From Verrucomicrobia bacterium Tous-C9LFEB (lineage in GTDB: Bacteria; Acidobacteriota; Terriglobia; Terriglobales; Acidobacteriaceae), in NCBI GenBank assembly GCA_903970445.1, contig CAJCIP010000058.1, forward strand, positions 62,001 to 126,000: DNA of 64,000 bases, given 5' to 3'. The notes beneath the pieces are model-generated. The model saw nothing but the letters and a program-made list of their open reading frames with translations, searched no databases and was not told the origin of the DNA. The position numbers and the translations under genes were made by a program. Shown here piece by piece: positions 1 to 64,000 of the stretch; the stretch's first letter is position 1; each line of letters begins with the position of its first letter.

Positions 1-91
1 CAACTGTGTCGACCGAGATGTCTTGCAGGAGGGGCATCGAAGTAGTTGGTGTAATTAGACTGTCGGCCTAGAGCATTCAACTCGGAGAAGA

Positions 92-475
92 TTAGCGCAC
101 GATATGTATTGGGCAGCCGACATCAATCCTGGCCCATGCACGATCCGTCGTGATCGCCTCTGCGTTTGACTGGAGAGCCAGAGCAAGACACGCGCGGTCC
201 CCAAGAGAAAGACCGGCATGTTTCGTTGAGGCCTGAAGAAGTCCCGTCATTCTCGCCTGCTCTGGGGTAAAGATCTCAATCGCGTGTAATAGCCCAAAAA
301 CTGCTTCAATGCGGTGAGTCTCAAGCATGTTGATTTGGTGCAACTTCGTCCAGACTTCGGCGAAATTGACCGAACTCATGGTTGAACCCTTAAGATAGCC
401 GAGAGCATTTATGTTCAGCTGCTCCCTAAACAAAACGGCGAGGAGGAAGGAAGAATCGAGCACATACTTACTCAC
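92..475 (-). CDS. PIN-domain toxin, VapC-like RNase
   Basis: Probable toxin of a type II toxin-antitoxin pair. PIN domains cleave RNA with Mg2+ held by acidic residues. With the GTG start at 475 the protein is 127 aa and shows the expected acidic residues: D7 (VLDSS), E40 (NFAEVW), D93 (LSLGDRACLALA) and D111 (ITTDRAW). An upstream ATG at 502 is possible, but the GTG overlaps the antitoxin stop by 8 nt (GTGAGTAA), the usual coupling in such pairs, and puts the first catalytic Asp at the normal distance from the N-terminus. The target RNA cannot be told from sequence. Confidence 0.85.
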   Translation of the reverse strand: MSKYVLDSSFLLAVLFREQLNINALGYLKGSTMSSVNFAEVWTKLHQINMLETHRIEAVFGLLHAIEIFTPEQARMTGLLQASTKHAGLSLGDRACLALALQSNAEAITTDRAWARIDVGCPIHIVR

Positions 476-758
476 GTGCCGCTTCAGCCCGCCTTTCGGC
501 AATCAATTCTTTTGATAAATCGCGCTTGGATGGATTGTGCTTGCGGACCTCTTCACGAGCCGCTTCCACAATCGCGCGGACTTCTTCCAAGGATTTGCGT
601 GGCTTCGAAGCTTGGGCGGACGCAGCCTCAAGAGCGGCGCTCAGAACAAAACTGCTGACGGAGCGATTAGCACGCGCGGCTGCCTGAGTCAGCACCTTAT
701 GCTGCCCGGGCGTTGCACGAACTCCAAGCGGCTTACGGGTAACGGATAATACGGCCAT
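468..758 (-). CDS. antitoxin, ribbon-helix-helix (DUF1778-like)
   Basis: 96 aa. The N-terminal 50 residues fit a ribbon-helix-helix DNA-binding fold: a short beta strand (LGVRAT) followed by AA-rich helices (VLTQAAARANRSVSSFVLSAAL), as in DUF1778 antitoxins. The charged C-terminal half (KSLEEVRAIVEAAREEVRKH) is a likely toxin-binding helix. It is first in the operon and overlaps the PIN gene, so it probably neutralises the toxin and represses the promoter. DUF1778 proteins more often pair with GNAT toxins, so the PIN pairing is slightly unusual. There is no SD in front of the ATG; see the promoter entry. Confidence 0.8.
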   Translation of the reverse strand: MAVLSVTRKPLGVRATPGQHKVLTQAAARANRSVSSFVLSAALEAASAQASKPRKSLEEVRAIVEAAREEVRKHNPSKRDLSKELIAERRAEAARE

Positions 759-793
759 GTAGACAGTATGTATACAGATAAGAGGGCGGTCAA
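759..793 (-). promoter_or_regulatory. toxin-antitoxin promoter and overlapping operator
   Basis: On the minus strand TTGACC (788-793) and CATACT (765-770) are 17 nt apart. The predicted transcription start is about at the A of the antitoxin ATG (758), so the mRNA may be leaderless, which agrees with the missing SD. A 17-nt imperfect palindrome, GTAGACAGTATGTATAC (759-775, mismatches at two symmetric pairs), covers the -10 box and is a natural site for antitoxin autorepression. The boxes are read from sequence; function is inferred. Confidence 0.5.
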
Positions 794-835
794 CCTTTGG
801 ATGGTCAAGTTCTCACTCACTGCGGCGGCCTAGAT

Positions 836-2221
836 TTATCCCGGAATCATCCGCAGCACCTTCAGCAAGGCCTCGCGTGGAATTCTCTCCTGCGTTCCCG
901 TTGCAAAAGTTTTCACCGTTACGGTATGACTCGCTACTTCGTCTTCGCCCAGCAGCATAATGTGGCGCGCTAGTTTGTCGGCGGTGTCGAAGCTCTTGCG
1001 CAGCTTGAAGCTGCCGTCGCCGACTTCGATGGTCAGCCCTTCTTTACGCAGATCGCGTGCGAGCTTCAGGGCTGCGGCGTTCTGCCCGGCACTCAAAGGG
1101 GCGATGTAGGCGTCAAGCTTCCTGGCTTTTTCAACCTGCGATTCTATGTCCGAGCCTGCTTGCTTCGCGTCGCGCTCGGCTTCTTCGATCTGCGCCTGCA
1201 GCGTGAGGATGAGGCGGTCTTCACCGATGGCGAAGCCAATGCCGGGGGCTTTCGGGCCGCCGAGCATCTCGCTTAGGCCGTCGTAGCGTCCGCCCCCGAG
1301 CAGCGCGTTCTGCGTGCCCAGTCCAGTGGTTACCGTGAATTCGAAGGTGGTGCGTGTGTAGTAGTCGAGTCCGCGCACGAGGCGCGGATTCACGTGGTAC
1401 GGCACGCCACAGGCATCGAGCGCGGCGAGCACCTGTGCGAAGTGTTCGCGCGATGCGTCGCTCAGGAAGTCCGCAATCTTTGGCAGCGCATTGATGATGT
1501 CCTGGTCCTGTTCCTCTTTTGAATCAAGTACGCGCAGAGGATTGGTTTCCGCCCGGCGCTGATTGTCAGGGCACATGCGTTCTCGAACTGGAGCAAGTGC
1601 TTCGCGAAGAGCGACGTTAAAACGCGTGCGATCCTCTGCATTGCCGACTGAGTTCAGTTCCAGCCGCCAGCCTTTTACGCCCAGTTCATCAAGGTAGCTC
1701 GCGAGCATTTCCAGCAGCTCGGCGTCACGCAACGGTGACTCCGAGCCGGATGTCTGCGGGCCGATGACCTCCGCGCCAATCTGCCAGAACTGGCGATAGC
1801 GGCCACGCTGCGGGCGCTCGCGCCGAAACTGCGGACCGATGTAATACAGCTTTTGCAGCGAGCCTGTCTCGCCGAGTTTGTGCTCGATGTACGCGCGAAC
1901 GACACCGGCGGTGGATTCAGGGCGAAGCGTGAGCGACTGCGCTTTTTCGCTGGCCGCGCGCGCGCGGTCTTCCCAGGTGAACATCTCTTTCGACACGATG
2001 TCTGTTTCTTCGCCCACCGAGCGCGAGAACAGCGAGGTGTCTTCGAAGATGGGAGTGCGAATTTCGCCGAAACCATAGCGTGCAAACACGGCCCGAGCAG
2101 TAGATTCGACATGGTTCCAGAGGGGCGTCTGGTCGGGCAGCAGATCGCGCGTTCCGCGAACCGCTTTGATGGTTGGGCGCGGCTGAGTTTTCGCCGCACC
2201 CTCTTGGTTGCTTGAGCTCAT
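836..2221 (-). CDS. hisS: histidyl-tRNA synthetase
   Basis: Cytoplasmic class II synthetase charging tRNA-His. 461 aa with all hallmarks: the LRPESTAGVVRAY segment (about 99-111), motif 2 YYIGPQFRRERPQ (about 126-138), the histidine motif LVRGLDYYTRT, and motif 3 with the glycine-rich GGGRYDGL followed by GIGFAIGEDRL. The C-terminal anticodon-binding domain follows (AYIAPLSAGQNAAALKLARDLR). It has about 15 extra residues at the N-terminus. It starts 21 nt after the DUF6249 gene on the same strand, so it is probably co-transcribed with it from the ECF-type promoter at 2.8 kb; an internal promoter is not excluded. Confidence 0.97.
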   Translation of the reverse strand: MSSSNQEGAAKTQPRPTIKAVRGTRDLLPDQTPLWNHVESTARAVFARYGFGEIRTPIFEDTSLFSRSVGEETDIVSKEMFTWEDRARAASEKAQSLTLRPESTAGVVRAYIEHKLGETGSLQKLYYIGPQFRRERPQRGRYRQFWQIGAEVIGPQTSGSESPLRDAELLEMLASYLDELGVKGWRLELNSVGNAEDRTRFNVALREALAPVRERMCPDNQRRAETNPLRVLDSKEEQDQDIINALPKIADFLSDASREHFAQVLAALDACGVPYHVNPRLVRGLDYYTRTTFEFTVTTGLGTQNALLGGGRYDGLSEMLGGPKAPGIGFAIGEDRLILTLQAQIEEAERDAKQAGSDIESQVEKARKLDAYIAPLSAGQNAAALKLARDLRKEGLTIEVGDGSFKLRKSFDTADKLARHIMLLGEDEVASHTVTVKTFATGTQERIPREALLKVLRMIPG

Positions 2222-2242
2222 AGAGCTTCAAGTTTAGCGAAC

Positions 2243-2725
2243 TTACCGCACCAGTTCGACCGGCGCTACTGGTCTGCTGTTCATCTGCGATTCTTCGAGC
2301 TCGCGCGTTTGGATTCTCGTATCGACCAGGAAACCCACGCCGATCGCCAACGGAATGAGCGCTGCGGCCGCGCCGGAAAGCACTTCGCGGATCTGCAAAA
2401 CAGCAGAGAGCACGATAAAGAAGAGCGCGACACCGACCCCCGTGAAGAGAAGCACAATGCCTGCACGGCGTGAATTAGCGCGGCGCCTCGCAAGATTTAC
2501 ATCAGGCCGTCCGTGGATAGCGGCCAGTTCGGCGGGTGTGGGCGGCGGAGCGATGCCTTTGGCGATGGCCGCAAGGCGCTCCTGTCCCTCGATCTCGCGG
2601 GTGCGAATGCCTGACCAGATGCCCGCAACGACAATGCCCAGAATCATGAGGCAGCCTGCGACAGGAACGCTGAAAGGGCTTGAGAGTGGGCCTTCGGAAA
2701 ACATGGCAAGAAGTTCGAGGTGCAT
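2243..2725 (-). CDS. DUF6249-like membrane protein
   Basis: 160 aa with three predicted membrane segments (about residues 19-40, 88-110 and 118-135) separated by a charged cytoplasmic-type loop (TREIEGQERLAAIAKGIAPPP). The layout resembles DUF6249 proteins, which are often encoded beside ECF sigma factors; their function is not known. The SD AGGAGA lies 7 nt before the ATG. The gene diverges from the sigma factor gene and its promoter mirrors the sigma promoter, so it is probably a member of that regulon. Confidence 0.75.
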   Translation of the reverse strand: MHLELLAMFSEGPLSSPFSVPVAGCLMILGIVVAGIWSGIRTREIEGQERLAAIAKGIAPPPTPAELAAIHGRPDVNLARRRANSRRAGIVLLFTGVGVALFFIVLSAVLQIREVLSGAAAALIPLAIGVGFLVDTRIQTRELEESQMNSRPVAPVELVR

Positions 2726-2764
2726 AGAGTTCTCCTGGTGAAACGATTTGTTCTTACGGCGAGC

Positions 2765-2832
2765 TTTGACTTCGGGCGCTTCACAAAGTTTCAGCAGGCC
2801 GTGTGAAACTTTGTGAAGCGTTTGCAGTCAAA
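2765..2832. promoter_or_regulatory. symmetric divergent ECF-type promoters on a 17-bp inverted repeat
   Basis: Perfect inverted repeat: 17-bp arms at 2777-2793 and 2804-2820 with a 10-nt centre (2794-2803). Read outward, each arm begins TGAAACTTT and, after a further non-conserved 6 nt, both sides show GTCAAA again (2827-2832 on the plus strand; 2765-2770 as its complement on the minus strand). That gives TGAAAC-17 nt-GTCAAA in both directions, a typical ECF -35/-10 geometry (TGAAAC is the -35 of sigma-W/M class factors). Start sites would lie about 15 nt before the sigma ATG and about 33 nt before the DUF6249 ATG. Confidence 0.65.
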
Positions 2833-2854
2833 CACGACTCGGCGGAAGCTCACG

Positions 2855-3469
2855 ATGCGAGACCTAACCAGCCCGGAGAACTTCGAAACGCTCGTGCGCG
2901 ATCATCAGGGCATGGTGTTCCGCACGCTGACGCGCATGACCGGAGCCGGCGCGCATGTGGAGGACCTTGCGCAGGAAGCCTTCCTCCGGCTCTACCGAGC
3001 GCTACCCGAGTTTCGTGGCGATGCTTCGGTGTCTACGTATCTTTACCGTATCGTCGTAAATCTGGCGCAGGACGAGTGGAAGCGCCGGCGCAAGGACCGT
3101 GAGTACATCCGACACGCACCAGAAGCTTTTGCGGGCGAAGACGAAGCCGACGCGTGGCTGGAAAATATGCCAGGTGCGGAGTGGGATGAGCATGCGCGAA
3201 CGCCAGAGCAACGATTCTCTGACGCCGAGGTGAAGTTAGCTGTGGACGAGGCCTTGCTTGAATTGCCCGAAAACGAGCGTGCAGTGCTCGTCCTCTATCA
3301 CCAGGAAGAATGCACTTACGACGCCATCAGCGAAGCGCTTGGCATGCCCATCAACACCGTGCGCACGCATCTGCACCGTGGGCGTAAGCGGCTGAGCGAA
3401 TTGGTGCGGACCCAACTTACATGCCACGCGCGTCTAATCCACTATCCTGCACAGGCAGGTGCACGATGA
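2855..3469 (+). CDS. ECF-family RNA polymerase sigma factor
   Basis: 204 aa from the ATG at 2855. Region 2 (VEDLAQEAFLRLYRALPEF then STYLYRIVVNLAQDEWKRRR) and region 4 (LPENERAVLVLYHQEECTYD and GMPINTVRTHLHRGRKRL) are separated by an acidic linker (GEDEADAWLENMPGAEWDEH), as in extracytoplasmic-function sigma factors. A GTG at 2813 would lengthen it by 14 residues, but it lies inside the inverted repeat; the ATG has SD GGCGGAAG and sits just after the proposed start site. The next gene overlaps its end and encodes a short membrane protein, a probable anti-sigma. The own promoter suggests positive autoregulation. Confidence 0.93.
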   Translation: MRDLTSPENFETLVRDHQGMVFRTLTRMTGAGAHVEDLAQEAFLRLYRALPEFRGDASVSTYLYRIVVNLAQDEWKRRRKDREYIRHAPEAFAGEDEADAWLENMPGAEWDEHARTPEQRFSDAEVKLAVDEALLELPENERAVLVLYHQEECTYDAISEALGMPINTVRTHLHRGRKRLSELVRTQLTCHARLIHYPAQAGAR

Positions 3470-3812
3470 AAGGCAGACGACCGAAATGATCAACAAGCAG
3501 CATGAGGCATTGGAGAACTCGATCACTGTCGCGCTCGAGCAGCCACAGAGCCCTGCGATTCCAGCTAATTTTGCCGCACAGGTAGCGGCACACGCCGCAA
3601 CGCTGCCGCGCCGATCTCCTGTGGCGCGTCCACGCTATGCGCGCGCTGTTTCTATTTTGTTGACTGCTGTCCTGGTTGTGGCCCTCTTTATTCTGGCGCC
3701 GCATGCGCAACCGAGCTTTTCCAGTGTTGGCTTCGATATAGAGTTGATGGCGACTGCACTGCTTGGAGCTCTGTTGTATTGGCTGACACGCGTGCACGGC
3801 GAGTCGCGTTAA
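3459..3812 (+). CDS. probable membrane anti-sigma factor
   Basis: 117 aa from a GTG that overlaps the sigma gene by 11 nt; an ATG at 3486 would give 108 aa. The N-terminal 65 residues are soluble and helical, followed by two membrane spans (ARAVSILLTAVLVVALFIL and about IELMATALLGALLYWL) and a very short tail. Position directly after an ECF gene, translational coupling and small size suggest an anti-sigma factor, but no HxxxCxxC zinc motif is present, so the family is not one of the zinc anti-sigmas. Function is inferred from context. Confidence 0.6.
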   Translation: MHDERQTTEMINKQHEALENSITVALEQPQSPAIPANFAAQVAAHAATLPRRSPVARPRYARAVSILLTAVLVVALFILAPHAQPSFSSVGFDIELMATALLGALLYWLTRVHGESR

Positions 3813-3917
3813 CGGGGAAAGAGAACCATTCTTCAGACATCATGCCGCCCTTCTCGGGGCATCGCATGGTGTGAGACAACGAAGCCCTGACTTCCGCGGG
3901 CTTGCCGAGGAGGCTTC

Positions 3918-4184
3918 ATGAAGATGAAAGTAATCTGCCACGGACTGTTATTCGCAGTTCTGGCCACGCCTGTCGCGCTGTCCGCGCAGCAAATGAATCC
4001 ACCGTCTACAACGCCGCCGCCGGTAGCCGCACCGCCGCCAGGCACCGTACCCATTACTTCGCAAACTCCCGCAGGCCCGGGCGTCGATCCAACCGCACCC
4101 ACGGCGGAAAAGGGGAAGGCGCACCACAAGAAACACAAAGCGAAAGCAACCGTACCGGCACCTCAGCAACCGGCACCGCAGTAA
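3918..4184 (+). CDS. small secreted proline-rich protein
   Basis: 88 aa. Clear Sec signal peptide (MKMKVICHGLLFAVLATPVA, cleavage near LSA-QQ), then a proline/alanine/threonine-rich stretch and a His/Lys cluster (KGKAHHKKHKAKA). There is no recognised domain. The SD GAGGAGG lies 6 nt before the ATG. It follows the sigma/anti-sigma genes by about 105 nt and may belong to the same regulon, but no repeat of the ECF promoter was seen in front of it. Confidence 0.65.
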   Translation: MKMKVICHGLLFAVLATPVALSAQQMNPPSTTPPPVAAPPPGTVPITSQTPAGPGVDPTAPTAEKGKAHHKKHKAKATVPAPQQPAPQ

Positions 4185-4215
4185 GAAGGAACCACGCGCA
4201 ACGGGTTGCAGCCAC

Positions 4216-4728
4216 TCATCGAGCCGAAAGATACACCTGTTTGTAGTCGAGGTAGTTGCGGGCGTAGGTCTGGATGGTTTCAACGTCGGCGTCGGTTAAT
4301 CCTCGCCGCACTTTGCCCGGCAGGCCGGCTACGAGGCTTCTCGGCGGGATCACTACGCCTTCGGGAACCAGGGCGCCGGCAGCCACAATCGACTCACGCC
4401 CTATCAAAGCGCCATTAAGAACGACCGCTCCGATACCGATCAGCACATCGTCTTCGATTGTGCAGCCATGCACTGTGGCATTGTGCCCGATGGTCACGCC
4501 AGAACCAACGATGACGGGATGTAGATTGCGCATTCCGTGGAGCACGGCGCAGTCCTGCACGTTGCTGCGTGCTCCAATGCGAATGGAGTGCACGTCGCCG
4601 CGCAAGACGGCGTTCATCCAGACGCTGGTGTCCTCGCCAAGCTCCACATCGCCTATTACCTGCGCGGAGACGTCAACGTAAGCTCGAGCGCCCACAGTGG
4701 GACGCTTGTTTCCGTAGGGCCTCAGCAT
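4216..4728 (-). CDS. gamma-class carbonic anhydrase family protein (LbH hexapeptide)
   Basis: 170 aa when started at MLRPYG (4728), the standard start for the family; a longer in-frame ATG at 4827 adds 33 unrelated residues. The protein is a left-handed beta-helix of hexapeptide repeats (SAQVIGDVELGEDTSVWMNA onward). Candidate zinc ligands are the His in AVLHGMRN and the two in GHNATVHG, spaced as in Cam/YrdA proteins. Such proteins hydrate CO2 or are structural homologues; activity cannot be decided here. The gene diverges from rpsU. Confidence 0.9.
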   Translation of the reverse strand: MLRPYGNKRPTVGARAYVDVSAQVIGDVELGEDTSVWMNAVLRGDVHSIRIGARSNVQDCAVLHGMRNLHPVIVGSGVTIGHNATVHGCTIEDDVLIGIGAVVLNGALIGRESIVAAGALVPEGVVIPPRSLVAGLPGKVRRGLTDADVETIQTYARNYLDYKQVYLSAR

Positions 4729-4918
4729 GAATGCGAGTGTACCTCGCTGTACATAGCTTCCATGAAGGCGAACAAGTGGTGAAGCCGGCGCCGAATTGTG
4801 GCTTATAACCAATTTTTCTATCGCCACCGCTCAGAAGCGGAGATATGCTTAACGATGCGTTCAGGATCCAAGAACGCATGTGTACGGGCCAGCAGGCAGG
4901 TTTGGAGGTGTATTTACC

Positions 4919-5116
4919 TTGGCAGAAGTTCGTGTCCAAGAAGGCGAACCCCTTGAGAATGCGTTGCGCAGATTTAAGCGCAAAGTGCAGACGGAAGACA
5001 TCATCAAGGAGGTGAAGCGTCACTCTTTCTACCTGAAACCAGGCGAGAAGAAGCGCGTGAAAGAAGCGCTCGCACGCAAGCGTAACAACAAGAAGAAGCG
5101 TAAAGAGCAGGACTAA
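4919..5116 (+). CDS. rpsU: 30S ribosomal protein S21
   Basis: 65 aa, highly basic, with the S21 sequence (EPLENALRRFKRK, KEVKRHSFYLKPGEKKR and a Lys/Arg-rich tail). The start is TTG: the strong SD GGAGGTG (4905-4911) is spaced for it, and the earlier ATG at 4880 would add 13 residues not found in S21. A stem-loop terminator follows 30 nt after the stop. Confidence 0.95.
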   Translation: MAEVRVQEGEPLENALRRFKRKVQTEDIIKEVKRHSFYLKPGEKKRVKEALARKRNNKKKRKEQD

Positions 5117-5146
5117 TGTCCTCTCTTTGAGCAAAGAAGGCAAAAG

Positions 5147-5184
5147 AAATCGGGGAGAAAGTCCAGAGAGACTCTCCCCGATTT
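5147..5184 (+). terminator. stem-loop terminator after rpsU
   Basis: 12-bp perfect stem, AAATCGGGGAGA (5147-5158) with TCTCCCCGATTT (5173-5184), with a smaller AGTC/GACT pairing inside the loop. It lies between rpsU and the next gene. The A-rich left and T-rich right ends would serve both directions. Confidence 0.75.
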
Positions 5185-5345
5185 GCCGGACAGCCTGAAT
5201 CTACGGCGTTCGATCAAGAAGCGAAGAAGTCGGGCCGGCTAGTAGACAAGTTGTACAGGCTTGAACATGTTGCGCAGGGGATCTTTTTTCCGAGGAAGAC
5301 CACTGGTGACGGTTCATCCTTATCCCGCACGATGGGAGAAGGTGT

Positions 5346-5768
5346 ATGGATTTCGCCGATAGGTTTTTGAAGTGTTGTGATTGTGAAAACGATTTCGTCT
5401 TTACTGCCGGGGAGCAGCTGTTTTTCTTCGATAAACAGTTTAAGAATGATCCCAAACGCTGCAAGCTATGCAAGGCAAAACGCGCAGGCGTGGGGCGCAT
5501 TGCGAGTGGCGGCCCGAGTGTGACCGCACTCCCCCTTTCGCGCACGGAAACGCGCACGAAATGCTCTGCGTGCGGCATTGAGACGACCGTGCCATTCAAG
5601 CCAACCCAGGGCAGGCCTGTCCTGTGCCGGTCTTGCTTCCAGTCCAAACGCGTGCCTGCTACCGTGGCAGCCCATGTCGGTACCTCAGCCGAGACGGTGG
5701 AGATGATCCAGGATTCTCTTCCTACGCCGGAACTGCTCGCAGCTATGGCCGGAGCCCCGCAAGCATAA
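5346..5768 (+). CDS. zinc-ribbon protein with two CxxC modules
   Basis: 140 aa. The first module is CCDCENDFVFTAGEQLFF then CKLCKAKR (a zf-trcl-like zinc ribbon, about residues 9-45); the second is CSACGIETTVPFKP then GRPVLCRSCF (about 72-100). This pairing occurs in small uncharacterised proteins of several phyla and suggests nucleic-acid or protein binding. The C-terminal 40 residues are low in features. No partner is evident in the neighbourhood. Confidence 0.85.
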   Translation: MDFADRFLKCCDCENDFVFTAGEQLFFFDKQFKNDPKRCKLCKAKRAGVGRIASGGPSVTALPLSRTETRTKCSACGIETTVPFKPTQGRPVLCRSCFQSKRVPATVAAHVGTSAETVEMIQDSLPTPELLAAMAGAPQA

Positions 5769-5806
5769 GCGATCTCGCCCTTTCTTGAAATCGTTACACT
5801 GAATGG

Positions 5807-6763
5807 ATGCATCCGGTGTCCCAGCCCGGTGATGATGCGCTTGTGCGCCACCGGTGCGGCGTCGGCGATTTCGAAACTACCATCTGTTCTGACGGGACTT
5901 TTCTGCTCGACGGCGGAGCCATGTTCGGCGTTGTACCAAAGACGCTTTGGTCGCGCCGCATGCCCCCGGACGACAACAATTGTGTTCTGCTTGGCCTGAA
6001 CACGTTGGTCGTCAGAACTGGCACAGCCGTTGTTGTGATCGAGACAGGAATCGGCAACAAAGTCTCGCCAAAGATGCGAGCCATCTTCAAGAATCAGCAG
6101 CAGCTTCCGCGGTCGCTGGAGGCAGCAGGCGTTCACCTGGCTGAAGTGACGCACGTCATCAACACGCACCTGCACTTCGACCACTGCGGCTGGAACACCA
6201 CGCTGGAAGCGGACGGAACCACCACCCCCACCTTTCCCAACGCCATGTACTACGCAGCGGCGGGCGAGCTTGCGCACGGTCGCAGGCAGTTCGAACGTGA
6301 CGCCATGAGCTACCTCGGCCCGAACTACAATGCGCTCATTGCCAGCGGCCAGCTTACACTTGTGGATCCGCACGGTGCGGGCGAATTCACCCCATCGGAC
6401 CCGCGGCTTGCCGGGCCGGAGCAGCTGCCGCCTATTCCAATCTGCACCGAGCTTGAGCTGCTGCCGGGGATTTCCGTAGAGCCGCTTCCTGGACATACTG
6501 CAAGTCTGCTCGGGGTGCACGTTACCTCGGGCGAGGAGCATGCCTGCTATCCCGGAGATCTTTTCCCAACGCACCATCACCTCGACCCAACATGGGTCAT
6601 GGGTTTCGATCTCGATCCTCTAACATGCATCGGGCAGCGCAAGAAGTTTCTCGCACGAGCAATTTCTGAAAAGTGGATGGTGTTTTTCACGCACGATCAT
6701 CAAATGCCGGCTGCGCGCCTCGAATGGAGCGACCGAGGGAAGCCGATGGTAGCGAACGGCTGA
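5807..6763 (+). CDS. metallo-beta-lactamase-fold hydrolase
   Basis: 318 aa cytoplasmic-type protein without a signal peptide. The zinc signature HLHFDHCGW occupies about residues 121-129, followed by the third and fourth metal-site segments (LPGHTASLL and YPGDLFPTHHH) and a terminal FFTHDHQ. This is the general MBL fold seen in lactonases, glyoxalase II and related hydrolases; the substrate is unknown. It stands alone between the zinc-ribbon gene and a small membrane protein gene. Confidence 0.88.
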   Translation: MHPVSQPGDDALVRHRCGVGDFETTICSDGTFLLDGGAMFGVVPKTLWSRRMPPDDNNCVLLGLNTLVVRTGTAVVVIETGIGNKVSPKMRAIFKNQQQLPRSLEAAGVHLAEVTHVINTHLHFDHCGWNTTLEADGTTTPTFPNAMYYAAAGELAHGRRQFERDAMSYLGPNYNALIASGQLTLVDPHGAGEFTPSDPRLAGPEQLPPIPICTELELLPGISVEPLPGHTASLLGVHVTSGEEHACYPGDLFPTHHHLDPTWVMGFDLDPLTCIGQRKKFLARAISEKWMVFFTHDHQMPAARLEWSDRGKPMVANG

Positions 6764-6985
6764 GACAGTGATCCGCTTGCCGCTTGCAGTTGCCCGGCAG
6801 AACGAAATCTTTGCACGGTAGATATCGGTTGCGATATCAAATGCAAGCTATTTGTACCGAAATACCCCGGACGGGGGACGCGGTGCGATGCATGCATTTG
6901 CAATGCTTTTCCGAAGCGCGAAGTAGTCGCGTTCGAGGAGCTCGTTTTAGCCCTCTCCATTGCTGAGCAGTATCTTGGAGACTTC

Positions 6986-7237
6986 ATGGAACACACAGGA
7001 ATGCTGGCGCTCGAAGCGCCGACCGGCCACATTGAGCAATCAGTACACGGCATTGAAGAAGCGTTTTCGTTTAGCGCTCTACGAAGCGACCGCGGCAGTG
7101 AAGCAAGCAGGTTCCTCTTCGCAGCGGCCCACCATTGCACCCAGGAAGATGCTTCCCTCGGCAGCTTCCCCGGGAAATTTGCCTGGATTGCCGTTGTGCT
7201 CTTTGTTCTGGGCGTTCTGATCGCGGTCGTAGGCTAG
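6986..7237 (+). CDS. small protein with C-terminal membrane anchor
   Basis: 83 aa, not recognised. Residues 1-62 are polar; residues 63-83 (FAWIAVVLFVLGVLIAVVG) form one hydrophobic span at the very end, so it is probably tail-anchored. The SD TTGGAGA is 5-6 nt before the ATG. A second overlapping frame is open but lacks this coherent pattern. Confidence 0.5.
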   Translation: MEHTGMLALEAPTGHIEQSVHGIEEAFSFSALRSDRGSEASRFLFAAAHHCTQEDASLGSFPGKFAWIAVVLFVLGVLIAVVG

Positions 7238-7298
7238 AACAAACGGCCCGCATTGCTGCAGGCCGTGTCCTTCGGCTTTTGGCGCAGGTTGGAACGCT

Positions 7299-8336
7299 CT
7301 ACTGAACCGCGATCTCTGCGGAAGCGTTGTTCCAGCTGGCGGAACTGACTTGCGCATAAGGCGCAACGTTGCCGTTTGAGCCTGCTGAGAACTCCAACAC
7401 TGAGTACGCGTAGCCGCTTCCAGAAACTGTCTGGAGCGGCAGATACATGTTCCCGGCGGTATCCAGGCGGAGCGCCCCGGCGGCACTCAAACCGCTGGAC
7501 AGTGTTGTGGCACTACCGCTGATTGTCCTGAGCGGGGTGGCTGCTCCTGTAGAACCCGGGGAATATTCCAGTAAGGTCGATAGGTTCGTGCCGCTGATCG
7601 TGCTGGTTGTTGCATCGATGTTGTCACTTGCATCAACGGCGACTCCCGTGAACGCAAAGCCCGCAGGCGCCGTGAGCGAGTTTATCGGTGGAACATTGCC
7701 ATTGGCTCCCGCGGCGAACACAAGAATGCTTCCACCTGTACCGCTCGTATTCAACGACGACAAATAGATCGCACCCGTCGCGTCGACGGCAAGCGATTCC
7801 GGCGAGCCGATCGTCGTATTTGCTCCGGAAATTGTTCTCGTCGGTGTTGCGGCTCCTGAAGCGGTGCCGGCATAGACGAAGATGTCGCCGGAATCGTCCG
7901 CGACATAGAGGGACCCCGCGCTGTCTGTAGCCATCGAGATGGGAAGTGTCGCGAGGGTGATCGTCCTGGTGGCTGTGGCCGAACCGGAAGCCCCTGCGGG
8001 ATAGACGTTGATGGTGTATGCGTTGGCCGTGTTGACTCCCCCCGCGTAGATTTGGCCAGAGGTGTCCACTGCCACGGCGTCGACTGCGAGATTTGTAGTA
8101 AGAGTAAGCGCAGGCGTGACGCTTCCACTGGAACCTGCGGCAAACTTCAGAATCTGGTCCGTGCCTAGTGTGTTGTTGTTCTGGATGACATACACCGATG
8201 CCGTTATGGCGGCTGTTGGTGTTGGCGGCAGGGGAGAGACGATAGCAGGCGGCCCGCCTTTATCGCTGCAGCCTGCCAAAGCAAAGATGGCTGAGCCGCA
8301 AAGCGCGGCTGAACGATGCTTCCAGAAAGATCTCAT
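7299..8336 (-). CDS. secreted lipoprotein with NHL/beta-propeller-like repeats
   Basis: 345 aa from the ATG at 8336 (SD AGAGGA); a longer frame to 8393 is unlikely because the lipoprotein signal starts here. Signal peptide with lipobox LAGC (ALAGCSDKG). The rest is built of about seven similar beta units with phrases such as DILKFAAGSSGSVTP, INVYPAGASGS, ILVFAAGANGNVPP and LLEYSPGSTGAATP, each near VAVDASGNIY-like segments, matching NHL/SMP-30-type propellers common in Acidobacteriota. Probably located on the cell surface; ligand unknown. Confidence 0.75.
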   Translation of the reverse strand: MRSFWKHRSAALCGSAIFALAGCSDKGGPPAIVSPLPPTPTAAITASVYVIQNNNTLGTDQILKFAAGSSGSVTPALTLTTNLAVDAVAVDTSGQIYAGGVNTANAYTINVYPAGASGSATATRTITLATLPISMATDSAGSLYVADDSGDIFVYAGTASGAATPTRTISGANTTIGSPESLAVDATGAIYLSSLNTSGTGGSILVFAAGANGNVPPINSLTAPAGFAFTGVAVDASDNIDATTSTISGTNLSTLLEYSPGSTGAATPLRTISGSATTLSSGLSAAGALRLDTAGNMYLPLQTVSGSGYAYSVLEFSAGSNGNVAPYAQVSSASWNNASAEIAVQ

Positions 8337-8662
8337 TCGTCCTCTTCGAATCCTGAGTAGAATTAGCCCTCTCGCGCTGTGTTCATCCTCCAAACCCTAG
8401 GGTGCGGAGAAAGGCTTACCGAGAGATGACCGTGTTTGACGCCGGAAGTTGCGCTCGATCCTCTACCGGCTACAAAGGAGGCAGCCACTGACCAGCTTTG
8501 CCGCGAACCCTGTTCTTCGCATCCAATCTCGCTACCGAGTATTGACGTGACCGAACTTATGGCGTCGCTGCCCTCCTATGGCATGCGCGCTTCGGTCGAA
8601 ACATTCAAAAGATGCAGCAGTTTGGTTGGTTTTCACTAACGAGCTTGGCAAGGAACTGAAGA
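8337..8662. other. intergenic region between divergent lipoprotein and GH13 genes
   Basis: About 326 nt holding the divergent promoters. Short open frames here show no SD or recognisable product. An AAGGAA SD lies directly in front of the GH13 ATG. No convincing operator or RNA structure was found. Confidence 0.4.
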
Positions 8663-11600
8663 ATGGAATTCCACATCTCGCGGAGCGTTCGAGAGAAATT
8701 GAATACCACCGACCTGCACTTCAGCTACACGGGCAATGTGGTGTTTGCGAATGTTGCGGCCAGCCGGCGGTTGGCAAAGCAGTTGAACGACGCTCGCGGA
8801 ACGGACACGACGGCGGACGCCACGGTAAATGCCGGCGCTCTCTTTGCGATGGGTCTGATCGATGAACTGAATCACGCACTGATCGCTCGTTATCGCGAGG
8901 ACATTGATCCAGCCGTTCTCAGCGAAGCCCTGCGATGGCTTCAAACGCAGAATGGCAATGAGAACGCGCAAAGACTGCTTCTGACATTTACTGATACATT
9001 CCCCAACACCGAAGTCTTCAGCGGCAAGATGAACGCCGCGCAGTGGCTTTCTGGGATCACCGAGCGCCTGCCGAACCAGGAAGCAGCGGTTGAGGAGCTG
9101 CTGCTGCTGTGGCTCTCGAACATCAATCCCGCGTATAAGCCCTTCCGCGAGTTGTTCGACGACACGTCTCTGCGAACGGAAACGAAGTATGAGGACGTAA
9201 CGAACGCGTTGCCGGAATACTTCAGCACGCGGCCGATGCTCTCGCCAGAAGCAGGAACGCTGCTTGACGCCCTGCGCGCGCCGATGCTCGCCTCGCCGGA
9301 TTCCATTACCGGTCAGCTTGAGTTCATCCGCGAGAGATGGACTGAATATCTGGGTGAAGACCTCCGCCGGGTCTTACTTGCTATTGATACGCTTCGCGAG
9401 GAAGACATTGCGATCTGGATGCGCTTTCATCCGCCTGGGCCGGATTTTCATCGTCACGGCGCACCTGGTCGCGGCTATGAAGACTTCGAGGGGGATGAGT
9501 ACGTTGGCTTCGATGATGAATGGATCATAGGTCCAGGTGGCGTTCGCCAGCGCCGCTATTCGACGGATTACCAGGCGCCGCTGAACGAGTACGAAGCTTT
9601 CAGCGCCGACCAGGCCTGGATGCCGAACGTGGTGATGATTGCCAAGAGCACCTACGTCTGGCTCGAGCAGCTTTCGAAGAAGTATCAGCGGCACATCCAT
9701 CGGCTTGATCAGGTTCCCGATGAGGAGCTGCGTCTACTCGCCAGCCGCGGCATTACGGCGCTCTGGCTCATCGGTCTCTGGGAGCGCAGTATCGCTTCCA
9801 AAACGATCAAGCACCTGCGCGGCAACAGCGATGCAGTGGCATCGGCGTATTCGCTGAAGAGTTATGACATAGCCGAAGACCTGGGCGGCAACAGCGCGTA
9901 CGAGCGTCTGCGCGAAAACGCGGCGAAAGCAGGATTGCGGCTCGCCAGTGATATGGTGCCGAACCACATGGGTATTGATGCCGACTGGGTGATCGATGAC
10001 CCAGAAGCCTTCCTGTTCCGCTGGGAGAGTCCATATCCGAGCTACAGCTTCAATGGGCCTGATCTGTCCACGGACTCGCGTGTCGAGATCAAGATCGAAG
10101 ACCATTACTACGACCAAAGCGACGCAGCCGTGGTGTTTCGTCTGCGTCACCACAGCAATGGCGCGACGCGCTACGTGTACCACGGCAACGACGGCACAAC
10201 GTTCGCCTGGAACGACACCGCGCAACTTGATTATTCGCAGGCGCGTGTTCGCGAGCAAGTCATGCAGGCGATCCTTCACGTTGCACGCAAATTCCCGATC
10301 ATCCGTTTCGACGCTGCGATGGTGCTCGCGAAACGCCACGTGCAGCGGCTATGGTTTCCGCTGCCGGGTGCAGGCGGATCAATTCCTTCGCGCGCGGAAA
10401 GTGCGATGTCGCAGGAAGAGTTCGACGCGATCATGCCTGCTGAATTCTGGCGTGAAGTTGTGGATCGCGTGGCTACTGAAGTTCCTGGCACGCTGCTGCT
10501 CGCGGAGGCTTTCTGGATGCTCGAAGGCTACTTCGTCCGCACGCTCGGCATGCATCGTGTGTACAACTCCGCCTTCATGAACATGCTGCGTGATGAAGAG
10601 AACGCAAAGTATCGCTCCTACATGAAGAAGACGATGGAGTTTGACCCGGACATCTTGAAGCGCTATGTGAACTTCATGTCGAACCCGGATGAGCGCACGG
10701 CGATCGATCAGTTCGGCTCAGGCGATAAGGCGTTTGGTGTCGCGATCCTGATGTCGACGATGCCTGGACTTCCCATGTTCGGTCATGGACAAATCGAGGG
10801 CTACACAGAGCGCTACGGCATGGAATTCAAGCGCGCCAAGATGGATGAATGGCCGAACGAAGGTCTTGTCGCGCGGCACGTACACGAACTCGCTCCACTG
10901 TTGAAGAAGCGTTATATCTTCGCGGAAAGTGCGAACTTCCTTCTTTATGATTTCTGGCATGAGTCCGGCGGCGTTGACGAGAATGTATTTGCGTACTCCA
11001 ACCGCCACGGTGATGAACGGTCGATCATCCTCTACAACAATCGTTATGAAGGCACGCGCGGAACGATTCATGTGTCGGCGGCGTCGATGGACAAAGGCAG
11101 CGGCGAACTGCGACAGCGCACCATCGTGGAGGGGCTTGGCCTGCCTGTGCAGGACGGCATGGTGATGGCGTATCGCGATCGGGCGTCCGGCTTGGAATAT
11201 CTGCGGCGCTCCACCGACTTCAATCAACAGGGCCTCACGATCAGCCTGCGGGGGTATCAATATGCGGTGCTGCTGGACTGGCGCGAGCTGCAGTCGACGA
11301 CCGAGCAGCCATGGGATCGCCTTTGTGACGCGCTGAACGGCAACGGCGTCTACAGTGTGGACGAGGCGATGACAAAGCTGCGTCTGCAGCCGCTGCACCA
11401 AGCGCTGCGTAAAGCGCTAAGTGCAGACAACATTCAGGTGCTGGCTGCAGTTGCTGCCGGCCAGATCAAGGACACTGCGGCGGCCGCAAAGAGCGATGCT
11501 TCAGTCGAGATTGAAGTCAAGCTGAAGCCGTTTGTCGAACAGGGCGAGGATTTTCTTGCACTGGCACCGGAGTTCCTGAATGAGGGTACAGCCCACGAGT

Positions 11601-12358
11601 CAGAGGCCACGAAGCAGGAAGACGCCGAACCTGCAGGGTCTCACGCGATTGAAAACGAAGCGGAGGCCTTGCCCGGCCTGGCTCAGGATGCTCTTGCTGC
11701 GACGAGCCTGCTGCGTCGTGCACAGGAGTTTTCCGACGATTGGCCTGTCAGCGTTGATCGTTTGATTCCCTGCTCGGAGGCAGCCATTTCCGTGGTGCAG
11801 GTGTGGGCGCCGGTGATTGCTTACATCTTGATTCGTAATCTTGCCTTACAGAAAACAGAACTTTCTCGGGCGTTTGACAAGCTCCAACTCCGCTCGGCAT
11901 TGGCCGAGATTTTCTCGTCGCTGGGCATGGAAGGCGACAATGCCTGGCGCGCTGCGGCCAGAGTGAGGTTGCTGCTGGCACAGAGCGAGTTGAATCTCGA
12001 AGAGGAAGTAGCCAAGCCCGAGTTCTGGAAGGATTCGGATGTACGCTGGCTCGCGAGCGTGAATGAATCGGACGGCAAGACCTACTTGAATAAGGAAGCG
12101 TTCGAAGAGGTTCTCACCATTCTTCAGGTTCCGGCGCTCCTGGCCCTGCCTCAGCCTCCAGCAACGCTCGCCAAGGCATCGACGACAGTAACTGGTCTGG
12201 AAGCGATAGAAGATGAGCTGAAAAAGCTCATAGAGGCTGCACAAACTTCCGGCTATCAGGTCGACGCGTTGATTGAGCTGCTTCAACCAACGATGACAAA
12301 GGGAACAGAGAAGCAGAGCAGCATTTCAGAAGAGACACAGGAAGTTCTGCGTTCTTAG
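8663..12358 (+). CDS. large GH13 (alpha-amylase family) protein with N- and C-terminal extensions
   Basis: 1231 aa, no signal peptide. The middle third carries a GH13 barrel: region I SDMVPNHMG (D430 to H435), region II IIRFDAAMVLAKRH with nucleophile D550, region III LLAEAFWM with acid/base E615, and region IV MSNPDERTA with D676. Region IV has Pro where most members have His (NHD). The N-terminal 290 residues and the C-terminal 350 residues are mainly helical with no domain recognised; the latter includes a Glu-rich linker (about 960-1010). The family probably acts on alpha-glucans inside the cell; specificity is unknown. The gene stands alone with its own SD. Confidence 0.85.
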   Translation: MEFHISRSVREKLNTTDLHFSYTGNVVFANVAASRRLAKQLNDARGTDTTADATVNAGALFAMGLIDELNHALIARYREDIDPAVLSEALRWLQTQNGNENAQRLLLTFTDTFPNTEVFSGKMNAAQWLSGITERLPNQEAAVEELLLLWLSNINPAYKPFRELFDDTSLRTETKYEDVTNALPEYFSTRPMLSPEAGTLLDALRAPMLASPDSITGQLEFIRERWTEYLGEDLRRVLLAIDTLREEDIAIWMRFHPPGPDFHRHGAPGRGYEDFEGDEYVGFDDEWIIGPGGVRQRRYSTDYQAPLNEYEAFSADQAWMPNVVMIAKSTYVWLEQLSKKYQRHIHRLDQVPDEELRLLASRGITALWLIGLWERSIASKTIKHLRGNSDAVASAYSLKSYDIAEDLGGNSAYERLRENAAKAGLRLASDMVPNHMGIDADWVIDDPEAFLFRWESPYPSYSFNGPDLSTDSRVEIKIEDHYYDQSDAAVVFRLRHHSNGATRYVYHGNDGTTFAWNDTAQLDYSQARVREQVMQAILHVARKFPIIRFDAAMVLAKRHVQRLWFPLPGAGGSIPSRAESAMSQEEFDAIMPAEFWREVVDRVATEVPGTLLLAEAFWMLEGYFVRTLGMHRVYNSAFMNMLRDEENAKYRSYMKKTMEFDPDILKRYVNFMSNPDERTAIDQFGSGDKAFGVAILMSTMPGLPMFGHGQIEGYTERYGMEFKRAKMDEWPNEGLVARHVHELAPLLKKRYIFAESANFLLYDFWHESGGVDENVFAYSNRHGDERSIILYNNRYEGTRGTIHVSAASMDKGSGELRQRTIVEGLGLPVQDGMVMAYRDRASGLEYLRRSTDFNQQGLTISLRGYQYAVLLDWRELQSTTEQPWDRLCDALNGNGVYSVDEAMTKLRLQPLHQALRKALSADNIQVLAAVAAGQIKDTAAAAKSDASVEIEVKLKPFVEQGEDFLALAPEFLNEGTAHESEATKQEDAEPAGSHAIENEAEALPGLAQDALAATSLLRRAQEFSDDWPVSVDRLIPCSEAAISVVQVWAPVIAYILIRNLALQKTELSRAFDKLQLRSALAEIFSSLGMEGDNAWRAAARVRLLLAQSELNLEEEVAKPEFWKDSDVRWLASVNESDGKTYLNKEAFEEVLTILQVPALLALPQPPATLAKASTTVTGLEAIEDELKKLIEAAQTSGYQVDALIELLQPTMTKGTEKQSSISEETQEVLRS

Positions 12359-12399
12359 AACCCTTACCGCATCGTCCTACTCGATGATGTTGGACGGCG

Positions 12400-12987
12400 T
12401 CATCCTGCGCCTGAGCCGTGACCTACCGTCGGTGCATTCGATGATAGATTCTCTGAATTGCGATTGTTCGCCGGCAGCGCGACTCCCGACATCGAGTCCC
12501 TGTAACGCACAGGATACTTATTCATCGTACGCAGGTACGCATGCATTGCGATAACGGCGATTGCAACGGCCAGCGCCGACTCGAGCAGCGCCACCGGAAG
12601 ATCGTGGCGCAGTTTCTGTGAGCATGCGCGGCGCACGTGGTATCCGCCCCATGTTCCCACCACTGCACCAAGGGCGCCGAAGATGATGCCTCCGGCCAGA
12701 GGCTCCAGATAGGCAGTCGCGATGATCGCTCCGCAGAGTGCGCCAAAGAAGACGCGCCCTGCCGCCGGGAAAATGGACGTCCTGTTTGGCGTGAAGGGCA
12801 GGGTGTCGCCGATGAACTCACCTACGGCAAACACTGTGAAGATCACGACCGAAATGATGTTCCCGGTCCAGAAAGCCCAGGTGTTATGCACGTTAAGCTG
12901 ACCGCGCCAGGCAAACCAGCAGATGACCGCAATCGGGGTCATGCTGCGCATGCCTGTAGCAACGCCAAGTAGAAACATCCACTCCAT
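12400..12987 (-). CDS. DUF4126 family membrane protein
   Basis: 195 aa with about five hydrophobic spans. It begins with the family-like MEWMFLLGVATGMRSMTP and has glycine-rich helices (GGIIFGALGAVVGTWGGYH). The C-terminal 35 residues are polar. It starts 41 nt after the glyA stop on the same strand, so it is probably the second gene of a glyA operon. Function unknown. Confidence 0.8.
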   Translation of the reverse strand: MEWMFLLGVATGMRSMTPIAVICWFAWRGQLNVHNTWAFWTGNIISVVIFTVFAVGEFIGDTLPFTPNRTSIFPAAGRVFFGALCGAIIATAYLEPLAGGIIFGALGAVVGTWGGYHVRRACSQKLRHDLPVALLESALAVAIAVIAMHAYLRTMNKYPVRYRDSMSGVALPANNRNSENLSSNAPTVGHGSGAG

Positions 12988-13028
12988 AGACTGCCAACTC
13001 TCTCAGAACGCTTTCTTTGCAGGATTTG

Positions 13029-14291
13029 CTAGGCCCGCAGCCATTCGTATAAAGGAAAGTCCTCCGCCAGCTCGTTCACTTGCCCGCGAATTTCGGCGAG
13101 CTTCGCACTGTCGTTACGATGCGCCAGTGCTGTTGCGATCCAGCCGGCAATGGTCCGCATCTCGTCTTCTTTCATGCCACGCGTCGTCAGCGCCGGCGTT
13201 CCAAGGCGAACGCCGCTTGGCTTGAGCGGCGGATTTGTATCAAAGGGAATCGCATTCTTGTTCACGGTGATGCCGGCAAGCCCGAGTGCAGCTTCGGCTT
13301 CCGAGCCGAGAATGCCTTTGGCAAACACATCGATCAGGATCAGGTGCGTATCGGTGCCGCCCGAGATCACGCGGTAGCCTTCGGCCTGCATGGCTTCGGC
13401 CAGCGCCTTGGCATTTGCCACTGTTTGCGCGGCGTAGGCGGCAAACTCCGGCTGCAAAGCCTCGCGAAACGCGACTGCCTTTGCCGCCATGATGTGGACC
13501 AGAGGTCCACCCTGCTGCCCTGGAAAGACACTGCGGTCGATGCCAGCAGCAAACTCCGCCTGGCAGAGGATCATGCCCGAGCGCGGACCGCGCAGTGTCT
13601 TATGTGTCGTGGTTGTCACCACGTGTGCGTGCGGCACCGGCGAGGGATGCACGCCCCCCGCAACAAGGCCGGCGAAGTGCGCCATGTCAATCAGCAGATA
13701 GGCGCCGACTTTGTCCGCGATCTGGCGCATGCGAGGGAAGTCGAACATGCGTGGATATGCTGAGCCACCGCCGATGAGCAGCTTTGGCTTTTCTGCGATC
13801 GCCTGTTCCTCAAGTTCGTCGTAGTCGATGGTTTCGGTGTCCTGACGCACCTTGTAGCTGACCACGCGATACAGCTTGCCGGAGAAGTTCAGCTTGTGTC
13901 CGTGTGTGAGATGGCCGCCATTGGCCAGGTCGAGACCAAGGATGGTGTCGCCCGGTTGCAGCAGTGTCATGTAGGCGGCGGCATTGGCCTGCGACCCTGA
14001 GTGCGGCTGCACATTAACGTGGTCGGCGCCAAACAGTTCTTTGGCGCGGCTTCGGGCAAGGTTCTCCACGACGTCAGCGTATTCACAGCCGCCGTAATAG
14101 CGCTTTCCTGGATAGCCCTCCGCGTATTTATTGGTGAAGACGGTTCCAGAGGCCTCCAACACGGCACGAGATACGAAGTTCTCGCTGGCGATCATTTCCA
14201 GCCCATCGTGCTGACGCTCTGCCTCGCACGCAACCTGCGCGGCGATGTCGGGGTCAGCAACGGCGAGAGGAGCGTTGAAATCAATCGGCAT
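13029..14291 (-). CDS. glyA: serine hydroxymethyltransferase
   Basis: PLP enzyme converting serine and tetrahydrofolate to glycine and 5,10-methylene-THF in the cytoplasm. 420 aa from MPIDFNAPL, close to the usual 415-420; an in-frame ATG 24 nt upstream is possible. Signatures: [14 protein letters not shown] near the N-terminus, [16 protein letters not shown], the substrate loop QPHSGSQAN, and the PLP-lysine segment [14 protein letters not shown]. The DUF4126 gene follows closely. Confidence 0.97.
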
Positions 14292-14420
14292 ACAGGCGAT
14301 TCTACGCGTCGGCATGCCGCGCCTAACGCGGAGGTTGCAGAGCAGGTGACCGGGTGCGGGATAACCAACTCATTCCGCAAGAATTTCAATAAACCCACGC
14401 TTCAGTGTTGCGGAGGACGT

Positions 14421-14756
14421 ATGGCGGCCCAGATCATCCTGTTTCCGAAAGTCGCAAGCGTGAAGGAAGAGATCGTTCACGGCGAGTATGGTCCGATGCC
14501 GCAAACTGCTGCTCGCCGTTGTCCTTCGCTCACGGCCCTTCACCTTGTAAAGTCCAGGAGTCAGCAAGCAGCCTTGCGGATCGTGGAAGATGTCTGCCGT
14601 GAGCATGACGTCCCGCATCCCACCTATGGATCACTATCAGAACGCTCCTCCGCATTCTGGGCTACTTTGCCGATGCCTCCTGCACGCGTAGAGACTCCCG
14701 TTTCGGTCGCGAAACGCCTGGCACACGTTCTTCTCCCGATCAATGAGCTCGCATAA
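14421..14756 (+). CDS. hypothetical protein
   Basis: 111 aa, not recognised. The start is chosen at the ATG 6 nt after a strong GGAGG SD. No signal peptide or membrane span; the C-terminal third is Pro/Val-rich (LPMPPARVETPVSVAKRLAH). It diverges from glyA and stands alone. A central part (LHLVKSRSQQAALRIVEDVC) could form a helix. Confidence 0.5.
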   Translation: MAAQIILFPKVASVKEEIVHGEYGPMPQTAARRCPSLTALHLVKSRSQQAALRIVEDVCREHDVPHPTYGSLSERSSAFWATLPMPPARVETPVSVAKRLAHVLLPINELA

Positions 14757-14896
14757 GCGATCCGCAGCGCCGAACAATTAAAAACGCAAGTAACCAGGTA
14801 ATGCACACCGCGTGGGATGGGGTAACGCGCCAATGTTTTTCTAGTCTGTCTTTGCGGTCGAAGGGAAACAGCTTCCCCGTAAAGGAGATTCACCCA

Positions 14897-14998
14897 ATGC
14901 ACGATTTCGCAATTGCCGCCACCTTCCTCATGATGGTTTTTTCGCCTGTCTTTGTCACACTGTTCTACCGCGAAGGCGAAGAAATCGGACAGGCATAA
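14897..14998 (+). CDS. 33-residue single-span membrane protein
   Basis: A short ORF, MHDFAIAATFLMMVFSPVFV followed by TLFYREGEEIGQA. An AAGGAG SD (14881-14886) sits 10 nt before the ATG. One hydrophobic span (about residues 4-23) ends in a charged tail, giving a probable N-out/C-in small membrane protein. No homologue is recognised. The SD, the coherent hydropathy and the clean stop support it; no terminator was seen after it. Confidence 0.5.
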   Translation: MHDFAIAATFLMMVFSPVFVTLFYREGEEIGQA

Positions 14999-15078
14999 GA
15001 CTTCCCGATTGCTGCACACAAAGACTCGCCGCTGCGACTACTGGCTGGAACGATCCCAGACACGCAGGGCGTTCGTCT

Positions 15079-16275
15079 TTAAGCCGCTGAGGTTGGCTGC
15101 GCAGCAAGCTGCTTGAACGATCTGTATATGAAGCTGCCCAGATACCATCCATCGATGTATTTGAACGGTGTCTCTCCGGTCGTGTAATGGCCGCATGGCA
15201 GCTTCTTGGCCACGTAATTTATTTTTCGAGCGTCGAAGTTACGCAGCACGTCAAGCGAAAATTTTTCAATGAACGTGAGGTCGTAAGGCGCGTACACCAC
15301 GAGTGATCGTTTCGGATGAGCCGCAAACTGGTCCATGTACGCAATGGGGCTTACACCAAAGAACATGTCGCGAACTTCATCCTGTTTAAGACCCGCGTGA
15401 TTGAAGGCCGCACGAATGTGCCGCGTACTCTGGCCGGTCCATACGACGTCACCAAACCCCGTTGAGGCATGATTGAAGGCGCAGACCTTCAGGCGCGGAT
15501 CCATTGCCGCAGCGATGAAGGCATAACAACTGCCCAGGCTCGTTCCGAGGATGCCGAATTGGTCGTAGCCCTGCTGCTCAAGCCAGTCGATGCAGCTGCG
15601 GATGTCCACGACAGCCTGGCGGCAGGCGGCAATGGTGCGACCAACGTTGGCGCTGACAGCATAATCGGAGCGCTCGAGTTCGGCCGGTCGGCGAACATCG
15701 TGGTACGGCTTCGAAAGCCGCAGGCAGGAAATGCCGAAGTGGTTGAACAACGTGCAAAGCGCGTTGTGACTGAACGCGTCTGCGTTCCATTGTGGCATCA
15801 CGATCATTGCCTGGCTTGGCTTGGTTTTGTTTTTGTGTTCCGCCGGGTACCAACGTGCGTTGACCGTGTCGTTCTCCGGATAGGGCGTTCTCGTCGGCGA
15901 CGTGAAGCGCAGAAACTGTTCGCGACGCAACTCGCCAACCTCAGCCTGACGATGCCATTCGCGTTCCTGCTGCAGCGTCTCCGGGCGAACATTCGTAGGA
16001 AAGAGCTCCGGATGGCGTTGCTCGATGCGAAAATCCTGCGGCGTGGCGTAGTCGAAGAACGAATGAGGATCGGTAGCGATGCGCTGGTTCAAAACCACCA
16101 TTGCATCGAGACCGCTTCGTTCTCCCGAAGCGACCTGCTGCGCCATTTCCGCGCCACCGAAATCCGCCAGGTGCTCAAAGCCCCACTCCAGGGGCCGCTC
16201 GACTCTGTTTTCATCGCGTGTGGTGAGCGCGGTTTCCCACGCGAACATCCACTTTGCGTAAAGCCTGGAAAGCAT
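15079..16275 (-). CDS. alpha/beta hydrolase, ABHD18-like
   Basis: 398 aa. The nucleophile elbow GTSLGS lies near residue 240 in FGILGTSLGSCYAFIAAAMD, preceded by the strand IVMPQWNADAFSHN. Candidate Asp and His of the triad are in YAPYDLTFI and LPCGHYTTG near the C-terminus. The N-terminal MLSRLYAKWMFAWE and WGFEHL segments match bacterial members of the ABHD18-like group, whose substrate is unknown. No signal peptide is obvious; the gene is monocistronic. Confidence 0.8.
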   Translation of the reverse strand: MLSRLYAKWMFAWETALTTRDENRVERPLEWGFEHLADFGGAEMAQQVASGERSGLDAMVVLNQRIATDPHSFFDYATPQDFRIEQRHPELFPTNVRPETLQQEREWHRQAEVGELRREQFLRFTSPTRTPYPENDTVNARWYPAEHKNKTKPSQAMIVMPQWNADAFSHNALCTLFNHFGISCLRLSKPYHDVRRPAELERSDYAVSANVGRTIAACRQAVVDIRSCIDWLEQQGYDQFGILGTSLGSCYAFIAAAMDPRLKVCAFNHASTGFGDVVWTGQSTRHIRAAFNHAGLKQDEVRDMFFGVSPIAYMDQFAAHPKRSLVVYAPYDLTFIEKFSLDVLRNFDARKINYVAKKLPCGHYTTGETPFKYIDGWYLGSFIYRSFKQLAAQPTSAA

Positions 16276-16380
16276 CAGGACACAGTCTACTGTCTCATCG
16301 TCAGCTGCGCTAAACAGCGGAGTTGTGGCCGAAAAGATTTCGTTGACAGCGCAGCAAGCGCAGCATCAAATAGATTCAGG

Positions 16381-16411
16381 CCCGGGGCGGGCTGCGAAAC
16401 CATACCCCGGG
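16381..16411 (-). terminator. stem-loop after the 32-residue ORF
   Basis: A 7-bp all-GC stem, CCCGGGG (16381-16387) with CCCCGGG (16405-16411), lies 9 nt past the stop of the small ORF on the minus strand. There is no clear T-run, so termination is only suggested. Confidence 0.4.
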
Positions 16412-16419
16412 GTTGAGCA

Positions 16420-16518
16420 CTACCTCCAAAGCAGTGCCAGGATGAGCAGGACGATCGCTACCATCAGTCGCCAGTCGACGACGATGGTGACGCGAAGCCA
16501 GGAACGCTCCAGTTCCAT
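16420..16518 (-). CDS. 32-residue single-span membrane protein
   Basis: A short ORF, MELERSWLRVTIVVDWRLMV then AIVLLILALLWR. A near-perfect SD (AAGGAGGTGAT) is 8 nt before the ATG. The longer in-frame version from 16644 reads the SD as codons and lacks its own SD, so the short form is preferred. Residues 15-31 are a hydrophobic span, preceded by a basic segment. A GC stem-loop follows the stop. It is similar in size to the 33-aa ORF at 14.9 kb but not in sequence. Confidence 0.5.
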   Translation of the reverse strand: MELERSWLRVTIVVDWRLMVAIVLLILALLWR

Positions 16519-16709
16519 ATCCATCACCTCCTTACCATCAGTCCACCACCGGGTCTTGACCACCCGGAGGTGGCTGATCTCGTTGACGGTGCAGCCTGGT
16601 AAGTGAGGCGGGATAAGTGTACGACGTGGACGAAAGTCCGCCATCGAGCGCGTGATCGTTCACGCAACTATCCGAAGAGTTACATACGAGAAAATGCTTG
16701 TGTAGACAA

Positions 16710-17867
16710 TCAGTGACTCAGGAGACGGTTCCCACGAATCCCGCACAGCACGTCATAGGCGATTGTGCCGCTCCACTGTGCGTGATCTTCGGCGCTCACA
16801 CCCTCGCCAAGCAGCATCGCATCATCGCCCACTTCAACGCTCGCGATATCCGTGACATCTACCACTGTCAGGTTCATCGACACACGCCCGACGACGGGCG
16901 CACGCTTGCCTGCAATCATCACCCAGCCGTCGCCGAGGCCCGAGGAAGCGGCGCGGCGGAAGCCGTCGGCATAGCCAACGGGCAGAAGGGCAAGCCTCAT
17001 GTCGCGGGTGGCCACATACGTCGCACCGTAGCCGACAGTCGTGCCAGGAGAAATATCGCGAACGTCGGTGATGCTAGTCGACCACGTCAGCGCCGGGGTC
17101 AGATGCGTTGACAGCCGTGCCGCATCTCCTGCGGCGCCTTCAAGCGGAAGAACGTGTCCGTATAGCGCGAATCCTGGTCGCACCATCAGCTTCGCCCTGC
17201 ACGCGTTCGCGGCCCCTCGGAGTGCAACCGCAGTGCTGCCCTCATCCACAGCAGAGCTATTCGCCAGATGAATGTAAGCAGGAGTCGCTCCTGCTTGCGA
17301 TATTTGCTCCAGCGCTTCGGTGAAGCGCGCTTGCTGCCGCCGCGTGCTTTCAGCACCTGCGGACTCGGCGCAACAGAGGTGGCTCATGACACCTTCGCAG
17401 ATCACATGCGAAGCGTTCTGCAATTGCCCTAGCAAGTCTGCCAACTCCGCGCCGATGGCGCAGCCCTGCCGCGTCATTCCGGTGTCGATCTCCAGGTGAA
17501 CCCGGCAGTAAAGGTTCGCCGCCAAAGCTGCTTCTTGCAACGCGATGATGTGAGCGGGCCTCCACACCACAGGCGTCAGGTCATGCGCGAGCATTGCTGC
17601 AGCATCGCCGAACTCCATGCCGCACATCACGAGAATGCGCGCTCCCGCGCCGACCGCCGCGCGCACGATCGCGCCCTCTTCGACATCGCTCACACCAAAC
17701 CATTTCGCACCGGCTTGCGCCAGCACAGGAGCGCAAAGCGCGGCGCCATGCCCATAGGCATCCGCTTTCACCACGGCAAGCACTTCAACGTCGTCGCCAA
17801 CAACGGACTGCACCGCGCGGAAGTTTGTTTGTAGCGCGCTGCGCGAAATGTTGAGTGTGCTCTTCAA
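16710..17867 (-). CDS. alr: alanine racemase
   Basis: Interconverts L- and D-alanine for peptidoglycan. 385 aa, with the PLP lysine K34 in AVVKADAYGHGA, the catalytic tyrosine region TVGYGATY, and C-terminal VGRVSMNLTVVDVTD. The start is TTG (17867) with a GAGG SD about 5 nt away; no ATG is available near the expected N-terminus. It diverges from the DUF4139 gene. Confidence 0.96.
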   Translation of the reverse strand: MKSTLNISRSALQTNFRAVQSVVGDDVEVLAVVKADAYGHGAALCAPVLAQAGAKWFGVSDVEEGAIVRAAVGAGARILVMCGMEFGDAAAMLAHDLTPVVWRPAHIIALQEAALAANLYCRVHLEIDTGMTRQGCAIGAELADLLGQLQNASHVICEGVMSHLCCAESAGAESTRRQQARFTEALEQISQAGATPAYIHLANSSAVDEGSTAVALRGAANACRAKLMVRPGFALYGHVLPLEGAAGDAARLSTHLTPALTWSTSITDVRDISPGTTVGYGATYVATRDMRLALLPVGYADGFRRAASSGLGDGWVMIAGKRAPVVGRVSMNLTVVDVTDIASVEVGDDAMLLGEGVSAEDHAQWSGTIAYDVLCGIRGNRLLSH

Positions 17868-17997
17868 GAAGCCTCAAGAAGCATTATCGTCGCCTGCGGT
17901 GTCTAAAGAGACGGCATGCCGCTGTCCACTTCTATACGTGGGCGTCCAACCGTTGACACACCGGCCCCGCTGCACGAGTTCTGCCCAAGGATGTTCG

Positions 17998-19490
17998 ATG
18001 AAATACTTCGCCGCCGCATGCTGTTTGCTGACGCTTCCTGCCATCGCGCAGGAAAACACCAATCTCCCCGCCACCTCGCCCACCCAGCTCACCATCTATA
18101 ACGGCGACTTTGCCGTGGCCCGTACCAGCGTTCCTCTCGATCTGCACGCGGGAAGCACGGAGTCACTGACAACGGATGTAACCAGCCAACTCGAACCGGA
18201 CTCGGTTTTGCTGCGCGACCCGCTGGGCAGCATCCGTTTCGCATCGTGGAGCAGAACTACGATGCGGGCGTGGTGAACCAGGCGTGGATGCTGAAGAAAT
18301 TTGAGGGCAAGACGCTGGACTTCCGTGTGCGCGGAGCCTTCAGCGCTGTCACCGACAGTGGCGAGATCAAGACGGTGCCGGAAGAAATCGTGCAGGCGCG
18401 CATCATCCGCGCAGGCAGCGATCCGCTGATTGAGGTGAATGGTCACCTGCAGTTCCAACTGCCCGGAACTCCAATCTTCCCCGCAAACACCGACGGCCTG
18501 CTGTTGAAGCCAACGTTGCGCTGGCAGATTGAAAGCCCAAAGCCTGAGCGCTTCAACGCCGAGCTCGACTACATCACGCACGGCATGAGCTGGCAGGCAA
18601 CGTACAACGTCGTCGTGCCCGAAAGCCCCGCAGTCGCGGAATCGGAGAAGGCAGATGTGCTTGGATGGGTCACCATTCAGAACAACTCAGGCACGGACTT
18701 TCCGCAAGCGACGATTCAGCTCATGGCCGGAGATGTGGCGAAGCTGCCTATGGAAGGACGTTCGATCGGCGGACCCATTGACAAGAAAAGCTTCGCGATG
18801 ATGTCAGCACAGAGCGTCGTGGTCACCCAGAAAGAGTTCGACGACTTCCACCTCTACGATCTCCATCGCACCGTCTCTCTCCCCAACAAGGAAAGCAAGC
18901 AGGTGCAGTTTATGGAGGCGAGCAGCGTCACCGTAACCCGCACGTACCAATACGATGGAAACGAGATGATGTATCCAGGCTATTACGCTGGCAACTTTCA
19001 TAACGTAGACCGCGGTTTCGGCTTGAGCGAGAACAAGACCGTCGCCATTCGCGAAGAGATGAAGAACAGCGAAGCGAACCATCTCGGCCTGCCGCTACCC
19101 GCCGGACGCCTTCGCTTGTATCGCCGCGAAACAACGGGCCAAATGCAATTTGTTGGCGAGAGCACCATCGAACACACGCCGACCGACCAGAAGGTCGACA
19201 TCACCAGCGGCAATGCCTTCGACCTGACCGGCGAGCGCAGGCAGACCGACTTCCATGTGGACACTCGCGCGCATACCATCGATGAAACCTTTGAGATCAA
19301 GCTGTCCAATGCGAAATCACAGCCTCTCACCATCCACGCCATCGAACACCTGAACCGCGCGCAGAACTGGCAGATCACTGCCAAGACCAACGAGTACATC
19401 AAGAAAGACAGCGCAACGCTCGACTTCCCCGTGCAGGTTCCGGCGAAAGGAAGCACGACGTTGACGTACACCGTGCATTACAGCTGGTGA
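17998..19490 (+). pseudogene. DUF4139-domain secreted protein, frameshifted
   Basis: Two adjacent open frames make up one protein. The first starts at ATG 17998 with a signal peptide (MKYFAAACCLLTLPAIAQ) and the usual N-terminal strand LTIYNGDFAVARTSVPLDL. It drifts off after DSVLLRDPLGSIRF and ends at 18276. The other frame opens at about 18231-18246 (VEQNYDAGVVNQAWMLKKF) and runs to 19490 with the whole DUF4139 body. The junction fits loss of one base between about 18231 and 18245. No slippery heptamer was seen, so this is a mutation or an assembly error rather than programmed frameshifting. Otherwise the sequence looks intact, suggesting a recent or artefactual event. Confidence 0.75.
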
Positions 19491-19508
19491 AGGCGTAGTG
19501 AATGGTGA

Positions 19509-19584
19509 GCAGTGAATAGTGAGTAAAGCAAGGCCATAAGCAGCGTAGCGGCTCTGTTCAATGTTCACTATCACTATTCACTGC
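19509..19584. repeat. palindromic intergenic repeat
   Basis: GCAGTGAATAGTGA (19509-19522) is repeated in inverted form as TCACTATTCACTGC (19571-19584), forming a 14-bp stem with a 48-nt loop between the DUF4139 gene and lepA. The surrounding GTGAATGGTGAGC units look like low-complexity intergenic repeats. It may also act as a terminator. Confidence 0.6.
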
Positions 19585-19633
19585 CTTCCCTTGTTATCCT
19601 AGAGATTCGCGGCCTTTGCGCTTCGCACGAATC

Positions 19634-21436
19634 ATGGACCCCAAGTACATACGCAATTTCGCGATCATCGCGCACATCGACCACGGCAAATCCACGCTTT
19701 CTGACCGGCTTCTTGAACTGACCGGCAGCCTCACCGCGCGCGAAATGCAGGCGCAGGTGCTGGACGCGATGGACCTCGAGCGCGAGCGCGGCATCACCAT
19801 CAAGGCGCACACGGTGCGCATGATGTACGAGGCCTCCGACGGCCACACCTATCAACTCAACTTGATCGACACACCCGGCCACGTTGACTTCAGCTACGAA
19901 GTTTCACGTTCTCTCGCATCGTGCGAAGGCGCGCTGCTTGTGGTGGACGCGTCGCAAGGCGTCGAAGCACAAACGCTCGCGAATGCTTATTTAGCTATCT
20001 CGAACGGGCTGGAAATCATTCCGGTCATCAACAAGATCGACTTGCCCAGCGCGGACATCGAGCGCACCAAGGCGATGATAGAAAAGTCGGTAGGCCTGCC
20101 CGCGGGCGACGCCGTCGCCGTAAGTGCAAAGACCGGCCTGAACGTCGCGGACATTCTGGAAGCCGTAGTGATGCTGCTGCCGCCGCCCTTGGGCGACGCC
20201 GAAGCTCCGCTGCAGGCACTGATCTTCGACTCATGGTTCGATCCGTACAGAGGCGTCATCGTGCTTGCTCGCATCATCAACGGCCGCCTGCGCAAGGGCG
20301 ACCGCATCAAGATCATGTCGAACGGCCGCCAGTTTGACGTGGACTCGATGGGCGTAATGACGCCGAAACCTGTAGTGCTGGAAGAACTTTCCGCAGGCGA
20401 AGTCGGCTTCTTTGTCGCGACTATCAAGAATGTTGCAGACACCAAGGTCGGTGACACGATCACGCACGTCAACCGCCCTTGCGCGGAAGCTCTGCCCGGC
20501 TTTGAAGACATCAAGAGCATGGTCTTCGCAGGGCTGTATACGGTCGACTCGCACGAGCACGGCATGCTGCGTGATGCGCTTGAAAAGCTCCGCCTGAACG
20601 ACGCCAGCTTCAACTTCGAGCCGGAATCATCCGTCGCACTCGGCTTTGGTTTCCGTTGCGGCTTTCTCGGATTGCTGCATCTCGAAATTATTCAGGAACG
20701 CCTGGAGCGCGAATACGATCTCGACCTGATCATCACCGCGCCAGGCGTGCAGTACAAAGTCACGATGACCGATGGTTCCGTGCTGACGGTCGATAACCCG
20801 TCGCGCTGGCCCGACCCCACCGAGATCGAGATGGTGGAAGAGCCGGTCATCACAGCGAAGATTCTCACCAACGAAGAGTATGTCGGCGGCATCCTCAAGC
20901 TCGTCGAAGACAAGCGCGGGCGGCAGCAAAACATCGAGTACGTTTCCGAGACGCGCGTGATGCTGACGTACGAACTGCCGCTGAACGAAATCGTGCTGGA
21001 CTTCTACGACAAGCTTAAGAGCGTCTCACGCGGCTATGCCTCGCTCGACTACCATCTTGCCGGCGCGTGGACTTCGCCGATGGTCAAGATGGACATCCTC
21101 ATCGGCGGCGATCCCGTCGACGCGCTCAGCATCATCGTGCATCGCGATGCGGCCTACGATCGCGGCAAGGCCCTGGTCGAGAAGATGCGCGAGCTGATTC
21201 CGCGGCAGATGTTTGAAGTCGCCATTCAGGCCGCGATTGGCTCGAAGATCATCGCGCGCTCGACGGTGACGGCCATCCGCAAGAACGTGATCGCGAAGTG
21301 CTACGGCGGCGACATCAGCCGCAAGCGCAAGCTGCTCGATAAGCAAAAAGAGGGCAAGAAGCGCATGAAGCGCATCGGCAAGGTAGACATTCCACAGGAA
21401 GCATTTCTTGCCGTGCTGAAGGTTGGCGAGGACTAG
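19634..21436 (+). CDS. lepA: elongation factor 4 (back-translocase GTPase)
   Basis: 600 aa from [12 protein letters not shown] (19634); an upstream in-frame TTG adds six residues not usual for the family. GTPase motifs: P-loop [14 protein letters not shown] switch I, DTPGH, NKID and SAKTG. It is followed by domain II, EF-G-like domains and the LepA-specific C-terminal part ending in [15 protein letters not shown]. It stands alone and its stop overlaps that of the convergent acyltransferase gene by 2 nt. Confidence 0.97.
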
Positions 21437-22671
21437 CTGTATCCACCGCTCGCCGCTTGTGTTGGCAGAGGTGCACCGCGCAATCGACGATTCAGCGGCT
21501 CACTGAACCATCTGGCCAGAGCCCATGCGAGCGGCGCCGTTAGAGCCACAATCGTGATGACGAAGCTGACCAGCACGCCGCGCGAACTGCCTTTTGGATA
21601 GAACTTCGTGTACGCATGAACGCCTGCGATGACGACAAATTCATGCCATAGATAGAGCTCGTAGCTATGCCGTCCGAACCAACGCAGAGGTGCGCTCCAC
21701 GTGCGGCCGCGCGCACCGCGCAGAAATATCGAAGCGATAACGAGGCATGTGGCGAGCGCAAGCAGAGTGTCGTCTACACCGCTGCGACCGATCGCTTTCG
21801 ATAAGGGCCGGACCCACGCCCAACGCGGCCAGGTTGCGAAGAAGGCTATGAGCAGCCATCCACACATCTGCATGCAGAAGAAGATGCGACGCTGCTTCAA
21901 CGTGTTTCGCCACCAGCGTCGCTTGATAGCGCTGTGCACACATAGCGCAGTGAGGCAGCCGAACGCAATGTTGCTCATCCCGGCGAGATAAGAGTTCTCC
22001 TGCTGCAAATCCGTGTGCGACCACACCGTCCGCGCGAACGGACCCATCGCGACGAACGCTATAGCAAGCACGATCCATATTGCAGGGCCGACAGGCACGC
22101 GCCGTCTAAGTGCTTTGCTAAACAGAGCCACACTCACCAGCGGAAAGAAAAGGTAGAACATCTCCTCGATCGATAGCGACCAAAGCACTGTCCAACATGC
22201 AGGCAGCCACGCGTCACGCGATGCTTCAAGCCAGTTCAGGTGAAACAGCAGAGCAGATACCAGAGCGCGAGGGAGCGTGAAATGCTTCTTGTTGACGATG
22301 AAGCCGTCTACGCGCGTCAGATGCAAAATGCTAAGCGCCAGGAGCAACAACAGCAGCAGCGGCATGATGCGCGCAAAACGGATGCGATAGAACACAGCGG
22401 GCCGGACTGCGCCGAGAGAACCAAAGCGCCTTAGCGATGTAAGCGTGATCAGGAAGCCTGAGACGGCGAAGAAGATCGTCACCCCATTGCCGCCGTTGAA
22501 CCAGACGAGACTGCTCCACATAGGAGGCCAGGCACGACCCATCTTGAAGCCCTCGCCGGCAAAGCGTATCCAGATGTGCAGCAGAATAACGGCAAGGATA
22601 GACAAGCCACGCAAAACGTCAACGCCATCGAGGCGCGGCATTACCGTCGCAGCCCGTTCTACAGATTGCAT
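21433..22671 (-). CDS. membrane acyltransferase 3 (OafA/YrhL type)
   Basis: 412 aa from [18 protein letters not shown] (22671), which avoids overlap with the upstream gene; a longer frame reaches 22773. About ten membrane spans. Typical features: [22 protein letters not shown] with the catalytic-type His, [11 protein letters not shown], and [12 protein letters not shown]. The family moves acyl groups onto sugars of surface polysaccharides in the inner membrane. It is the last gene of a probable three-gene operon. Confidence 0.9.
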
Positions 22672-22718
22672 TCTGTACAGGATACGTGCGCCAAGAAATT
22701 CATTGGGGTCTGCAGATA

Positions 22719-24245
22719 TTACTTGGATGGCTGTAGATCGAAGATCAGCGTTTCGACACCTTCGTGCGTCCATCTCGCGACAGGCTGTTCACAAAACAAG
22801 CCGCGCATATGAGGCGAATGAGAACCGGCTTGCCAAGGCTCTACAGCCTCAAAACAGCCGCTGTATGGTTCCATAGCGGTTCCTATGTAGTAGCGAACAT
22901 GAAATTCACTAAGGACTTTACGTAAAGGTTCTTGTGCGGCAATGTGCTGCAGGAAATCACGGTCCATCATCAAGCCTTCAGTCTGCACGATCGGGCGAGG
23001 GAGCAAATATCCGACCACACCAGACCGGTCCCCCATCGCGTAAATTCCCGGATGAGTAGTGCCGAATGCCTGAAGCTCGAGGCCTGCGTCCACTGTAGAG
23101 CGTATCTGCTCATCCCACCGCAGACGAGAGATGCGGAACAGGGTGAACAAGGCAAAGAGCGCCAGTACGGGCGTCCATGCAAACGCGGTCTTTACCTGCG
23201 GTACGGCGAAGGCAACGAGCAAAGCCACGACGAGCGCAGGTCGGAGCGCGTACCAATACCAGCCCCAGAGATACCAATCACTCAACCACGAAAGTGATGC
23301 GAAATACAGGAAGGGAAAGAGCAGGAAGGCCGGCGCGAGCGCACGTTCTACGGGCCGAAGCTTCTTCCATATCCATGGCAGCGCCAGCAGGACACTTAGA
23401 ATCGTGATGATGTTGAACCATTGCGTTCCTGAGAACTGGTAAAAACCTGTCGCAGCCTTGCTTGTAAACCCATGATCCAGCTTCAACTGCTTCGCCATTC
23501 CAGATACCGGAAGCAAAGTGTGGAACACAACACGGTTGACAACAACATACGCAGCCACCGGCAGACATCCCGAGCATGCTCCAACGATCTGCGGAAGGCG
23601 CACGATGTCGCGAATACCAGGATCAATGGCGAGAAACACCGCTAAGAGCGCCACAAGCATTGCGGTGTCCAGGCGTGAAAGCACCATCCCGGAAACGAGG
23701 AGCCCGATGATGGCGCTCCTGAAGAAGCCGCGTGCTCCGAGTGCCGACCACCAAGAAACTCTTTGTAGCGCTGCAATCACTGCAAACATGAACGGGACTG
23801 CAAGATTAACTTCCATGCCCTCGGTAAACAGGTGTTCGCAGTACACCGCGACGAAGGCGGCAAGCAATGAGCTCAAGAGAAGATCAACCTCTCGCTCCCT
23901 GAAGATACGCAGTGTCAGCCCGTAGACACTCATTGTGGCGAGCCAGATGATGCAGCCAAGGAACACGAAAATTCCATGAGCGCCGGCACCCGCTTTCACC
24001 GCTACGCTGATCAAGAGCAGCCAAAGCGGATGGTAACCATTCGTCGGGACAATGCCGTTGAAGGTGGATCCCTGGCCCGTGGCGAGATTCTGCGCCACCT
24101 TTAGGTAGTAGAAGAAGTCATCCTGTTCGAAGTACATCCAGTTGAAGGGCGTGTGTAGCCCTTTTATGACGGCATGTGCAGTGCCGAGCGCTAGAAAGAT
24201 GCCGATTGCACAGGCCGCCAGCCAATTCCATTGAGCGCGTGTCAC
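22719..24245 (-). CDS. GT-C type membrane glycosyltransferase
   Basis: 508 aa with about ten membrane spans. The first loop has the acidic pair D42-D43 in YFEQDDFFYYLKVAQNL, the usual metal/catalytic site of GT-C transferases using lipid-linked sugars, followed by a GYHPLW loop. The soluble C-terminal domain (about 380-508) contains YAMGDRSGVVGYLLPRPIVQTEGLMMD. It resembles uncharacterised mannosyltransferase-like proteins. It starts 39 nt after the MHYT-GGDEF-EAL gene and precedes the acyltransferase by 47 nt, suggesting joint work on a surface glycan. Confidence 0.75.
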   Translation of the reverse strand: MTRAQWNWLAACAIGIFLALGTAHAVIKGLHTPFNWMYFEQDDFFYYLKVAQNLATGQGSTFNGIVPTNGYHPLWLLLISVAVKAGAGAHGIFVFLGCIIWLATMSVYGLTLRIFREREVDLLLSSLLAAFVAVYCEHLFTEGMEVNLAVPFMFAVIAALQRVSWWSALGARGFFRSAIIGLLVSGMVLSRLDTAMLVALLAVFLAIDPGIRDIVRLPQIVGACSGCLPVAAYVVVNRVVFHTLLPVSGMAKQLKLDHGFTSKAATGFYQFSGTQWFNIITILSVLLALPWIWKKLRPVERALAPAFLLFPFLYFASLSWLSDWYLWGWYWYALRPALVVALLVAFAVPQVKTAFAWTPVLALFALFTLFRISRLRWDEQIRSTVDAGLELQAFGTTHPGIYAMGDRSGVVGYLLPRPIVQTEGLMMDRDFLQHIAAQEPLRKVLSEFHVRYYIGTAMEPYSGCFEAVEPWQAGSHSPHMRGLFCEQPVARWTHEGVETLIFDLQPSK

Positions 24246-24284
24246 ATTTGGAGATTAGCACTGGTTTTTGAGGACCTACGGCGT

Positions 24285-27152
24285 TTAGACCAGCACGGGA
24301 ATTTCTTCTTCCGTCTGTTTTGCCCAGCCATCCATCAGCAGCCTCAGCGAACCGGGCCGTCCGATAGCCCAGCCTTGCACGAAATCCACGCCAAGCTCTT
24401 GAAGCAGCGCGATCGTGGCTAAGTCTTCCACACACTCGGCGATCGTGACAGCCTTCATGGACCGCGCAATCTGTGCTACGGCGTGAACGATGGAACGGTC
24501 GAGCGGATTGGAAAGGAGTTGCTTGATGAAAGAACCGTCGACCTTCACAACGTCGAGAGAAAATTGTTTCAAGTAGCTCAGCGACGATAGCCCAGTTCCA
24601 AAATCGTCAAGCGCGATGCGGCTGCCTGCCCCCTGGGCCTGCAGCATGAAGCGCTTCGCCGTTTCAAGGTTCTTGATGAGCCCTGTTTCCGTCACTTCGA
24701 ATGTAATGCACGAGGGTGGAACGCCTGTGCGAAGGAACTCACCCTGCACGTACGCCCACAGATCTGGATCACTGAGCGAGTCGGCGGAAAGATTGATCGC
24801 AAAGGATGAGCTATGGTCGTTGCCGCACAATTGGCCGTACATTTTTAGCGCATGATGGATGACCCAGCGATCGACCATGGTCATGAGGCCATAGCGTTCC
24901 GCGGCGGGAATGAAGAGCGCAGGCGAAATCAGTTCGCCATCTTCGTTTCTCATGCGTAGCAGAATTTCGAAATAGGTAGCCGGCGCTGAAGAACCTGCCG
25001 GAACAATTGCCTGGGCCTGCAACTCAAACGAATCGGATTCAATCGCGCGGCGGAGATCGGCGACGACCTGCATCTCGTGGTGACTATGCGAAGCGCCGCT
25101 TTCTTCTTCGACATACAGCGATACGCGATTGCGGCCGCCGTTCTTTGCGGTGAAGCTGGCAACGTCGGCCTGGCTGATCAGCACTTCCGGTCGTGGTGAG
25201 AAGCAATCAAATTCCACCAGCCCGAGACTGGCCGTCACGTCGTACATTTTGCCCTGCCACGGAAAACGCAGATCGCTGATAGCTTTCAGCAGCGTGTTCG
25301 CACGTTCCTTGCCCCGGCCTACAGGCGTGTCGACGAAGAGCAGCATGAATTCATCCCCGCCCATGCGCGCGACAAAGTCATGCTGCTCTACATTCTGGCG
25401 CATCACGCGTGCAATCTCTCGCAATAATGCGTCGCCGGCCATGTGGCCCGATGTGTCGTTGATGATCTTGAAGCGGTCGAGATCCAGGATGCAGAGGCAG
25501 TGGCTGCGCGAATTGAAGCGGTTCTCTTCCCACAGGCCATCCAGCTTCTTCTCGAAGGCCGCGCGATTGAGCAGCCCCGTCAATGCATCGTGGGTAGCGG
25601 CATATTCCAGCTTCCGCTCCATGGAGCGAGCGACGGTAACGTCGCGGAACGTGACCACCGCGGATTGCCCTGTCGCGGTGACGGCAACTTGTGTCTTGAT
25701 GTTGTAGCGTTTACCTCTGCGGCTTAGAAGCAGACCGTCTTCACTGCAGAAAGGTTTGCCGTCCACCATGCAGCGCTGCACGAATCCGTTTCGGGCATCG
25801 CCTGTGAGCTCATCCACGATGACCAGCACCTGATCGAGAGGCACGCCCGCGGCTTCCTCCGGGCTCCAGTTGGTGAGGGCTGCCGCCACTGGATTCATGT
25901 AGATGATCCGGCATTCACTATCCACCGTGACCACTGCATCTGCGACAGCTTCCAGCGTCATCTTGAAACGCTCTGACTGATCGGCAATATCCTGCTCGCG
26001 TAGCCGCTCGACAGTCACGTCCCAGGTCATGCCGAAAACCCTTTTCGGTGTGCCGTCCGCTTTGCGAACGAGGGTGCCGATGGAACGGAAATGCTTGATC
26101 GCACCACTCTTCGACACAACGCGGAATTCATGCTCGAACTTATCGCCGTCGAGCGCTTCCTTGATTTTCGCCTCAAGTCCAGGCATATCATCCGGATGCA
26201 CTCGGCGCATCCAGCTTTCCGCTGGAATAACGTCCTCGTTTGTGTCCAGCTCAAACAATAGCCGTAGGTTGGCATCAACGGTGGACTCGCGGGTGATGGG
26301 GTTCACTTCCCAAATGGCGACGCCGCCTACACGATATGCACCCTGGATGCGGCGGTTGTGTTTTCGTTGCAAGGTGTAGCGGTCTTCGCTGCCGCGGAGC
26401 ACGGACTTATAACGGAGAAAGTGACGGTCGAGGTTGACCGTCACCAGCAGCACGACAAGAAGAATGCCCGTGACGAGCACCAATCCGATGGTGCTGAAGT
26501 TCGAGATCTCGACAGCGTGCCGGAGATCGTAAGCCGAAAAGTTTCCCGGACCTTTCGTCCATTGGGCGGCTGCCATGCCCAGGTAGTGAACTTCGGCGAT
26601 CGCCATTCCCATCAGCAATGCACTGAAAATCTTGCGCCTGTGAAGGATGGTTTCGATGCCCTTCGAGGCGAAGGCAAACCGCAAAGCTGCCATGGACGTG
26701 AGAATCGCAACCGAAATGGACAGGACCACAAGGTCGCCAGCGTAGGTGATGTTCATCGGCACGCGCATGGCGGCCATTCCGATGTAATGCATCGCCGCAA
26801 TGCCTGCGCCCATGGCCAGGCTGCCCAGCAGTGATGTGGACCACGTCAGGGTCCGACGGCTGATGATCATGAGCCCGCACGCGGAACCAATCACGGCGGC
26901 AAGCATGGAGACCAGCACCGTTGGCCAGTCGTACAGCACCGGAACCTGCGTACGGTAGGCGAGCATGCCGACATAATGCATCGACCAGATGCCGAAGCCC
27001 ATAGCTGTCGCGCCCCAGCAAATCCATAGGGCGCGGCCTGCGGCGCGGCGCTCCGCGGTAACTCGCCCGGCGAGTTCTAACGCAGCCCACGACGAAAGAA
27101 TGGAGATCAGGAGGGAGAGTGCTACGCGAAATGGATCGTAGTGACCAGTCAT
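24285..27152 (-). CDS. MHYT-PAS-GGDEF-EAL c-di-GMP protein
   Basis: 955 aa. The N-terminal membrane part has three MHYT-type motifs (SMHYVGM, AMHYIGM, EVHYLGM), thought to bind metal or gas. Two PAS/PAC units follow (about 275-530). The GGDEF site is intact (MGGDEF, 598-602), so cyclase activity is likely. The phosphodiesterase domain reads EIL (729-731) instead of EAL but keeps FEVTETGLI, DDFGTG and VKVDGSFIK, so activity is plausible. It is first in an operon with a glycosyltransferase and an acyltransferase, which suggests c-di-GMP control of a surface polymer. Confidence 0.93.
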   Translation of the reverse strand: MTGHYDPFRVALSLLISILSSWAALELAGRVTAERRAAGRALWICWGATAMGFGIWSMHYVGMLAYRTQVPVLYDWPTVLVSMLAAVIGSACGLMIISRRTLTWSTSLLGSLAMGAGIAAMHYIGMAAMRVPMNITYAGDLVVLSISVAILTSMAALRFAFASKGIETILHRRKIFSALLMGMAIAEVHYLGMAAAQWTKGPGNFSAYDLRHAVEISNFSTIGLVLVTGILLVVLLVTVNLDRHFLRYKSVLRGSEDRYTLQRKHNRRIQGAYRVGGVAIWEVNPITRESTVDANLRLLFELDTNEDVIPAESWMRRVHPDDMPGLEAKIKEALDGDKFEHEFRVVSKSGAIKHFRSIGTLVRKADGTPKRVFGMTWDVTVERLREQDIADQSERFKMTLEAVADAVVTVDSECRIIYMNPVAAALTNWSPEEAAGVPLDQVLVIVDELTGDARNGFVQRCMVDGKPFCSEDGLLLSRRGKRYNIKTQVAVTATGQSAVVTFRDVTVARSMERKLEYAATHDALTGLLNRAAFEKKLDGLWEENRFNSRSHCLCILDLDRFKIINDTSGHMAGDALLREIARVMRQNVEQHDFVARMGGDEFMLLFVDTPVGRGKERANTLLKAISDLRFPWQGKMYDVTASLGLVEFDCFSPRPEVLISQADVASFTAKNGGRNRVSLYVEEESGASHSHHEMQVVADLRRAIESDSFELQAQAIVPAGSSAPATYFEILLRMRNEDGELISPALFIPAAERYGLMTMVDRWVIHHALKMYGQLCGNDHSSSFAINLSADSLSDPDLWAYVQGEFLRTGVPPSCITFEVTETGLIKNLETAKRFMLQAQGAGSRIALDDFGTGLSSLSYLKQFSLDVVKVDGSFIKQLLSNPLDRSIVHAVAQIARSMKAVTIAECVEDLATIALLQELGVDFVQGWAIGRPGSLRLLMDGWAKQTEEEIPVLV

Positions 27153-27345
27153 GCGGGCAGATGCGCAGGAAGAGAACGCCGCTAGCTAACCGTACCCGTA
27201 GAAGTTTCGTCGCGAGAATAACGCGAACGGGGCAGCGCGCAGACTTTTGTGGCTGCGGCTGCTTCGTGCGGATTTCGTTCGTCGAGCTTTGGTGAGAGAA
27301 CACCGCACTCCTTCTGTTTACCGTGTGGTTAAGCCATGTCCGCGC

Positions 27346-29028
27346 ATGGCCCATCTGCCCGGCATCCCAGAAGGTATGCCTGGATTCATGGATCAAATAG
27401 CGGCCTTTGAGCCCTCGCCAGTGGAAGCCGCCGCCCGGAAGTGGGTCTACGTTCCGTATGATCGCTTGCACGATGGCGTGGGACCGCTGTCGGAAACCGT
27501 ACCGGAAGGCGCCGTTGTTGTGATGATGGAGTCGCGCGCGAAGGGCACACGACGCCCATATCACAAGAAGAAACTGACCCTGGTACTCAGCGCGATGCGT
27601 CATTTTGCGTTAGAGCAGGCGGAGCGCGGCTGCTGTGTTGTTTACGGCGCTTCACCGACCAGCTTCGCGGATGGTCTGTTGCAGTTGCAGGAACGTTGGC
27701 AATGGAAAGAACTCGTTGTCAATCAGCCGGCTGAACGCGAGCTCCGCATTGAACTGCGCGAAGCAGGTGAACGTGGCCTGCGCGTACGCACTATGGAAGA
27801 CAGCGCTTGGCTCTCGACTACCGGAGACTTCGAATCGGTCTTCGGCAAGCTCGATACAACGAAGAATGTTGACGGTAAGCGCCAGTACCTGATGGACACG
27901 TTCTATCGCGCGATGCGCCGCAAGACCGGCTTGCTGATGAAAGGTGGAAAACCAATCGGCGGCAAGTGGAGCTATGACTCGGAAAATCGTTGCGCCTACC
28001 GCGGTGAGGTTCCAGTCCCGCAACGGCCCAGCTACCCGCCCGATGCGATCACGACAGAAGTGATGGAGCTGATTGAGCAGCGTCACCCGGAGCATTTCGG
28101 AAACATAGAAGGCTTTGATCTGCCTGTTACAAGGGCGCAGTCGGAAGAAGCGTGGGCCTTCGCTCTAAGAAATTTGCTGCCGCATTTCGGTCCGTGGGAA
28201 GACGCCATGAGCTCGCAGCATCGTGAGTTGTTCCATTCACTTACGTCGCCGTTGGTGAACCTCACTCTACTGCGACCGCGTGATCTCGTCGAGCAGGTGG
28301 CTGAAGCATTCGCGAGTGGGGAGGTTCCGCTCGCGAGCGCAGAAGGATTTATCAGGCAGTTGCTCGGATGGCGCGAATTCATGCGCCATGTGCACGAAGC
28401 GACAGACGGCTATCGTCTGCTTGAAAAGGGTCCGATCCCGGATCGGAATCCCTACGCCGGCGCAGACCTCTCCTACCTTGATGCGCATAGGAAATTGCCA
28501 CCCGTGTACTGGGGTGTGAAGAGCGGCATGTTCTGTATGGACACCGTTATTGCAGGAGTGATCGACAGCGGTTGGTCACACCACATCACGCGGCTCATGG
28601 TGCTCTCGAATCTCGCGACGCTCTGCGGCTTCTCGCCACGCGAACTGACGGACTGGTTCTGGTTCGCCTACGTGGATGCCTACGACTGGGTGGTCGAACC
28701 GAACGTGCTCGGTATGTCCACCTTCGGGGATGGCGGTGTCACCGCGACGAAGCCTTACGTCAGCGGGGCCGCATACATCAACCGCATGAGCGACTTCTGC
28801 GGCAAGTGTCCGCTCGATCCAAAGAAGACTCTCGGGCCCGGGTCCTGTCCATTCACAGCTTTGTATTGGACGTTTCTGGAACGCAACGAAGACAAGCTCA
28901 GACACTTGCAGCGGATGTGGATGCCGCTCAACACAATGCGGGGCCGCAATGCGGAGCAGCGCAGCGAACTTCGTGAACGTGCTGAGCACGCTATCGAGCA
29001 GCTGGAGCGCGGTGAGGTGGTCACCTAG
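27346..29028 (+). CDS. FeS-type bacterial cryptochrome/(6-4) photolyase-like protein
   Basis: 560 aa from the ATG at 27346; ATGs at 27376 and 27388 are also possible. N-terminal Rossmann domain (WVYVPYDRLHDGVGPL, VVMMESRAKG) and helical FAD domain. Four cysteines of the FeS-BCP family are visible in the C-terminal part (GMFCMDTV, TLCGFSP, DFCGKCPLDPK and GSCPFTALYW). The segment HHITRLMVLSNLATL is the family signature. Members repair (6-4) photoproducts or act as blue-light sensors. It diverges from the MHYT gene with about 190 nt between starts. Confidence 0.92.
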   Translation: MAHLPGIPEGMPGFMDQIAAFEPSPVEAAARKWVYVPYDRLHDGVGPLSETVPEGAVVVMMESRAKGTRRPYHKKKLTLVLSAMRHFALEQAERGCCVVYGASPTSFADGLLQLQERWQWKELVVNQPAERELRIELREAGERGLRVRTMEDSAWLSTTGDFESVFGKLDTTKNVDGKRQYLMDTFYRAMRRKTGLLMKGGKPIGGKWSYDSENRCAYRGEVPVPQRPSYPPDAITTEVMELIEQRHPEHFGNIEGFDLPVTRAQSEEAWAFALRNLLPHFGPWEDAMSSQHRELFHSLTSPLVNLTLLRPRDLVEQVAEAFASGEVPLASAEGFIRQLLGWREFMRHVHEATDGYRLLEKGPIPDRNPYAGADLSYLDAHRKLPPVYWGVKSGMFCMDTVIAGVIDSGWSHHITRLMVLSNLATLCGFSPRELTDWFWFAYVDAYDWVVEPNVLGMSTFGDGGVTATKPYVSGAAYINRMSDFCGKCPLDPKKTLGPGSCPFTALYWTFLERNEDKLRHLQRMWMPLNTMRGRNAEQRSELRERAEHAIEQLERGEVVT

Positions 29029-29061
29029 CAAGTTCTTTCGAGCGACACAGTCATTTCGGGG

Positions 29062-29178
29062 GTGTCATCCTGACGCAAGCGAAGCCGAATGGAAAGGACA
29101 CCTCTGTATTTTGCTTCCGGCCGCTTGTACCGCTTCGCGTAGAGTTCCGAGTTCCTTCGCCTATGGCTCAGGATGGCG
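29062..29178. repeat. inverted-repeat intergenic element
   Basis: The left end has TGTCATCCTGACGCAAGCGA at 29063-29082, and the inverse of a near copy (CCATCCTGAGCCATAGGCGA) closes the right end (about 29157-29177). The inner GGAAAGGACACC...GTATTTTGCTTCCG segment resembles that found inside gluQ at 54.3 kb. No ORF is present. This looks like a small non-autonomous repeat. Confidence 0.5.
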
Positions 29179-29255
29179 GTAATGAAGGCTGGTCGGCTTT
29201 AGCTTTTAAACAACCATTGCCGCCCGCAGGCGGCAATGGGACAAATCGAGAGCGC

Positions 29256-29915
29256 TTACTTACGCGGTGCAGCTGGAGGAGTCGTCCGACGCGGCGTCGC
29301 TGAGGGAGCCGAGGGCGGAGGAGCGGAAACACCGGAGCTGGTGTTGTATGCAGTCACAACAGCCTGCGAGATGTCCGTGGAAGTGTTCCACCAGAGCAGC
29401 GGACTCGCCTGTTGCTGTCCACCCTGGTTGAGCAGCAACGTAAAGCCGTTGTCCGACGCGTACTTTGAAGCGGCCTGACCGACTTTGTTGGCAACTGTGG
29501 CGAATGCCTTTTGCAGATCTTCGTTGTAGGAGTTCTGCGCCGTTTCAGCGTCCAGGTTGAGCTGCTTCTCCTTCTGGTCGATGACCTTGAGGCGATTCGC
29601 GCGCTCTTCGTCTGACGTATTTGCTGGGAGCGCCTGCAGTTGCTTACGCAGTGACTCCACCTCCGTGGATTCGCTGTCGATTTTGCCCTTCTGCGGCTCG
29701 TACTTCTTCTGGACATCAGCAACAGCTCGCTGTCCCTCGTTGGTAGCGAAGACCACCTGTTCGAAAGCGATGATCGCAATCTTCGCCGGAATTGCCTGAG
29801 GCGCTGCGGCTGGAGCCGGTGAAGCTGCAGGAGCGGTGGCAGGGGACTGCGCGCTGATGGCGGCGGTGGCGAGGCCAGAGGCCAGCACAGTGGCGAAAAC
29901 AAGAGTGCGGTTCAT
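29256..29915 (-). CDS. Skp/OmpH-like periplasmic chaperone
   Basis: 219 aa from MNRTLVFATVLASGLATAAI (29915), with signal peptide cleavage near SAQ-SP. The OmpH fold follows: a short beta strand (KIAIIAFEQVVFATNEGQRAV), a long charged coiled coil (about 75-160, KKYEPQKGKIDSESTEVESL), then VGQAASKYASDNGFTLLLNQ. A low-complexity Pro/Ala tail follows. The family holds unfolded outer-membrane proteins in the periplasm, a natural fit with the large TonB receptors here. The upstream in-frame extension to 30218 lacks a start context. Confidence 0.88.
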   Translation of the reverse strand: MNRTLVFATVLASGLATAAISAQSPATAPAASPAPAAAPQAIPAKIAIIAFEQVVFATNEGQRAVADVQKKYEPQKGKIDSESTEVESLRKQLQALPANTSDEERANRLKVIDQKEKQLNLDAETAQNSYNEDLQKAFATVANKVGQAASKYASDNGFTLLLNQGGQQQASPLLWWNTSTDISQAVVTAYNTSSGVSAPPPSAPSATPRRTTPPAAPRK

Positions 29916-31049
29916 GCGTAGTTTAAAGCTCCTTGGATGTGTACGGAATAGACTCTGGAATCTTGATTTTGGATATCGATCCTGGTTTGCAGGATGACCG
30001 CGCTTGCATCGAATGCCGCTCGCGTCACCGCACCTTCCTGCACCTGTTGAGCACCCGCACGGGTGCCGCCGGCTTGCTCTTTCTCGACTGTGATAAGGAG
30101 AGGTTTGCGGGCGCGAGGCGTTCAGTTGGCAATCCTCATTATAGGCAAGCGCTGCGAACCGGGTCAAACCATCCCCATCTCGCCACGGGGACAAATCTTC
30201 AGAAATTCGTAACCACATCCTCTCCCATATTCCGTTTTTGGAGCATTTCTCACCACGCTTTGCGGATTCACCTTATTTCCCGGTGATATCGATTTGGTAT
30301 GTGGATTGCTTCATTCCCTAACGTTCGAGGGCATGCGCTATACGGCTTCAGCCGGAAAGCGAAGGCGCTCAGGATGTCTGGATTCAACGGGAAGGTACTA
30401 GCGCCGACACAGGCGCACCGCCCTTCCGGACGGTTCTTGAAAAGGAGCCATTTTGGGAGGCCAGTGACTGGCCGTTGCGAGCTGAGGGCCGTTTCTCGGG
30501 GAGGGGAGACGGCCCTGCGGCTTTAACGCTTTCGTAACAGCCTGCTTGTAGGAAGTTCACCGGTATGATAGCGTTTGCAGTGGATGGATTGAACATTGTT
30601 TCGATACTGTCCCCATTGGTATCGGAAACAACCGGCGGCACAGAGCGAAAAGCTGGATGTGGCGACAGGCGTCGAGTTTATCCGTTATATTTCCTCCAGC
30701 GCGATCCGGACAACAGAGGCAGCATCGGCGTTGTAGCTCCATCAGACGATGGAAAACAACCCGGAAACGCAAGCCTGCAGAGTTGACCAATACGTGGAGA
30801 GCACGAAACCATTCGCCAGATGTGGCTGAATGACCGCAGAGACGCGGCGGCGATTTGCCGAACGCTCTGCTAAAAACGCAGTACTTAGTTTCTTTCGAGT
30901 CAACGCTTGCGACCGTTTCCGGTGAACCACCCTCGGGCCGTCTGCCATCCTCTCCCATCCAGGGCTGGAGATGCGTGCGACGTGCTTTTGGGACGAGTCT
31001 TCGGACCAGCAGTGGCAAGCGCCCAATTGCAAGGGGAACCAACAGCACC
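29916..31049. other. 1.1-kb intergenic region
   Basis: No convincing gene. Open frames here lack SDs and recognisable products. It contains the divergent promoters of the Skp-like gene and the receiver-like gene, and a run of hairpins at 30.4-30.5 kb entered separately. Confidence 0.5.
30401..30516 (+). ncRNA. candidate structured RNA (four tandem hairpins)
   Basis: Four consecutive stem-loops: GCGCC/GGCGC (30401-30416), ACCG/CGGT (30417-30434), GGCCAG-tga-CTGGCC (30459-30473) and a long one with AGGGCCG/CGGCCCT at its base (30485-30516, up to 13 pairs with wobble), followed by a short CTTT. There is no ORF. The last hairpin resembles a terminator. The strand is not certain and no known RNA family was recognised. 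Confidence 0.3.
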
Positions 31050-32237
31050 ATGTCTGAGCAGAATGTGATGGAAGCTCCGGAACGCCAAGCGGCGCCGGAA
31101 GACTTTGATGGCGGCGATTTCGCCAGCGACTTTGAAGGTGGAAGCGAAGACGGCGGCCCGGCAGCCGGTCCCGGTACCCCAGGCATGGGCCAGAGCAAGA
31201 GCAGCCGTCGTAGGCGCCGGAAGCGGAAAAATAAGGCGGCAACGGTCGTTGCTTCGGACGGAGCAGACTCCGTGGCTCCGGAGAGCGGCGAATTTGTTCC
31301 AACACCTATGGTGATGGAAGGCGAGAGCCTGGCTCTTGCCGCGTCGGCCGCGGTGAACCCACAGCAGGCGCGCAGGCAAAATCCTAACGGTACCAATGGC
31401 AATCCGGGCCAACAGCAGCAGGGCGGCGGCCAGAACAAGCGTTGGAAGAAGAAGTTTCGCGATCGTCGCGAAGGCCGCAGCGATCAACCTGCAACGGAAG
31501 GCCGCAGCGACAGCAGCGCTCCCTCCAATGGCGGCGGATTCGGAAGCAACAATGGATATCGTCAGGGCGGCCGGCCGGACAACTTTGGCAACCTCAGCGG
31601 CGGGTTCAAGCGGAAGGGTAAAAGCGGCGGACAGCAGCAAGGTGGTCGCAGAGACCGTAGTTTTGTCGGGCCCATGGACCATAGCTACCGTGAAGTAAAC
31701 GGAAACTACTCTGATTCTCCTCCTGCCACGATTCACGTGCACGGTAGCGCTCGTCGCAGTGGGCACCGGCATCAGGGAGACTCCCAACCGATCGATCACG
31801 CCATGCCACGTGCGATCCCAATCCCGGAAAACGCACAAACGCACATCTACCTGTTCGTGGAAGACCTGTTTATTACGGCAAAGATTCAGGAGACTGCACG
31901 CAAGCAGGGCGTGAAGGTCGCCTTCCTCAAGAATGAAAAAGATGCGATTGCAGAACTTACCAATGGCGAGGTCATCAATAAGCCCGCGCTCATCGTTTTC
32001 GATCTGAACAATGCGAATGCAAAGCCGCTGACGCTGATTCCAAAATTGCGCACAAAGCTGAAGCGCTCTGCTTCTATTATTGGCTTCTTATCAACGATTC
32101 AAGGCGACCTGAAAGCCAAGGCGGTTGAAGCCGGCTGTGACACAGTGATGCCGCGTGCGGCGTTCAGTCAAAATCTTCCGAATCTGCTGCGCCGCTACGG
32201 CGTGGAGGAAGAAGAAGAAGTCAACTTCAACTTCTAA
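31050..32237 (+). CDS. receiver-like domain protein with disordered basic N-terminus
   Basis: 395 aa from ATG 31050 (SD AAGGGGA). Residues 1-260 are low complexity: an acidic start, a basic patch SRRRRRKRKNK (about 51-61), then Gly/Gln/Arg/Asn-rich sequence (NPGQQQQGGGQNKRWKKKFR), features often linked with RNA binding. The last 130 residues have a receiver-like pattern: HIYLFVEDLFITAKIQETA, then PALIVFDLNNA with candidate phospho-acceptor D318, then IIGFLST and AGCDTVMPRAAF. The conserved Lys of true receivers is replaced, so phosphorylation is doubtful. Function unknown. Confidence 0.7.
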   Translation: MSEQNVMEAPERQAAPEDFDGGDFASDFEGGSEDGGPAAGPGTPGMGQSKSSRRRRRKRKNKAATVVASDGADSVAPESGEFVPTPMVMEGESLALAASAAVNPQQARRQNPNGTNGNPGQQQQGGGQNKRWKKKFRDRREGRSDQPATEGRSDSSAPSNGGGFGSNNGYRQGGRPDNFGNLSGGFKRKGKSGGQQQGGRRDRSFVGPMDHSYREVNGNYSDSPPATIHVHGSARRSGHRHQGDSQPIDHAMPRAIPIPENAQTHIYLFVEDLFITAKIQETARKQGVKVAFLKNEKDAIAELTNGEVINKPALIVFDLNNANAKPLTLIPKLRTKLKRSASIIGFLSTIQGDLKAKAVEAGCDTVMPRAAFSQNLPNLLRRYGVEEEEEVNFNF

Positions 32238-32359
32238 AAATGCGTTCCAAAGCTCGGCATGCGACATACGATACAGGTACGCTCATGAGTCACTAAAGTC
32301 ATCGGCGGACTGCGGTTCTCGTGTCATGATTATGGAAACGCCGGGTTCGGCCTTCTCTC

Positions 32360-33712
32360 ATGAGCTACACACAGATACCAGAATTGGTTGCGATCCTGTG
32401 GATGGCAGTCGTTTTGGCTCGCCTACGAGGCCGGGAACCCGGCGATGAGATCCATCTTTGGATTTTCGGCCTTCTGCTCTTCGTCCTCGAGGGCGTGGCG
32501 TACATCGTGTACCAAATCCCTACTTCAGCCACCGTGCACATGGCCATGCACGTCATCGCGCTGGATGCTTATTTCCTCGCTGGGATCGCGTTCTTTCAAT
32601 CAGCAACCGGGAGGCAGCGCTCGCTGCCTCACAGCGACCTCTATGTGTTTTTGTGCGCACTGCCGCATCTAGCTCTGCTCACCATGTATGGATCAGGCGT
32701 GCGCAGCATGGAGGCATTCCTTCTGGTCGCCATCCTCGGCTTTGTCTTGAGCTTGGGTGCGGCCGGGGTATTTCGACGAACTCCCATCCACTGGCTGTGC
32801 CATGCCGTGATATGGCTGCCTATCATCGTCAGCGTGAGCCTTGGTAGCTTCCGCTATATGGCGTATGAGTCATTGTTCTTTGCTTACATGGCAGCGGCGA
32901 TCGCCTTTTTTATGACTGTCCCCCCGGAGCGGCGTGGCCGCATGGTGGTCGTTTCCGCGTTTTCCATCTGGTCGCTCTGCTTTCTGTCACATCCCTGGCT
33001 AGCTGCAAATCACCAGAAATGGATCAAGTTGGCGGAAAGTATCTGGGACCTGCAAAAGTTCTTTGTGATGTTCGGCCTGCTCACCGTTTCGTTGGAAGAA
33101 CAAAGCGCAGCAAATCAATATCAGGCCGTGCACGATTCTCTTACCGGCCTTCCCAACAGGAGACTGTTTGAGGATCGCCTCGAGCAGGCTATTGCCCGCG
33201 CGAATCGCAACAAATCGCGTTTGGTGCTCTTCAACATGGACCTTGATGATTTCAAGAAGATCAACGACACGTTTGGACATGAAGCCGGAGATGAGGTTCT
33301 GCGCGAAGTCAGCCGGCGTCTGCTTTCTGTCAAGCGAGAGATGGACACCCTCGCCCGCATGGGTGGAGATGAATTCTATTTGTTGATCAACGACTTCAAT
33401 CTGCCACAGGACACGGGCGTAGAAGATACGGTCGCGATCGCGATAGAGCAGGCGAGAAAGTTGACTGAAATTTTTCGCGAGGCCGTTGGGGAATCCCGAT
33501 GCCTGATCACACTCAATGGAGCCAGCGAGGCTGTGACATGCAATCTCAGCATTGGCAGCGTTGTCTTTCCTGAAGAAGCGGCAGATCGCCGCCAGCTGGT
33601 GCGCCTGGCCGATGAAAAGATGTATCGCGACAAATATCGCAAGCGGGCGGTTGGCACGGTCGAACTTGCCCTGGCGCGAAGCCGCGGCGCATCATCCATG
33701 CTCGCTGATTAG
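32360..33712 (+). CDS. membrane diguanylate cyclase (GGDEF)
   Basis: 450 aa. The N-terminal 230 residues form about seven membrane spans without a recognised sensor signature. The GGDEF domain starts at about residue 262 (HDSLTGLPNRRLFEDRLEQA) and has an intact active site MGGDEF (335-339) with DLDDFKKINDTFGHEAGDEV before it. A c-di-GMP synthase is expected. Its end overlaps the convergent HxlR gene by 21 nt. Confidence 0.92.
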   Translation: MSYTQIPELVAILWMAVVLARLRGREPGDEIHLWIFGLLLFVLEGVAYIVYQIPTSATVHMAMHVIALDAYFLAGIAFFQSATGRQRSLPHSDLYVFLCALPHLALLTMYGSGVRSMEAFLLVAILGFVLSLGAAGVFRRTPIHWLCHAVIWLPIIVSVSLGSFRYMAYESLFFAYMAAAIAFFMTVPPERRGRMVVVSAFSIWSLCFLSHPWLAANHQKWIKLAESIWDLQKFFVMFGLLTVSLEEQSAANQYQAVHDSLTGLPNRRLFEDRLEQAIARANRNKSRLVLFNMDLDDFKKINDTFGHEAGDEVLREVSRRLLSVKREMDTLARMGGDEFYLLINDFNLPQDTGVEDTVAIAIEQARKLTEIFREAVGESRCLITLNGASEAVTCNLSIGSVVFPEEAADRRQLVRLADEKMYRDKYRKRAVGTVELALARSRGASSMLAD

Positions 33713-34096
33713 ACCTGACTCGACTCTCTCCGTCACAAGAACGGGGGCGGTTTTGTCATCTTCTTGTTTCCACTTCTCGCTGAGCGCGTGGAGGTGTTGC
33801 ATAAACAGGTTCATATCCCGTAGCCGTGATGTCGGGCTATAGGTCACCTGCGGTGGGTTCGTCGGCTTAACCGTTCGGCTGACAAATCCCTTTTCTTCCA
33901 ACGTACGCAGCCGCAATGTGAGCAGTCGGGCCGAGATGCCTTCTGCGCAACGGCGTAAGGCGCCGAAACGCATGGGGCCGTTTTGACTAAGCAGCCAGAG
34001 GATGTGCAGTGTCCAGGGCCGGGTGAGCATCTCCAACAACCCACCCATGCCGCAGCCGACCGTGAGCCCTTCAGAGCGGTGAACGCTTCTTCGCAT
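33692..34096 (-). CDS. HxlR-family transcriptional regulator
   Basis: 134 aa from the ATG at 34096 (SD GGAGGT, 8 nt). The winged helix has the family pattern GGLLEMLTRPWTLHILWLL, MRFGALRRCAEGISARLL and LRTLEEKGFVSRTV. Cys15 (TVGCGMGG) and a second Cys in RRCAEG could sense quinones or oxidants, as in YodB/HypR. It diverges from the azoreductase gene, the arrangement of the Bacillus YodB-AzoR1 pair; repression of azoR is inferred. Confidence 0.9.
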   Translation of the reverse strand: MRRSVHRSEGLTVGCGMGGLLEMLTRPWTLHILWLLSQNGPMRFGALRRCAEGISARLLTLRLRTLEEKGFVSRTVKPTNPPQVTYSPTSRLRDMNLFMQHLHALSEKWKQEDDKTAPVLVTERVESGLISEHG

Positions 34097-34170
34097 CTCG
34101 CTTACCTCCAGAACGGTTACCGCGGACGAACCGCTTACTCGCAAGTGCCTACTGTTCGCCGGACTGCCGC

Positions 34171-34183
34171 TTACTTATAGTAA
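34171..34183. promoter_or_regulatory. candidate HxlR operator over both -10 boxes
   Basis: A 13-bp palindrome, TTACTTATAGTAA, lies between the two divergent genes. It contains TATAGT (-10-like for azoR) on the plus strand and TATAAG on the minus strand. The half-sites TTACT/AGTAA resemble YodB-type boxes. A repressor here would cover both promoters. Confidence 0.5.
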
Positions 34184-34228
34184 CTAGGAACGCAGCACGC
34201 GCCGCGTTCGCCGGGAAGGAAAATGAAA

Positions 34229-34834
34229 ATGAAAATATTGCACATCGACTCCAGCGTGACGGGAGAAAAGTCCGTCAGCCGTCCGCTCACCAAAGAGGCT
34301 GTCGCGAAGCTAAAGGCGATCCATCCGGATGCCGAGGTCGTCTATCGCGATCTCGTGAAGGAACCGCTTCGTCACTACAATGCCGTACTCCGTATGTTCG
34401 GCGCAGACATTCCAAACGCGACGCCCGAGCAGAAGGAGGAACTGGAAACGGGTAAGACGATCCTCGCGGAAGTACAGGCTGCCGAGGTCATCGTTGTCGG
34501 AGCACCAATGTACAACTTCGGCATTCCGAGCCAGCTCAAGGCCTGGATCGACTTGATCGCCGTGCCCGGTGTTACCTTCCGCTACAGCTCCGCAGGCCCC
34601 GAAGGACTGTTGGGTGGCCGCAAGGTCATCGTCATCTCTTCGCGAGGCGGAGCCTACGGCCCAGGATCACCATTTGAACCGGCAGACTTCCAGGAAAAGT
34701 ACCTGAAGACCGTTTTCGGGTTCCTCGGCATTACCGATGTAGAAATCATCCGCGCCGAAGGAATCGGCGGCGGCCCAGAGAGAGCGGCAGAAGCAATTGC
34801 GGGCGCGAAGAAAGAGATTGAAAAGCTTTCGTAA
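34229..34834 (+). CDS. azoR: FMN-dependent NADH azoreductase / quinone reductase
   Basis: 201 aa flavodoxin-like protein. The start at 34229 is preferred: the SD AAGGA is 8 nt away, against 2 nt for the ATG at 34223. Features: KILHIDSSVTGEKSVSR (phosphate-binding loop with SxSR), VVGAPMYNFGIPSQLKAWID and VISSRGGAYG. The enzyme reduces azo compounds and quinones by two electrons with FMN and NADH. It is probably controlled by the divergent HxlR regulator; a strong terminator follows. Confidence 0.93.
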   Translation: MKILHIDSSVTGEKSVSRPLTKEAVAKLKAIHPDAEVVYRDLVKEPLRHYNAVLRMFGADIPNATPEQKEELETGKTILAEVQAAEVIVVGAPMYNFGIPSQLKAWIDLIAVPGVTFRYSSAGPEGLLGGRKVIVISSRGGAYGPGSPFEPADFQEKYLKTVFGFLGITDVEIIRAEGIGGGPERAAEAIAGAKKEIEKLS

Positions 34835-34852
34835 GTCACGAATTATTGCAGC

Positions 34853-34882
34853 AAGAAGGGAAGCCATATGGCTTCCCTTCTT
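34853..34882 (+). terminator. stem-loop terminator after azoR
   Basis: A perfect 30-nt palindrome made of AAGAAGGGAAGCCAT and its complement, 18 nt after the azoR stop, followed by CTTTTGCC. Typical intrinsic terminator shape. Confidence 0.8.
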
Positions 34883-34943
34883 CTTTTGCCACTGAGCGTT
34901 CAACCTGCCCGTTCCATTACAGACTGTGCATTTTCGCGAACAG

Positions 34944-34997
34944 GGCTGAAGCCTTTTGGTGCGCGAGACCCGTCCCCAGCTCGGAGGCTGAAGCCTT
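34944..34997. repeat. GGCTGAAGCCTT direct repeat pair
   Basis: The 12-mer GGCTGAAGCCTT occurs at 34944-34955 and 34986-34997; each copy is itself a small hairpin (GGCTgaAGCC). It lies in the gap between azoR and the rhomboid gene and looks like an intergenic repeat. Confidence 0.5.
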
Positions 34998-35068
34998 GAT
35001 ATGGGAATAGGCGCCTTATTTTGGTGCGTCCCGCGCAACAGAACCTCGATCTCACAGGCGGCCCGGCT

Positions 35069-35920
35069 TCAGTTCATCCAGCGCTTGTCATTCGGATTAC
35101 GAGGGTTACGCGACCGGCCATTCGGGTCAACATAACGTCCGTCGTCATCAATGCTGACGTCCTTACCCTGCTTGCGCATGTAGACGGTGAACTTCTTTGC
35201 CGCGCGTCTGCGCTTCGCTTTGTAGAACTCATTGCGCAGGCCGTACCAGCCTTCGCTCGTCGCGAAGCCGAGACCGCGGCGTGGAGCAAATCGCAGGTAG
35301 ATGAATCCGCAGGCGGCGGCACACACAGCAACCAGCGCGCCAAAGCGATTGCCGCCCACCAGCGCCATCGCGAGATAGATCAGGAGATAAATCGCCGCGA
35401 GGTATTTTGCTTTGACCGTGAGAATGAAGTTGAAGCGCAGCGGCTCTTCTGCATGGAAGCGTGCGTAGGCCAGCAAGATGGCGAGCACTGCGGGCCACAG
35501 GCCGGCTGTACTGTTCGCCGGTCCGAGCTCCGGTGCGTGCGAAGCGATCGCGTAGCTCAGCAGTGAAGCAAGCAGCGCGCCACCGACGGTCGACGCGAAA
35601 AAGTATTCCAGCAACCACTGCGAGCCGAGTTCGTCCTCGAGCGCCGCACCGAAGAACCACATCGAGAGCAGCGCGAAGAGCAGGCTCAGCAATCCCGATG
35701 GCATGAAGGCATAGGTGACGAACTGCCAAAGCTGACCACGCACCGCCAGTAAAGGTGTGAGGAGAAGATGATCGGCAAGCGCTGCAGCGACCGAAGGCAA
35801 AACGAGTGCAAGAACAGCGAGCCCGAGAAAAACACATAGGGCCGTGAGAATGATGAGCCGCGTAACACCGCGAAACGGCGGCAGAGCGACCATCACAGGA
35901 CCATTGGAGCGAAACGCCAC
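35069..35920 (-). CDS. rhomboid-family membrane protein, probably inactive
   Basis: 283 aa with about six membrane spans and the rhomboid layout: the long loop after span 1 (LLAVRGQLWQFVTYAFMPSG), then LSMWFFGAALEDELGSQWLL in place of the usual WxxG..lE segment. The catalytic GxSG is not present at the expected place (NSTAGLWPAV), nor is the His of the last span (GGNRFGALVAV). It is therefore likely a pseudoprotease. The C-terminal 80 residues are soluble and basic. It begins 10 nt after the M28 peptidase gene, so the two are an operon. Confidence 0.75.
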   Translation of the reverse strand: MAFRSNGPVMVALPPFRGVTRLIILTALCVFLGLAVLALVLPSVAAALADHLLLTPLLAVRGQLWQFVTYAFMPSGLLSLLFALLSMWFFGAALEDELGSQWLLEYFFASTVGGALLASLLSYAIASHAPELGPANSTAGLWPAVLAILLAYARFHAEEPLRFNFILTVKAKYLAAIYLLIYLAMALVGGNRFGALVAVCAAACGFIYLRFAPRRGLGFATSEGWYGLRNEFYKAKRRRAAKKFTVYMRKQGKDVSIDDDGRYVDPNGRSRNPRNPNDKRWMN

Positions 35921-35930
35921 AGCAAACTCC

Positions 35931-37415
35931 TTAACGCGCGGGAACGGGTGCGACCGCAGGTGAAAAGTGCCCGGCCGGGTCTACCGCGCGCACGCCAAAC
36001 AACACGTTATCTTTACTGACGTTCAGCTTCAGCGAAAGTGCCGCACCCGCACTGCGCCCGTGCGTCCAGAGCGTCTCGGTCGGCTCGCGCCAGACCACTT
36101 CATACATCGTGCCGCGCGGCGCGAAGGCTGATGCTTCCCATGTGAGCTCGGTGTTGTTGTCCAGTGCGCGCGTAAGCACCTGCACGTGCTGCGGCTCGCC
36201 AGGCGCGGATGCCAGCGTTGCGAGCGTGGCAGAGTTCATGCGTGCGACGTTGGCGACGTAGCTGAAGTCGACGAACTTCAGCAGGTCGCCGTATTCCGTG
36301 CCATTCTCCGTGCGCAGTGTTTGATGTTGATGGTCGAAGTTCTCGCGCCATTCCGTGAAGCGTACCGCAGCGAAGCCTTCGCCGTTGAAGCTGGTGTGAT
36401 CGCCGCCGCGCAGGTAGCGGTCGCGCCGCAGGATCAGCACCGGATGAAACGCAGGGATGAGCCGGACAAGGTGGCTGCGCATCATTCCGGGCGTTGCCGG
36501 TGGCGGGTGCTGCTCGGTGGGCTTGAAGTACATCGGCGCAAGCTCGGCTATCGTGCGCGCAAGCTGTCGCGAAGGTGAATCGTTCTCCGCGCCGAGAGCG
36601 AGATACTGCTTCTGCTCCTCGGGCGTGGCGCTCGATGGAACGCTTTCTGAAAACACACGAACAGCGCTCTTATCCTGCAGCGTGTCCCCCGGCGTTGTGT
36701 CACCGCCGACGATGTCGTTGTTCAACACCGCTTCCAGCGGCCAGCCCTCTTCCTTAGCAATGTGCGCAAGATGCTTCGAGCCGTTGAGGCCCTGTTCTTC
36801 ACCGGCAACAGCAACGAAGACAATCGTGCCAGGCAGCTTCATGGATGAAAGCGCACGCGCTGACTCCAGCGACACTGCCACGCCGCTGGCATCATCATTT
36901 GCGCCGGGCGATCCTGCGTGCGAATCCATGACGTCCGTCGCGCGAGAATCGTAGTGTCCCGTCACGAGCACCCAGGGCGCAGTCTTCTCGGCGCCATGCA
37001 GAATGGCATACACATTGGTGAGCTTTGTCGGCCTGGCGATGCGCGCGCCGCGAGCGGTGCTGCCGGGCTCTTCAAAGGTGTCGCGCTTTACTTCCAGGCA
37101 GCCGCCGCATTGCGCGGAGATCGCCTTGAACGCCGACTCAATCCAATCCGCTGCGGCATTGATGCCCTGACCCGCGGGCAGGTCGGTGTCCATGCTCGAA
37201 AGAGTGCTGCGGGTACCGAAGCTCACGAGCTTGGCGATATCAGCCTGGATATTGTCCGGCGAAATTCTGGTGAGTGCCGCCTGAATCGTGGGATCAGGCT
37301 TCGTGAGCGGGGGCAGCGACGCTGCCATATCCGCTGCCGCCGCTTGCGCCGGACCAACAACGCTCATGCTGAACACCCATGCGGCAGCGGCAATACATGT
37401 TCGAGCGCTTTTCAT
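35931..37415 (-). CDS. secreted M28-family zinc peptidase
   Basis: 494 aa from the ATG at 37415 (SD GGAGAGG). Signal peptide MKSARTCIAAAAWVFSMSVV, cleavage near AQA. Metal-binding segments in order: GHYDSRATD, SPGANDDASG, VAVAGEEQGL, NNDIVGGD and GGDHTSF, complete for a two-zinc aminopeptidase. The C-terminal part (about 390-494) looks like a fibronectin-like beta domain (LTWEASAFAPRGTMYEVVWR). Probably periplasmic or outer-surface protein digestion. Confidence 0.92.
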   Translation of the reverse strand: MKSARTCIAAAAWVFSMSVVGPAQAAAADMAASLPPLTKPDPTIQAALTRISPDNIQADIAKLVSFGTRSTLSSMDTDLPAGQGINAAADWIESAFKAISAQCGGCLEVKRDTFEEPGSTARGARIARPTKLTNVYAILHGAEKTAPWVLVTGHYDSRATDVMDSHAGSPGANDDASGVAVSLESARALSSMKLPGTIVFVAVAGEEQGLNGSKHLAHIAKEEGWPLEAVLNNDIVGGDTTPGDTLQDKSAVRVFSESVPSSATPEEQKQYLALGAENDSPSRQLARTIAELAPMYFKPTEQHPPPATPGMMRSHLVRLIPAFHPVLILRRDRYLRGGDHTSFNGEGFAAVRFTEWRENFDHQHQTLRTENGTEYGDLLKFVDFSYVANVARMNSATLATLASAPGEPQHVQVLTRALDNNTELTWEASAFAPRGTMYEVVWREPTETLWTHGRSAGAALSLKLNVSKDNVLFGVRAVDPAGHFSPAVAPVPAR

Positions 37416-37559
37416 CGCAATCATCCTCTCCGCGAGTAAAACCGCCGGTGCCTCTTTTGCGTCACAGTGTTGACGCGGCGCAGGCGTTCCCCTAGAACTA
37501 GGGAAGCTGCCTAACATCGTACAGGGGACGGCGCGAAACAATAGCAGGGGGAGAGGGTT

Positions 37560-37772
37560 ATGTCTGTGGTGTGCCCGGAGTGTGACAATCCGCTCGACAT
37601 CGATGCGGATGACGTGGAAGAGGGTGAAGTCATTCAGTGTGATGAATGCGGCACAGATCTGGAAGTCGTCTCAAGCGATCCGCTGGAGCTAGCTGCAGTG
37701 GACGAGGAAGGTTACGACGATGAAGAAGACAGCAAGCGATTTAGAGACTCCGACGAAGAAGATGAAGACTAA
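37560..37772 (+). CDS. LysW-like zinc-ribbon protein with acidic tail
   Basis: 70 aa. Two CxxC knuckles (CPECDNPLD and CDECGTDLEVVS) in a strongly acidic small protein, like the amino-group carrier LysW. LysW normally ends with a Glu used for attachment (EDWGE); here there is a different, longer acidic end (RDSDEEDED). No lysine or arginine biosynthesis genes are near. It may be a carrier-like protein with another role. The following gene overlaps its end. Confidence 0.75.
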   Translation: MSVVCPECDNPLDIDADDVEEGEVIQCDECGTDLEVVSSDPLELAAVDEEGYDDEEDSKRFRDSDEEDED

Positions 37773-38199
37773 AAGCTCCGCAGATGTAACCCGCGCCCAG
37801 TTCTTCGGCACCCGAATGCTTGGTGCCCGGTTTTGCGGCACCCAGTTTTTTGGCGCTGCTTTGACACTGGCCTCATTTTCGCTGTCTGCGATATGCCTTC
37901 TACAGGCAACAACCGCATCCGCGCAGCACGGCCCCGTGCAGCGAACGGTGGATGGCGTCGTCCAAAACAACGCCGGTGGCAGTGTAAAAGGTGCCGTGGT
38001 GTATCTGAAAGATACGAAGTCGCTCTCCGTGAAGAGCTTTGTTTCGACCGACGCCGGGACGTTCCACTTCAGCCAACTCTCTCCTGATACGGACTACGAC
38101 GTGTGGGCCGAGCTGCAGGGCAAGAAATCAAAGACCAGAAGCATCAGCCAGTTCAACAGCAAAACGCAGTTCACCTACACGCTCAAGATTGAAGACTGA
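37762..38199 (+). CDS. secreted protein with carboxypeptidase-regulatory-like domain
   Basis: 145 aa from ATG 37762 (overlap of 11 nt with the LysW-like gene); an ATG at 37720 with a better SD (GGAAGG) would give 159 aa and a 53-nt overlap. The unusual long leader contains a near repeat (QFFGTRMLGARFCGTQFFG) before the hydrophobic core (AALTLASFSLSAICLL), with cleavage near ASA. The mature part is one CarboxypepD_reg-like beta sandwich (TVDGVVQNNAGGSVKGAVVY and DAGTFHFSQLSPDTDYDVWA), the same fold as at the N-terminus of the Oar receptors. Confidence 0.75.
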   Translation: MKTKSSADVTRAQFFGTRMLGARFCGTQFFGAALTLASFSLSAICLLQATTASAQHGPVQRTVDGVVQNNAGGSVKGAVVYLKDTKSLSVKSFVSTDAGTFHFSQLSPDTDYDVWAELQGKKSKTRSISQFNSKTQFTYTLKIED

Positions 38200-38641
38200 G
38201 CGCGCCCGCACAATCTAGAGGCCCGAAGCAAAAGGTCCAGGCATTGTCGTTGTGTTACCAAGAGCTAGCGCAGCAATCGACGAGATGCGGTCGACCTAGG
38301 TATGACGGAGCTTGGCACCAGTTCGCGTAAGTCTCCGATGTTGCCCGGAACGAACGTGCTCTTGCGACGAAGTCTTTGATCGTTGAACACGCGAACGCCG
38401 CGCCACCATAAATCTGGATCGACAATACTTTGTCACCGAAGTCGCCGAGTTGCTTTGGCAACCGATCGCCCACGCGTGCACAGAGAAGATTCGATGACCG
38501 CTGATCCACGATCGATAAAGAAGCACGCAGCCGAAGCGGGATCGGGCACCTATCCACAATCCGGCCTCCAGCGAGGATTATCAGCGTAGGGCCAAGCACC
38601 TTGTCGGTGCTGGAAGGTTTCTGACGCTGCCCGAAACAAGC
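38200..38641. other. intergenic region without a supported gene
   Basis: Open frames on both strands overlap at about 38255-38599 but have no SD, no membrane or signal features and no recognisable domain. They may be remnants of a lost gene. The far end holds the Oar1 terminator. Confidence 0.35.
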
Positions 38642-38665
38642 AGAGGCGCTCCGAAGAGCGCCTCT
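38642..38665 (-). terminator. UUCG-tetraloop terminator of the first Oar receptor
   Basis: A perfect 10-bp stem, AGAGGCGCTC with its complement, closing a TTCG loop as read on the minus strand; 21 nt after the receptor stop. C(UUCG)G loops are unusually stable. Confidence 0.8.
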
Positions 38666-38685
38666 GGTTATGATGTTAGGCGGCT

Positions 38686-41600
38686 TTAGAAGTTGAGCTT
38701 CAACTGAAACTCTGTGGTCCGCGGACCACCCTGATCAAACGTCCCAGAACCACGTTGTACACGGAGACCATCTTCGATTGCATACGAGTTAGTGCCATTC
38801 AAACGGGTACCGGAAGTTGAACCCAAAGCTTGCAGTGTCCCGGTGAGACGATTGAAGTTTGCCATGTTCGTTACATTGTAGAAAGAGATTCCCGGCACCA
38901 GAGATAACCCCTTGTGAAAGCGTTCGAACGAAACGGGATAGTTCAGGCTCGCGTCGAACGTCCTAAACATTGCATTCGGGAGAGCTCCGTTGGATGGAGC
39001 AGGTGCCAACAAGGGCTTCACTCCACCGAGTTCTAACATCTGAGCCGAGCTCAAGAGCCCCGCACGCACCACAGCCTGACCAGCTGGCGTTAGTGTGCCG
39101 GCCTGAGTTGCGTTGTAGTTGCTGATGAATCTTCCAAGATTGCCGGGCGTCACGGAGTGCATGTACGATCCCACTCCACTACCAGGAACGATGTCGGCTG
39201 TAGTACCGTCTCCGGTAACGTCAGTGCGGAAAATCTCTCCTGGGGCTCCGCCCGCAGTCGGAAGTGTTAGCGTAGTAGCGCCAGCAGAAAAGAAGTGTCC
39301 GATCAAACCAAGCTGCGGCCCGTACTTCAGACCGAAAGAACCACCAAAGCTTAACTCATTTAGGTGGTCATTGGACAGACGCCCCGTATAGGACTTCGGG
39401 TCCAATTGATCGAACGGCGCTGAATTGAAGAATTGATCAGAAGTACCCGCCGACGCGTTTTCACCAGCATCACCTACGGCCCGTGACAGAGAGTAAGAGA
39501 CCTGAAAATTTGAACTTACAACACCCGGCAGCGGATGTTGACGCTGCTGCTTGAGCACGATCTGCAATGCGTCATAGCCGGATTGTCCTGTTGGCAGGAT
39601 AACTGTGCCTTGGCCGAGTGTAGGGTTGAGCCCAGCAAAAGCCGCACCTGTGTTCGGCGTGAGACCAAAGAATTGTGCTGGCAACCCTTCGAGATATGTA
39701 CCCGAGGAATCGAGACCGTTGCTGGCAAAATCTGAAATGGTCGCTGGACCGACCGGGGTGGTCGATGTCGCAGGATGCAGACCTGGGCATGCCGCTATTG
39801 CTGCGTCGACAGTAGCGGCGCCGCAAGCTGCGAGCGTCTTGGCGATGGCTCGTGACGCGGCAGCCGTGTTCAATGTACTTGCCGCGCCAAGATGGTTTAC
39901 ATCTATGTTTAGCGGAACATGGATTGTTCCGTTGTGAATGTAATCCGCGCTCACCAGCGTTCCCTTTGTTACCTCATACTGGAAGCCGCCGTTGAACTGA
40001 ATGGCGTAGGGGGTACGATACGGTGCACCGTAGAGAGCGCCGGTGAAAGCGGTCGACAGGTAATTGCCAATGTAAGACCCGTTGGAAGAGGTATTGTTCG
40101 CCTGCGTGGCTGCCACGTACTGCTGCTGAACATTGACAAGATATGGAGCTGCTTGAGCAATGGGGAGGTTGCACACGTCGGTCAGCTGCATAGTGTTGCC
40201 ATTAGCAGTCGCCGAGCTGATCGTTCCGCCGCCCGGCAGAGCGAGAGTGTAGCCACTTTGGCCGCAAAGCCCCGCGTCACCGAAGAACGGTCCGCTGGCA
40301 TTCAGAGCGGGCGGCCGGGCGTTGCCGGTGTTGTTGAAGATATCGTTTTCGAAGAACATACCACCGCCGAGGCGGATCGAAAGCTTGTGGCTTCCAGGAC
40401 TAAAGATCAAGCCCGCCTGCGGTGCAAAGTTTCCATAGGGCTGATGAACCTGTCCGCCAAGGTCCGACCGAAACTGCGCCATCAATGGCGAATTACCGGA
40501 ACAAGGCAGTGAAAATCCTAGATCCAATGCGCTTTGGCAAGTTGGAGCAGGAAGGTCCTGGTTTGCGCGGTCGGTATCGATGCTGTAGCGGAGACCCGCA
40601 ACAATAGTAAGACTCGGCATGGCTTTCCATGTATCAGCGACGTAGTAGCCACTTCGCCAATCGTGTACGCCACCACCGGGCAAACCAAAACCAGGCTGCT
40701 CGGTGAAGACGCCGTTACCGTTTCCGAAGACTACGCCGCCCTGAGAAGAATAGCCATGAAGAGGATCGCCCGGGCAGGCTGGCAGCGACGGATTGTTATT
40801 GCAATTGGCCAGGAGGAAATCACTATCGAAACCAACTTGCGGAGCAAGGCTGAAGAATGCAGCGAAGCCGCCGCCGAGCAAACGATTTATACTCGCGCCA
40901 TATTTCAGCGTGTGCTTGCCTTTTGTCCAAGTGCCGTCATAACGCAACTGCTTATCGGATTGGTAGGTGCCCTGAGGGGCGAGGTAGTTCGGGCCGGCAT
41001 AGAAGCCGTCAGCACCATCTGCGAGTTGCAAGCCAATGTTTGGGTTGTATAGGGATGCATTCCCTGCAGTGGTGTCGCTGATCAGATTATGAAATTTTTC
41101 GTAACCACCACGAATAGAGTGGGTAAACTTCCCTGTTACAAAGTCAGCGCCTCCAACAATTCCGGGGACGTTATCACGGTTGCTGTAGGTGGAATACAGA
41201 TTGCCGTAGTTGCCGAATGCGGCGTTGTCTTCATAGAAGATGCGAGCAAAGAGATGAGCGCCAAAGGGTCCGTTATAATCCAAACGACCCATGCTGAAGG
41301 TGTCTCGGAACGGCTCACTAAGCGTTGGGTACTGTGTCAGGATCGGCGTGGTCAGGAAAGGATCGCCGGCAATCTGCGTGGGGTCGTTGAAGGTACTGCC
41401 TGCCGCAGCGGCGTCCAAGTCCTGCTTGATACGCTCCGAGTCCGCGAAGAAGAAGAGCTTGTTCCTAAGAATCGGCCCGCCGATGCTACCGCCAAACTGA
41501 TTTCGCTGAAATGGACTGTCGATTCCATCTTCGTTACGTGCAAAGAGTGCACGGTGGTCCTGGAAGTTGTAAAAAAGCTGGCCGTGAAAAGCGTTGGTCC

Positions 41601-42333
41601 CGGTGGGAGAAGCGACAAGGACCTGACCGGTGGACGTTACTTCACCCGAAACGTCCTGAGTCGACCGATTTAGCTGAAATTCATCCACCGCTCCGGTCGG
41701 CACATTGATGATCGTTGTACCTACAGTTTCATCGGTGATGTCCTGGCCGTCATACAGAATGCGAGTTGTGCGCCCCGACACACCGTCTACCGAAATTGCG
41801 GAGTAACCGGCTTTAGTCGGATCAAACGTTTCGCCAGATTGCAAAATGACTCCCGGTTGAACTTGCGCTAGATCCAGGAAGTTACGTCCATTAATAGGGA
41901 GGCTTTCCACCTGCTCCCTTGTAAGAACGTCCTGTACACCGGCTTGATCGGTGTTTACCTGAATAGCGCCTGCGTTTACCTCAATCGTTTCACTTGCGTT
42001 TCCAACGGTTAGTTTCTCGTTACCGGACGTCACCGTACCGGTACGGACTACAGTCTTGACACTCATACGCTGGAAATTTGGGGCGCTGACGATAATCGTG
42101 TAGTTACCCGGCTCCAGCGGTCCTAGGCTGTAAAAGCCTGAGGCGTCCGCTTGAAGAGTGTGTGAGTACCCTACGCCTGGATTGCTGATTATGATCGTCG
42201 CGCCTGGGACTGAGGCACCTGAAGGGTCGGTGATGGTTCCTTGGATTGAACCGCCGTTAGTTGAAATAGCCTGACCATGTGCTGAGCCAACGATGGCGGC
42301 GGCCAAAACAAGAGTTGCGAAGACCTTCTTCAT
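38686..42333 (-). CDS. Oar-like TonB-dependent outer-membrane receptor (copy 1)
   Basis: 1215 aa from MKKVFATLVLAAAIVGSAHG (42333). Order of domains: signal peptide, CarboxypepD_reg domain (about 28-110: GSIQGTITDPSGASVPGATI), plug (about 130-260: REQVESLPINGRNFLDLAQV), then a large beta-barrel ending in phenylalanine (FQLKLNF), the outer-membrane insertion signal. Such receptors are numerous in Acidobacteriota and are thought to import oligosaccharides or peptides. The ligand is unknown. It is transcribed from a sigma-54-type promoter and diverges from a broken dinB. Confidence 0.93.
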   Translation of the reverse strand: MKKVFATLVLAAAIVGSAHGQAISTNGGSIQGTITDPSGASVPGATIIISNPGVGYSHTLQADASGFYSLGPLEPGNYTIIVSAPNFQRMSVKTVVRTGTVTSGNEKLTVGNASETIEVNAGAIQVNTDQAGVQDVLTREQVESLPINGRNFLDLAQVQPGVILQSGETFDPTKAGYSAISVDGVSGRTTRILYDGQDITDETVGTTIINVPTGAVDEFQLNRSTQDVSGEVTSTGQVLVASPTGTNAFHGQLFYNFQDHRALFARNEDGIDSPFQRNQFGGSIGGPILRNKLFFFADSERIKQDLDAAAAGSTFNDPTQIAGDPFLTTPILTQYPTLSEPFRDTFSMGRLDYNGPFGAHLFARIFYEDNAAFGNYGNLYSTYSNRDNVPGIVGGADFVTGKFTHSIRGGYEKFHNLISDTTAGNASLYNPNIGLQLADGADGFYAGPNYLAPQGTYQSDKQLRYDGTWTKGKHTLKYGASINRLLGGGFAAFFSLAPQVGFDSDFLLANCNNNPSLPACPGDPLHGYSSQGGVVFGNGNGVFTEQPGFGLPGGGVHDWRSGYYVADTWKAMPSLTIVAGLRYSIDTDRANQDLPAPTCQSALDLGFSLPCSGNSPLMAQFRSDLGGQVHQPYGNFAPQAGLIFSPGSHKLSIRLGGGMFFENDIFNNTGNARPPALNASGPFFGDAGLCGQSGYTLALPGGGTISSATANGNTMQLTDVCNLPIAQAAPYLVNVQQQYVAATQANNTSSNGSYIGNYLSTAFTGALYGAPYRTPYAIQFNGGFQYEVTKGTLVSADYIHNGTIHVPLNIDVNHLGAASTLNTAAASRAIAKTLAACGAATVDAAIAACPGLHPATSTTPVGPATISDFASNGLDSSGTYLEGLPAQFFGLTPNTGAAFAGLNPTLGQGTVILPTGQSGYDALQIVLKQQRQHPLPGVVSSNFQVSYSLSRAVGDAGENASAGTSDQFFNSAPFDQLDPKSYTGRLSNDHLNELSFGGSFGLKYGPQLGLIGHFFSAGATTLTLPTAGGAPGEIFRTDVTGDGTTADIVPGSGVGSYMHSVTPGNLGRFISNYNATQAGTLTPAGQAVVRAGLLSSAQMLELGGVKPLLAPAPSNGALPNAMFRTFDASLNYPVSFERFHKGLSLVPGISFYNVTNMANFNRLTGTLQALGSTSGTRLNGTNSYAIEDGLRVQRGSGTFDQGGPRTTEFQLKLNF

Positions 42334-42392
42334 AAGTGATGAACTCCCCAAAAGGTGTGTAGGCGTAGATATAGTTCCTATCCAAACTCCAG

Positions 42393-42410
42393 AAAGCAAG
42401 TCTGATGCCA
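42393..42410 (-). promoter_or_regulatory. sigma-54 (RpoN) promoter of the first Oar receptor
   Basis: On the minus strand TGGCATcagacTTGCT: the GG and GC are exactly 10 nt apart, matching the -24/-12 consensus TGGCAC-N5-TTGC. The start site would be near 42385, about 52 nt before the ATG. A matching element precedes the second receptor. Confidence 0.7.
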
Positions 42411-42586
42411 AAGTTGTATGGTGCTAGAACTCTCGTATTCCGAGCCTTTCACGTCGTCCTTCGATATCATTTCGTGGCGATTCTCTTGAATTTCATAATT
42501 CCCGCTGCCACTGCAACACAAATACGGATGAAAAGCGAAGAAATGGTGAAGTATTCTCGGGAGGGTGGATTACAGCAGGAGTCGCA

Positions 42587-42967
42587 ATGAGCGAGGCCGA
42601 AAACGAAAGCTCCCGGACTAAGACCAGCCAGTTGGGTTCAGATCGAACCGCAAACCTGTTCGGCTTTCTGCACATTGACCTGAACAGCTTCTTTGCCTCG
42701 GTGGAGCAGCAGTTGCATCCCGAATACCGTGGGAAGCCCACTGCGGTGGTCGGCACGATGGCGGATACGGGCACGATCATCGCGGCGAGCTATGAGTGCA
42801 AAGCCGTGGGCGTGAAGACGGGCACAAAAGTCGCTGAAGCGAAGAAGCTGATTCCGGACATTATCTTCGTGAACGGATCGCATACAAAGTACGCCGAGTT
42901 CTCACACAACATCGCCGATGCCGTGGAGAGGGTCTGTCCTGTCGCGCACACGCCATCGACGCTCTAA
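42587..42967 (+). pseudogene. dinB: truncated dinB (DNA polymerase IV N-terminal fragment)
   Basis: 126 aa open frame with a normal ATG and SD (AGGAG). Residues 23-124 match the palm/finger start of the complete dinB at 46.9 kb; the DNA 42655-42959 aligns without gaps to 46979-47283 with 13 differences in 305 bp by my count. The match stops at HTPS, just before the catalytic IDE of the full copy, and a TAA follows two codons later. It cannot polymerise. The first 22 residues are unlike the full gene, so the two loci have different starts. Confidence 0.85.
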
Positions 42968-43067
42968 AAAGACCGCGGCCCTTGCTTCTTCACGAATGAG
43001 TCTTCTTCCGAGTACGAGCGATCAAGCCCTTCAATTGCTTTGAGCAGCTACGGCACTTTCAGAAATA

Positions 43068-43093
43068 GCAAAGGGCGCCGAAGCGCCCTTTGC
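43068..43093 (-). terminator. UUCG-tetraloop terminator of the second Oar receptor
   Basis: A perfect 11-bp stem, GCAAAGGGCGC with its complement, with a TTCG loop on the minus strand, 19 nt after the receptor stop. It has the same design as the terminator at 38.6 kb but a different stem sequence. Confidence 0.8.
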
Positions 43094-43111
43094 CAGCAAG
43101 TGTTGCAGGGG

Positions 43112-46100
43112 TTAGAAGTTGATCTTTCCAGCGAACTGCAGGAAGCGACGTTCGTCATTCGCACCACCATTAGCACCGACGCCACCCTTTGAAGCAATAA
43201 TTTGCGGGTTGCTGCCGCTTGGGCCATAGGTACCTGCACCAGCAGTGTAATCCGCAGCGTCAAGCTGCGAATCCTGAATGTACAAGTTATGGTGATTTGT
43301 TACGTCGAAGGCTTCCGCACGAAGTTCCAGGTTCAGACGCTCGTGAATTGGAATTGTCTTCGAAACCGACGCGTTGAGGTTATAGGCACCCGGGCCGCGG
43401 AAGCTATTCCGCGAAACCATCGTGCTAGGGTAGGTGGTCAGTACGTCTGAAACACCGCCTGGGTAGGCGGATCCTGGAATTGCCAGAGCAGGATTGCCGA
43501 ACGGAGCATCCACGGGAAGATCATTCGCGCCCGAGATGGTGTAGCTGTTGCCAGCATTTGCGGCGTTCGTAGGAATATTCTTGAACGTGTGCCGTGTTAC
43601 TGGGGTAATAGGATTGTAGCGAACCAGCCCATATCCAGATGAGTTGTTCGTAGAGTCAGAAAGAGTAAACGGCACGCCTGTTCGAACAGTGTAGATGCCG
43701 GTAATCTCATAGCCGCCGAGCAGCTGCGCCAAGGCCTTTCCCTTATCACGGAAGAACGACGGCGTACGGTAGATCGGAGCCATTACGAAGCGGTGCGTGA
43801 CATCGAAATCGGAACTTGCATGGTCAAGATATGGCATGAATGAATTCATGTAGCCGAGACCGCCGACATTTTCAGGCGCACCAGATTCGGAGAAGGTTGT
43901 GGAAAGATCATCAAGCGCGTGAGCGTAGGTGTAATTCGCAACGAGCGACAGTCCGCTGTGGTGCACATCGCGCGTGGTGAACTGAACGTTCAGCCCGTTG
44001 TAGTAACTGTCGCCGTTGGAACCGCGATTGTTGTCGTTTGAAAAGGCAGCGTTCGGATAGGTAAGGCCGTAAGCCCCAGATACGGGATCTTTAATCGGGT
44101 CGCCGAGGTACACATTACCCATACCTGCGATGTTGTAGTTTTTTATGTCGTACAGATGAAGACCACGTGAGCCGTTGTAGCTGATGCTGACGAGAGTGCC
44201 ACGGCCGAGTTGCTGATCGATCGACAAGGAATGGAACTGAGTCTGAGCGGTGCGGATGTTCTGGTCTATATGGCGCAGGCTTGTAGGCGGCAGTGCAACT
44301 GAACCCGTACCCTGCAGTGGCCCTGTGTTGCTGTTTGTTACCGTGTACGTTTGGTTACTGCTAGTGCGAAGAACAACGACAGCGTAATTCGGCGGGTTTT
44401 GTATTGCGTTGAATGTTACGTTCCCGAAGTTACGTTCGTAGGAGATTCCATAGCCTCCCCGAAGAGACGTCTTGCCGTTGCCGAACACATCGTAAGCGAA
44501 TCCGACACGTGGAGATACGGTGCCATATTGTGGGTTCCATAGCTTCTTGATCGGACTATTCGGGACGGTGAAAACACCGCCTGTACGAACCTCTGCCGGA
44601 ATGCTAGTGCCTGCTCCGTAGTAGAAGTTTGCGTCGAGGTTCTGATTGTTATTGTGTTGGACGCCGAAGTACTCATAGCGAACACCGTAGTTGAAGGTAA
44701 AGGCCGGCGTGACTTTAAACTGGTCCTGAGCGTAGGCGGCCCAATCATGAAAGCGGTTGGAACGAGCAAATGCTGGCTGCGAAACGGGAAGAGTAATGGT
44801 GCAGGCTGTCGTCTGTATCAGCGCAGCCGTGTAAGGATTGCGCTGGCAAGGCACGGCTCCATTAGGATTGACCGCCGCTTGAAACTGATACAAGTTACCG
44901 GTACCCAGGTTTGCGATACCGTTCGGAGTGTTGTTGCCAAGTTGTTCATTGGCCTGAGCGTAAGCCCCATAGCCATGATTGTCCTGGATGTACAACACCT
45001 GGCCTCCAACCTGTAATTGATGCTTCCCGAGAAGGTAGTTCAGGTCCTGATTGAATTGGATAGTGTTCTGAGGACCGCCGAAGGGTAGACCACCGTTAGC
45101 CGGGTTTGTAGCGTAAAAGCCGGGCAGTTGAAAGAAAGTCTGAGAAACAGGATCTTTGGCACTCGTTCCAACGAACAACGTAGGTGTATTTTGCAAGGCG
45201 GTGTTGTAGCTGTTCGCGGTGTTGGAACGGGTGAAGCTCAAGCGGCTAAGGGTGGAAAGCTTCGAGTTGAACTCATGCGCGCCACTGAGCAAGTATGCCT
45301 GTACGTGGTTGGACTCGCCGACATCGTACTGGCTGTAAGGAGTAGCAGAGGCCGAACCCAGAGCATCGTCCTCGTGATAGTTGACGTAGCGGAAAAATAT
45401 CTGCGTCTTAGGCCCTAGGTTGTAATCTACGCGGCCCACGATGTTGTACGTGTTTTGCGGGAGACCGCCACCTGCATCAGAAGGCGCGGTGAACGAAACT
45501 TTGTTGAAGATGGGCAGAGCAGCCGGGAGAGTTCCGTACTCCCCACCGTTCGCATTAGTCGTGTTTAGCGCAGCACCGAGTTGAGCGTTGGTCGTTGTAC
45601 TGAGCACAGTGCCAACGTTCGTGGGTCCGTAGGTACTGAAGTAGGACTGGACATTGGCAGGGGCCGCAGCGAGGAACTGCGGGGCAGGAACAGAGGCAAC
45701 AAGGCCAGCGGAGCTCCGTACGCGGATAAACTCCGTCGAGCCCATAAAGAAGAGTTTGTCCTTGATGATCGGACCAGAGACGATTCCACCGAACTGATTA
45801 CGTGTGTAGATGCCCTTCGCCACACCATCTTGGGCATTAGTAACTGTGTTCGCTGTGGTGGCTGAAATGCGATTGAACTCCCAGACACGACCGTGAAGAC
45901 TATTGCTGCCAGCAACAGTAGCGACAGAAACTACGCCGCCCGAAGCTCTACCGTATTCCGGCGAAAAGTTATTAGTAATGATTCGATATTCCTGGACCGC
46001 ATCGACAGGCACGATGGCAGCAACTGAATCGCCGAAGACCGAAATATTTTCTACGCCGTCAAGCAGGATCTCAGTACCGGAAGTACGAGAACCATTCAGC

Positions 46101-46681
46101 GAGAAGTTCACTCCGCGCGTCGCATTGTTTTGGCTAAGGTTATTTGATGCACTGTTGTCGCCATTGCTGACATTGCCCGACAGATTGACGAAGTCATAGG
46201 GATTGCGTGTAAGCGAAGGCAATTGCGTGATCTCAGTCTGATCAACGACCTGACTAACTTCCGCCGTCGCAGTATTCACAACCGCCGTATCACCAGCCGC
46301 GACTTCGACGGTTGTGGTGCTACTGCCGACAGTCAATTTGGGATTGATCGTGTACCGGCCACCGACGTTTACGACGAGGGTAGCCTTGTACGATTCAAAA
46401 CCGGCGGCGTTGGCGATCACCTGATAAGAGCCGGGTTCCAGGTTCGGGAATTCATATTCGCCAGTGCCTGTAGTGATGCTCGTGCGCACGTTGTTCGTTC
46501 CGAGGTTCTTCAAAGAAACGGACGCGCTGGCTATGACAGCGCCAGAAGCGTCGGTCACGGCACCGGAAACCTGTGCGGCAGCCTGTGCGTAGGCAGATGC
46601 CGGCGAGATAACAATAGGGATGAAAATACCGAGAGAAATCGCGGCTCCAAGCAAACCCCGCGAAATAGTCCTGTTTATCAA
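43112..46681 (-). CDS. Oar-like TonB-dependent outer-membrane receptor (copy 2)
   Basis: 1189 aa. Signal peptide (MINRTISRGLLGAAISLGIF, cleavage near AYA-QA), CarboxypepD_reg domain (about 38-120: QVSGAVTDASGAVIASASVS), plug (VVDQTEITQLPSLTRNPYDF and GTEILLDGVEN), and a barrel ending in F (FAGKINF). It is distinctly diverged from the copy 1 protein, so the two probably bind different ligands. The SD AGGAG is 11 nt from the ATG. A sigma-54-type promoter lies upstream and the gene diverges from the complete dinB. Confidence 0.93.
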   Translation of the reverse strand: MINRTISRGLLGAAISLGIFIPIVISPASAYAQAAAQVSGAVTDASGAVIASASVSLKNLGTNNVRTSITTGTGEYEFPNLEPGSYQVIANAAGFESYKATLVVNVGGRYTINPKLTVGSSTTTVEVAAGDTAVVNTATAEVSQVVDQTEITQLPSLTRNPYDFVNLSGNVSNGDNSASNNLSQNNATRGVNFSLNGSRTSGTEILLDGVENISVFGDSVAAIVPVDAVQEYRIITNNFSPEYGRASGGVVSVATVAGSNSLHGRVWEFNRISATTANTVTNAQDGVAKGIYTRNQFGGIVSGPIIKDKLFFMGSTEFIRVRSSAGLVASVPAPQFLAAAPANVQSYFSTYGPTNVGTVLSTTTNAQLGAALNTTNANGGEYGTLPAALPIFNKVSFTAPSDAGGGLPQNTYNIVGRVDYNLGPKTQIFFRYVNYHEDDALGSASATPYSQYDVGESNHVQAYLLSGAHEFNSKLSTLSRLSFTRSNTANSYNTALQNTPTLFVGTSAKDPVSQTFFQLPGFYATNPANGGLPFGGPQNTIQFNQDLNYLLGKHQLQVGGQVLYIQDNHGYGAYAQANEQLGNNTPNGIANLGTGNLYQFQAAVNPNGAVPCQRNPYTAALIQTTACTITLPVSQPAFARSNRFHDWAAYAQDQFKVTPAFTFNYGVRYEYFGVQHNNNQNLDANFYYGAGTSIPAEVRTGGVFTVPNSPIKKLWNPQYGTVSPRVGFAYDVFGNGKTSLRGGYGISYERNFGNVTFNAIQNPPNYAVVVLRTSSNQTYTVTNSNTGPLQGTGSVALPPTSLRHIDQNIRTAQTQFHSLSIDQQLGRGTLVSISYNGSRGLHLYDIKNYNIAGMGNVYLGDPIKDPVSGAYGLTYPNAAFSNDNNRGSNGDSYYNGLNVQFTTRDVHHSGLSLVANYTYAHALDDLSTTFSESGAPENVGGLGYMNSFMPYLDHASSDFDVTHRFVMAPIYRTPSFFRDKGKALAQLLGGYEITGIYTVRTGVPFTLSDSTNNSSGYGLVRYNPITPVTRHTFKNIPTNAANAGNSYTISGANDLPVDAPFGNPALAIPGSAYPGGVSDVLTTYPSTMVSRNSFRGPGAYNLNASVSKTIPIHERLNLELRAEAFDVTNHHNLYIQDSQLDAADYTAGAGTYGPSGSNPQIIASKGGVGANGGANDERRFLQFAGKINF

Positions 46682-46745
46682 GGTGGAACTCCTATAGCGC
46701 TATATCTGTCGGGCCACAGTGTGTACCCGCTAGCTCCTATCTCGT

Positions 46746-46762
46746 ATGCAATTTCAATGCCA
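46746..46762 (-). promoter_or_regulatory. sigma-54 (RpoN) promoter of the second Oar receptor
   Basis: On the minus strand TGGCATtgaaaTTGCAT with the GG-GC spacing of exactly 10. The start site would be near 46735, about 54 nt before the ATG, almost the same leader length as for the first receptor. An activator of the NtrC type would be needed; none is in the window. Confidence 0.7.
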
Positions 46763-46922
46763 ACTTTGTTGCACAGAAAACCCCAGTGGTGTTAGCACAT
46801 ACATCGCTTGGCGGTGTGAGGCCTTCCTTATTCTTCTATTTTTCATAGTTGCTGTGGGCAGTCAGAGGGTCTCTACAATCTGGCGATAGAAGTAGAATAG
46901 CGAAGAAGAAGCGAAGATAGAA

Positions 46923-48281
46923 ATGTGTGCGCTAGATCTCAGTGACAAAGAATTGCTCCCTGCTGAAGGAACTGCAGACCTGTTCGGCTTCCTGCACATT
47001 GACCTGAACAGCTTCTTTGCCTCGGTGGAGCAGCAGTTGCATCCCGAATACCGTGGGAAGCCCACTGCGGTGGTCGGAACGATGGCGGATACGGGCACGA
47101 TCATCGCGGCGAGCTATGAGTGCAAAGCCGTGGGCGTGAAGACGGGCACGAAAGTCGCCGAAGCAAAGAAGCTGATTCCCGACATTATCTTCGTCAACGG
47201 ATCGCATACCAAGTACGCCGAGTTCTCGCACAACATCGCCGCTGCCGTCGAGCGGGTCTGTCCTGTCGCGCACACGCCGTCGATCGACGAAATGGTTTGC
47301 CAGTTGATGGGCAAAGAGCAGGAGCCTCCTCGCGCACGGAAGATCTCGCTGGCGATCAAGCAGGCCATCAAGGATGATGTGGGCGAAACGCTGCGCTGCT
47401 CCATCGGCATGGCGCCAAACCGATACCTTGCGAAGATTGCCAGCGACATGCAGAAGCCGGACGGGCTGATAGGACTACTGCCCTCGCAGCTTCCGCGGGC
47501 AATCGCGCACCTGGAATTGCGCGATCTTCCCGGCATAGGAGCGCGCACGGAAACTCGGCTGAATGCGAAAGGTATTCGCACCATGCCGGAGTTGCTTGCG
47601 CTTGATCGCAACGGCATGCACAAGCTGTTCGACTCCGTGTGGGGAGACCGCATGTATCACTGGTTGCGCGGGCACAACACAGGGGACGATGGTGCGCCCG
47701 TGCCGAGCGATGTGCAGAAGTCGTTGGGGCACTCGCACGTGCTCGGACCGGAGCATCGCACGCCGGAAGGCTCATGGGCGGTGGCGCACAAACTGCTGCA
47801 CAAAGCAGCCATGCGACTACGTATGGAGAAGTTCTTTGCAGGCACGCTTGGGGTGACGATCAAGTATTCGCTTTCTCGCGAACAGGCCGCGCGTGTGGGA
47901 ACACGCGTGAAGAAGCACACCAGCGGCATCACGCAAACCGGCTGGGGCATGGAAGCGAGGTTCCGTCCCTGCCAAGACACGCTGTCGTTTCTTCAGGCGC
48001 TGCAAGGCATGTGGGCTCAGCGGCCAAATGGTCCGGAGCACCAGAAGCCGTTCTTCGTTGGCGTAACTCTACGCAACCTGATTCCCGAGGACGAGGTTCA
48101 GACCATGCTGTTTGAAGAGCCCGGCAATCGCCGTGAGCTGAGTGCGACGATGGACAAGCTCAACTTGAAGTACGGCCACTCAACGCTGCACTTTGCCGGC
48201 ATGCTCCCCGCGCGTGACTCCGCACCCACACGCATTGCGTTCACGCAGATACCGGTACAGTACGGCGTGGAATATATGTAA
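46923..48281 (+). CDS. dinB: DNA polymerase IV, Y-family
   Basis: 452 aa translesion polymerase. Catalytic carboxylates D27 (LHIDLNSFFASVEQQ), D122 and E123 (PSIDEMVC) are present; helix-hairpin-helix GIGARTETRLNAKGI and the little-finger domain follow. It is about 100 residues longer than E. coli DinB (351 aa), mostly by inserts and the C-terminal region. The upstream region has AAG/GAAG-rich sequence but no LexA box I can recognise. It diverges from the second Oar gene. Confidence 0.95.
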   Translation: MCALDLSDKELLPAEGTADLFGFLHIDLNSFFASVEQQLHPEYRGKPTAVVGTMADTGTIIAASYECKAVGVKTGTKVAEAKKLIPDIIFVNGSHTKYAEFSHNIAAAVERVCPVAHTPSIDEMVCQLMGKEQEPPRARKISLAIKQAIKDDVGETLRCSIGMAPNRYLAKIASDMQKPDGLIGLLPSQLPRAIAHLELRDLPGIGARTETRLNAKGIRTMPELLALDRNGMHKLFDSVWGDRMYHWLRGHNTGDDGAPVPSDVQKSLGHSHVLGPEHRTPEGSWAVAHKLLHKAAMRLRMEKFFAGTLGVTIKYSLSREQAARVGTRVKKHTSGITQTGWGMEARFRPCQDTLSFLQALQGMWAQRPNGPEHQKPFFVGVTLRNLIPEDEVQTMLFEEPGNRRELSATMDKLNLKYGHSTLHFAGMLPARDSAPTRIAFTQIPVQYGVEYM

Positions 48282-48361
48282 CTCGCTCCGGCTGCAGAAG
48301 CCGGAAGAGTAACCTGAGCTTTGCAGTCTTTGCCTAACCTTTGAACCTTCGGAGCAGCTTT

Positions 48362-49975
48362 ATGGCATCACGGAATCGCTTTTCCTCTCAGCCCCGCGTC
48401 TCTCTTCCTGGCAGTGAAAAGACGGCCTACGACGAGGCATCTACGCCCCTCGCCGTGAGCGCGATTTCGGTTGCCACGGAGCACGTGCCGGAAGAGCCGA
48501 TGGACGTCTCGGTGATCGTGAAGCGCAAGGCTCCGCTGGATGCCGCAGCGATTGCAGCAGGAACACATCCTCATCTCACGCGCGAGGAATACGGTGCGCG
48601 CTACGGTGCCGATCCCGCATCGCTGCAGGTCGTGCGCGAGTTTGCGGCCGAGTTTGGCCTTTCAGTGGAACGCCAGCCCGACACTGACGAGCATTACCGC
48701 ACGCTGCATCTGACAGGCACGCGGGAGCAGATGGAGAAGGCGTTCGGTTGTTCACTTTCGACCGTAGAAACGCGGCACGGCAAGCTGCGCGTGCGCTCAG
48801 GCACGATCCAGGTGCCGCAGGAGTTCGCGGAGCATGTCGAGGCCGTGCTCGGTCTGGACAATCGTCCGCAGGCCAAGCCGCACAATCGCGTCGCGGTGCC
48901 TCACGCCGGCAATGTCTCGTATACGCCAGTGCAGGTGGGCCAGCTCTACGGCTTTCCGGCAGGCGCGACGGCGAAAGGCCAGACCATCGGCATCATCGAG
49001 CTTGGTGGAGGCTATCGGACTACGGATCTCGCCGCGTACTTCAAGACGCTGAATCTACCCGCGCCCACGGTGACAGCGGTGGCCGTCGACAAAGGCAAGA
49101 ACACACCCGGCAATGCTTCAGGCGCAGATGGCGAGGTGATGCTGGACATCGAGGTTTGCGCGGCTATCGCGCCGGATGCGAAGATCGCCGTCTATTTCGC
49201 GCCAAACACGGACCAGGGTTTTATCGACGCCATCTCTTCCGCGGTGCACGACACGAAGAACAAGCCTAGCGTGATCTCCATCAGTTGGGGCGGCCCGGAA
49301 AGCTCGTGGACCTCGCAATCGCTGACAGCGCTGGACCAGGCCTGCCAGTCGGCGGCAGCGCTCGGGGTCACGATCACGGTGGCTGCTGGTGACGATGGCT
49401 CAACCGATGGCGGCACCGGCAACAACGTGGACTTTCCTGCCTCAAGCCCGCATGTGCTGGCCTGCGGCGGCACCAAGCTTACCGGAAGTGGAACCAAGAT
49501 CACGAGCGAAGTCGTGTGGAACGAGCTGACCGCACAGGAAGGCGCCACCGGCGGCGGCGTCAGCGCGGTATGGGCGCGGCCCGCATGGCAAGCCAACGCC
49601 AACGTGCCGAAGCCTGCGGGAACTTCAGGTGGCCGCGGAGTACCGGACGTCGCGGGTGACGCTGATCCCAGCACTGGCTACACGATCCGCGTCGACGGCG
49701 AAACCGCAGTCATCGGCGGCACAAGCGCTGTCGCGCCGCTGTGGGCAGGACTGATTGCTTTGGCGAACGCACAGAACAAGAAGGCTGCCGGGTTCATCAA
49801 TCCCGCGATCTACGCTGCCAGTGCGAAGTCTGCATTCAACGACATCACGTCAGGCAACAACGGCAGCTTCAAGGCCGGCACGGGCTGGGATGCGTGCACG
49901 GGGCTCGGAAGCCCGATCGGCACGAAGGTGATCCAGTTGCTCGGTATGGCAGCGGTGTCGACTTCCAAACACTAA
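48362..49975 (+). CDS. S53 family serine-carboxyl peptidase (sedolisin/kumamolisin-like)
   Basis: 537 aa from ATG 48362 (SD GGAG). The pro-domain occupies about 1-185 (LTREEYGARYGADPASLQVV). The catalytic set is complete: E258 and D262 (GEVMLDIE), oxyanion Asp in AAGDDGS (344-345), and S455 in GGTSAVAP. Calcium-site segments FNDIT and GWDACTGLGSP are near the end. Acid-active endopeptidase is expected. There is no classical signal peptide, as in some kumamolisin-like enzymes. Confidence 0.94.
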   Translation: MASRNRFSSQPRVSLPGSEKTAYDEASTPLAVSAISVATEHVPEEPMDVSVIVKRKAPLDAAAIAAGTHPHLTREEYGARYGADPASLQVVREFAAEFGLSVERQPDTDEHYRTLHLTGTREQMEKAFGCSLSTVETRHGKLRVRSGTIQVPQEFAEHVEAVLGLDNRPQAKPHNRVAVPHAGNVSYTPVQVGQLYGFPAGATAKGQTIGIIELGGGYRTTDLAAYFKTLNLPAPTVTAVAVDKGKNTPGNASGADGEVMLDIEVCAAIAPDAKIAVYFAPNTDQGFIDAISSAVHDTKNKPSVISISWGGPESSWTSQSLTALDQACQSAAALGVTITVAAGDDGSTDGGTGNNVDFPASSPHVLACGGTKLTGSGTKITSEVVWNELTAQEGATGGGVSAVWARPAWQANANVPKPAGTSGGRGVPDVAGDADPSTGYTIRVDGETAVIGGTSAVAPLWAGLIALANAQNKKAAGFINPAIYAASAKSAFNDITSGNNGSFKAGTGWDACTGLGSPIGTKVIQLLGMAAVSTSKH

Positions 49976-50129
49976 TTCCACTGCGGCAAACCAGCGGTAC
50001 TTTGTCTCCGTGCCTTTTCTCTCGCCCATGACAAACGTCACCTCCCTTCGCTGACGACCTTCACTGCTTTGTGCTTTAGCTTCCTTGCATACTCACTCTT
50101 GTAGTCGAGCAATCAAACGAGGGACGCGC

Positions 50130-51095
50130 ATGCACGAAATACTCGAAGCTTCCGAAGTCGTACCGCAGCCTTCGCAACCCGCCAAAGACGCGGTGGCCAC
50201 TCTCACCAACATCACCAAGCGCTACGCCAACGGCGTTGTTGCGCTTGACGGCCTTTCGCTTTCGTTGCATCCCGGCGAGATCGTTGCTCTGCTCGGTCCC
50301 AATGGTGCGGGTAAATCGACGGCAGTGAAGCTGATGATGGGGCTCAGCTCGCCTACATCGGGCACGGCTCGCATTTTCGGGCTTGATCCTCGGAACACCG
50401 CCGCACGCCTGCGTACTGGCGTCATGCTTCAGATCGGCCGCGCTCCCGAAATGCTCCGCGTGCGCGAGCATCTCATGATCTTCCGCGGCTACTATGCGAA
50501 CCCCATGCCTTACGCCGACATCATCAAGGCCGCTGGCCTGGAAGGAATTGAAGAGCGTTTCTTTGGTGAGTTATCCGGTGGGCAAAAACAGCGGGTGCTG
50601 TTTGGCATTGCACTTGCCGGTGACCCCGACCTCATCTTCCTCGACGAGCCTACTGTCGGCCTCGACATCGAAGCGCGGCGGCTCATGTGGGCGGAAATAC
50701 GCGCTCTTGCCGCTCGCGGCAAGACGGTGCTGCTCACCACGCACTATCTGGAAGAAGCCGACGCGCTGGCGCACCGCATCATCGTCATCAACAACGGCAA
50801 GGTTGTCTGTGAAGGCACGCCGAACGAGGTGAAGTCGCGCGGCACATCCGGCGCCGCCGGTTCTACGGGCGCAGTCAGGATCATTCGTTGCGTTACTACG
50901 CTCACCGCGAACCACCTGCTCGCTATACCTTCTGTGAGCCACGTTGAAGTGAATGGAAACTTTGTCACCATCACCAGCGAGCAGGCCGAAGCCACCCTCC
51001 GGGAAATGCTCGCGCTGGATCAGAGTCTTCACTCGCTCGAGGTGCAGCGGCCTGCCCTTGAAGATGCCTTCCTTGCGCTTACTTCCAACAATTAG
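50130..51095 (+). CDS. ABC transporter ATPase
   Basis: 321 aa from MHEILEASEVV (SD GAGGGA). Walker A LGPNGAGKST, signature ELSGGQKQRV, Walker B LIFLDEPTVGLD and H-loop LLTTH are all present. The C-terminal 90 residues resemble those of the DrrA/LnrL-like drug or lipid export ATPases. It opens an operon with a permease and a two-component pair; the layout matches membrane-stress or lipopeptide-resistance exporters (LnrLMN type). Confidence 0.93.
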   Translation: MHEILEASEVVPQPSQPAKDAVATLTNITKRYANGVVALDGLSLSLHPGEIVALLGPNGAGKSTAVKLMMGLSSPTSGTARIFGLDPRNTAARLRTGVMLQIGRAPEMLRVREHLMIFRGYYANPMPYADIIKAAGLEGIEERFFGELSGGQKQRVLFGIALAGDPDLIFLDEPTVGLDIEARRLMWAEIRALAARGKTVLLTTHYLEEADALAHRIIVINNGKVVCEGTPNEVKSRGTSGAAGSTGAVRIIRCVTTLTANHLLAIPSVSHVEVNGNFVTITSEQAEATLREMLALDQSLHSLEVQRPALEDAFLALTSNN

Positions 51096-51151
51096 CACCA
51101 TGCTCTGACTCGCGTTTGCTTCTGCCACCAATTCTGATGTGAGGTATTCCA

Positions 51152-51955
51152 ATGTCTACCGCCGCTCTTCTCTTGCCAAGCGCGAACCGCCGTCCCAACG
51201 CTGTCGGTATCTTCCTTACCGAGATTCGTTTTGAAGTTCTTCGTTCTTTGCGCACTCGTGTCTACTCGCTTTCCGCGATTGGCTTTCCCGTCATGTTCTA
51301 TTGCCTCTTCGGCTTGCTCATGAATCGCGATGTCACCGTGGGCAACGGTGTACTGCTAGCGAAGTACCTGCTTGGCGGCTATTCCGTATTTGGCTCGCTC
51401 GGCGCGGCTATCTTCGGCATCGGCGTAGGCGTCGCGCTGGACCGCAGCGCCGGCTGGCTGGAGCTGAAACGCGCCAGCCCCATGCCGACGCTTGCCTACG
51501 TATCTTCCAAATGCGCGATGGCGGTGGTCTTTAGCCTCATCATCGTTTGCGTGCTTACCGCGCTCGGTATTGCTTTTGGTCATGTCCATCTCACATTTCA
51601 CGAGTTCATCAGCATCGCCGGGCTCGCCGTAGCTGGAAGCATCCCATTCTCCTGCCTTGGGCTTGCTATGGCGTTCCTTATTCCGCCCAACGCCGCCGGC
51701 GGCGTCGCCAACCTTGTGTATCTTCCAATGAGCTTCCTCTCCGGATTGTGGGTACCTCTGAGATTTCTGCCCAAGTTCCTACAGAACATCGCCCCCGCGT
51801 TCCCCACATACCACCTCGCACAGCTTATGTATGCCTCGCTCGGAGCGCCCTCCTGGGGAACCGTGCTGACCCATGTGATCGGCTTGCTCAGCTTCACCGC
51901 ACTGATGGCCGGCATCACCTACGTTGCTTTCCGGCGCGCGGAACAGAACTCCTGA
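51152..51955 (+). CDS. ABC-2 type permease
   Basis: 267 aa with six predicted spans (for example YSLSAIGFPVMFYCLFGLL, MAVVFSLIIVCVLTALGI, GVANLVYLPMSFLSGLWV). The conserved ABC-2 loop PMPTLAYVSSK lies in the middle. It follows the ATPase by 56 nt and its stop overlaps the kinase ATG (TGATG). Substrate unknown. Confidence 0.9.
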   Translation: MSTAALLLPSANRRPNAVGIFLTEIRFEVLRSLRTRVYSLSAIGFPVMFYCLFGLLMNRDVTVGNGVLLAKYLLGGYSVFGSLGAAIFGIGVGVALDRSAGWLELKRASPMPTLAYVSSKCAMAVVFSLIIVCVLTALGIAFGHVHLTFHEFISIAGLAVAGSIPFSCLGLAMAFLIPPNAAGGVANLVYLPMSFLSGLWVPLRFLPKFLQNIAPAFPTYHLAQLMYASLGAPSWGTVLTHVIGLLSFTALMAGITYVAFRRAEQNS

Positions 51956-53202
51956 TGCGAGATCGCGAGAGACGGGATGCGATCATAGCTCGCCAACTGG
52001 CTCTCGAATCTTTTCCCTCTTCCGCAGTACACTCATTCCCAAACGGGCAAACCATGGCCGCCACCGACCCAATCTCGCAACAACAACAGCGCAAGTGGGC
52101 ATGGCTATGGCTTGCCTACTCGGGCTTCATCTTTCTCGATCCCATCTTCGATCCCAGCCTGGCACTATGGCTTGGCACCCTCGCTGTCCTCGCTGTCTTC
52201 CTTGCGATCTTTGCTCTCTACGTCAACGCTACGGACGCCGGCTCGCCCTTCCGTTACGGCATGATCGCCGCTACCTTTACCCTTGGGCTTCTCGCTTTTC
52301 CTTGGAATCAGGGCGCTTCCTGCCTCTTTATTTATGCTGCGTCTTTCCTTCCCTTCGCGATAGTCTCTGTCCGCCGCGTTGTTCTACTCATCCTGGCTGA
52401 GTGCCTCGGTGTCTTCGCCGAGGGTTGGTACTTCACCGTACATGTCCGTCCGCAGACGACGTTCCACGTCGGCTGGCCGAACACCGTCGTCGCCATCTTT
52501 CTGATGATCGTCATCGGCGGGGCTAATATCTTGTTTGCTGAGCAGAAGCGAGCCGAATGCAAGCTCCGCGAAGCCCAGGCAGAAAACGTTACACTCGCCG
52601 CCGTAGCTGAACGCGAACGCATCGCGCGCGATCTGCATGATGTGCTCGGCCACACCTTGAGTCTGATCGTGCTGAAGGCTGAACTTGCCGGCCGTCTCCT
52701 TGACACGCAAACGCAGGCCTCCAGGGAACGCGCACGCGCCGAAATAGGAGATGTGGAGCGCACCGCACGCACCGCGCTGGCGGAGGTCCGCGAAGCGATT
52801 GGCGGCTATCGCTCCAAAGGTCTCGCCGCCGAGATTGAAGCAGCGCGGCGAACACTGGAAGCCGCAGGAGTCACCTTGAAGACCGATGCTGTCATCACGA
52901 ATCTCGCAGGCCTCAACGCACAGGAAGAAACGGTGCTTGCACTCGCGATGCGCGAAGCCGTGACGAACATTGTGCGGCACGCACGAGCGACAACTTGCCG
53001 CCTGCGCTTCGCTTCGGAGAACGGTCGGCGCAGACTTGTCGTCGAAGACGATGGACACAACACGACACTGCAAGAAGGTAACGGCCTGCGCGGTATGCGT
53101 GAGCGCGTAGAGGCGCTGGGCGGCAACGTGCAGCTTGATAGATCGCAGGGAACGCGTCTGTCTATCGAGCTTCCGCTTGCGTCCGCCGGATTGGCGTCGT
53201 GA
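51955..53202 (+). CDS. DesK/NarX-like sensor histidine kinase
   Basis: 415 aa from ATG 51955, coupled to the permease stop; an in-frame ATG at 52054 gives 382 aa. Four to six membrane spans (about 47-165) without a large outer domain. The HisKA_3 motif EREERIARDLHDVLGH-like has phospho-His H228. The ATPase part shows EAVTNIVRHARA and NGLRGMRERVEALGG. It resembles membrane-state sensors. It pairs with the next gene by a GTGA overlap. Confidence 0.92.
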   Translation: MRDRERRDAIIARQLALESFPSSAVHSFPNGQTMAATDPISQQQQRKWAWLWLAYSGFIFLDPIFDPSLALWLGTLAVLAVFLAIFALYVNATDAGSPFRYGMIAATFTLGLLAFPWNQGASCLFIYAASFLPFAIVSVRRVVLLILAECLGVFAEGWYFTVHVRPQTTFHVGWPNTVVAIFLMIVIGGANILFAEQKRAECKLREAQAENVTLAAVAERERIARDLHDVLGHTLSLIVLKAELAGRLLDTQTQASRERARAEIGDVERTARTALAEVREAIGGYRSKGLAAEIEAARRTLEAAGVTLKTDAVITNLAGLNAQEETVLALAMREAVTNIVRHARATTCRLRFASENGRRRLVVEDDGHNTTLQEGNGLRGMRERVEALGGNVQLDRSQGTRLSIELPLASAGLAS

Positions 53203-53843
53203 GCGCCGCAGTCGGGCAACCGGAGAATGTAGCAACCAAGATTCGCGTGGTGCTCGCCGAAGACCAAACGATGCTGCGCGGCGCGCTCGCGGCGCTGCTG
53301 GAACTTGAGCCGGACATTCAGGTAGTAGCACAGTCTGCCAACGGACGCGAAGCCGAACGCAAGGTCCGTGAGCTTGCTCCTGATGTTGTGGTGACGGACA
53401 TCGAGATGCCTGAGATGACGGGCCTCGAACTTGCCGGCCTGTTGAAGGACCAGGGCTCGAAATCGAAGCTCATCATCCTCACCACCTTCGCCCGGCCGGG
53501 ATACCTTCGCCGCGCGCTGGAGGCGGGTGCTCGTGGCTACTTGCTCAAAGATCGTCCTGCAACGGAACTCGCCGAAGCGATACGTCGCGTGCATGCCGGT
53601 TTGCGCTATGTAGACCCAGCGCTCGCCGCAGAAGCTTGGAGTGCCGACGACGATCCGCTCAGCGACCGCGAACGTCAGATTCTGCAGCGCGCCGGTGACG
53701 GACGCTCGTCGTTAGAAATTGCAACCGAGCTTCGCCTCTCAGAAGGCACTGTGCGCAACTATTTGTCTGAGGCCATCGCAAAACTCGGCGCTGCGAATCG
53801 CGTTGATGCAGCACGCATCGCCCGCACGCGCGGGTGGTTGTGA
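53199..53843 (+). CDS. NarL/DesR-family response regulator
   Basis: 214 aa from a GTG that overlaps the kinase stop (GTGA). Receiver with phospho-acceptor D67 (VVVTDIEMPE), Thr in ILTTFA and Lys in YLLKDRP. The LuxR-type helix-turn-helix is at the end (LSDRERQILQRAGDGRSSLE and GTVRNYLSEAIAKL). It probably controls the ABC genes upstream. The next gene, gluQ, starts by another GTGA overlap. Confidence 0.94.
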   Translation: MSAAVGQPENVATKIRVVLAEDQTMLRGALAALLELEPDIQVVAQSANGREAERKVRELAPDVVVTDIEMPEMTGLELAGLLKDQGSKSKLIILTTFARPGYLRRALEAGARGYLLKDRPATELAEAIRRVHAGLRYVDPALAAEAWSADDDPLSDRERQILQRAGDGRSSLEIATELRLSEGTVRNYLSEAIAKLGAANRVDAARIARTRGWL

Positions 53844-54784
53844 GCGAATACGTCGGCCGTCTTGCGCCATCGCCAACTGGTCTTCTGCATCTCGGCCACG
53901 CCCGCACTTTTTGGACCGCCTTCGAACGCGCCCAAGCGGCGCGCGGCAAGCTCTGGCTGCGCGATGATGACCTCGACCCGCAGCGTTCACGCACAGACTA
54001 TGCGACGGCTATGCGCGAAGACCTTCGCTGGCTCGGCATTACCTGGAACGAAGAGACGCGGCAGAGCGAGCGCCTTGCCGCGTACAGGCAAGCGATGCAG
54101 CAGCTCATCGCTTCAGATCTCGTATACGTGTGCCACTGTTCACGACGCGATCTTCAACAAGCCGCAAGGGCGCCGCATGAAGAAACGGAAGACGAACCGA
54201 TGTACCGCGGCACATGCCGACCAACTCTAGCAGCGACGAAGTCACGGAGCACCAGCATGGAGCGTTTGTCGTTTGAGGGAGATGTGCAACCTCAGCATCT
54301 GTCATCTCGACCGGACCCTGAGCTCGCCGAAGGGGCAGTGGAGAGACCCCCGCATTTCGCTTCCGAGCCCGAAATCTGTCTCCAGGCCAATTACCGCTTC
54401 CGCGTCCCAGACGATGAACTCATCCGCTTCAACGACGCCAACGCAGGCGCGCAATCATTCCGCGCGGGCTGCGACAGCACCGCAGACTTCGGTGACTTCC
54501 TCGTCTGGCGAAAGGACGGCTTGCCCAGCTATCAACTTGCGTGTGTCGTCGATGATGCGGCGATGCATATCACCGAAGTTGTTCGCGGGCGCGATCTACT
54601 CAAGTCCACTGCGCGGCAGATTCTGCTGCAACGCGCGCTGGATCTATCTACGCCGAGCTACTTCCACTGCGATTTAGTGCGGGACGACGCAGGTGTGCGC
54701 CTCGCCAAACGCCACGATGCACTCAGCCTTCGCGCTCTACGCGATGCAGGCGCAACGCCTGAACAGGTACGCTCGATGTTCTAA
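53840..54784 (+). CDS. gluQ: glutamyl-Q tRNA(Asp) synthetase
   Basis: 314 aa from GTG 53840 (GTGA overlap with the response regulator). Truncated class I glutamyl-tRNA synthetase that attaches glutamate to queuosine in tRNA-Asp. HIGH-like motif GLLHLGHA, zinc site CHC...YRGTCR and KMSKS-like RLAKRHDA are present. Between TCRPTL and YRFRVPDD there are about 55 residues not found in the E. coli enzyme, part of which is coded by an intergenic-type repeat (54300-54367) read in frame. aspS, which charges the same tRNA, follows. Confidence 0.92.
   Translation: MSEYVGRLAPSPTGLLHLGHARTFWTAFERAQAARGKLWLRDDDLDPQRSRTDYATAMREDLRWLGITWNEETRQSERLAAYRQAMQQLIASDLVYVCHCSRRDLQQAARAPHEETEDEPMYRGTCRPTLAATKSRSTSMERLSFEGDVQPQHLSSRPDPELAEGAVERPPHFASEPEICLQANYRFRVPDDELIRFNDANAGAQSFRAGCDSTADFGDFLVWRKDGLPSYQLACVVDDAAMHITEVVRGRDLLKSTARQILLQRALDLSTPSYFHCDLVRDDAGVRLAKRHDALSLRALRDAGATPEQVRSMF
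54300..54367. repeat. intergenic-type repeat inside gluQ
   Basis: Starts TGTCATCTCGACCGGACCCT and ends GAGAGACCCCCGCATTTCGC then TTCCG. Near copies of its ends are at 29063-29110 (TGTCATCCTGACG and GGACACCTCTGTATTTTGCT then TCCG). Read in frame it codes for SSRPDPELAEGAVERPPHFA. Probably a mobile or recombining intergenic repeat that landed in the gene without breaking it. Confidence 0.55.
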
Positions 54785-54847
54785 GCCGGGCTGCGACGGC
54801 TTTCTTGCCGAATGCGTGCGATCAGGCTTTCGTACAATAAGCAGATT

Positions 54848-56707
<1,860 letters not shown>

Positions 56708-56762
56708 GCCTGCAACGCATTCTGCATCCTATAGTTGACCGCAACCGCGGTGGAGAACGTAC

Positions 56763-57287
56763 ATGCAAGGTGCTTTCGTAGCTTCTGTCAACAAGCGGCT
56801 GACAGTTTTTGCCGTGGTCTGTGGCTTCGCGTTGGCCGCGAACCTGTCGCTTGTTGCTCAGAGTTCACAAGCCACACAGGTGGATCGTGCTTTTGTGGCG
56901 AAGGTGTCGCAGGGCGGCGCCTATGAAGTTGAAGCGGGCAAAGTTGCTGCTATGCGTGGCACTACGCCGGTGATCAAGAACTTCGGGGTGCTTGAGTCGC
57001 ATGATCATGAAGGCGTCGGTAGCGAGTTGAAGCGCGTTGCCGCAGCCACGGGCGTGCCGATTGCTCCAGGACTGAACGCTGAGTTCTCAGCACGGCTCGC
57101 GAAACTGAAAACTGTTCCGGCAGACCAGTTCGAGCAGCTCTACGTAGCTGACATGAAGCAGATTCACAATAAGGACGAGGGGCTCTTTGTTCAAGAAGCT
57201 GAGCAGGGTTCTGCGGCCTACAACAGCTTTACGCGCCACACTGCACTGCTGGTGAAGGCGCATCTCGGCTGGCTCAACACGCTGTAA
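56763..57287 (+). CDS. DUF4142 secreted protein
   Basis: 174 aa. Signal peptide within residues 1-33 (RLTVFAVVCGFALAANLSLV, cleavage near VAQ). The mature part is a four-helix, ferritin-like bundle typical of DUF4142: FVAKVSQGGAYEVEAGKVAA, NFGVLESHDHEGVGSELKRV and YVADMKQIHNKDEGLFVQEA. Role unknown; members are often stress-related periplasmic proteins. The SD GGAGAA is in front of the ATG. Confidence 0.88.
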   Translation: MQGAFVASVNKRLTVFAVVCGFALAANLSLVAQSSQATQVDRAFVAKVSQGGAYEVEAGKVAAMRGTTPVIKNFGVLESHDHEGVGSELKRVAAATGVPIAPGLNAEFSARLAKLKTVPADQFEQLYVADMKQIHNKDEGLFVQEAEQGSAAYNSFTRHTALLVKAHLGWLNTL

Positions 57288-57479
57288 ACAGGAACTTGCT
57301 TCTTTCTTCGTCCGCTGACTCTGTTCACGGCCCCTTGATCATTGAAGCGCGCCTCGCCTGCGTGCTGCCCCGCGTCGTCGCGAGTGCGAGGAGCGGGAGC
57401 TCTTTCGAACACTTTTCTTCTCATACGAAGGTAGAGGGCACTGCTGAGCGACGGAGCGAAATGTCCGACGGCGGTTCCG

Positions 57480-58532
57480 CTACCGACCGGGGTATCCGCT
57501 TGCAGTACCGAACTCAGTCGCTCCGTATGGGTTCGGTGTGCCTGGCGTTCCTACTGGCGGCGCCGGCGGATTCTCCGGGCGTTCGGGATGCACCGTCCTA
57601 GCTGGATTCGGGCCGGGGGCGGCCGGTAGCGGACTGCCACGCAATCCTGCCAGAATCTGCTGCTGGAAATCACCGGCAGCCCCGGGGCTGTTCGGCAGGA
57701 AAAGCGTATTTGTACCACCGCGCGTTCCGATATCGCGCAGCGTGTCGAAGTACTGCGTGAGCAGCACAAGGCTCATCACTTCTTCCGCCGTCGATCCCGG
57801 AACTCCGGCCTGGAAGTGTTCGATGGAAGCAGACAGGCCATCAATAATCGCCTGCCGTTCCCGCGCAATACCGTTGCCCTGCAGGGCCTTCGATTCTGCT
57901 TCCGCCTCGGCCTGCTTCACCTTGAGGATCTTTTCCGCTTCACCGCGAGCCTGCGCGGCGACCTGCGCGCGCTGCGCCGCGTTGATGTCGTTCATCGCGG
58001 CCTTCACTTTGATGTCGGGAATAATGTCGGTAACGAGCGCGGTAAGAATGTTGAAGCCGAACTCACGCATGGTCGCATCGAGCTCGTTCTTCACGGCGAC
58101 CGAAATACCCGACTGCTGCTCGAATGTCTCATCCAGCGTTAGCTTCGGCACATGGCCCAGAATGCTGTTGAAGACGAAGCTCTCGATCTGTTTCTGTGGC
58201 GCGGACAGTTTGTAAAACGCGTCGAAGATGCGGTCGTCCAGCACCTGGAACTGCACGCTCACGGGAATCTGAACAAAGACGTTGTCGCGCGTCTTCGTCT
58301 CGACAGAGAAGGCCGCCTGCTTCACCTGCAGATCGACAAAGTACACACGCTCTGCGAATGGGATCAAAACGTGCAGACCGGGGCGTGTGACGCGGTCGAA
58401 TTTGCCGAAGCGCTCCACAATACCGGCGGAATACGTCCGCACGATATAGAGCGTCTTGATAACGGTAACGAGGATGATGATGGCAACGAAGGCGAACAGA
58501 ACGAAAATAGCTGGCATGGCGGACGCGGGCAT
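57480..58532 (-). CDS. SPFH/stomatin-like membrane protein
   Basis: 350 aa. One N-terminal span (AIFVLFAFVAIIILVTVIKT), then the SPFH/band-7 domain (ERFGKFDRVTRPGLHVLIPF, VFVQIPVSVQFQVLDDRIFD, ILGHVPKLTLDETF), a coiled-coil flotillin part (AQARGEAEKILKVKQAEAEA), and a Pro-rich low-complexity tail. It resembles paraslipin/QmcA proteins. It may scaffold membrane domains or proteases. No NfeD gene is adjacent, unlike many stomatin loci. Confidence 0.93.
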   Translation of the reverse strand: MPASAMPAIFVLFAFVAIIILVTVIKTLYIVRTYSAGIVERFGKFDRVTRPGLHVLIPFAERVYFVDLQVKQAAFSVETKTRDNVFVQIPVSVQFQVLDDRIFDAFYKLSAPQKQIESFVFNSILGHVPKLTLDETFEQQSGISVAVKNELDATMREFGFNILTALVTDIIPDIKVKAAMNDINAAQRAQVAAQARGEAEKILKVKQAEAEAESKALQGNGIARERQAIIDGLSASIEHFQAGVPGSTAEEVMSLVLLTQYFDTLRDIGTRGGTNTLFLPNSPGAAGDFQQQILAGLRGSPLPAAPGPNPARTVHPERPENPPAPPVGTPGTPNPYGATEFGTASGYPGR

Positions 58533-58844
58533 GGAGGCCTCGTGAGCAAGGATACTCCTAAGGCATGAAGCTCTCTAGGTTCGAAGCGTGTGAGTGGTCA
58601 GTTGAGCGTCGCCATATGGAAAGAAAGAATGAAGTACGAGCCGGATTTGGTCCGCACTGAACATGCACGGACAAACTCACCTCGCTTCTCATGAAGCGGC
58701 ATACCAGCCCGAGGCAAACCTGCAGGACACTCCGCTACGCACGACGCCGAAGCGTCCCCCTCCGGTCAACTGGCGAGTTCGTGATTAGGAATGTTTGAAA
58801 ACACGCAGTGGATCGACAAGGAACGTTGCTTCATGCCAATGGCT
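58533..58844. other. intergenic region
   Basis: About 310 nt between two minus-strand genes; it includes the promoter of the stomatin-like gene and the 3' flank of the GGDEF-EAL gene. Nothing else recognisable. Confidence 0.4.
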
Positions 58845-61217
58845 CTATTGAAGAACCGCAGGTGCGTCCAACGTTTGATCGAGTAGATGCGCGCCGCCAG
58901 TCCATGCAAAGGTCCGTTGCGGCGAACGGTGCCAACCGGATGGCCGATCTGCAAGAGAGAAGGTGCCGCGACCATGCTTTGCCAGCAACGCAGGCATATG
59001 CGACTCCAGATCCACACTCAGCATCGGCTTCCCAATCAGGTAACCCTGCGCGCAGTCACAGCCGAGTGCGGCGAGCTCTTCCATGTCTTCGACCGTCTCC
59101 ACGCCTTCAGCAACAACGCGCTTGTGCAGCGATCGGCCTAGCTGAACTACCGTTCGTACGACTTCGCGACGCTCCGCATTGCGATGCATGCCGGAAACGA
59201 AGCTGCGGTCTACTTTCACTTCATCTACAGGAAGGCTGAGAAGGAAACTAAGCGACGAATACCCAGTGCCGAAATCGTCCAAAGAAATGTGAATGCCGTG
59301 CGCGCGGATCTCATGCAGCAATTGCTTCACGGTGTTTTCGGGGACCAGCAAAACGGATTCAGTAATCTCCAGCCGCAGGAGAGCGGGATTCAGGCCGCTT
59401 TTCTCCAATGTAGACAACACCATTTTCAGAAAGCCGTGGTCGGCAAACTGGCGAGGCGACACGTTGACGCTGACGGAGAAGTTGGTCTTCCACGCCATGT
59501 TCCATTGCGCCACTTGCCGGCAAGCCTTGTCCAGAATCTGTGTACCCAAAGGAAGGATGAGGCCAGTCTCTTCCGCCAACGGAATAAATTCGCAGGGAGC
59601 GATGGGTCCACGTTCAGGATGATTCCAGCGAGCCAGCGCTTCGAAACCGCTGATGGTGTTGTCTGCTATACAAACGACCGGCTGATAGGCCACCTCGATG
59701 GCTCCCCGCTCCATGCAGTCTCGCAGATCAGCTTCCAGCAGCCAGCGACTGCTCATCTGCGCCATGGTTTCTCCGTCGAAAAGCTGCACGCGATTCTTGC
59801 CGAGCTGCTTGGCACGGTACATGGCGTGGTCGGCTGTACGAAGCAAGTCTTCAATCGCTGCGCCTGGCGTCAGGAACACGACACCCACGCTCGCGCTGCA
59901 CCGCAGAACGTGCTGCCCCATGGTGTACGGCTGACGCAAGGCGTCCAGAACGTGCTGCGCCGTGAGCTCTGCATGCGCAGCGTCCTTCGCGTGCGAGATG
60001 ACAACAAATTCATCACCGCCGAGCCTGCAGACCACTGAACCTTTGGGCGAGGAAATGCAGAGCCGGTCGGCCACCTCAATCAGCAGCCGGTCTCCTGTCG
60101 AATGACCCATGCTGTCGTTGATTGTCTTGAAGCGATCAAGGTCAAGGAACATCATCAGATCAACGCGCGACGGCGAAAGCGACGCCATACGTTCAGCGAG
60201 CGTGGAGCGCAGCTGGATGCGATTGCCAAGGCCGGTAAGGGTGTCTTGCAGGACTGTCTCTTCGAGCTTGCCGTGAGCTTCCTGCCACGCCCGCTCGCGT
60301 GCGTTGGTGCGCAGCGCAAACAAGATGAAACAGAAGCACAAAGCGATGCCGCCAGGAATCGGATGGAAACTGGCGAGGTAGGCGGAAGCGCCAATGGAGA
60401 GGAAGGCAAGCGTGGCCACGCTGACACCTCTCGCGCGCTGAAACACCTTGATGATGCGGCTGGTCTGCCGTCCCTCTTCAAAATTCATTCGCGCGTCGCG
60501 CAGGGTGAGGCAGAGGAAGCAGGCGAACGGCAGCGTCCACACAAGATCGACCGGGCTGCCCGGCTGATAGCCATGCAGGTAGAGCACGTCACCGATTGTT
60601 TCCAGCACGCTGTAAAGGAAAAGAAAGGCGGTGAGTCGAATAAAAAAGCGCCGTTCGCGAGCCACCGTGCATGCGGGCAGGCGAAGCACACAGCAGAGCG
60701 AAAGCGCCAAATTTTGGATGATGAATGCAGTGTTCTGATTCAGGCGGTCGGAATGCTTGAACACCAGGACATACAGCACCACGAAGAACGTGATTTCCTG
60801 CGCGCGGTCAAACCAGCGGATGCGGTCCCACGAATCGTACGTGGTATTGATCGCAAGCAGCAGAGGAAGGCCGAACAACAGCCACAATGCATTGTCAGGC
60901 CGGAGCCCTGCAAGCGTGTGCACAGGCCGGTAGAGCGAGTAGATGTAGATTCCCTGTGCTGTAGCCCAGATCGCACAAGCGGCCGCAACGGCTCCCCAGC
61001 ACCGGCGAGCTACAGCATCCGGCACAAAGTGCCGTTGGTACATCATCACGGCAAAGGTGACCGCGGGAAAAAAGAACTGCGCGATGTTGGACGCGACGAT
61101 GGCGTTCGGCACAAACAGGACGATGAGAAGATGCGCAAGTTCCGCGAGGCACACGACCACGAAGAGTGATCCAGACAGAAAATCCCTTGTGAACCTTGAG
61201 CCCGTTGTCCTCGTCAT
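58845..61217 (-). CDS. membrane GGDEF-EAL c-di-GMP protein
   Basis: 790 aa from ATG 61217 (SD AAGGAAG); a TTG at 61271 would add 18 polar residues. The N-terminal 290 residues hold about nine membrane spans. The GGDEF site is intact (LGGDEF, 400-404), and so is EAL (GFEALARWN, 526-528) with LDDFGTGYSSLSFL and VKVDRSFVSG. Both synthesis and breakdown of c-di-GMP are possible. It has no co-directional close neighbour. Confidence 0.94.
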   Translation of the reverse strand: MTRTTGSRFTRDFLSGSLFVVVCLAELAHLLIVLFVPNAIVASNIAQFFFPAVTFAVMMYQRHFVPDAVARRCWGAVAAACAIWATAQGIYIYSLYRPVHTLAGLRPDNALWLLFGLPLLLAINTTYDSWDRIRWFDRAQEITFFVVLYVLVFKHSDRLNQNTAFIIQNLALSLCCVLRLPACTVARERRFFIRLTAFLFLYSVLETIGDVLYLHGYQPGSPVDLVWTLPFACFLCLTLRDARMNFEEGRQTSRIIKVFQRARGVSVATLAFLSIGASAYLASFHPIPGGIALCFCFILFALRTNARERAWQEAHGKLEETVLQDTLTGLGNRIQLRSTLAERMASLSPSRVDLMMFLDLDRFKTINDSMGHSTGDRLLIEVADRLCISSPKGSVVCRLGGDEFVVISHAKDAAHAELTAQHVLDALRQPYTMGQHVLRCSASVGVVFLTPGAAIEDLLRTADHAMYRAKQLGKNRVQLFDGETMAQMSSRWLLEADLRDCMERGAIEVAYQPVVCIADNTISGFEALARWNHPERGPIAPCEFIPLAEETGLILPLGTQILDKACRQVAQWNMAWKTNFSVSVNVSPRQFADHGFLKMVLSTLEKSGLNPALLRLEITESVLLVPENTVKQLLHEIRAHGIHISLDDFGTGYSSLSFLLSLPVDEVKVDRSFVSGMHRNAERREVVRTVVQLGRSLHKRVVAEGVETVEDMEELAALGCDCAQGYLIGKPMLSVDLESHMPALLAKHGRGTFSLADRPSGWHRSPQRTFAWTGGAHLLDQTLDAPAVLQ

Positions 61218-61393
61218 CGTCTTCCTTTGCCGGCCACGCTCACTATCGGCATCAGCAGTGGTATCGTTCAACTCACGCTAAGCGCGGTAACGTAACCGCG
61301 ACAATCGTGTGAAAGCCTGATTCCACTGGGGAGCGGCGTACTCATCCTGTCTTTTGCATCCAACAACACACCGTAAATTGGGAGGCAACTAAC

Positions 61394-62809
61394 GTGGAGC
61401 AACCGCACTCCGATGCGCTGGTATTCTTCGGTGCGACAGGCGACCTGGCGTACAAGCAGATCTTTCCCGCACTGCAGCAGATGGTGAAGCAGGGAAAGCT
61501 GACTGTGCCGGTGATCGGTGTCGCGAAGGCAGGTTGGAACCTCGATCAACTAAAAGGGCGCGCCAAGGACAGCCTCGAAAAGCACGGCGGCATAGATGAC
61601 GACTCGTGGGGCAAATTACAAGGGCTGCTGCGTTACGTCGACGGAGACTATGCCGACCCCGCCACATTCAAAGCCGTGCGAGAAGCGCTGGGCGACGCGA
61701 AGAATCCCGCGCACTATCTCGCCATTCCCCCATCGCTTTTCGGCAAGGTCGTGGAGCAGTTAGTCGCTTCGGGCTGCTCCAGCGGCGCACGGATGATCGT
61801 TGAGAAGCCCTTTGGCCACGACCTGGACTCAGCGAGAGAGTTGAATCGCATTTTGCATTCTGCGTTCGATGAAAACGCGATCTTCCGCATCGACCACTAT
61901 CTTGCCAAGAGCCCCGTGCAGAACATGGTTTCGTTTCGCTTCTCGAATTCGATCATGGAAGCGCTATGGAACCGCGATCACGTGGAAAGTGTACAAATCA
62001 CGATGGCCGAAAATTTCGGCGTCCAGGGCCGAGGCTCGTTTTATGACGCGACAGGCGCCATTCGCGACGTCGTGCAGAACCACGTATTCCAGGTAATGAC
62101 GAACCTGGTGATGGACGCGCCTTCACGCAACGATAGTGAATCCATTCGCGACGAGAAGGTGCGTGTTCTGAAAGCAATACCGCCGATCGAGACGGCAAAT
62201 CTGGTGCGCGGCCAGTTCCGGGGCTATCTCGACGAGAAGGGCGTTGCGCCGGATTCGAAGGTAGAGACGTTTGCTGCGTTGAAGTTGCGCATCGATTCGT
62301 GGCGTTGGGAAGGCGTTCCTTTTTATGTCCGCGCGGGAAAGGACCTTCCGGTGACGGCTCTGGAGATCCTCGCCCGCTTCCGCAAGCCGCCCGTAACCAG
62401 TTTTACTCCTACGCAGAAGATACAAAACCATCTTCGCTATCGGCTCAGCCCGGAGATCGGCGTCGGCATTTCACTGTCGGCGGCGCCCACCCAAAAAGGT
62501 GGAGACCGGACGCCAATAGAACTGGTAGCGAGTCGTCATCCAAAGCCCGAAGAGATGGAGGCCTATGTGCGTGTGCTTGGAGATGCAATGGCCGGCGATG
62601 CCACGCTCTTTGCTCGGCAGGACTATGTTGAAGAAGCGTGGCGCATTGTCGACCCGATGCTGAAGGCCGACACGCCTGTATATCCGTATGAGCCCGGCAC
62701 GTGGGGACCGAAGGAAGTCGATGCGACGGTCAAGCCGGAAGGTGGTTGGCATGCTCCGCAGGCGGAGGAGCCGGATGACATGCACGTGTTGAGCCTGGAC
62801 GACTGCTAG
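61394..62809 (+). CDS. zwf: glucose-6-phosphate 1-dehydrogenase
   Basis: Oxidises glucose-6-phosphate with NAD(P)+ (entry to the pentose phosphate pathway). 471 aa; GTG start with SD GGGAGG. NADP fold VFFGATGDLAYKQIFPAL at the N-terminus. The signature is RIDHYLAKSPVQNM rather than the common RIDHYLGKE, but the substrate His and Lys stay. EKPFGHDL and the C-terminal domain match the family. It converges on mnmG with 6 nt between the stops. Confidence 0.95.
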   Translation: MEQPHSDALVFFGATGDLAYKQIFPALQQMVKQGKLTVPVIGVAKAGWNLDQLKGRAKDSLEKHGGIDDDSWGKLQGLLRYVDGDYADPATFKAVREALGDAKNPAHYLAIPPSLFGKVVEQLVASGCSSGARMIVEKPFGHDLDSARELNRILHSAFDENAIFRIDHYLAKSPVQNMVSFRFSNSIMEALWNRDHVESVQITMAENFGVQGRGSFYDATGAIRDVVQNHVFQVMTNLVMDAPSRNDSESIRDEKVRVLKAIPPIETANLVRGQFRGYLDEKGVAPDSKVETFAALKLRIDSWRWEGVPFYVRAGKDLPVTALEILARFRKPPVTSFTPTQKIQNHLRYRLSPEIGVGISLSAAPTQKGGDRTPIELVASRHPKPEEMEAYVRVLGDAMAGDATLFARQDYVEEAWRIVDPMLKADTPVYPYEPGTWGPKEVDATVKPEGGWHAPQAEEPDDMHVLSLDDC

Positions 62810-62815
62810 CGGGGA

Positions 62816-64000
62816 TTAAGCCGTGCGACCGCGCAATTGGATTTCAAGAAAGCACTGAATCAGCGACACTGCCGCCGGCGTCACGCCGGCAATGCGACTT
62901 GCTTGCCCGAGCGTCGAAGGCCGCACACGGCTGAGCTTCTCCACCATCTCCCGCGACAGACCGGAGCATCGAGCGTAGTCGAACCATTCAGGAATGGTGC
63001 GCTCTTCGTCTGCCCGCAGGCGGTCCATCGACCGGCGCTGCTGCGCGAGATAGCCGGCGAATTTGATGGTAGTTTCCACGGTCTTCATTTCGTTGCGCAC
63101 CCACGCAGGAAGCGTCCCTCCAGAGCACGCAAGTGCACGAGACCACTGGAGCAGTTCTGAAATACCAGCGATGCGATCGTGCAACACGGGTAGAAGCTGC
63201 TCCACCGTAACGTGCGGACGCTTCAGTAACTGGGCGAAGTTGTCCCCGCGCAAGAAGGGCTGCTGTGGCTGTCGCTTCTTGGCTAACGGCACCGCATCCT
63301 CGTCCACACTGGCTAGGTGCATCTGCTTCTGAACGTTGAGCTTTGTGCCATCGGCGAGACAGCCCACCGAAGACTCCATCAGCAGGGCGTCTTCTTCGCT
63401 TAGCTTGTTTACTTCGAGGAGCCTTGTGAACGCGGCGGCACGATCCTGCTTTGCTTCGAAAGCAGCCCATGCGACATCATCGATGAGACCCAGCTGACGT
63501 CCGTGAGGCGTAAGGCGAGTGTCTGCATTGTCAATCCTCAGATGCAGGCGAAACTCTGCGCGCGAGGTAAACATGCGGTACGGCTCGTCCGTGCCTTTGC
63601 TGATGAGATCGTCGATGAGGATGCCGGTGTACGCCTCGGTGCGATCCAGCGTGAAGGAGGCAGGGATCAGGGAACAGGGCATAGGGCTAAGCGGATCAAT
63701 GCCATCGCTGACAGTTGTGACTCCTTCTGATCCCTTATCTCTAATCCCTGATCTCTCACCCTTCGCGAAGAGTGCAGCATTGATGCCGGCCATGAGCCCC
63801 TGGCATGCCGCCTCTTCGTAGCCTGACGTGCCGTTGATCTGCCCCGCGAGGTACAGCCCTTGGAACTTCTTCACACGCAGCGTGCGATCAAGCTCGGTGG
63901 GATCGATAGCGTCATACTCAATTGCATAGCCGGGCCGCAGCATCTCGGCATTTTCAAGACCGGGAATGCTGTGCACGATCGCGGCCTGCACATCCATCGG
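62816..64000 (-). CDS. mnmG: tRNA uridine-5-carboxymethylaminomethyl modification enzyme, C-terminal part
   Basis: The gene runs off the right edge; about 394 codons are seen. MnmG with MnmE modifies U34 of several tRNAs using FAD. Visible signatures: [50 protein letters not shown](I)DNAD and the C-terminal helical domain ending in the [14 protein letters not shown] region. Between NAALFAKGE and [12 protein letters not shown] there are about 30 extra residues compared with E. coli, matching a repeat of 96 bp. Start lies outside the window. Confidence 0.95.
63662..63757. repeat. palindromic repeat inside mnmG
   Basis: The left arm AGGGATCAGGGAACAGGG (63662-63679) and the right arm GATCCCTTATCTCTAATCCC then TGATCTC (63728-63754) are inverse near copies built from GGGATYAG units. 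The element is about 96 nt (a multiple of 3) and is translated without a stop as part of MnmG. It resembles intergenic GGGATTAGGGAT-type repeats. Confidence 0.6.

Follow-up and report, generated by a model that had tools for sequence, protein, structure and literature searches.

Back-to-back predicted ECF promoters between a sigma factor gene and a divergent DUF6249 gene in Acidobacteria

The window analysed here, a stretch of 64,000 nucleotides, contains a gene for an ECF sigma factor and, divergent from it, a gene for a DUF6249 protein that is followed by hisS (Table 1); these gene names, which an earlier note had assigned from the letters of the DNA, were borne out by profile matches. The sigma factor consists of a Sigma70_r2 domain (residues 13-80) and a Sigma70_r4_2 domain (residues 128-180), with a linker of 47 residues by these borders, so that it has the composition by which ECF (group IV) factors are recognised, sigma2 and sigma4 domains alone, joined by a short linker. 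It matches TIGR02937 (sigma70-ECF) with 119 bits, and the ECF factors SigW, SigE and sigma-H are among its nearest solved chains. Ahead of the gene stands TGAAAC-N17-GTCAAA, the combination of an AAC-containing -35 box with a CGT/GTC-type -10 box that canonical ECF factors have before their own genes.

The small protein encoded directly behind the sigma gene gave a structural model with two short helices followed by two long helices, which we take to be membrane helices. Neither Pfam nor NCBIfam gave it a match at E 0.01, it matched no anti-sigma family, and its model had no Foldseek match at E<=0.001; by position and topology, it is a candidate anti-sigma factor. In relatives, the ORF directly downstream of the sigma gene often overlaps it by 4 nt, and 46 of the 68 loci have a related ORF by the loose criterion P[AE][GDN][FY]. 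On the other side, the DUF6249 protein is probably a membrane protein, judging from its sequence and a helical model. No Foldseek match to this model was found at E<=0.001, and a search of plasmids for DUF6249 gave nothing at E 1e-3. DUF6249 was also seen in Caulobacter vibrioides and Bacteroides ihuae, which were included as control genomes. Further out, on the minus strand (92-758), two short overlapping ORFs of 136 and 96 aa resemble a PIN-type toxin/antitoxin pair, as read from the translation alone.

Table 1. Coordinates of the genes and sequence features around the divergent promoters in the window.
Feature	Position	Strand	Remarks
hisS (histidyl-tRNA synthetase), 21 nt after DUF6249	836..2221	-	TIGR00442, 454.6 bits
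DUF6249 protein, 160 aa, constant divergent partner (from sequence comparison)	2243..2725	-	PF19762, 44.7 bits (cut-off 33)
-10 box GTCAAA, predicted DUF6249 promoter	2765..2770	-	from pattern and family comparison
Perfect 17-bp inverted repeat with 10-nt gap	2777..2820		outer 8 bp of each arm unconserved in relatives
-35 box TGAAAC, predicted DUF6249 promoter	2788..2793	-	TGAAACTTT at 2793-2785; TGAAAC in 68/68 family loci, TGAAACTTT in 46/68
10-nt gap separating the -35 boxes	2794..2803		length kept, sequence much less so
-35 box TGAAAC, predicted sigma-gene promoter	2804..2809	+	kept in relatives as TGAAACTTT (2804-2812), 64/68 family loci
-10 box GTCAAA, predicted sigma-gene promoter	2827..2832	+	17 nt past TGAAAC
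ECF sigma factor gene, 204 aa	2855..3469	+	Sigma70_r2 and r4_2; presumed to read the two promoters
Small membrane protein, 108 aa, candidate anti-sigma factor	3486..3812	+	by position

Between the two divergent genes lies a perfect 17-bp inverted repeat, present exactly as the earlier note had described it, with the left arm CGCTTCACAAAGTTTCA (2777-2793) and the right arm TGAAACTTTGTGAAGCG (2804-2820) separated by 10 nt. Read outward from this centre, either strand gives TGAAACTTTGTGAAGCG, then 6 nt that differ between the two sides (TTTGCA and CCCGAA, respectively) and then GTCAAA; both the difference and the placement of GTCAAA 17 nt outward of TGAAAC, at 2827-2832 (+) and 2770-2765 (-), had likewise been seen correctly. 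The repeat is the longest perfect one in the window (for loops of 3-30 nt), the next independent one having 13 bp, and three shuffles of the window yielded none above 11 bp. It belongs to a wider imperfect repeat of 29 nt (86% complementary), and the strand has a predicted fold of -39.8 kcal/mol as compared with -17.3 kcal/mol in shuffles (z -7.4). The -10 boxes are 56 bp apart (2771-2826 between them), and that of the sigma gene ends 22 nt before the ATG at 2855. In ECF promoters, transcription usually starts 7-10 nt from the GTC. With this spacing, starts are predicted at ~2838 (+) and ~2759 (-), ~79 bp apart. Across the 3.68-Mb genome, TGAAAC-N16-18-GTCAAA was found just at these two sites, with 1 match to a reversed-pattern control.

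We then compared this arrangement across relatives. A protein search recovered a DUF6249 orthologue in 23 of the 28 genomes of the genus; the sigma gene was divergent beside it in 22 of these, all 22 with both box pairs. In the remaining genome (G013; sigma factor 72% identical), the two genes lie ~60 kb apart on the same contig, each with a box pair of its own. The exact pattern TGAAACTTT-N14-GTC was present in all 23 genus genomes that have DUF6249 and absent from the 5 without it. In the sister genus, a DUF6249 match was found in 38 of 62 genomes. A family sample was assembled from the genus, the sister genus and the 11 strong matches of a wider sampling of the family, giving 71 protein-anchored loci, in which the sigma gene is divergent next to DUF6249 in all but that of G013. 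After removal of this locus (L019, with the sigma gene elsewhere), both box pairs were identified in 70 of 70 side-by-side loci, 69 by script and one (L132) by eye. These conserved boxes strongly support a pair of divergent promoters of ECF type, serving the sigma gene and DUF6249, respectively, and a lack of conservation upstream of such gene pairs, which the earlier note had named as grounds for abandoning its reading, was not what we found. Relatives of this kind are non-independent, and several genome_contigs records represent the same genomes as those carrying G handles; G432 is represented by the genome_contigs piece L097, its own matches lying at contig ends, and G429 was left out of the sample.

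Departures from the common form were few: L132 has spacers of 18, L130 an N18 spacer, read by eye, on the DUF6249 side and L152 a CGAAAC on the sigma side. For the tables of arms and alignment columns we used 68 loci, having removed L130 (R spacer 18) and never having included L132. Neither GTC nor the A at position 29 varies on either side in any of the 68. The gap between the -35 boxes measures 10 nt in 62 of the 70 loci, 11 in four, and 9, 22, 32 and 33 in one each, while the mean identity of its sequence is 0.305 between the two genera and 0.40-0.42 within them, so that the length of the gap seems to be kept more than its sequence. In the wide gaps of L009, L011, L131 and L192 (21-33 nt), the inserted DNA has A/T tracts amid GC-rich surroundings, which resemble the UP elements contacted by the alpha subunit of the polymerase. 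Between GTC and the sigma start there are 9 to 285 nt (sd 44 over 69 loci, with starts assigned by script). In the sister genus (L042-L059 and others), the script-chosen TTG or GTG start mostly falls 9-11 nt past the GTC, and the sigma mRNA may be leaderless there, or nearly so.

A further 22 family loci with weaker DUF6249 relatives (L133-L151 and L175-L177), kept outside the family counts, were examined as well. None has the mirror pair. The fetched piece showed no sigma match in 21 of them and, in L176, a sigma gene on the same strand. The mirror layout is thus confined, in the family, to one DUF6249 subgroup, and DUF6249 as a whole is not tied to it.

A perfect palindrome with a 10-nt centre, near-constant in length across the family, has the look of a dimer site, and the repeat might be taken for the operator of a dimeric transcription factor, its likeness to -35 boxes being incidental. 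Under that reading it is hard to see why the GTC boxes should be as invariant as the arms (68/68), why each half should persist alone with its gene in G013, or why the halves should be kept where the centre stretches to 22, 32 and 33 nt; moreover, in another family of the class the distance from arm to GTC shifts to 18-19 on both sides. We consider an operator very improbable. Even more so, at the very bottom of the scale of likelihood, is a functional role for the DNA cruciform or transcript hairpin that, according to the earlier note, the repeat could form. While the strong predicted fold and the standing of the repeat as the longest perfect one in the window would fit such a structure, the perfect arms are 7-9 bp long in 50 of the 68 loci and reach 17 bp in the window alone, with 14, 14 and 13 bp next in rank. 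In addition, with both predicted starts beyond the ends of the repeat, neither promoter would transcribe it, and a hairpin in RNA would need readthrough from outside.

The extra 8 bp of each arm in the window may be due to chance or to a neutral template switch (quasi-palindrome correction) that extended the conserved 9-bp arms. Such a switch is compatible with two functional promoters, and we regard it as a real possibility, if somewhat short of an even chance. It would account for the window being the outlier among 68 loci, with 17 bp where the commonest length is 9, but the best relatives of the sigma factor, at ~74% identity, are too distant to polarise the change, and with the window left out the match between arms within a locus is not above that of shuffled pairs (p 0.14). 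By the same comparison of spacers, arm-to-arm conversion as a general process was rejected.

To find the arrangement independently of its genes, we scanned 84,980 species genomes blindly for GAC-N15-AAGTTTCA-N10-TGAAACTT-N15-GTC, a pattern with 22 fixed bases. This returned 43 stretches, 42 of them distinct (L099 being the same as L109). A sigma gene adjoins the pattern in 43 of 43, and DUF6249 is present within the fetched piece in 42; in the last (L087) the fetched piece ends before reaching the gene, which another copy of that genome (L160) does show. One stretch (L105) is titled Rhodanobacteraceae and contains an Edaphobacter-type module with boxes as in the sister-genus genome G440, so that the title probably reflects a binning error.

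A DUF6249 match was lacking in 29 genomes of the two genera (5 of 28 and 24 of 62). We tested 17 of these for the sigma factor at E<=1e-25 and none had it, as against 3 of 3 genus controls; sister-genus sigma factors, ~50-58% identical to the query, scored E 1e-49 or better and should therefore pass this threshold. Strict pairing fails in two genomes. One, G428, has the sigma gene and the box pair with no DUF6249 match, on a contig that ends ~50 nt beyond the box. Another, G429 (L172, G429:C78), has the sigma gene beside a DUF6249 gene with an in-frame stop, possibly a natural loss of the partner.

The same patterns were used to look for a wider regulon. The search for TGAAAC-N16/17-GTCAAA-type sites that the earlier note had proposed gave two sites in the window genome and, in relatives, a pattern that tracks the module. 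When one mismatch was allowed in the window genome, 7 sites were added to the 2 exact ones, as compared with 18 in the reversed-pattern control. In the 28 genus genomes, 44 of the 57 matches to TGAAACTTT-N14-GTC lie at the module, and the 13 further exact sites are close in number to the 10 matches of the control. In the 62 sister-genus genomes, TGAAACTT-N15-GTCTAA was matched 69 times, with 65 of these sites at the module and 4 elsewhere (control, 1). The regulon thus looks nearly private at the stringency used, at which weaker sites would escape.

The earlier note had proposed that one sigma factor could drive both itself and a DUF6249-hisS operon at equal strength. For DUF6249 this agrees with the comparison; as a general target, hisS does not hold, being mainly a feature of the window genus. 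Equal strength would be a conjecture; the full TGAAACTTT box stands on the sigma side in 64 of 68 loci and on the DUF6249 side in 46 of 68. In the window genome, the 21-nt distance and the lack of any sigma-70-like site found within 2150-2950 suggest that hisS may share the DUF6249 transcript. In other genus members the distance between the two genes varies from ~7 to 580 nt (extrapolated from BLAST), and hisS follows DUF6249 in 20 of 23 genus loci versus 2 of the 22 sister-genus loci whose sequence runs on for at least 550 nt past DUF6249, a count from which 15 further sister-genus pieces that end too early were left out. It follows that hisS behind DUF6249 is not a fixed feature, and, as far as gene neighbourhoods tell, DUF6249 rather than hisS is the constant partner of the sigma factor.

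Turning to more distant relatives, in another family of the class we found a relative of the G131 DUF6249 protein in 24 of 121 genomes. An ECF sigma gene, its product ~30% identical to the window sigma factor where BLAST aligns the two, is divergent from it in 10 of the 11 best loci. Mirror promoters with spacers of 18-19 were identified by script in nine of these ten, and by eye in the tenth (L186). The gap between the -35 boxes is 9 in six of the nine and -2 in three (L182, L183 and L184), where, in GTTTCGAAAC, both -35 boxes overlap by 2 bp, an arrangement that should make the two polymerases exclude each other. One locus (L179) reads GTCATAA on both sides. In the phylum as a whole, PF19762 was matched at E<=1e-6 in 55 of 297 genomes. 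Of the 41 places outside the window family, 40 were fetched, the missing one (G783) lying at a contig start. Among the 69 loci collected (L179-L247), 39 have both a sigma gene and DUF6249, 28 divergent (27 distinct after removal of L205, the same place as L192) and 11 on the same strand.

When read by eye, the boxes of many of these divergent loci vary among lineages and agree between the two sides of a locus, with TGCAAC facing TGCAAC (L211 and L233), TGTAACAATC facing TGTAACAATC with GTCTGT (L246), TGAAACCG facing TGAAACCG with GTCCAA (L218 and L220), and -10 boxes of GTATCA type (L191). As inspection by eye is biased towards similar pairs, we also scored the best outward-facing pair of each locus with a motif-free script, against 200 dinucleotide shuffles per locus. 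This gave p<=0.05 in 18 of the 27 divergent loci (~1.4 expected), 11 of them at the floor of 0.005, while nine (L187, L199, L208, L210, L211, L227, L231, L233 and L243) were above p 0.05. In L187, L191, L199 and L233 the script ranked first a pair other than the promoters seen by eye; the significant result of L191 thus belongs to a pair that is not its promoters. Outside the window family the gap between the -35 boxes is variable, from -2 to over 100, with some lengths read by eye. Helical phasing, in which gaps of 10, 22, 32-33 and -2 would represent ~11-bp steps, was rejected, since the series is broken by gaps of 12, 13, 16, 21, 23, 26, 59 and >100.

A second layout was observed in which a DUF6249-like gene and an ECF sigma gene lie on the same strand and no mirror pair was found (L194-L196, L198, L200, L201, L203, L204, L206, L207, L209 and L176).

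The variation between lineages bears on whether one or both promoters might be read by another ECF sigma factor of the same genome. A loose first look gave 10 to 36 sigma candidates per genome (unconfirmed as sigma genes), and TGAAAC/CGTC-type boxes are common among ECF promoters: those of Bacillus subtilis sigma-W and sigma-M, with a consensus of the TGAAAC-N16-CGT(A/C) type, are similar to the boxes of the window and belong to larger regulons than that of the module. Yet the sites track the window-type sigma gene in both presence and absence, and both sides have the same variant boxes in distant lineages, which makes a reader encoded elsewhere improbable.

Both promoters are most likely read by the adjacent sigma factor, and the locus very probably represents a positively autoregulated ECF sigma factor with a near-private two-promoter regulon, a reading built on comparison of genomes. 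The box pair is kept, stands in register with each gene and follows its gene upon separation (G013); its presence and absence follow those of the sigma/DUF6249 pair, and its sequences match on both sides in many distant lineages. We infer that the sigma factor reads both boxes, that the small ORF encodes its anti-sigma factor and that a gap so short and constant couples the two polymerases or limits them. The holoenzyme would bind TGAAAC-N17-GTC(N)NA on either strand. Rightward, this would transcribe the sigma gene and, next to it, the gene for the small membrane protein, a positive autoregulation that probably includes the anti-sigma factor; leftward, it would transcribe DUF6249, together with hisS in the window genus. 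Held by a membrane anti-sigma factor and freed by a signal, the sigma factor would raise both transcripts together. As no other exact site was found in the window genome, such a circuit would be close to a private two-promoter regulon.

At a start distance of ~79 bp, there would be just enough room for two core polymerases facing away from each other. A bolder version, which we put forward tentatively and think rather doubtful, makes the face-to-face -35 boxes themselves the regulator: two holoenzymes of the same sigma factor within ~10 bp would compete or make contact, autoactivation and DUF6249 output would be hard-wired to one another, and DUF6249 would be an obligate, dose-matched partner, acting as brake or effector in a two-promoter ECF circuit that many lineages of the phylum have retained.

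Several features of the module have counterparts in known systems. The original marks of ECF factors are listed as positive autoregulation, AAC in the -35 box, CGT in the -10 box and a co-transcribed anti-sigma factor (PMC8103513). The window resembles this canonical form in its two-domain sigma factor, AAC -35 box, GTC-type -10 box and predicted promoter ahead of its own gene, and in the small membrane protein gene directly downstream of the sigma gene; its -10 box reads (N)GTC as against CGT in the ECF rule. It differs in that the same boxes recur in a further promoter, which stands back to back with the first (at 10 nt in 62 of the 70 family loci) and serves one DUF6249 protein, with few further sites at the stringency used. 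A partner gene divergent from the sigma operon is also found in the EcfG/NepR - PhyR system of Alphaproteobacteria, where the sigma operon and phyR are both transcribed from promoters of that sigma factor (PMC8103513). There the partner is PhyR and EcfG governs the general stress response, whereas the module pairs its sigma factor with DUF6249 and has a regulon that looks private; the comparison covers gene order and promoter use. With the bidirectional promoters of E. coli, the window shares pseudo-symmetric DNA, divergent transcription and possible polymerase competition (Warman et al., PMC12825309). Those promoters share a -10 element and commonly have starts 10, 18 or 23 bp apart, whereas in the window the -35 sides face each other, with predicted starts ~79 bp apart; with -10 boxes separated by 56 bp, the window lies outside the definition of a bidirectional promoter given there. 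In a literature search whose scope left out most subscription papers, we found none that ties DUF6249 to sigma factors and no Acidobacteria ECF promoter of this form, nor an experimental one, and a search on divergent promoters found none on a sigma/DUF6249 module; the name DUF6249 turned up in a single paper, apparently on a plant kinase.

Acidobacteria are widespread in soil, and for 71 family loci there is now a predicted sigma factor together with its exact promoter, a set that is extended by the 27 more distant divergent sigma/DUF6249 pairs. For DUF6249 this provides a first testable role, as the partner of a sigma factor. The module would be a very small natural positive-feedback circuit with two separately readable outputs, and its conserved spacing, along with the head-to-head overlap in some relatives, offers a direct test of whether polymerases compete at ECF promoters placed back to back. 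Distant lineages, in which the boxes of the two sides have changed in matching ways, form a natural data set for the evolution of ECF promoter specificity.

Among the 13 further sites in the genus, three (L066:789, L067:815 and L068:791) are promoter-like and stand before similar proteins, outer-membrane-receptor-like with a CarboxypepD_reg domain (by Pfam in L066 and L068, and judged from the sequence in L067); this gene is a possible extra member of the regulon. Box pairs also precede similar proteins in two genus genomes (L070:875 and L074:877), the protein of L074 being of the TIGR03435/DUF3738 family.
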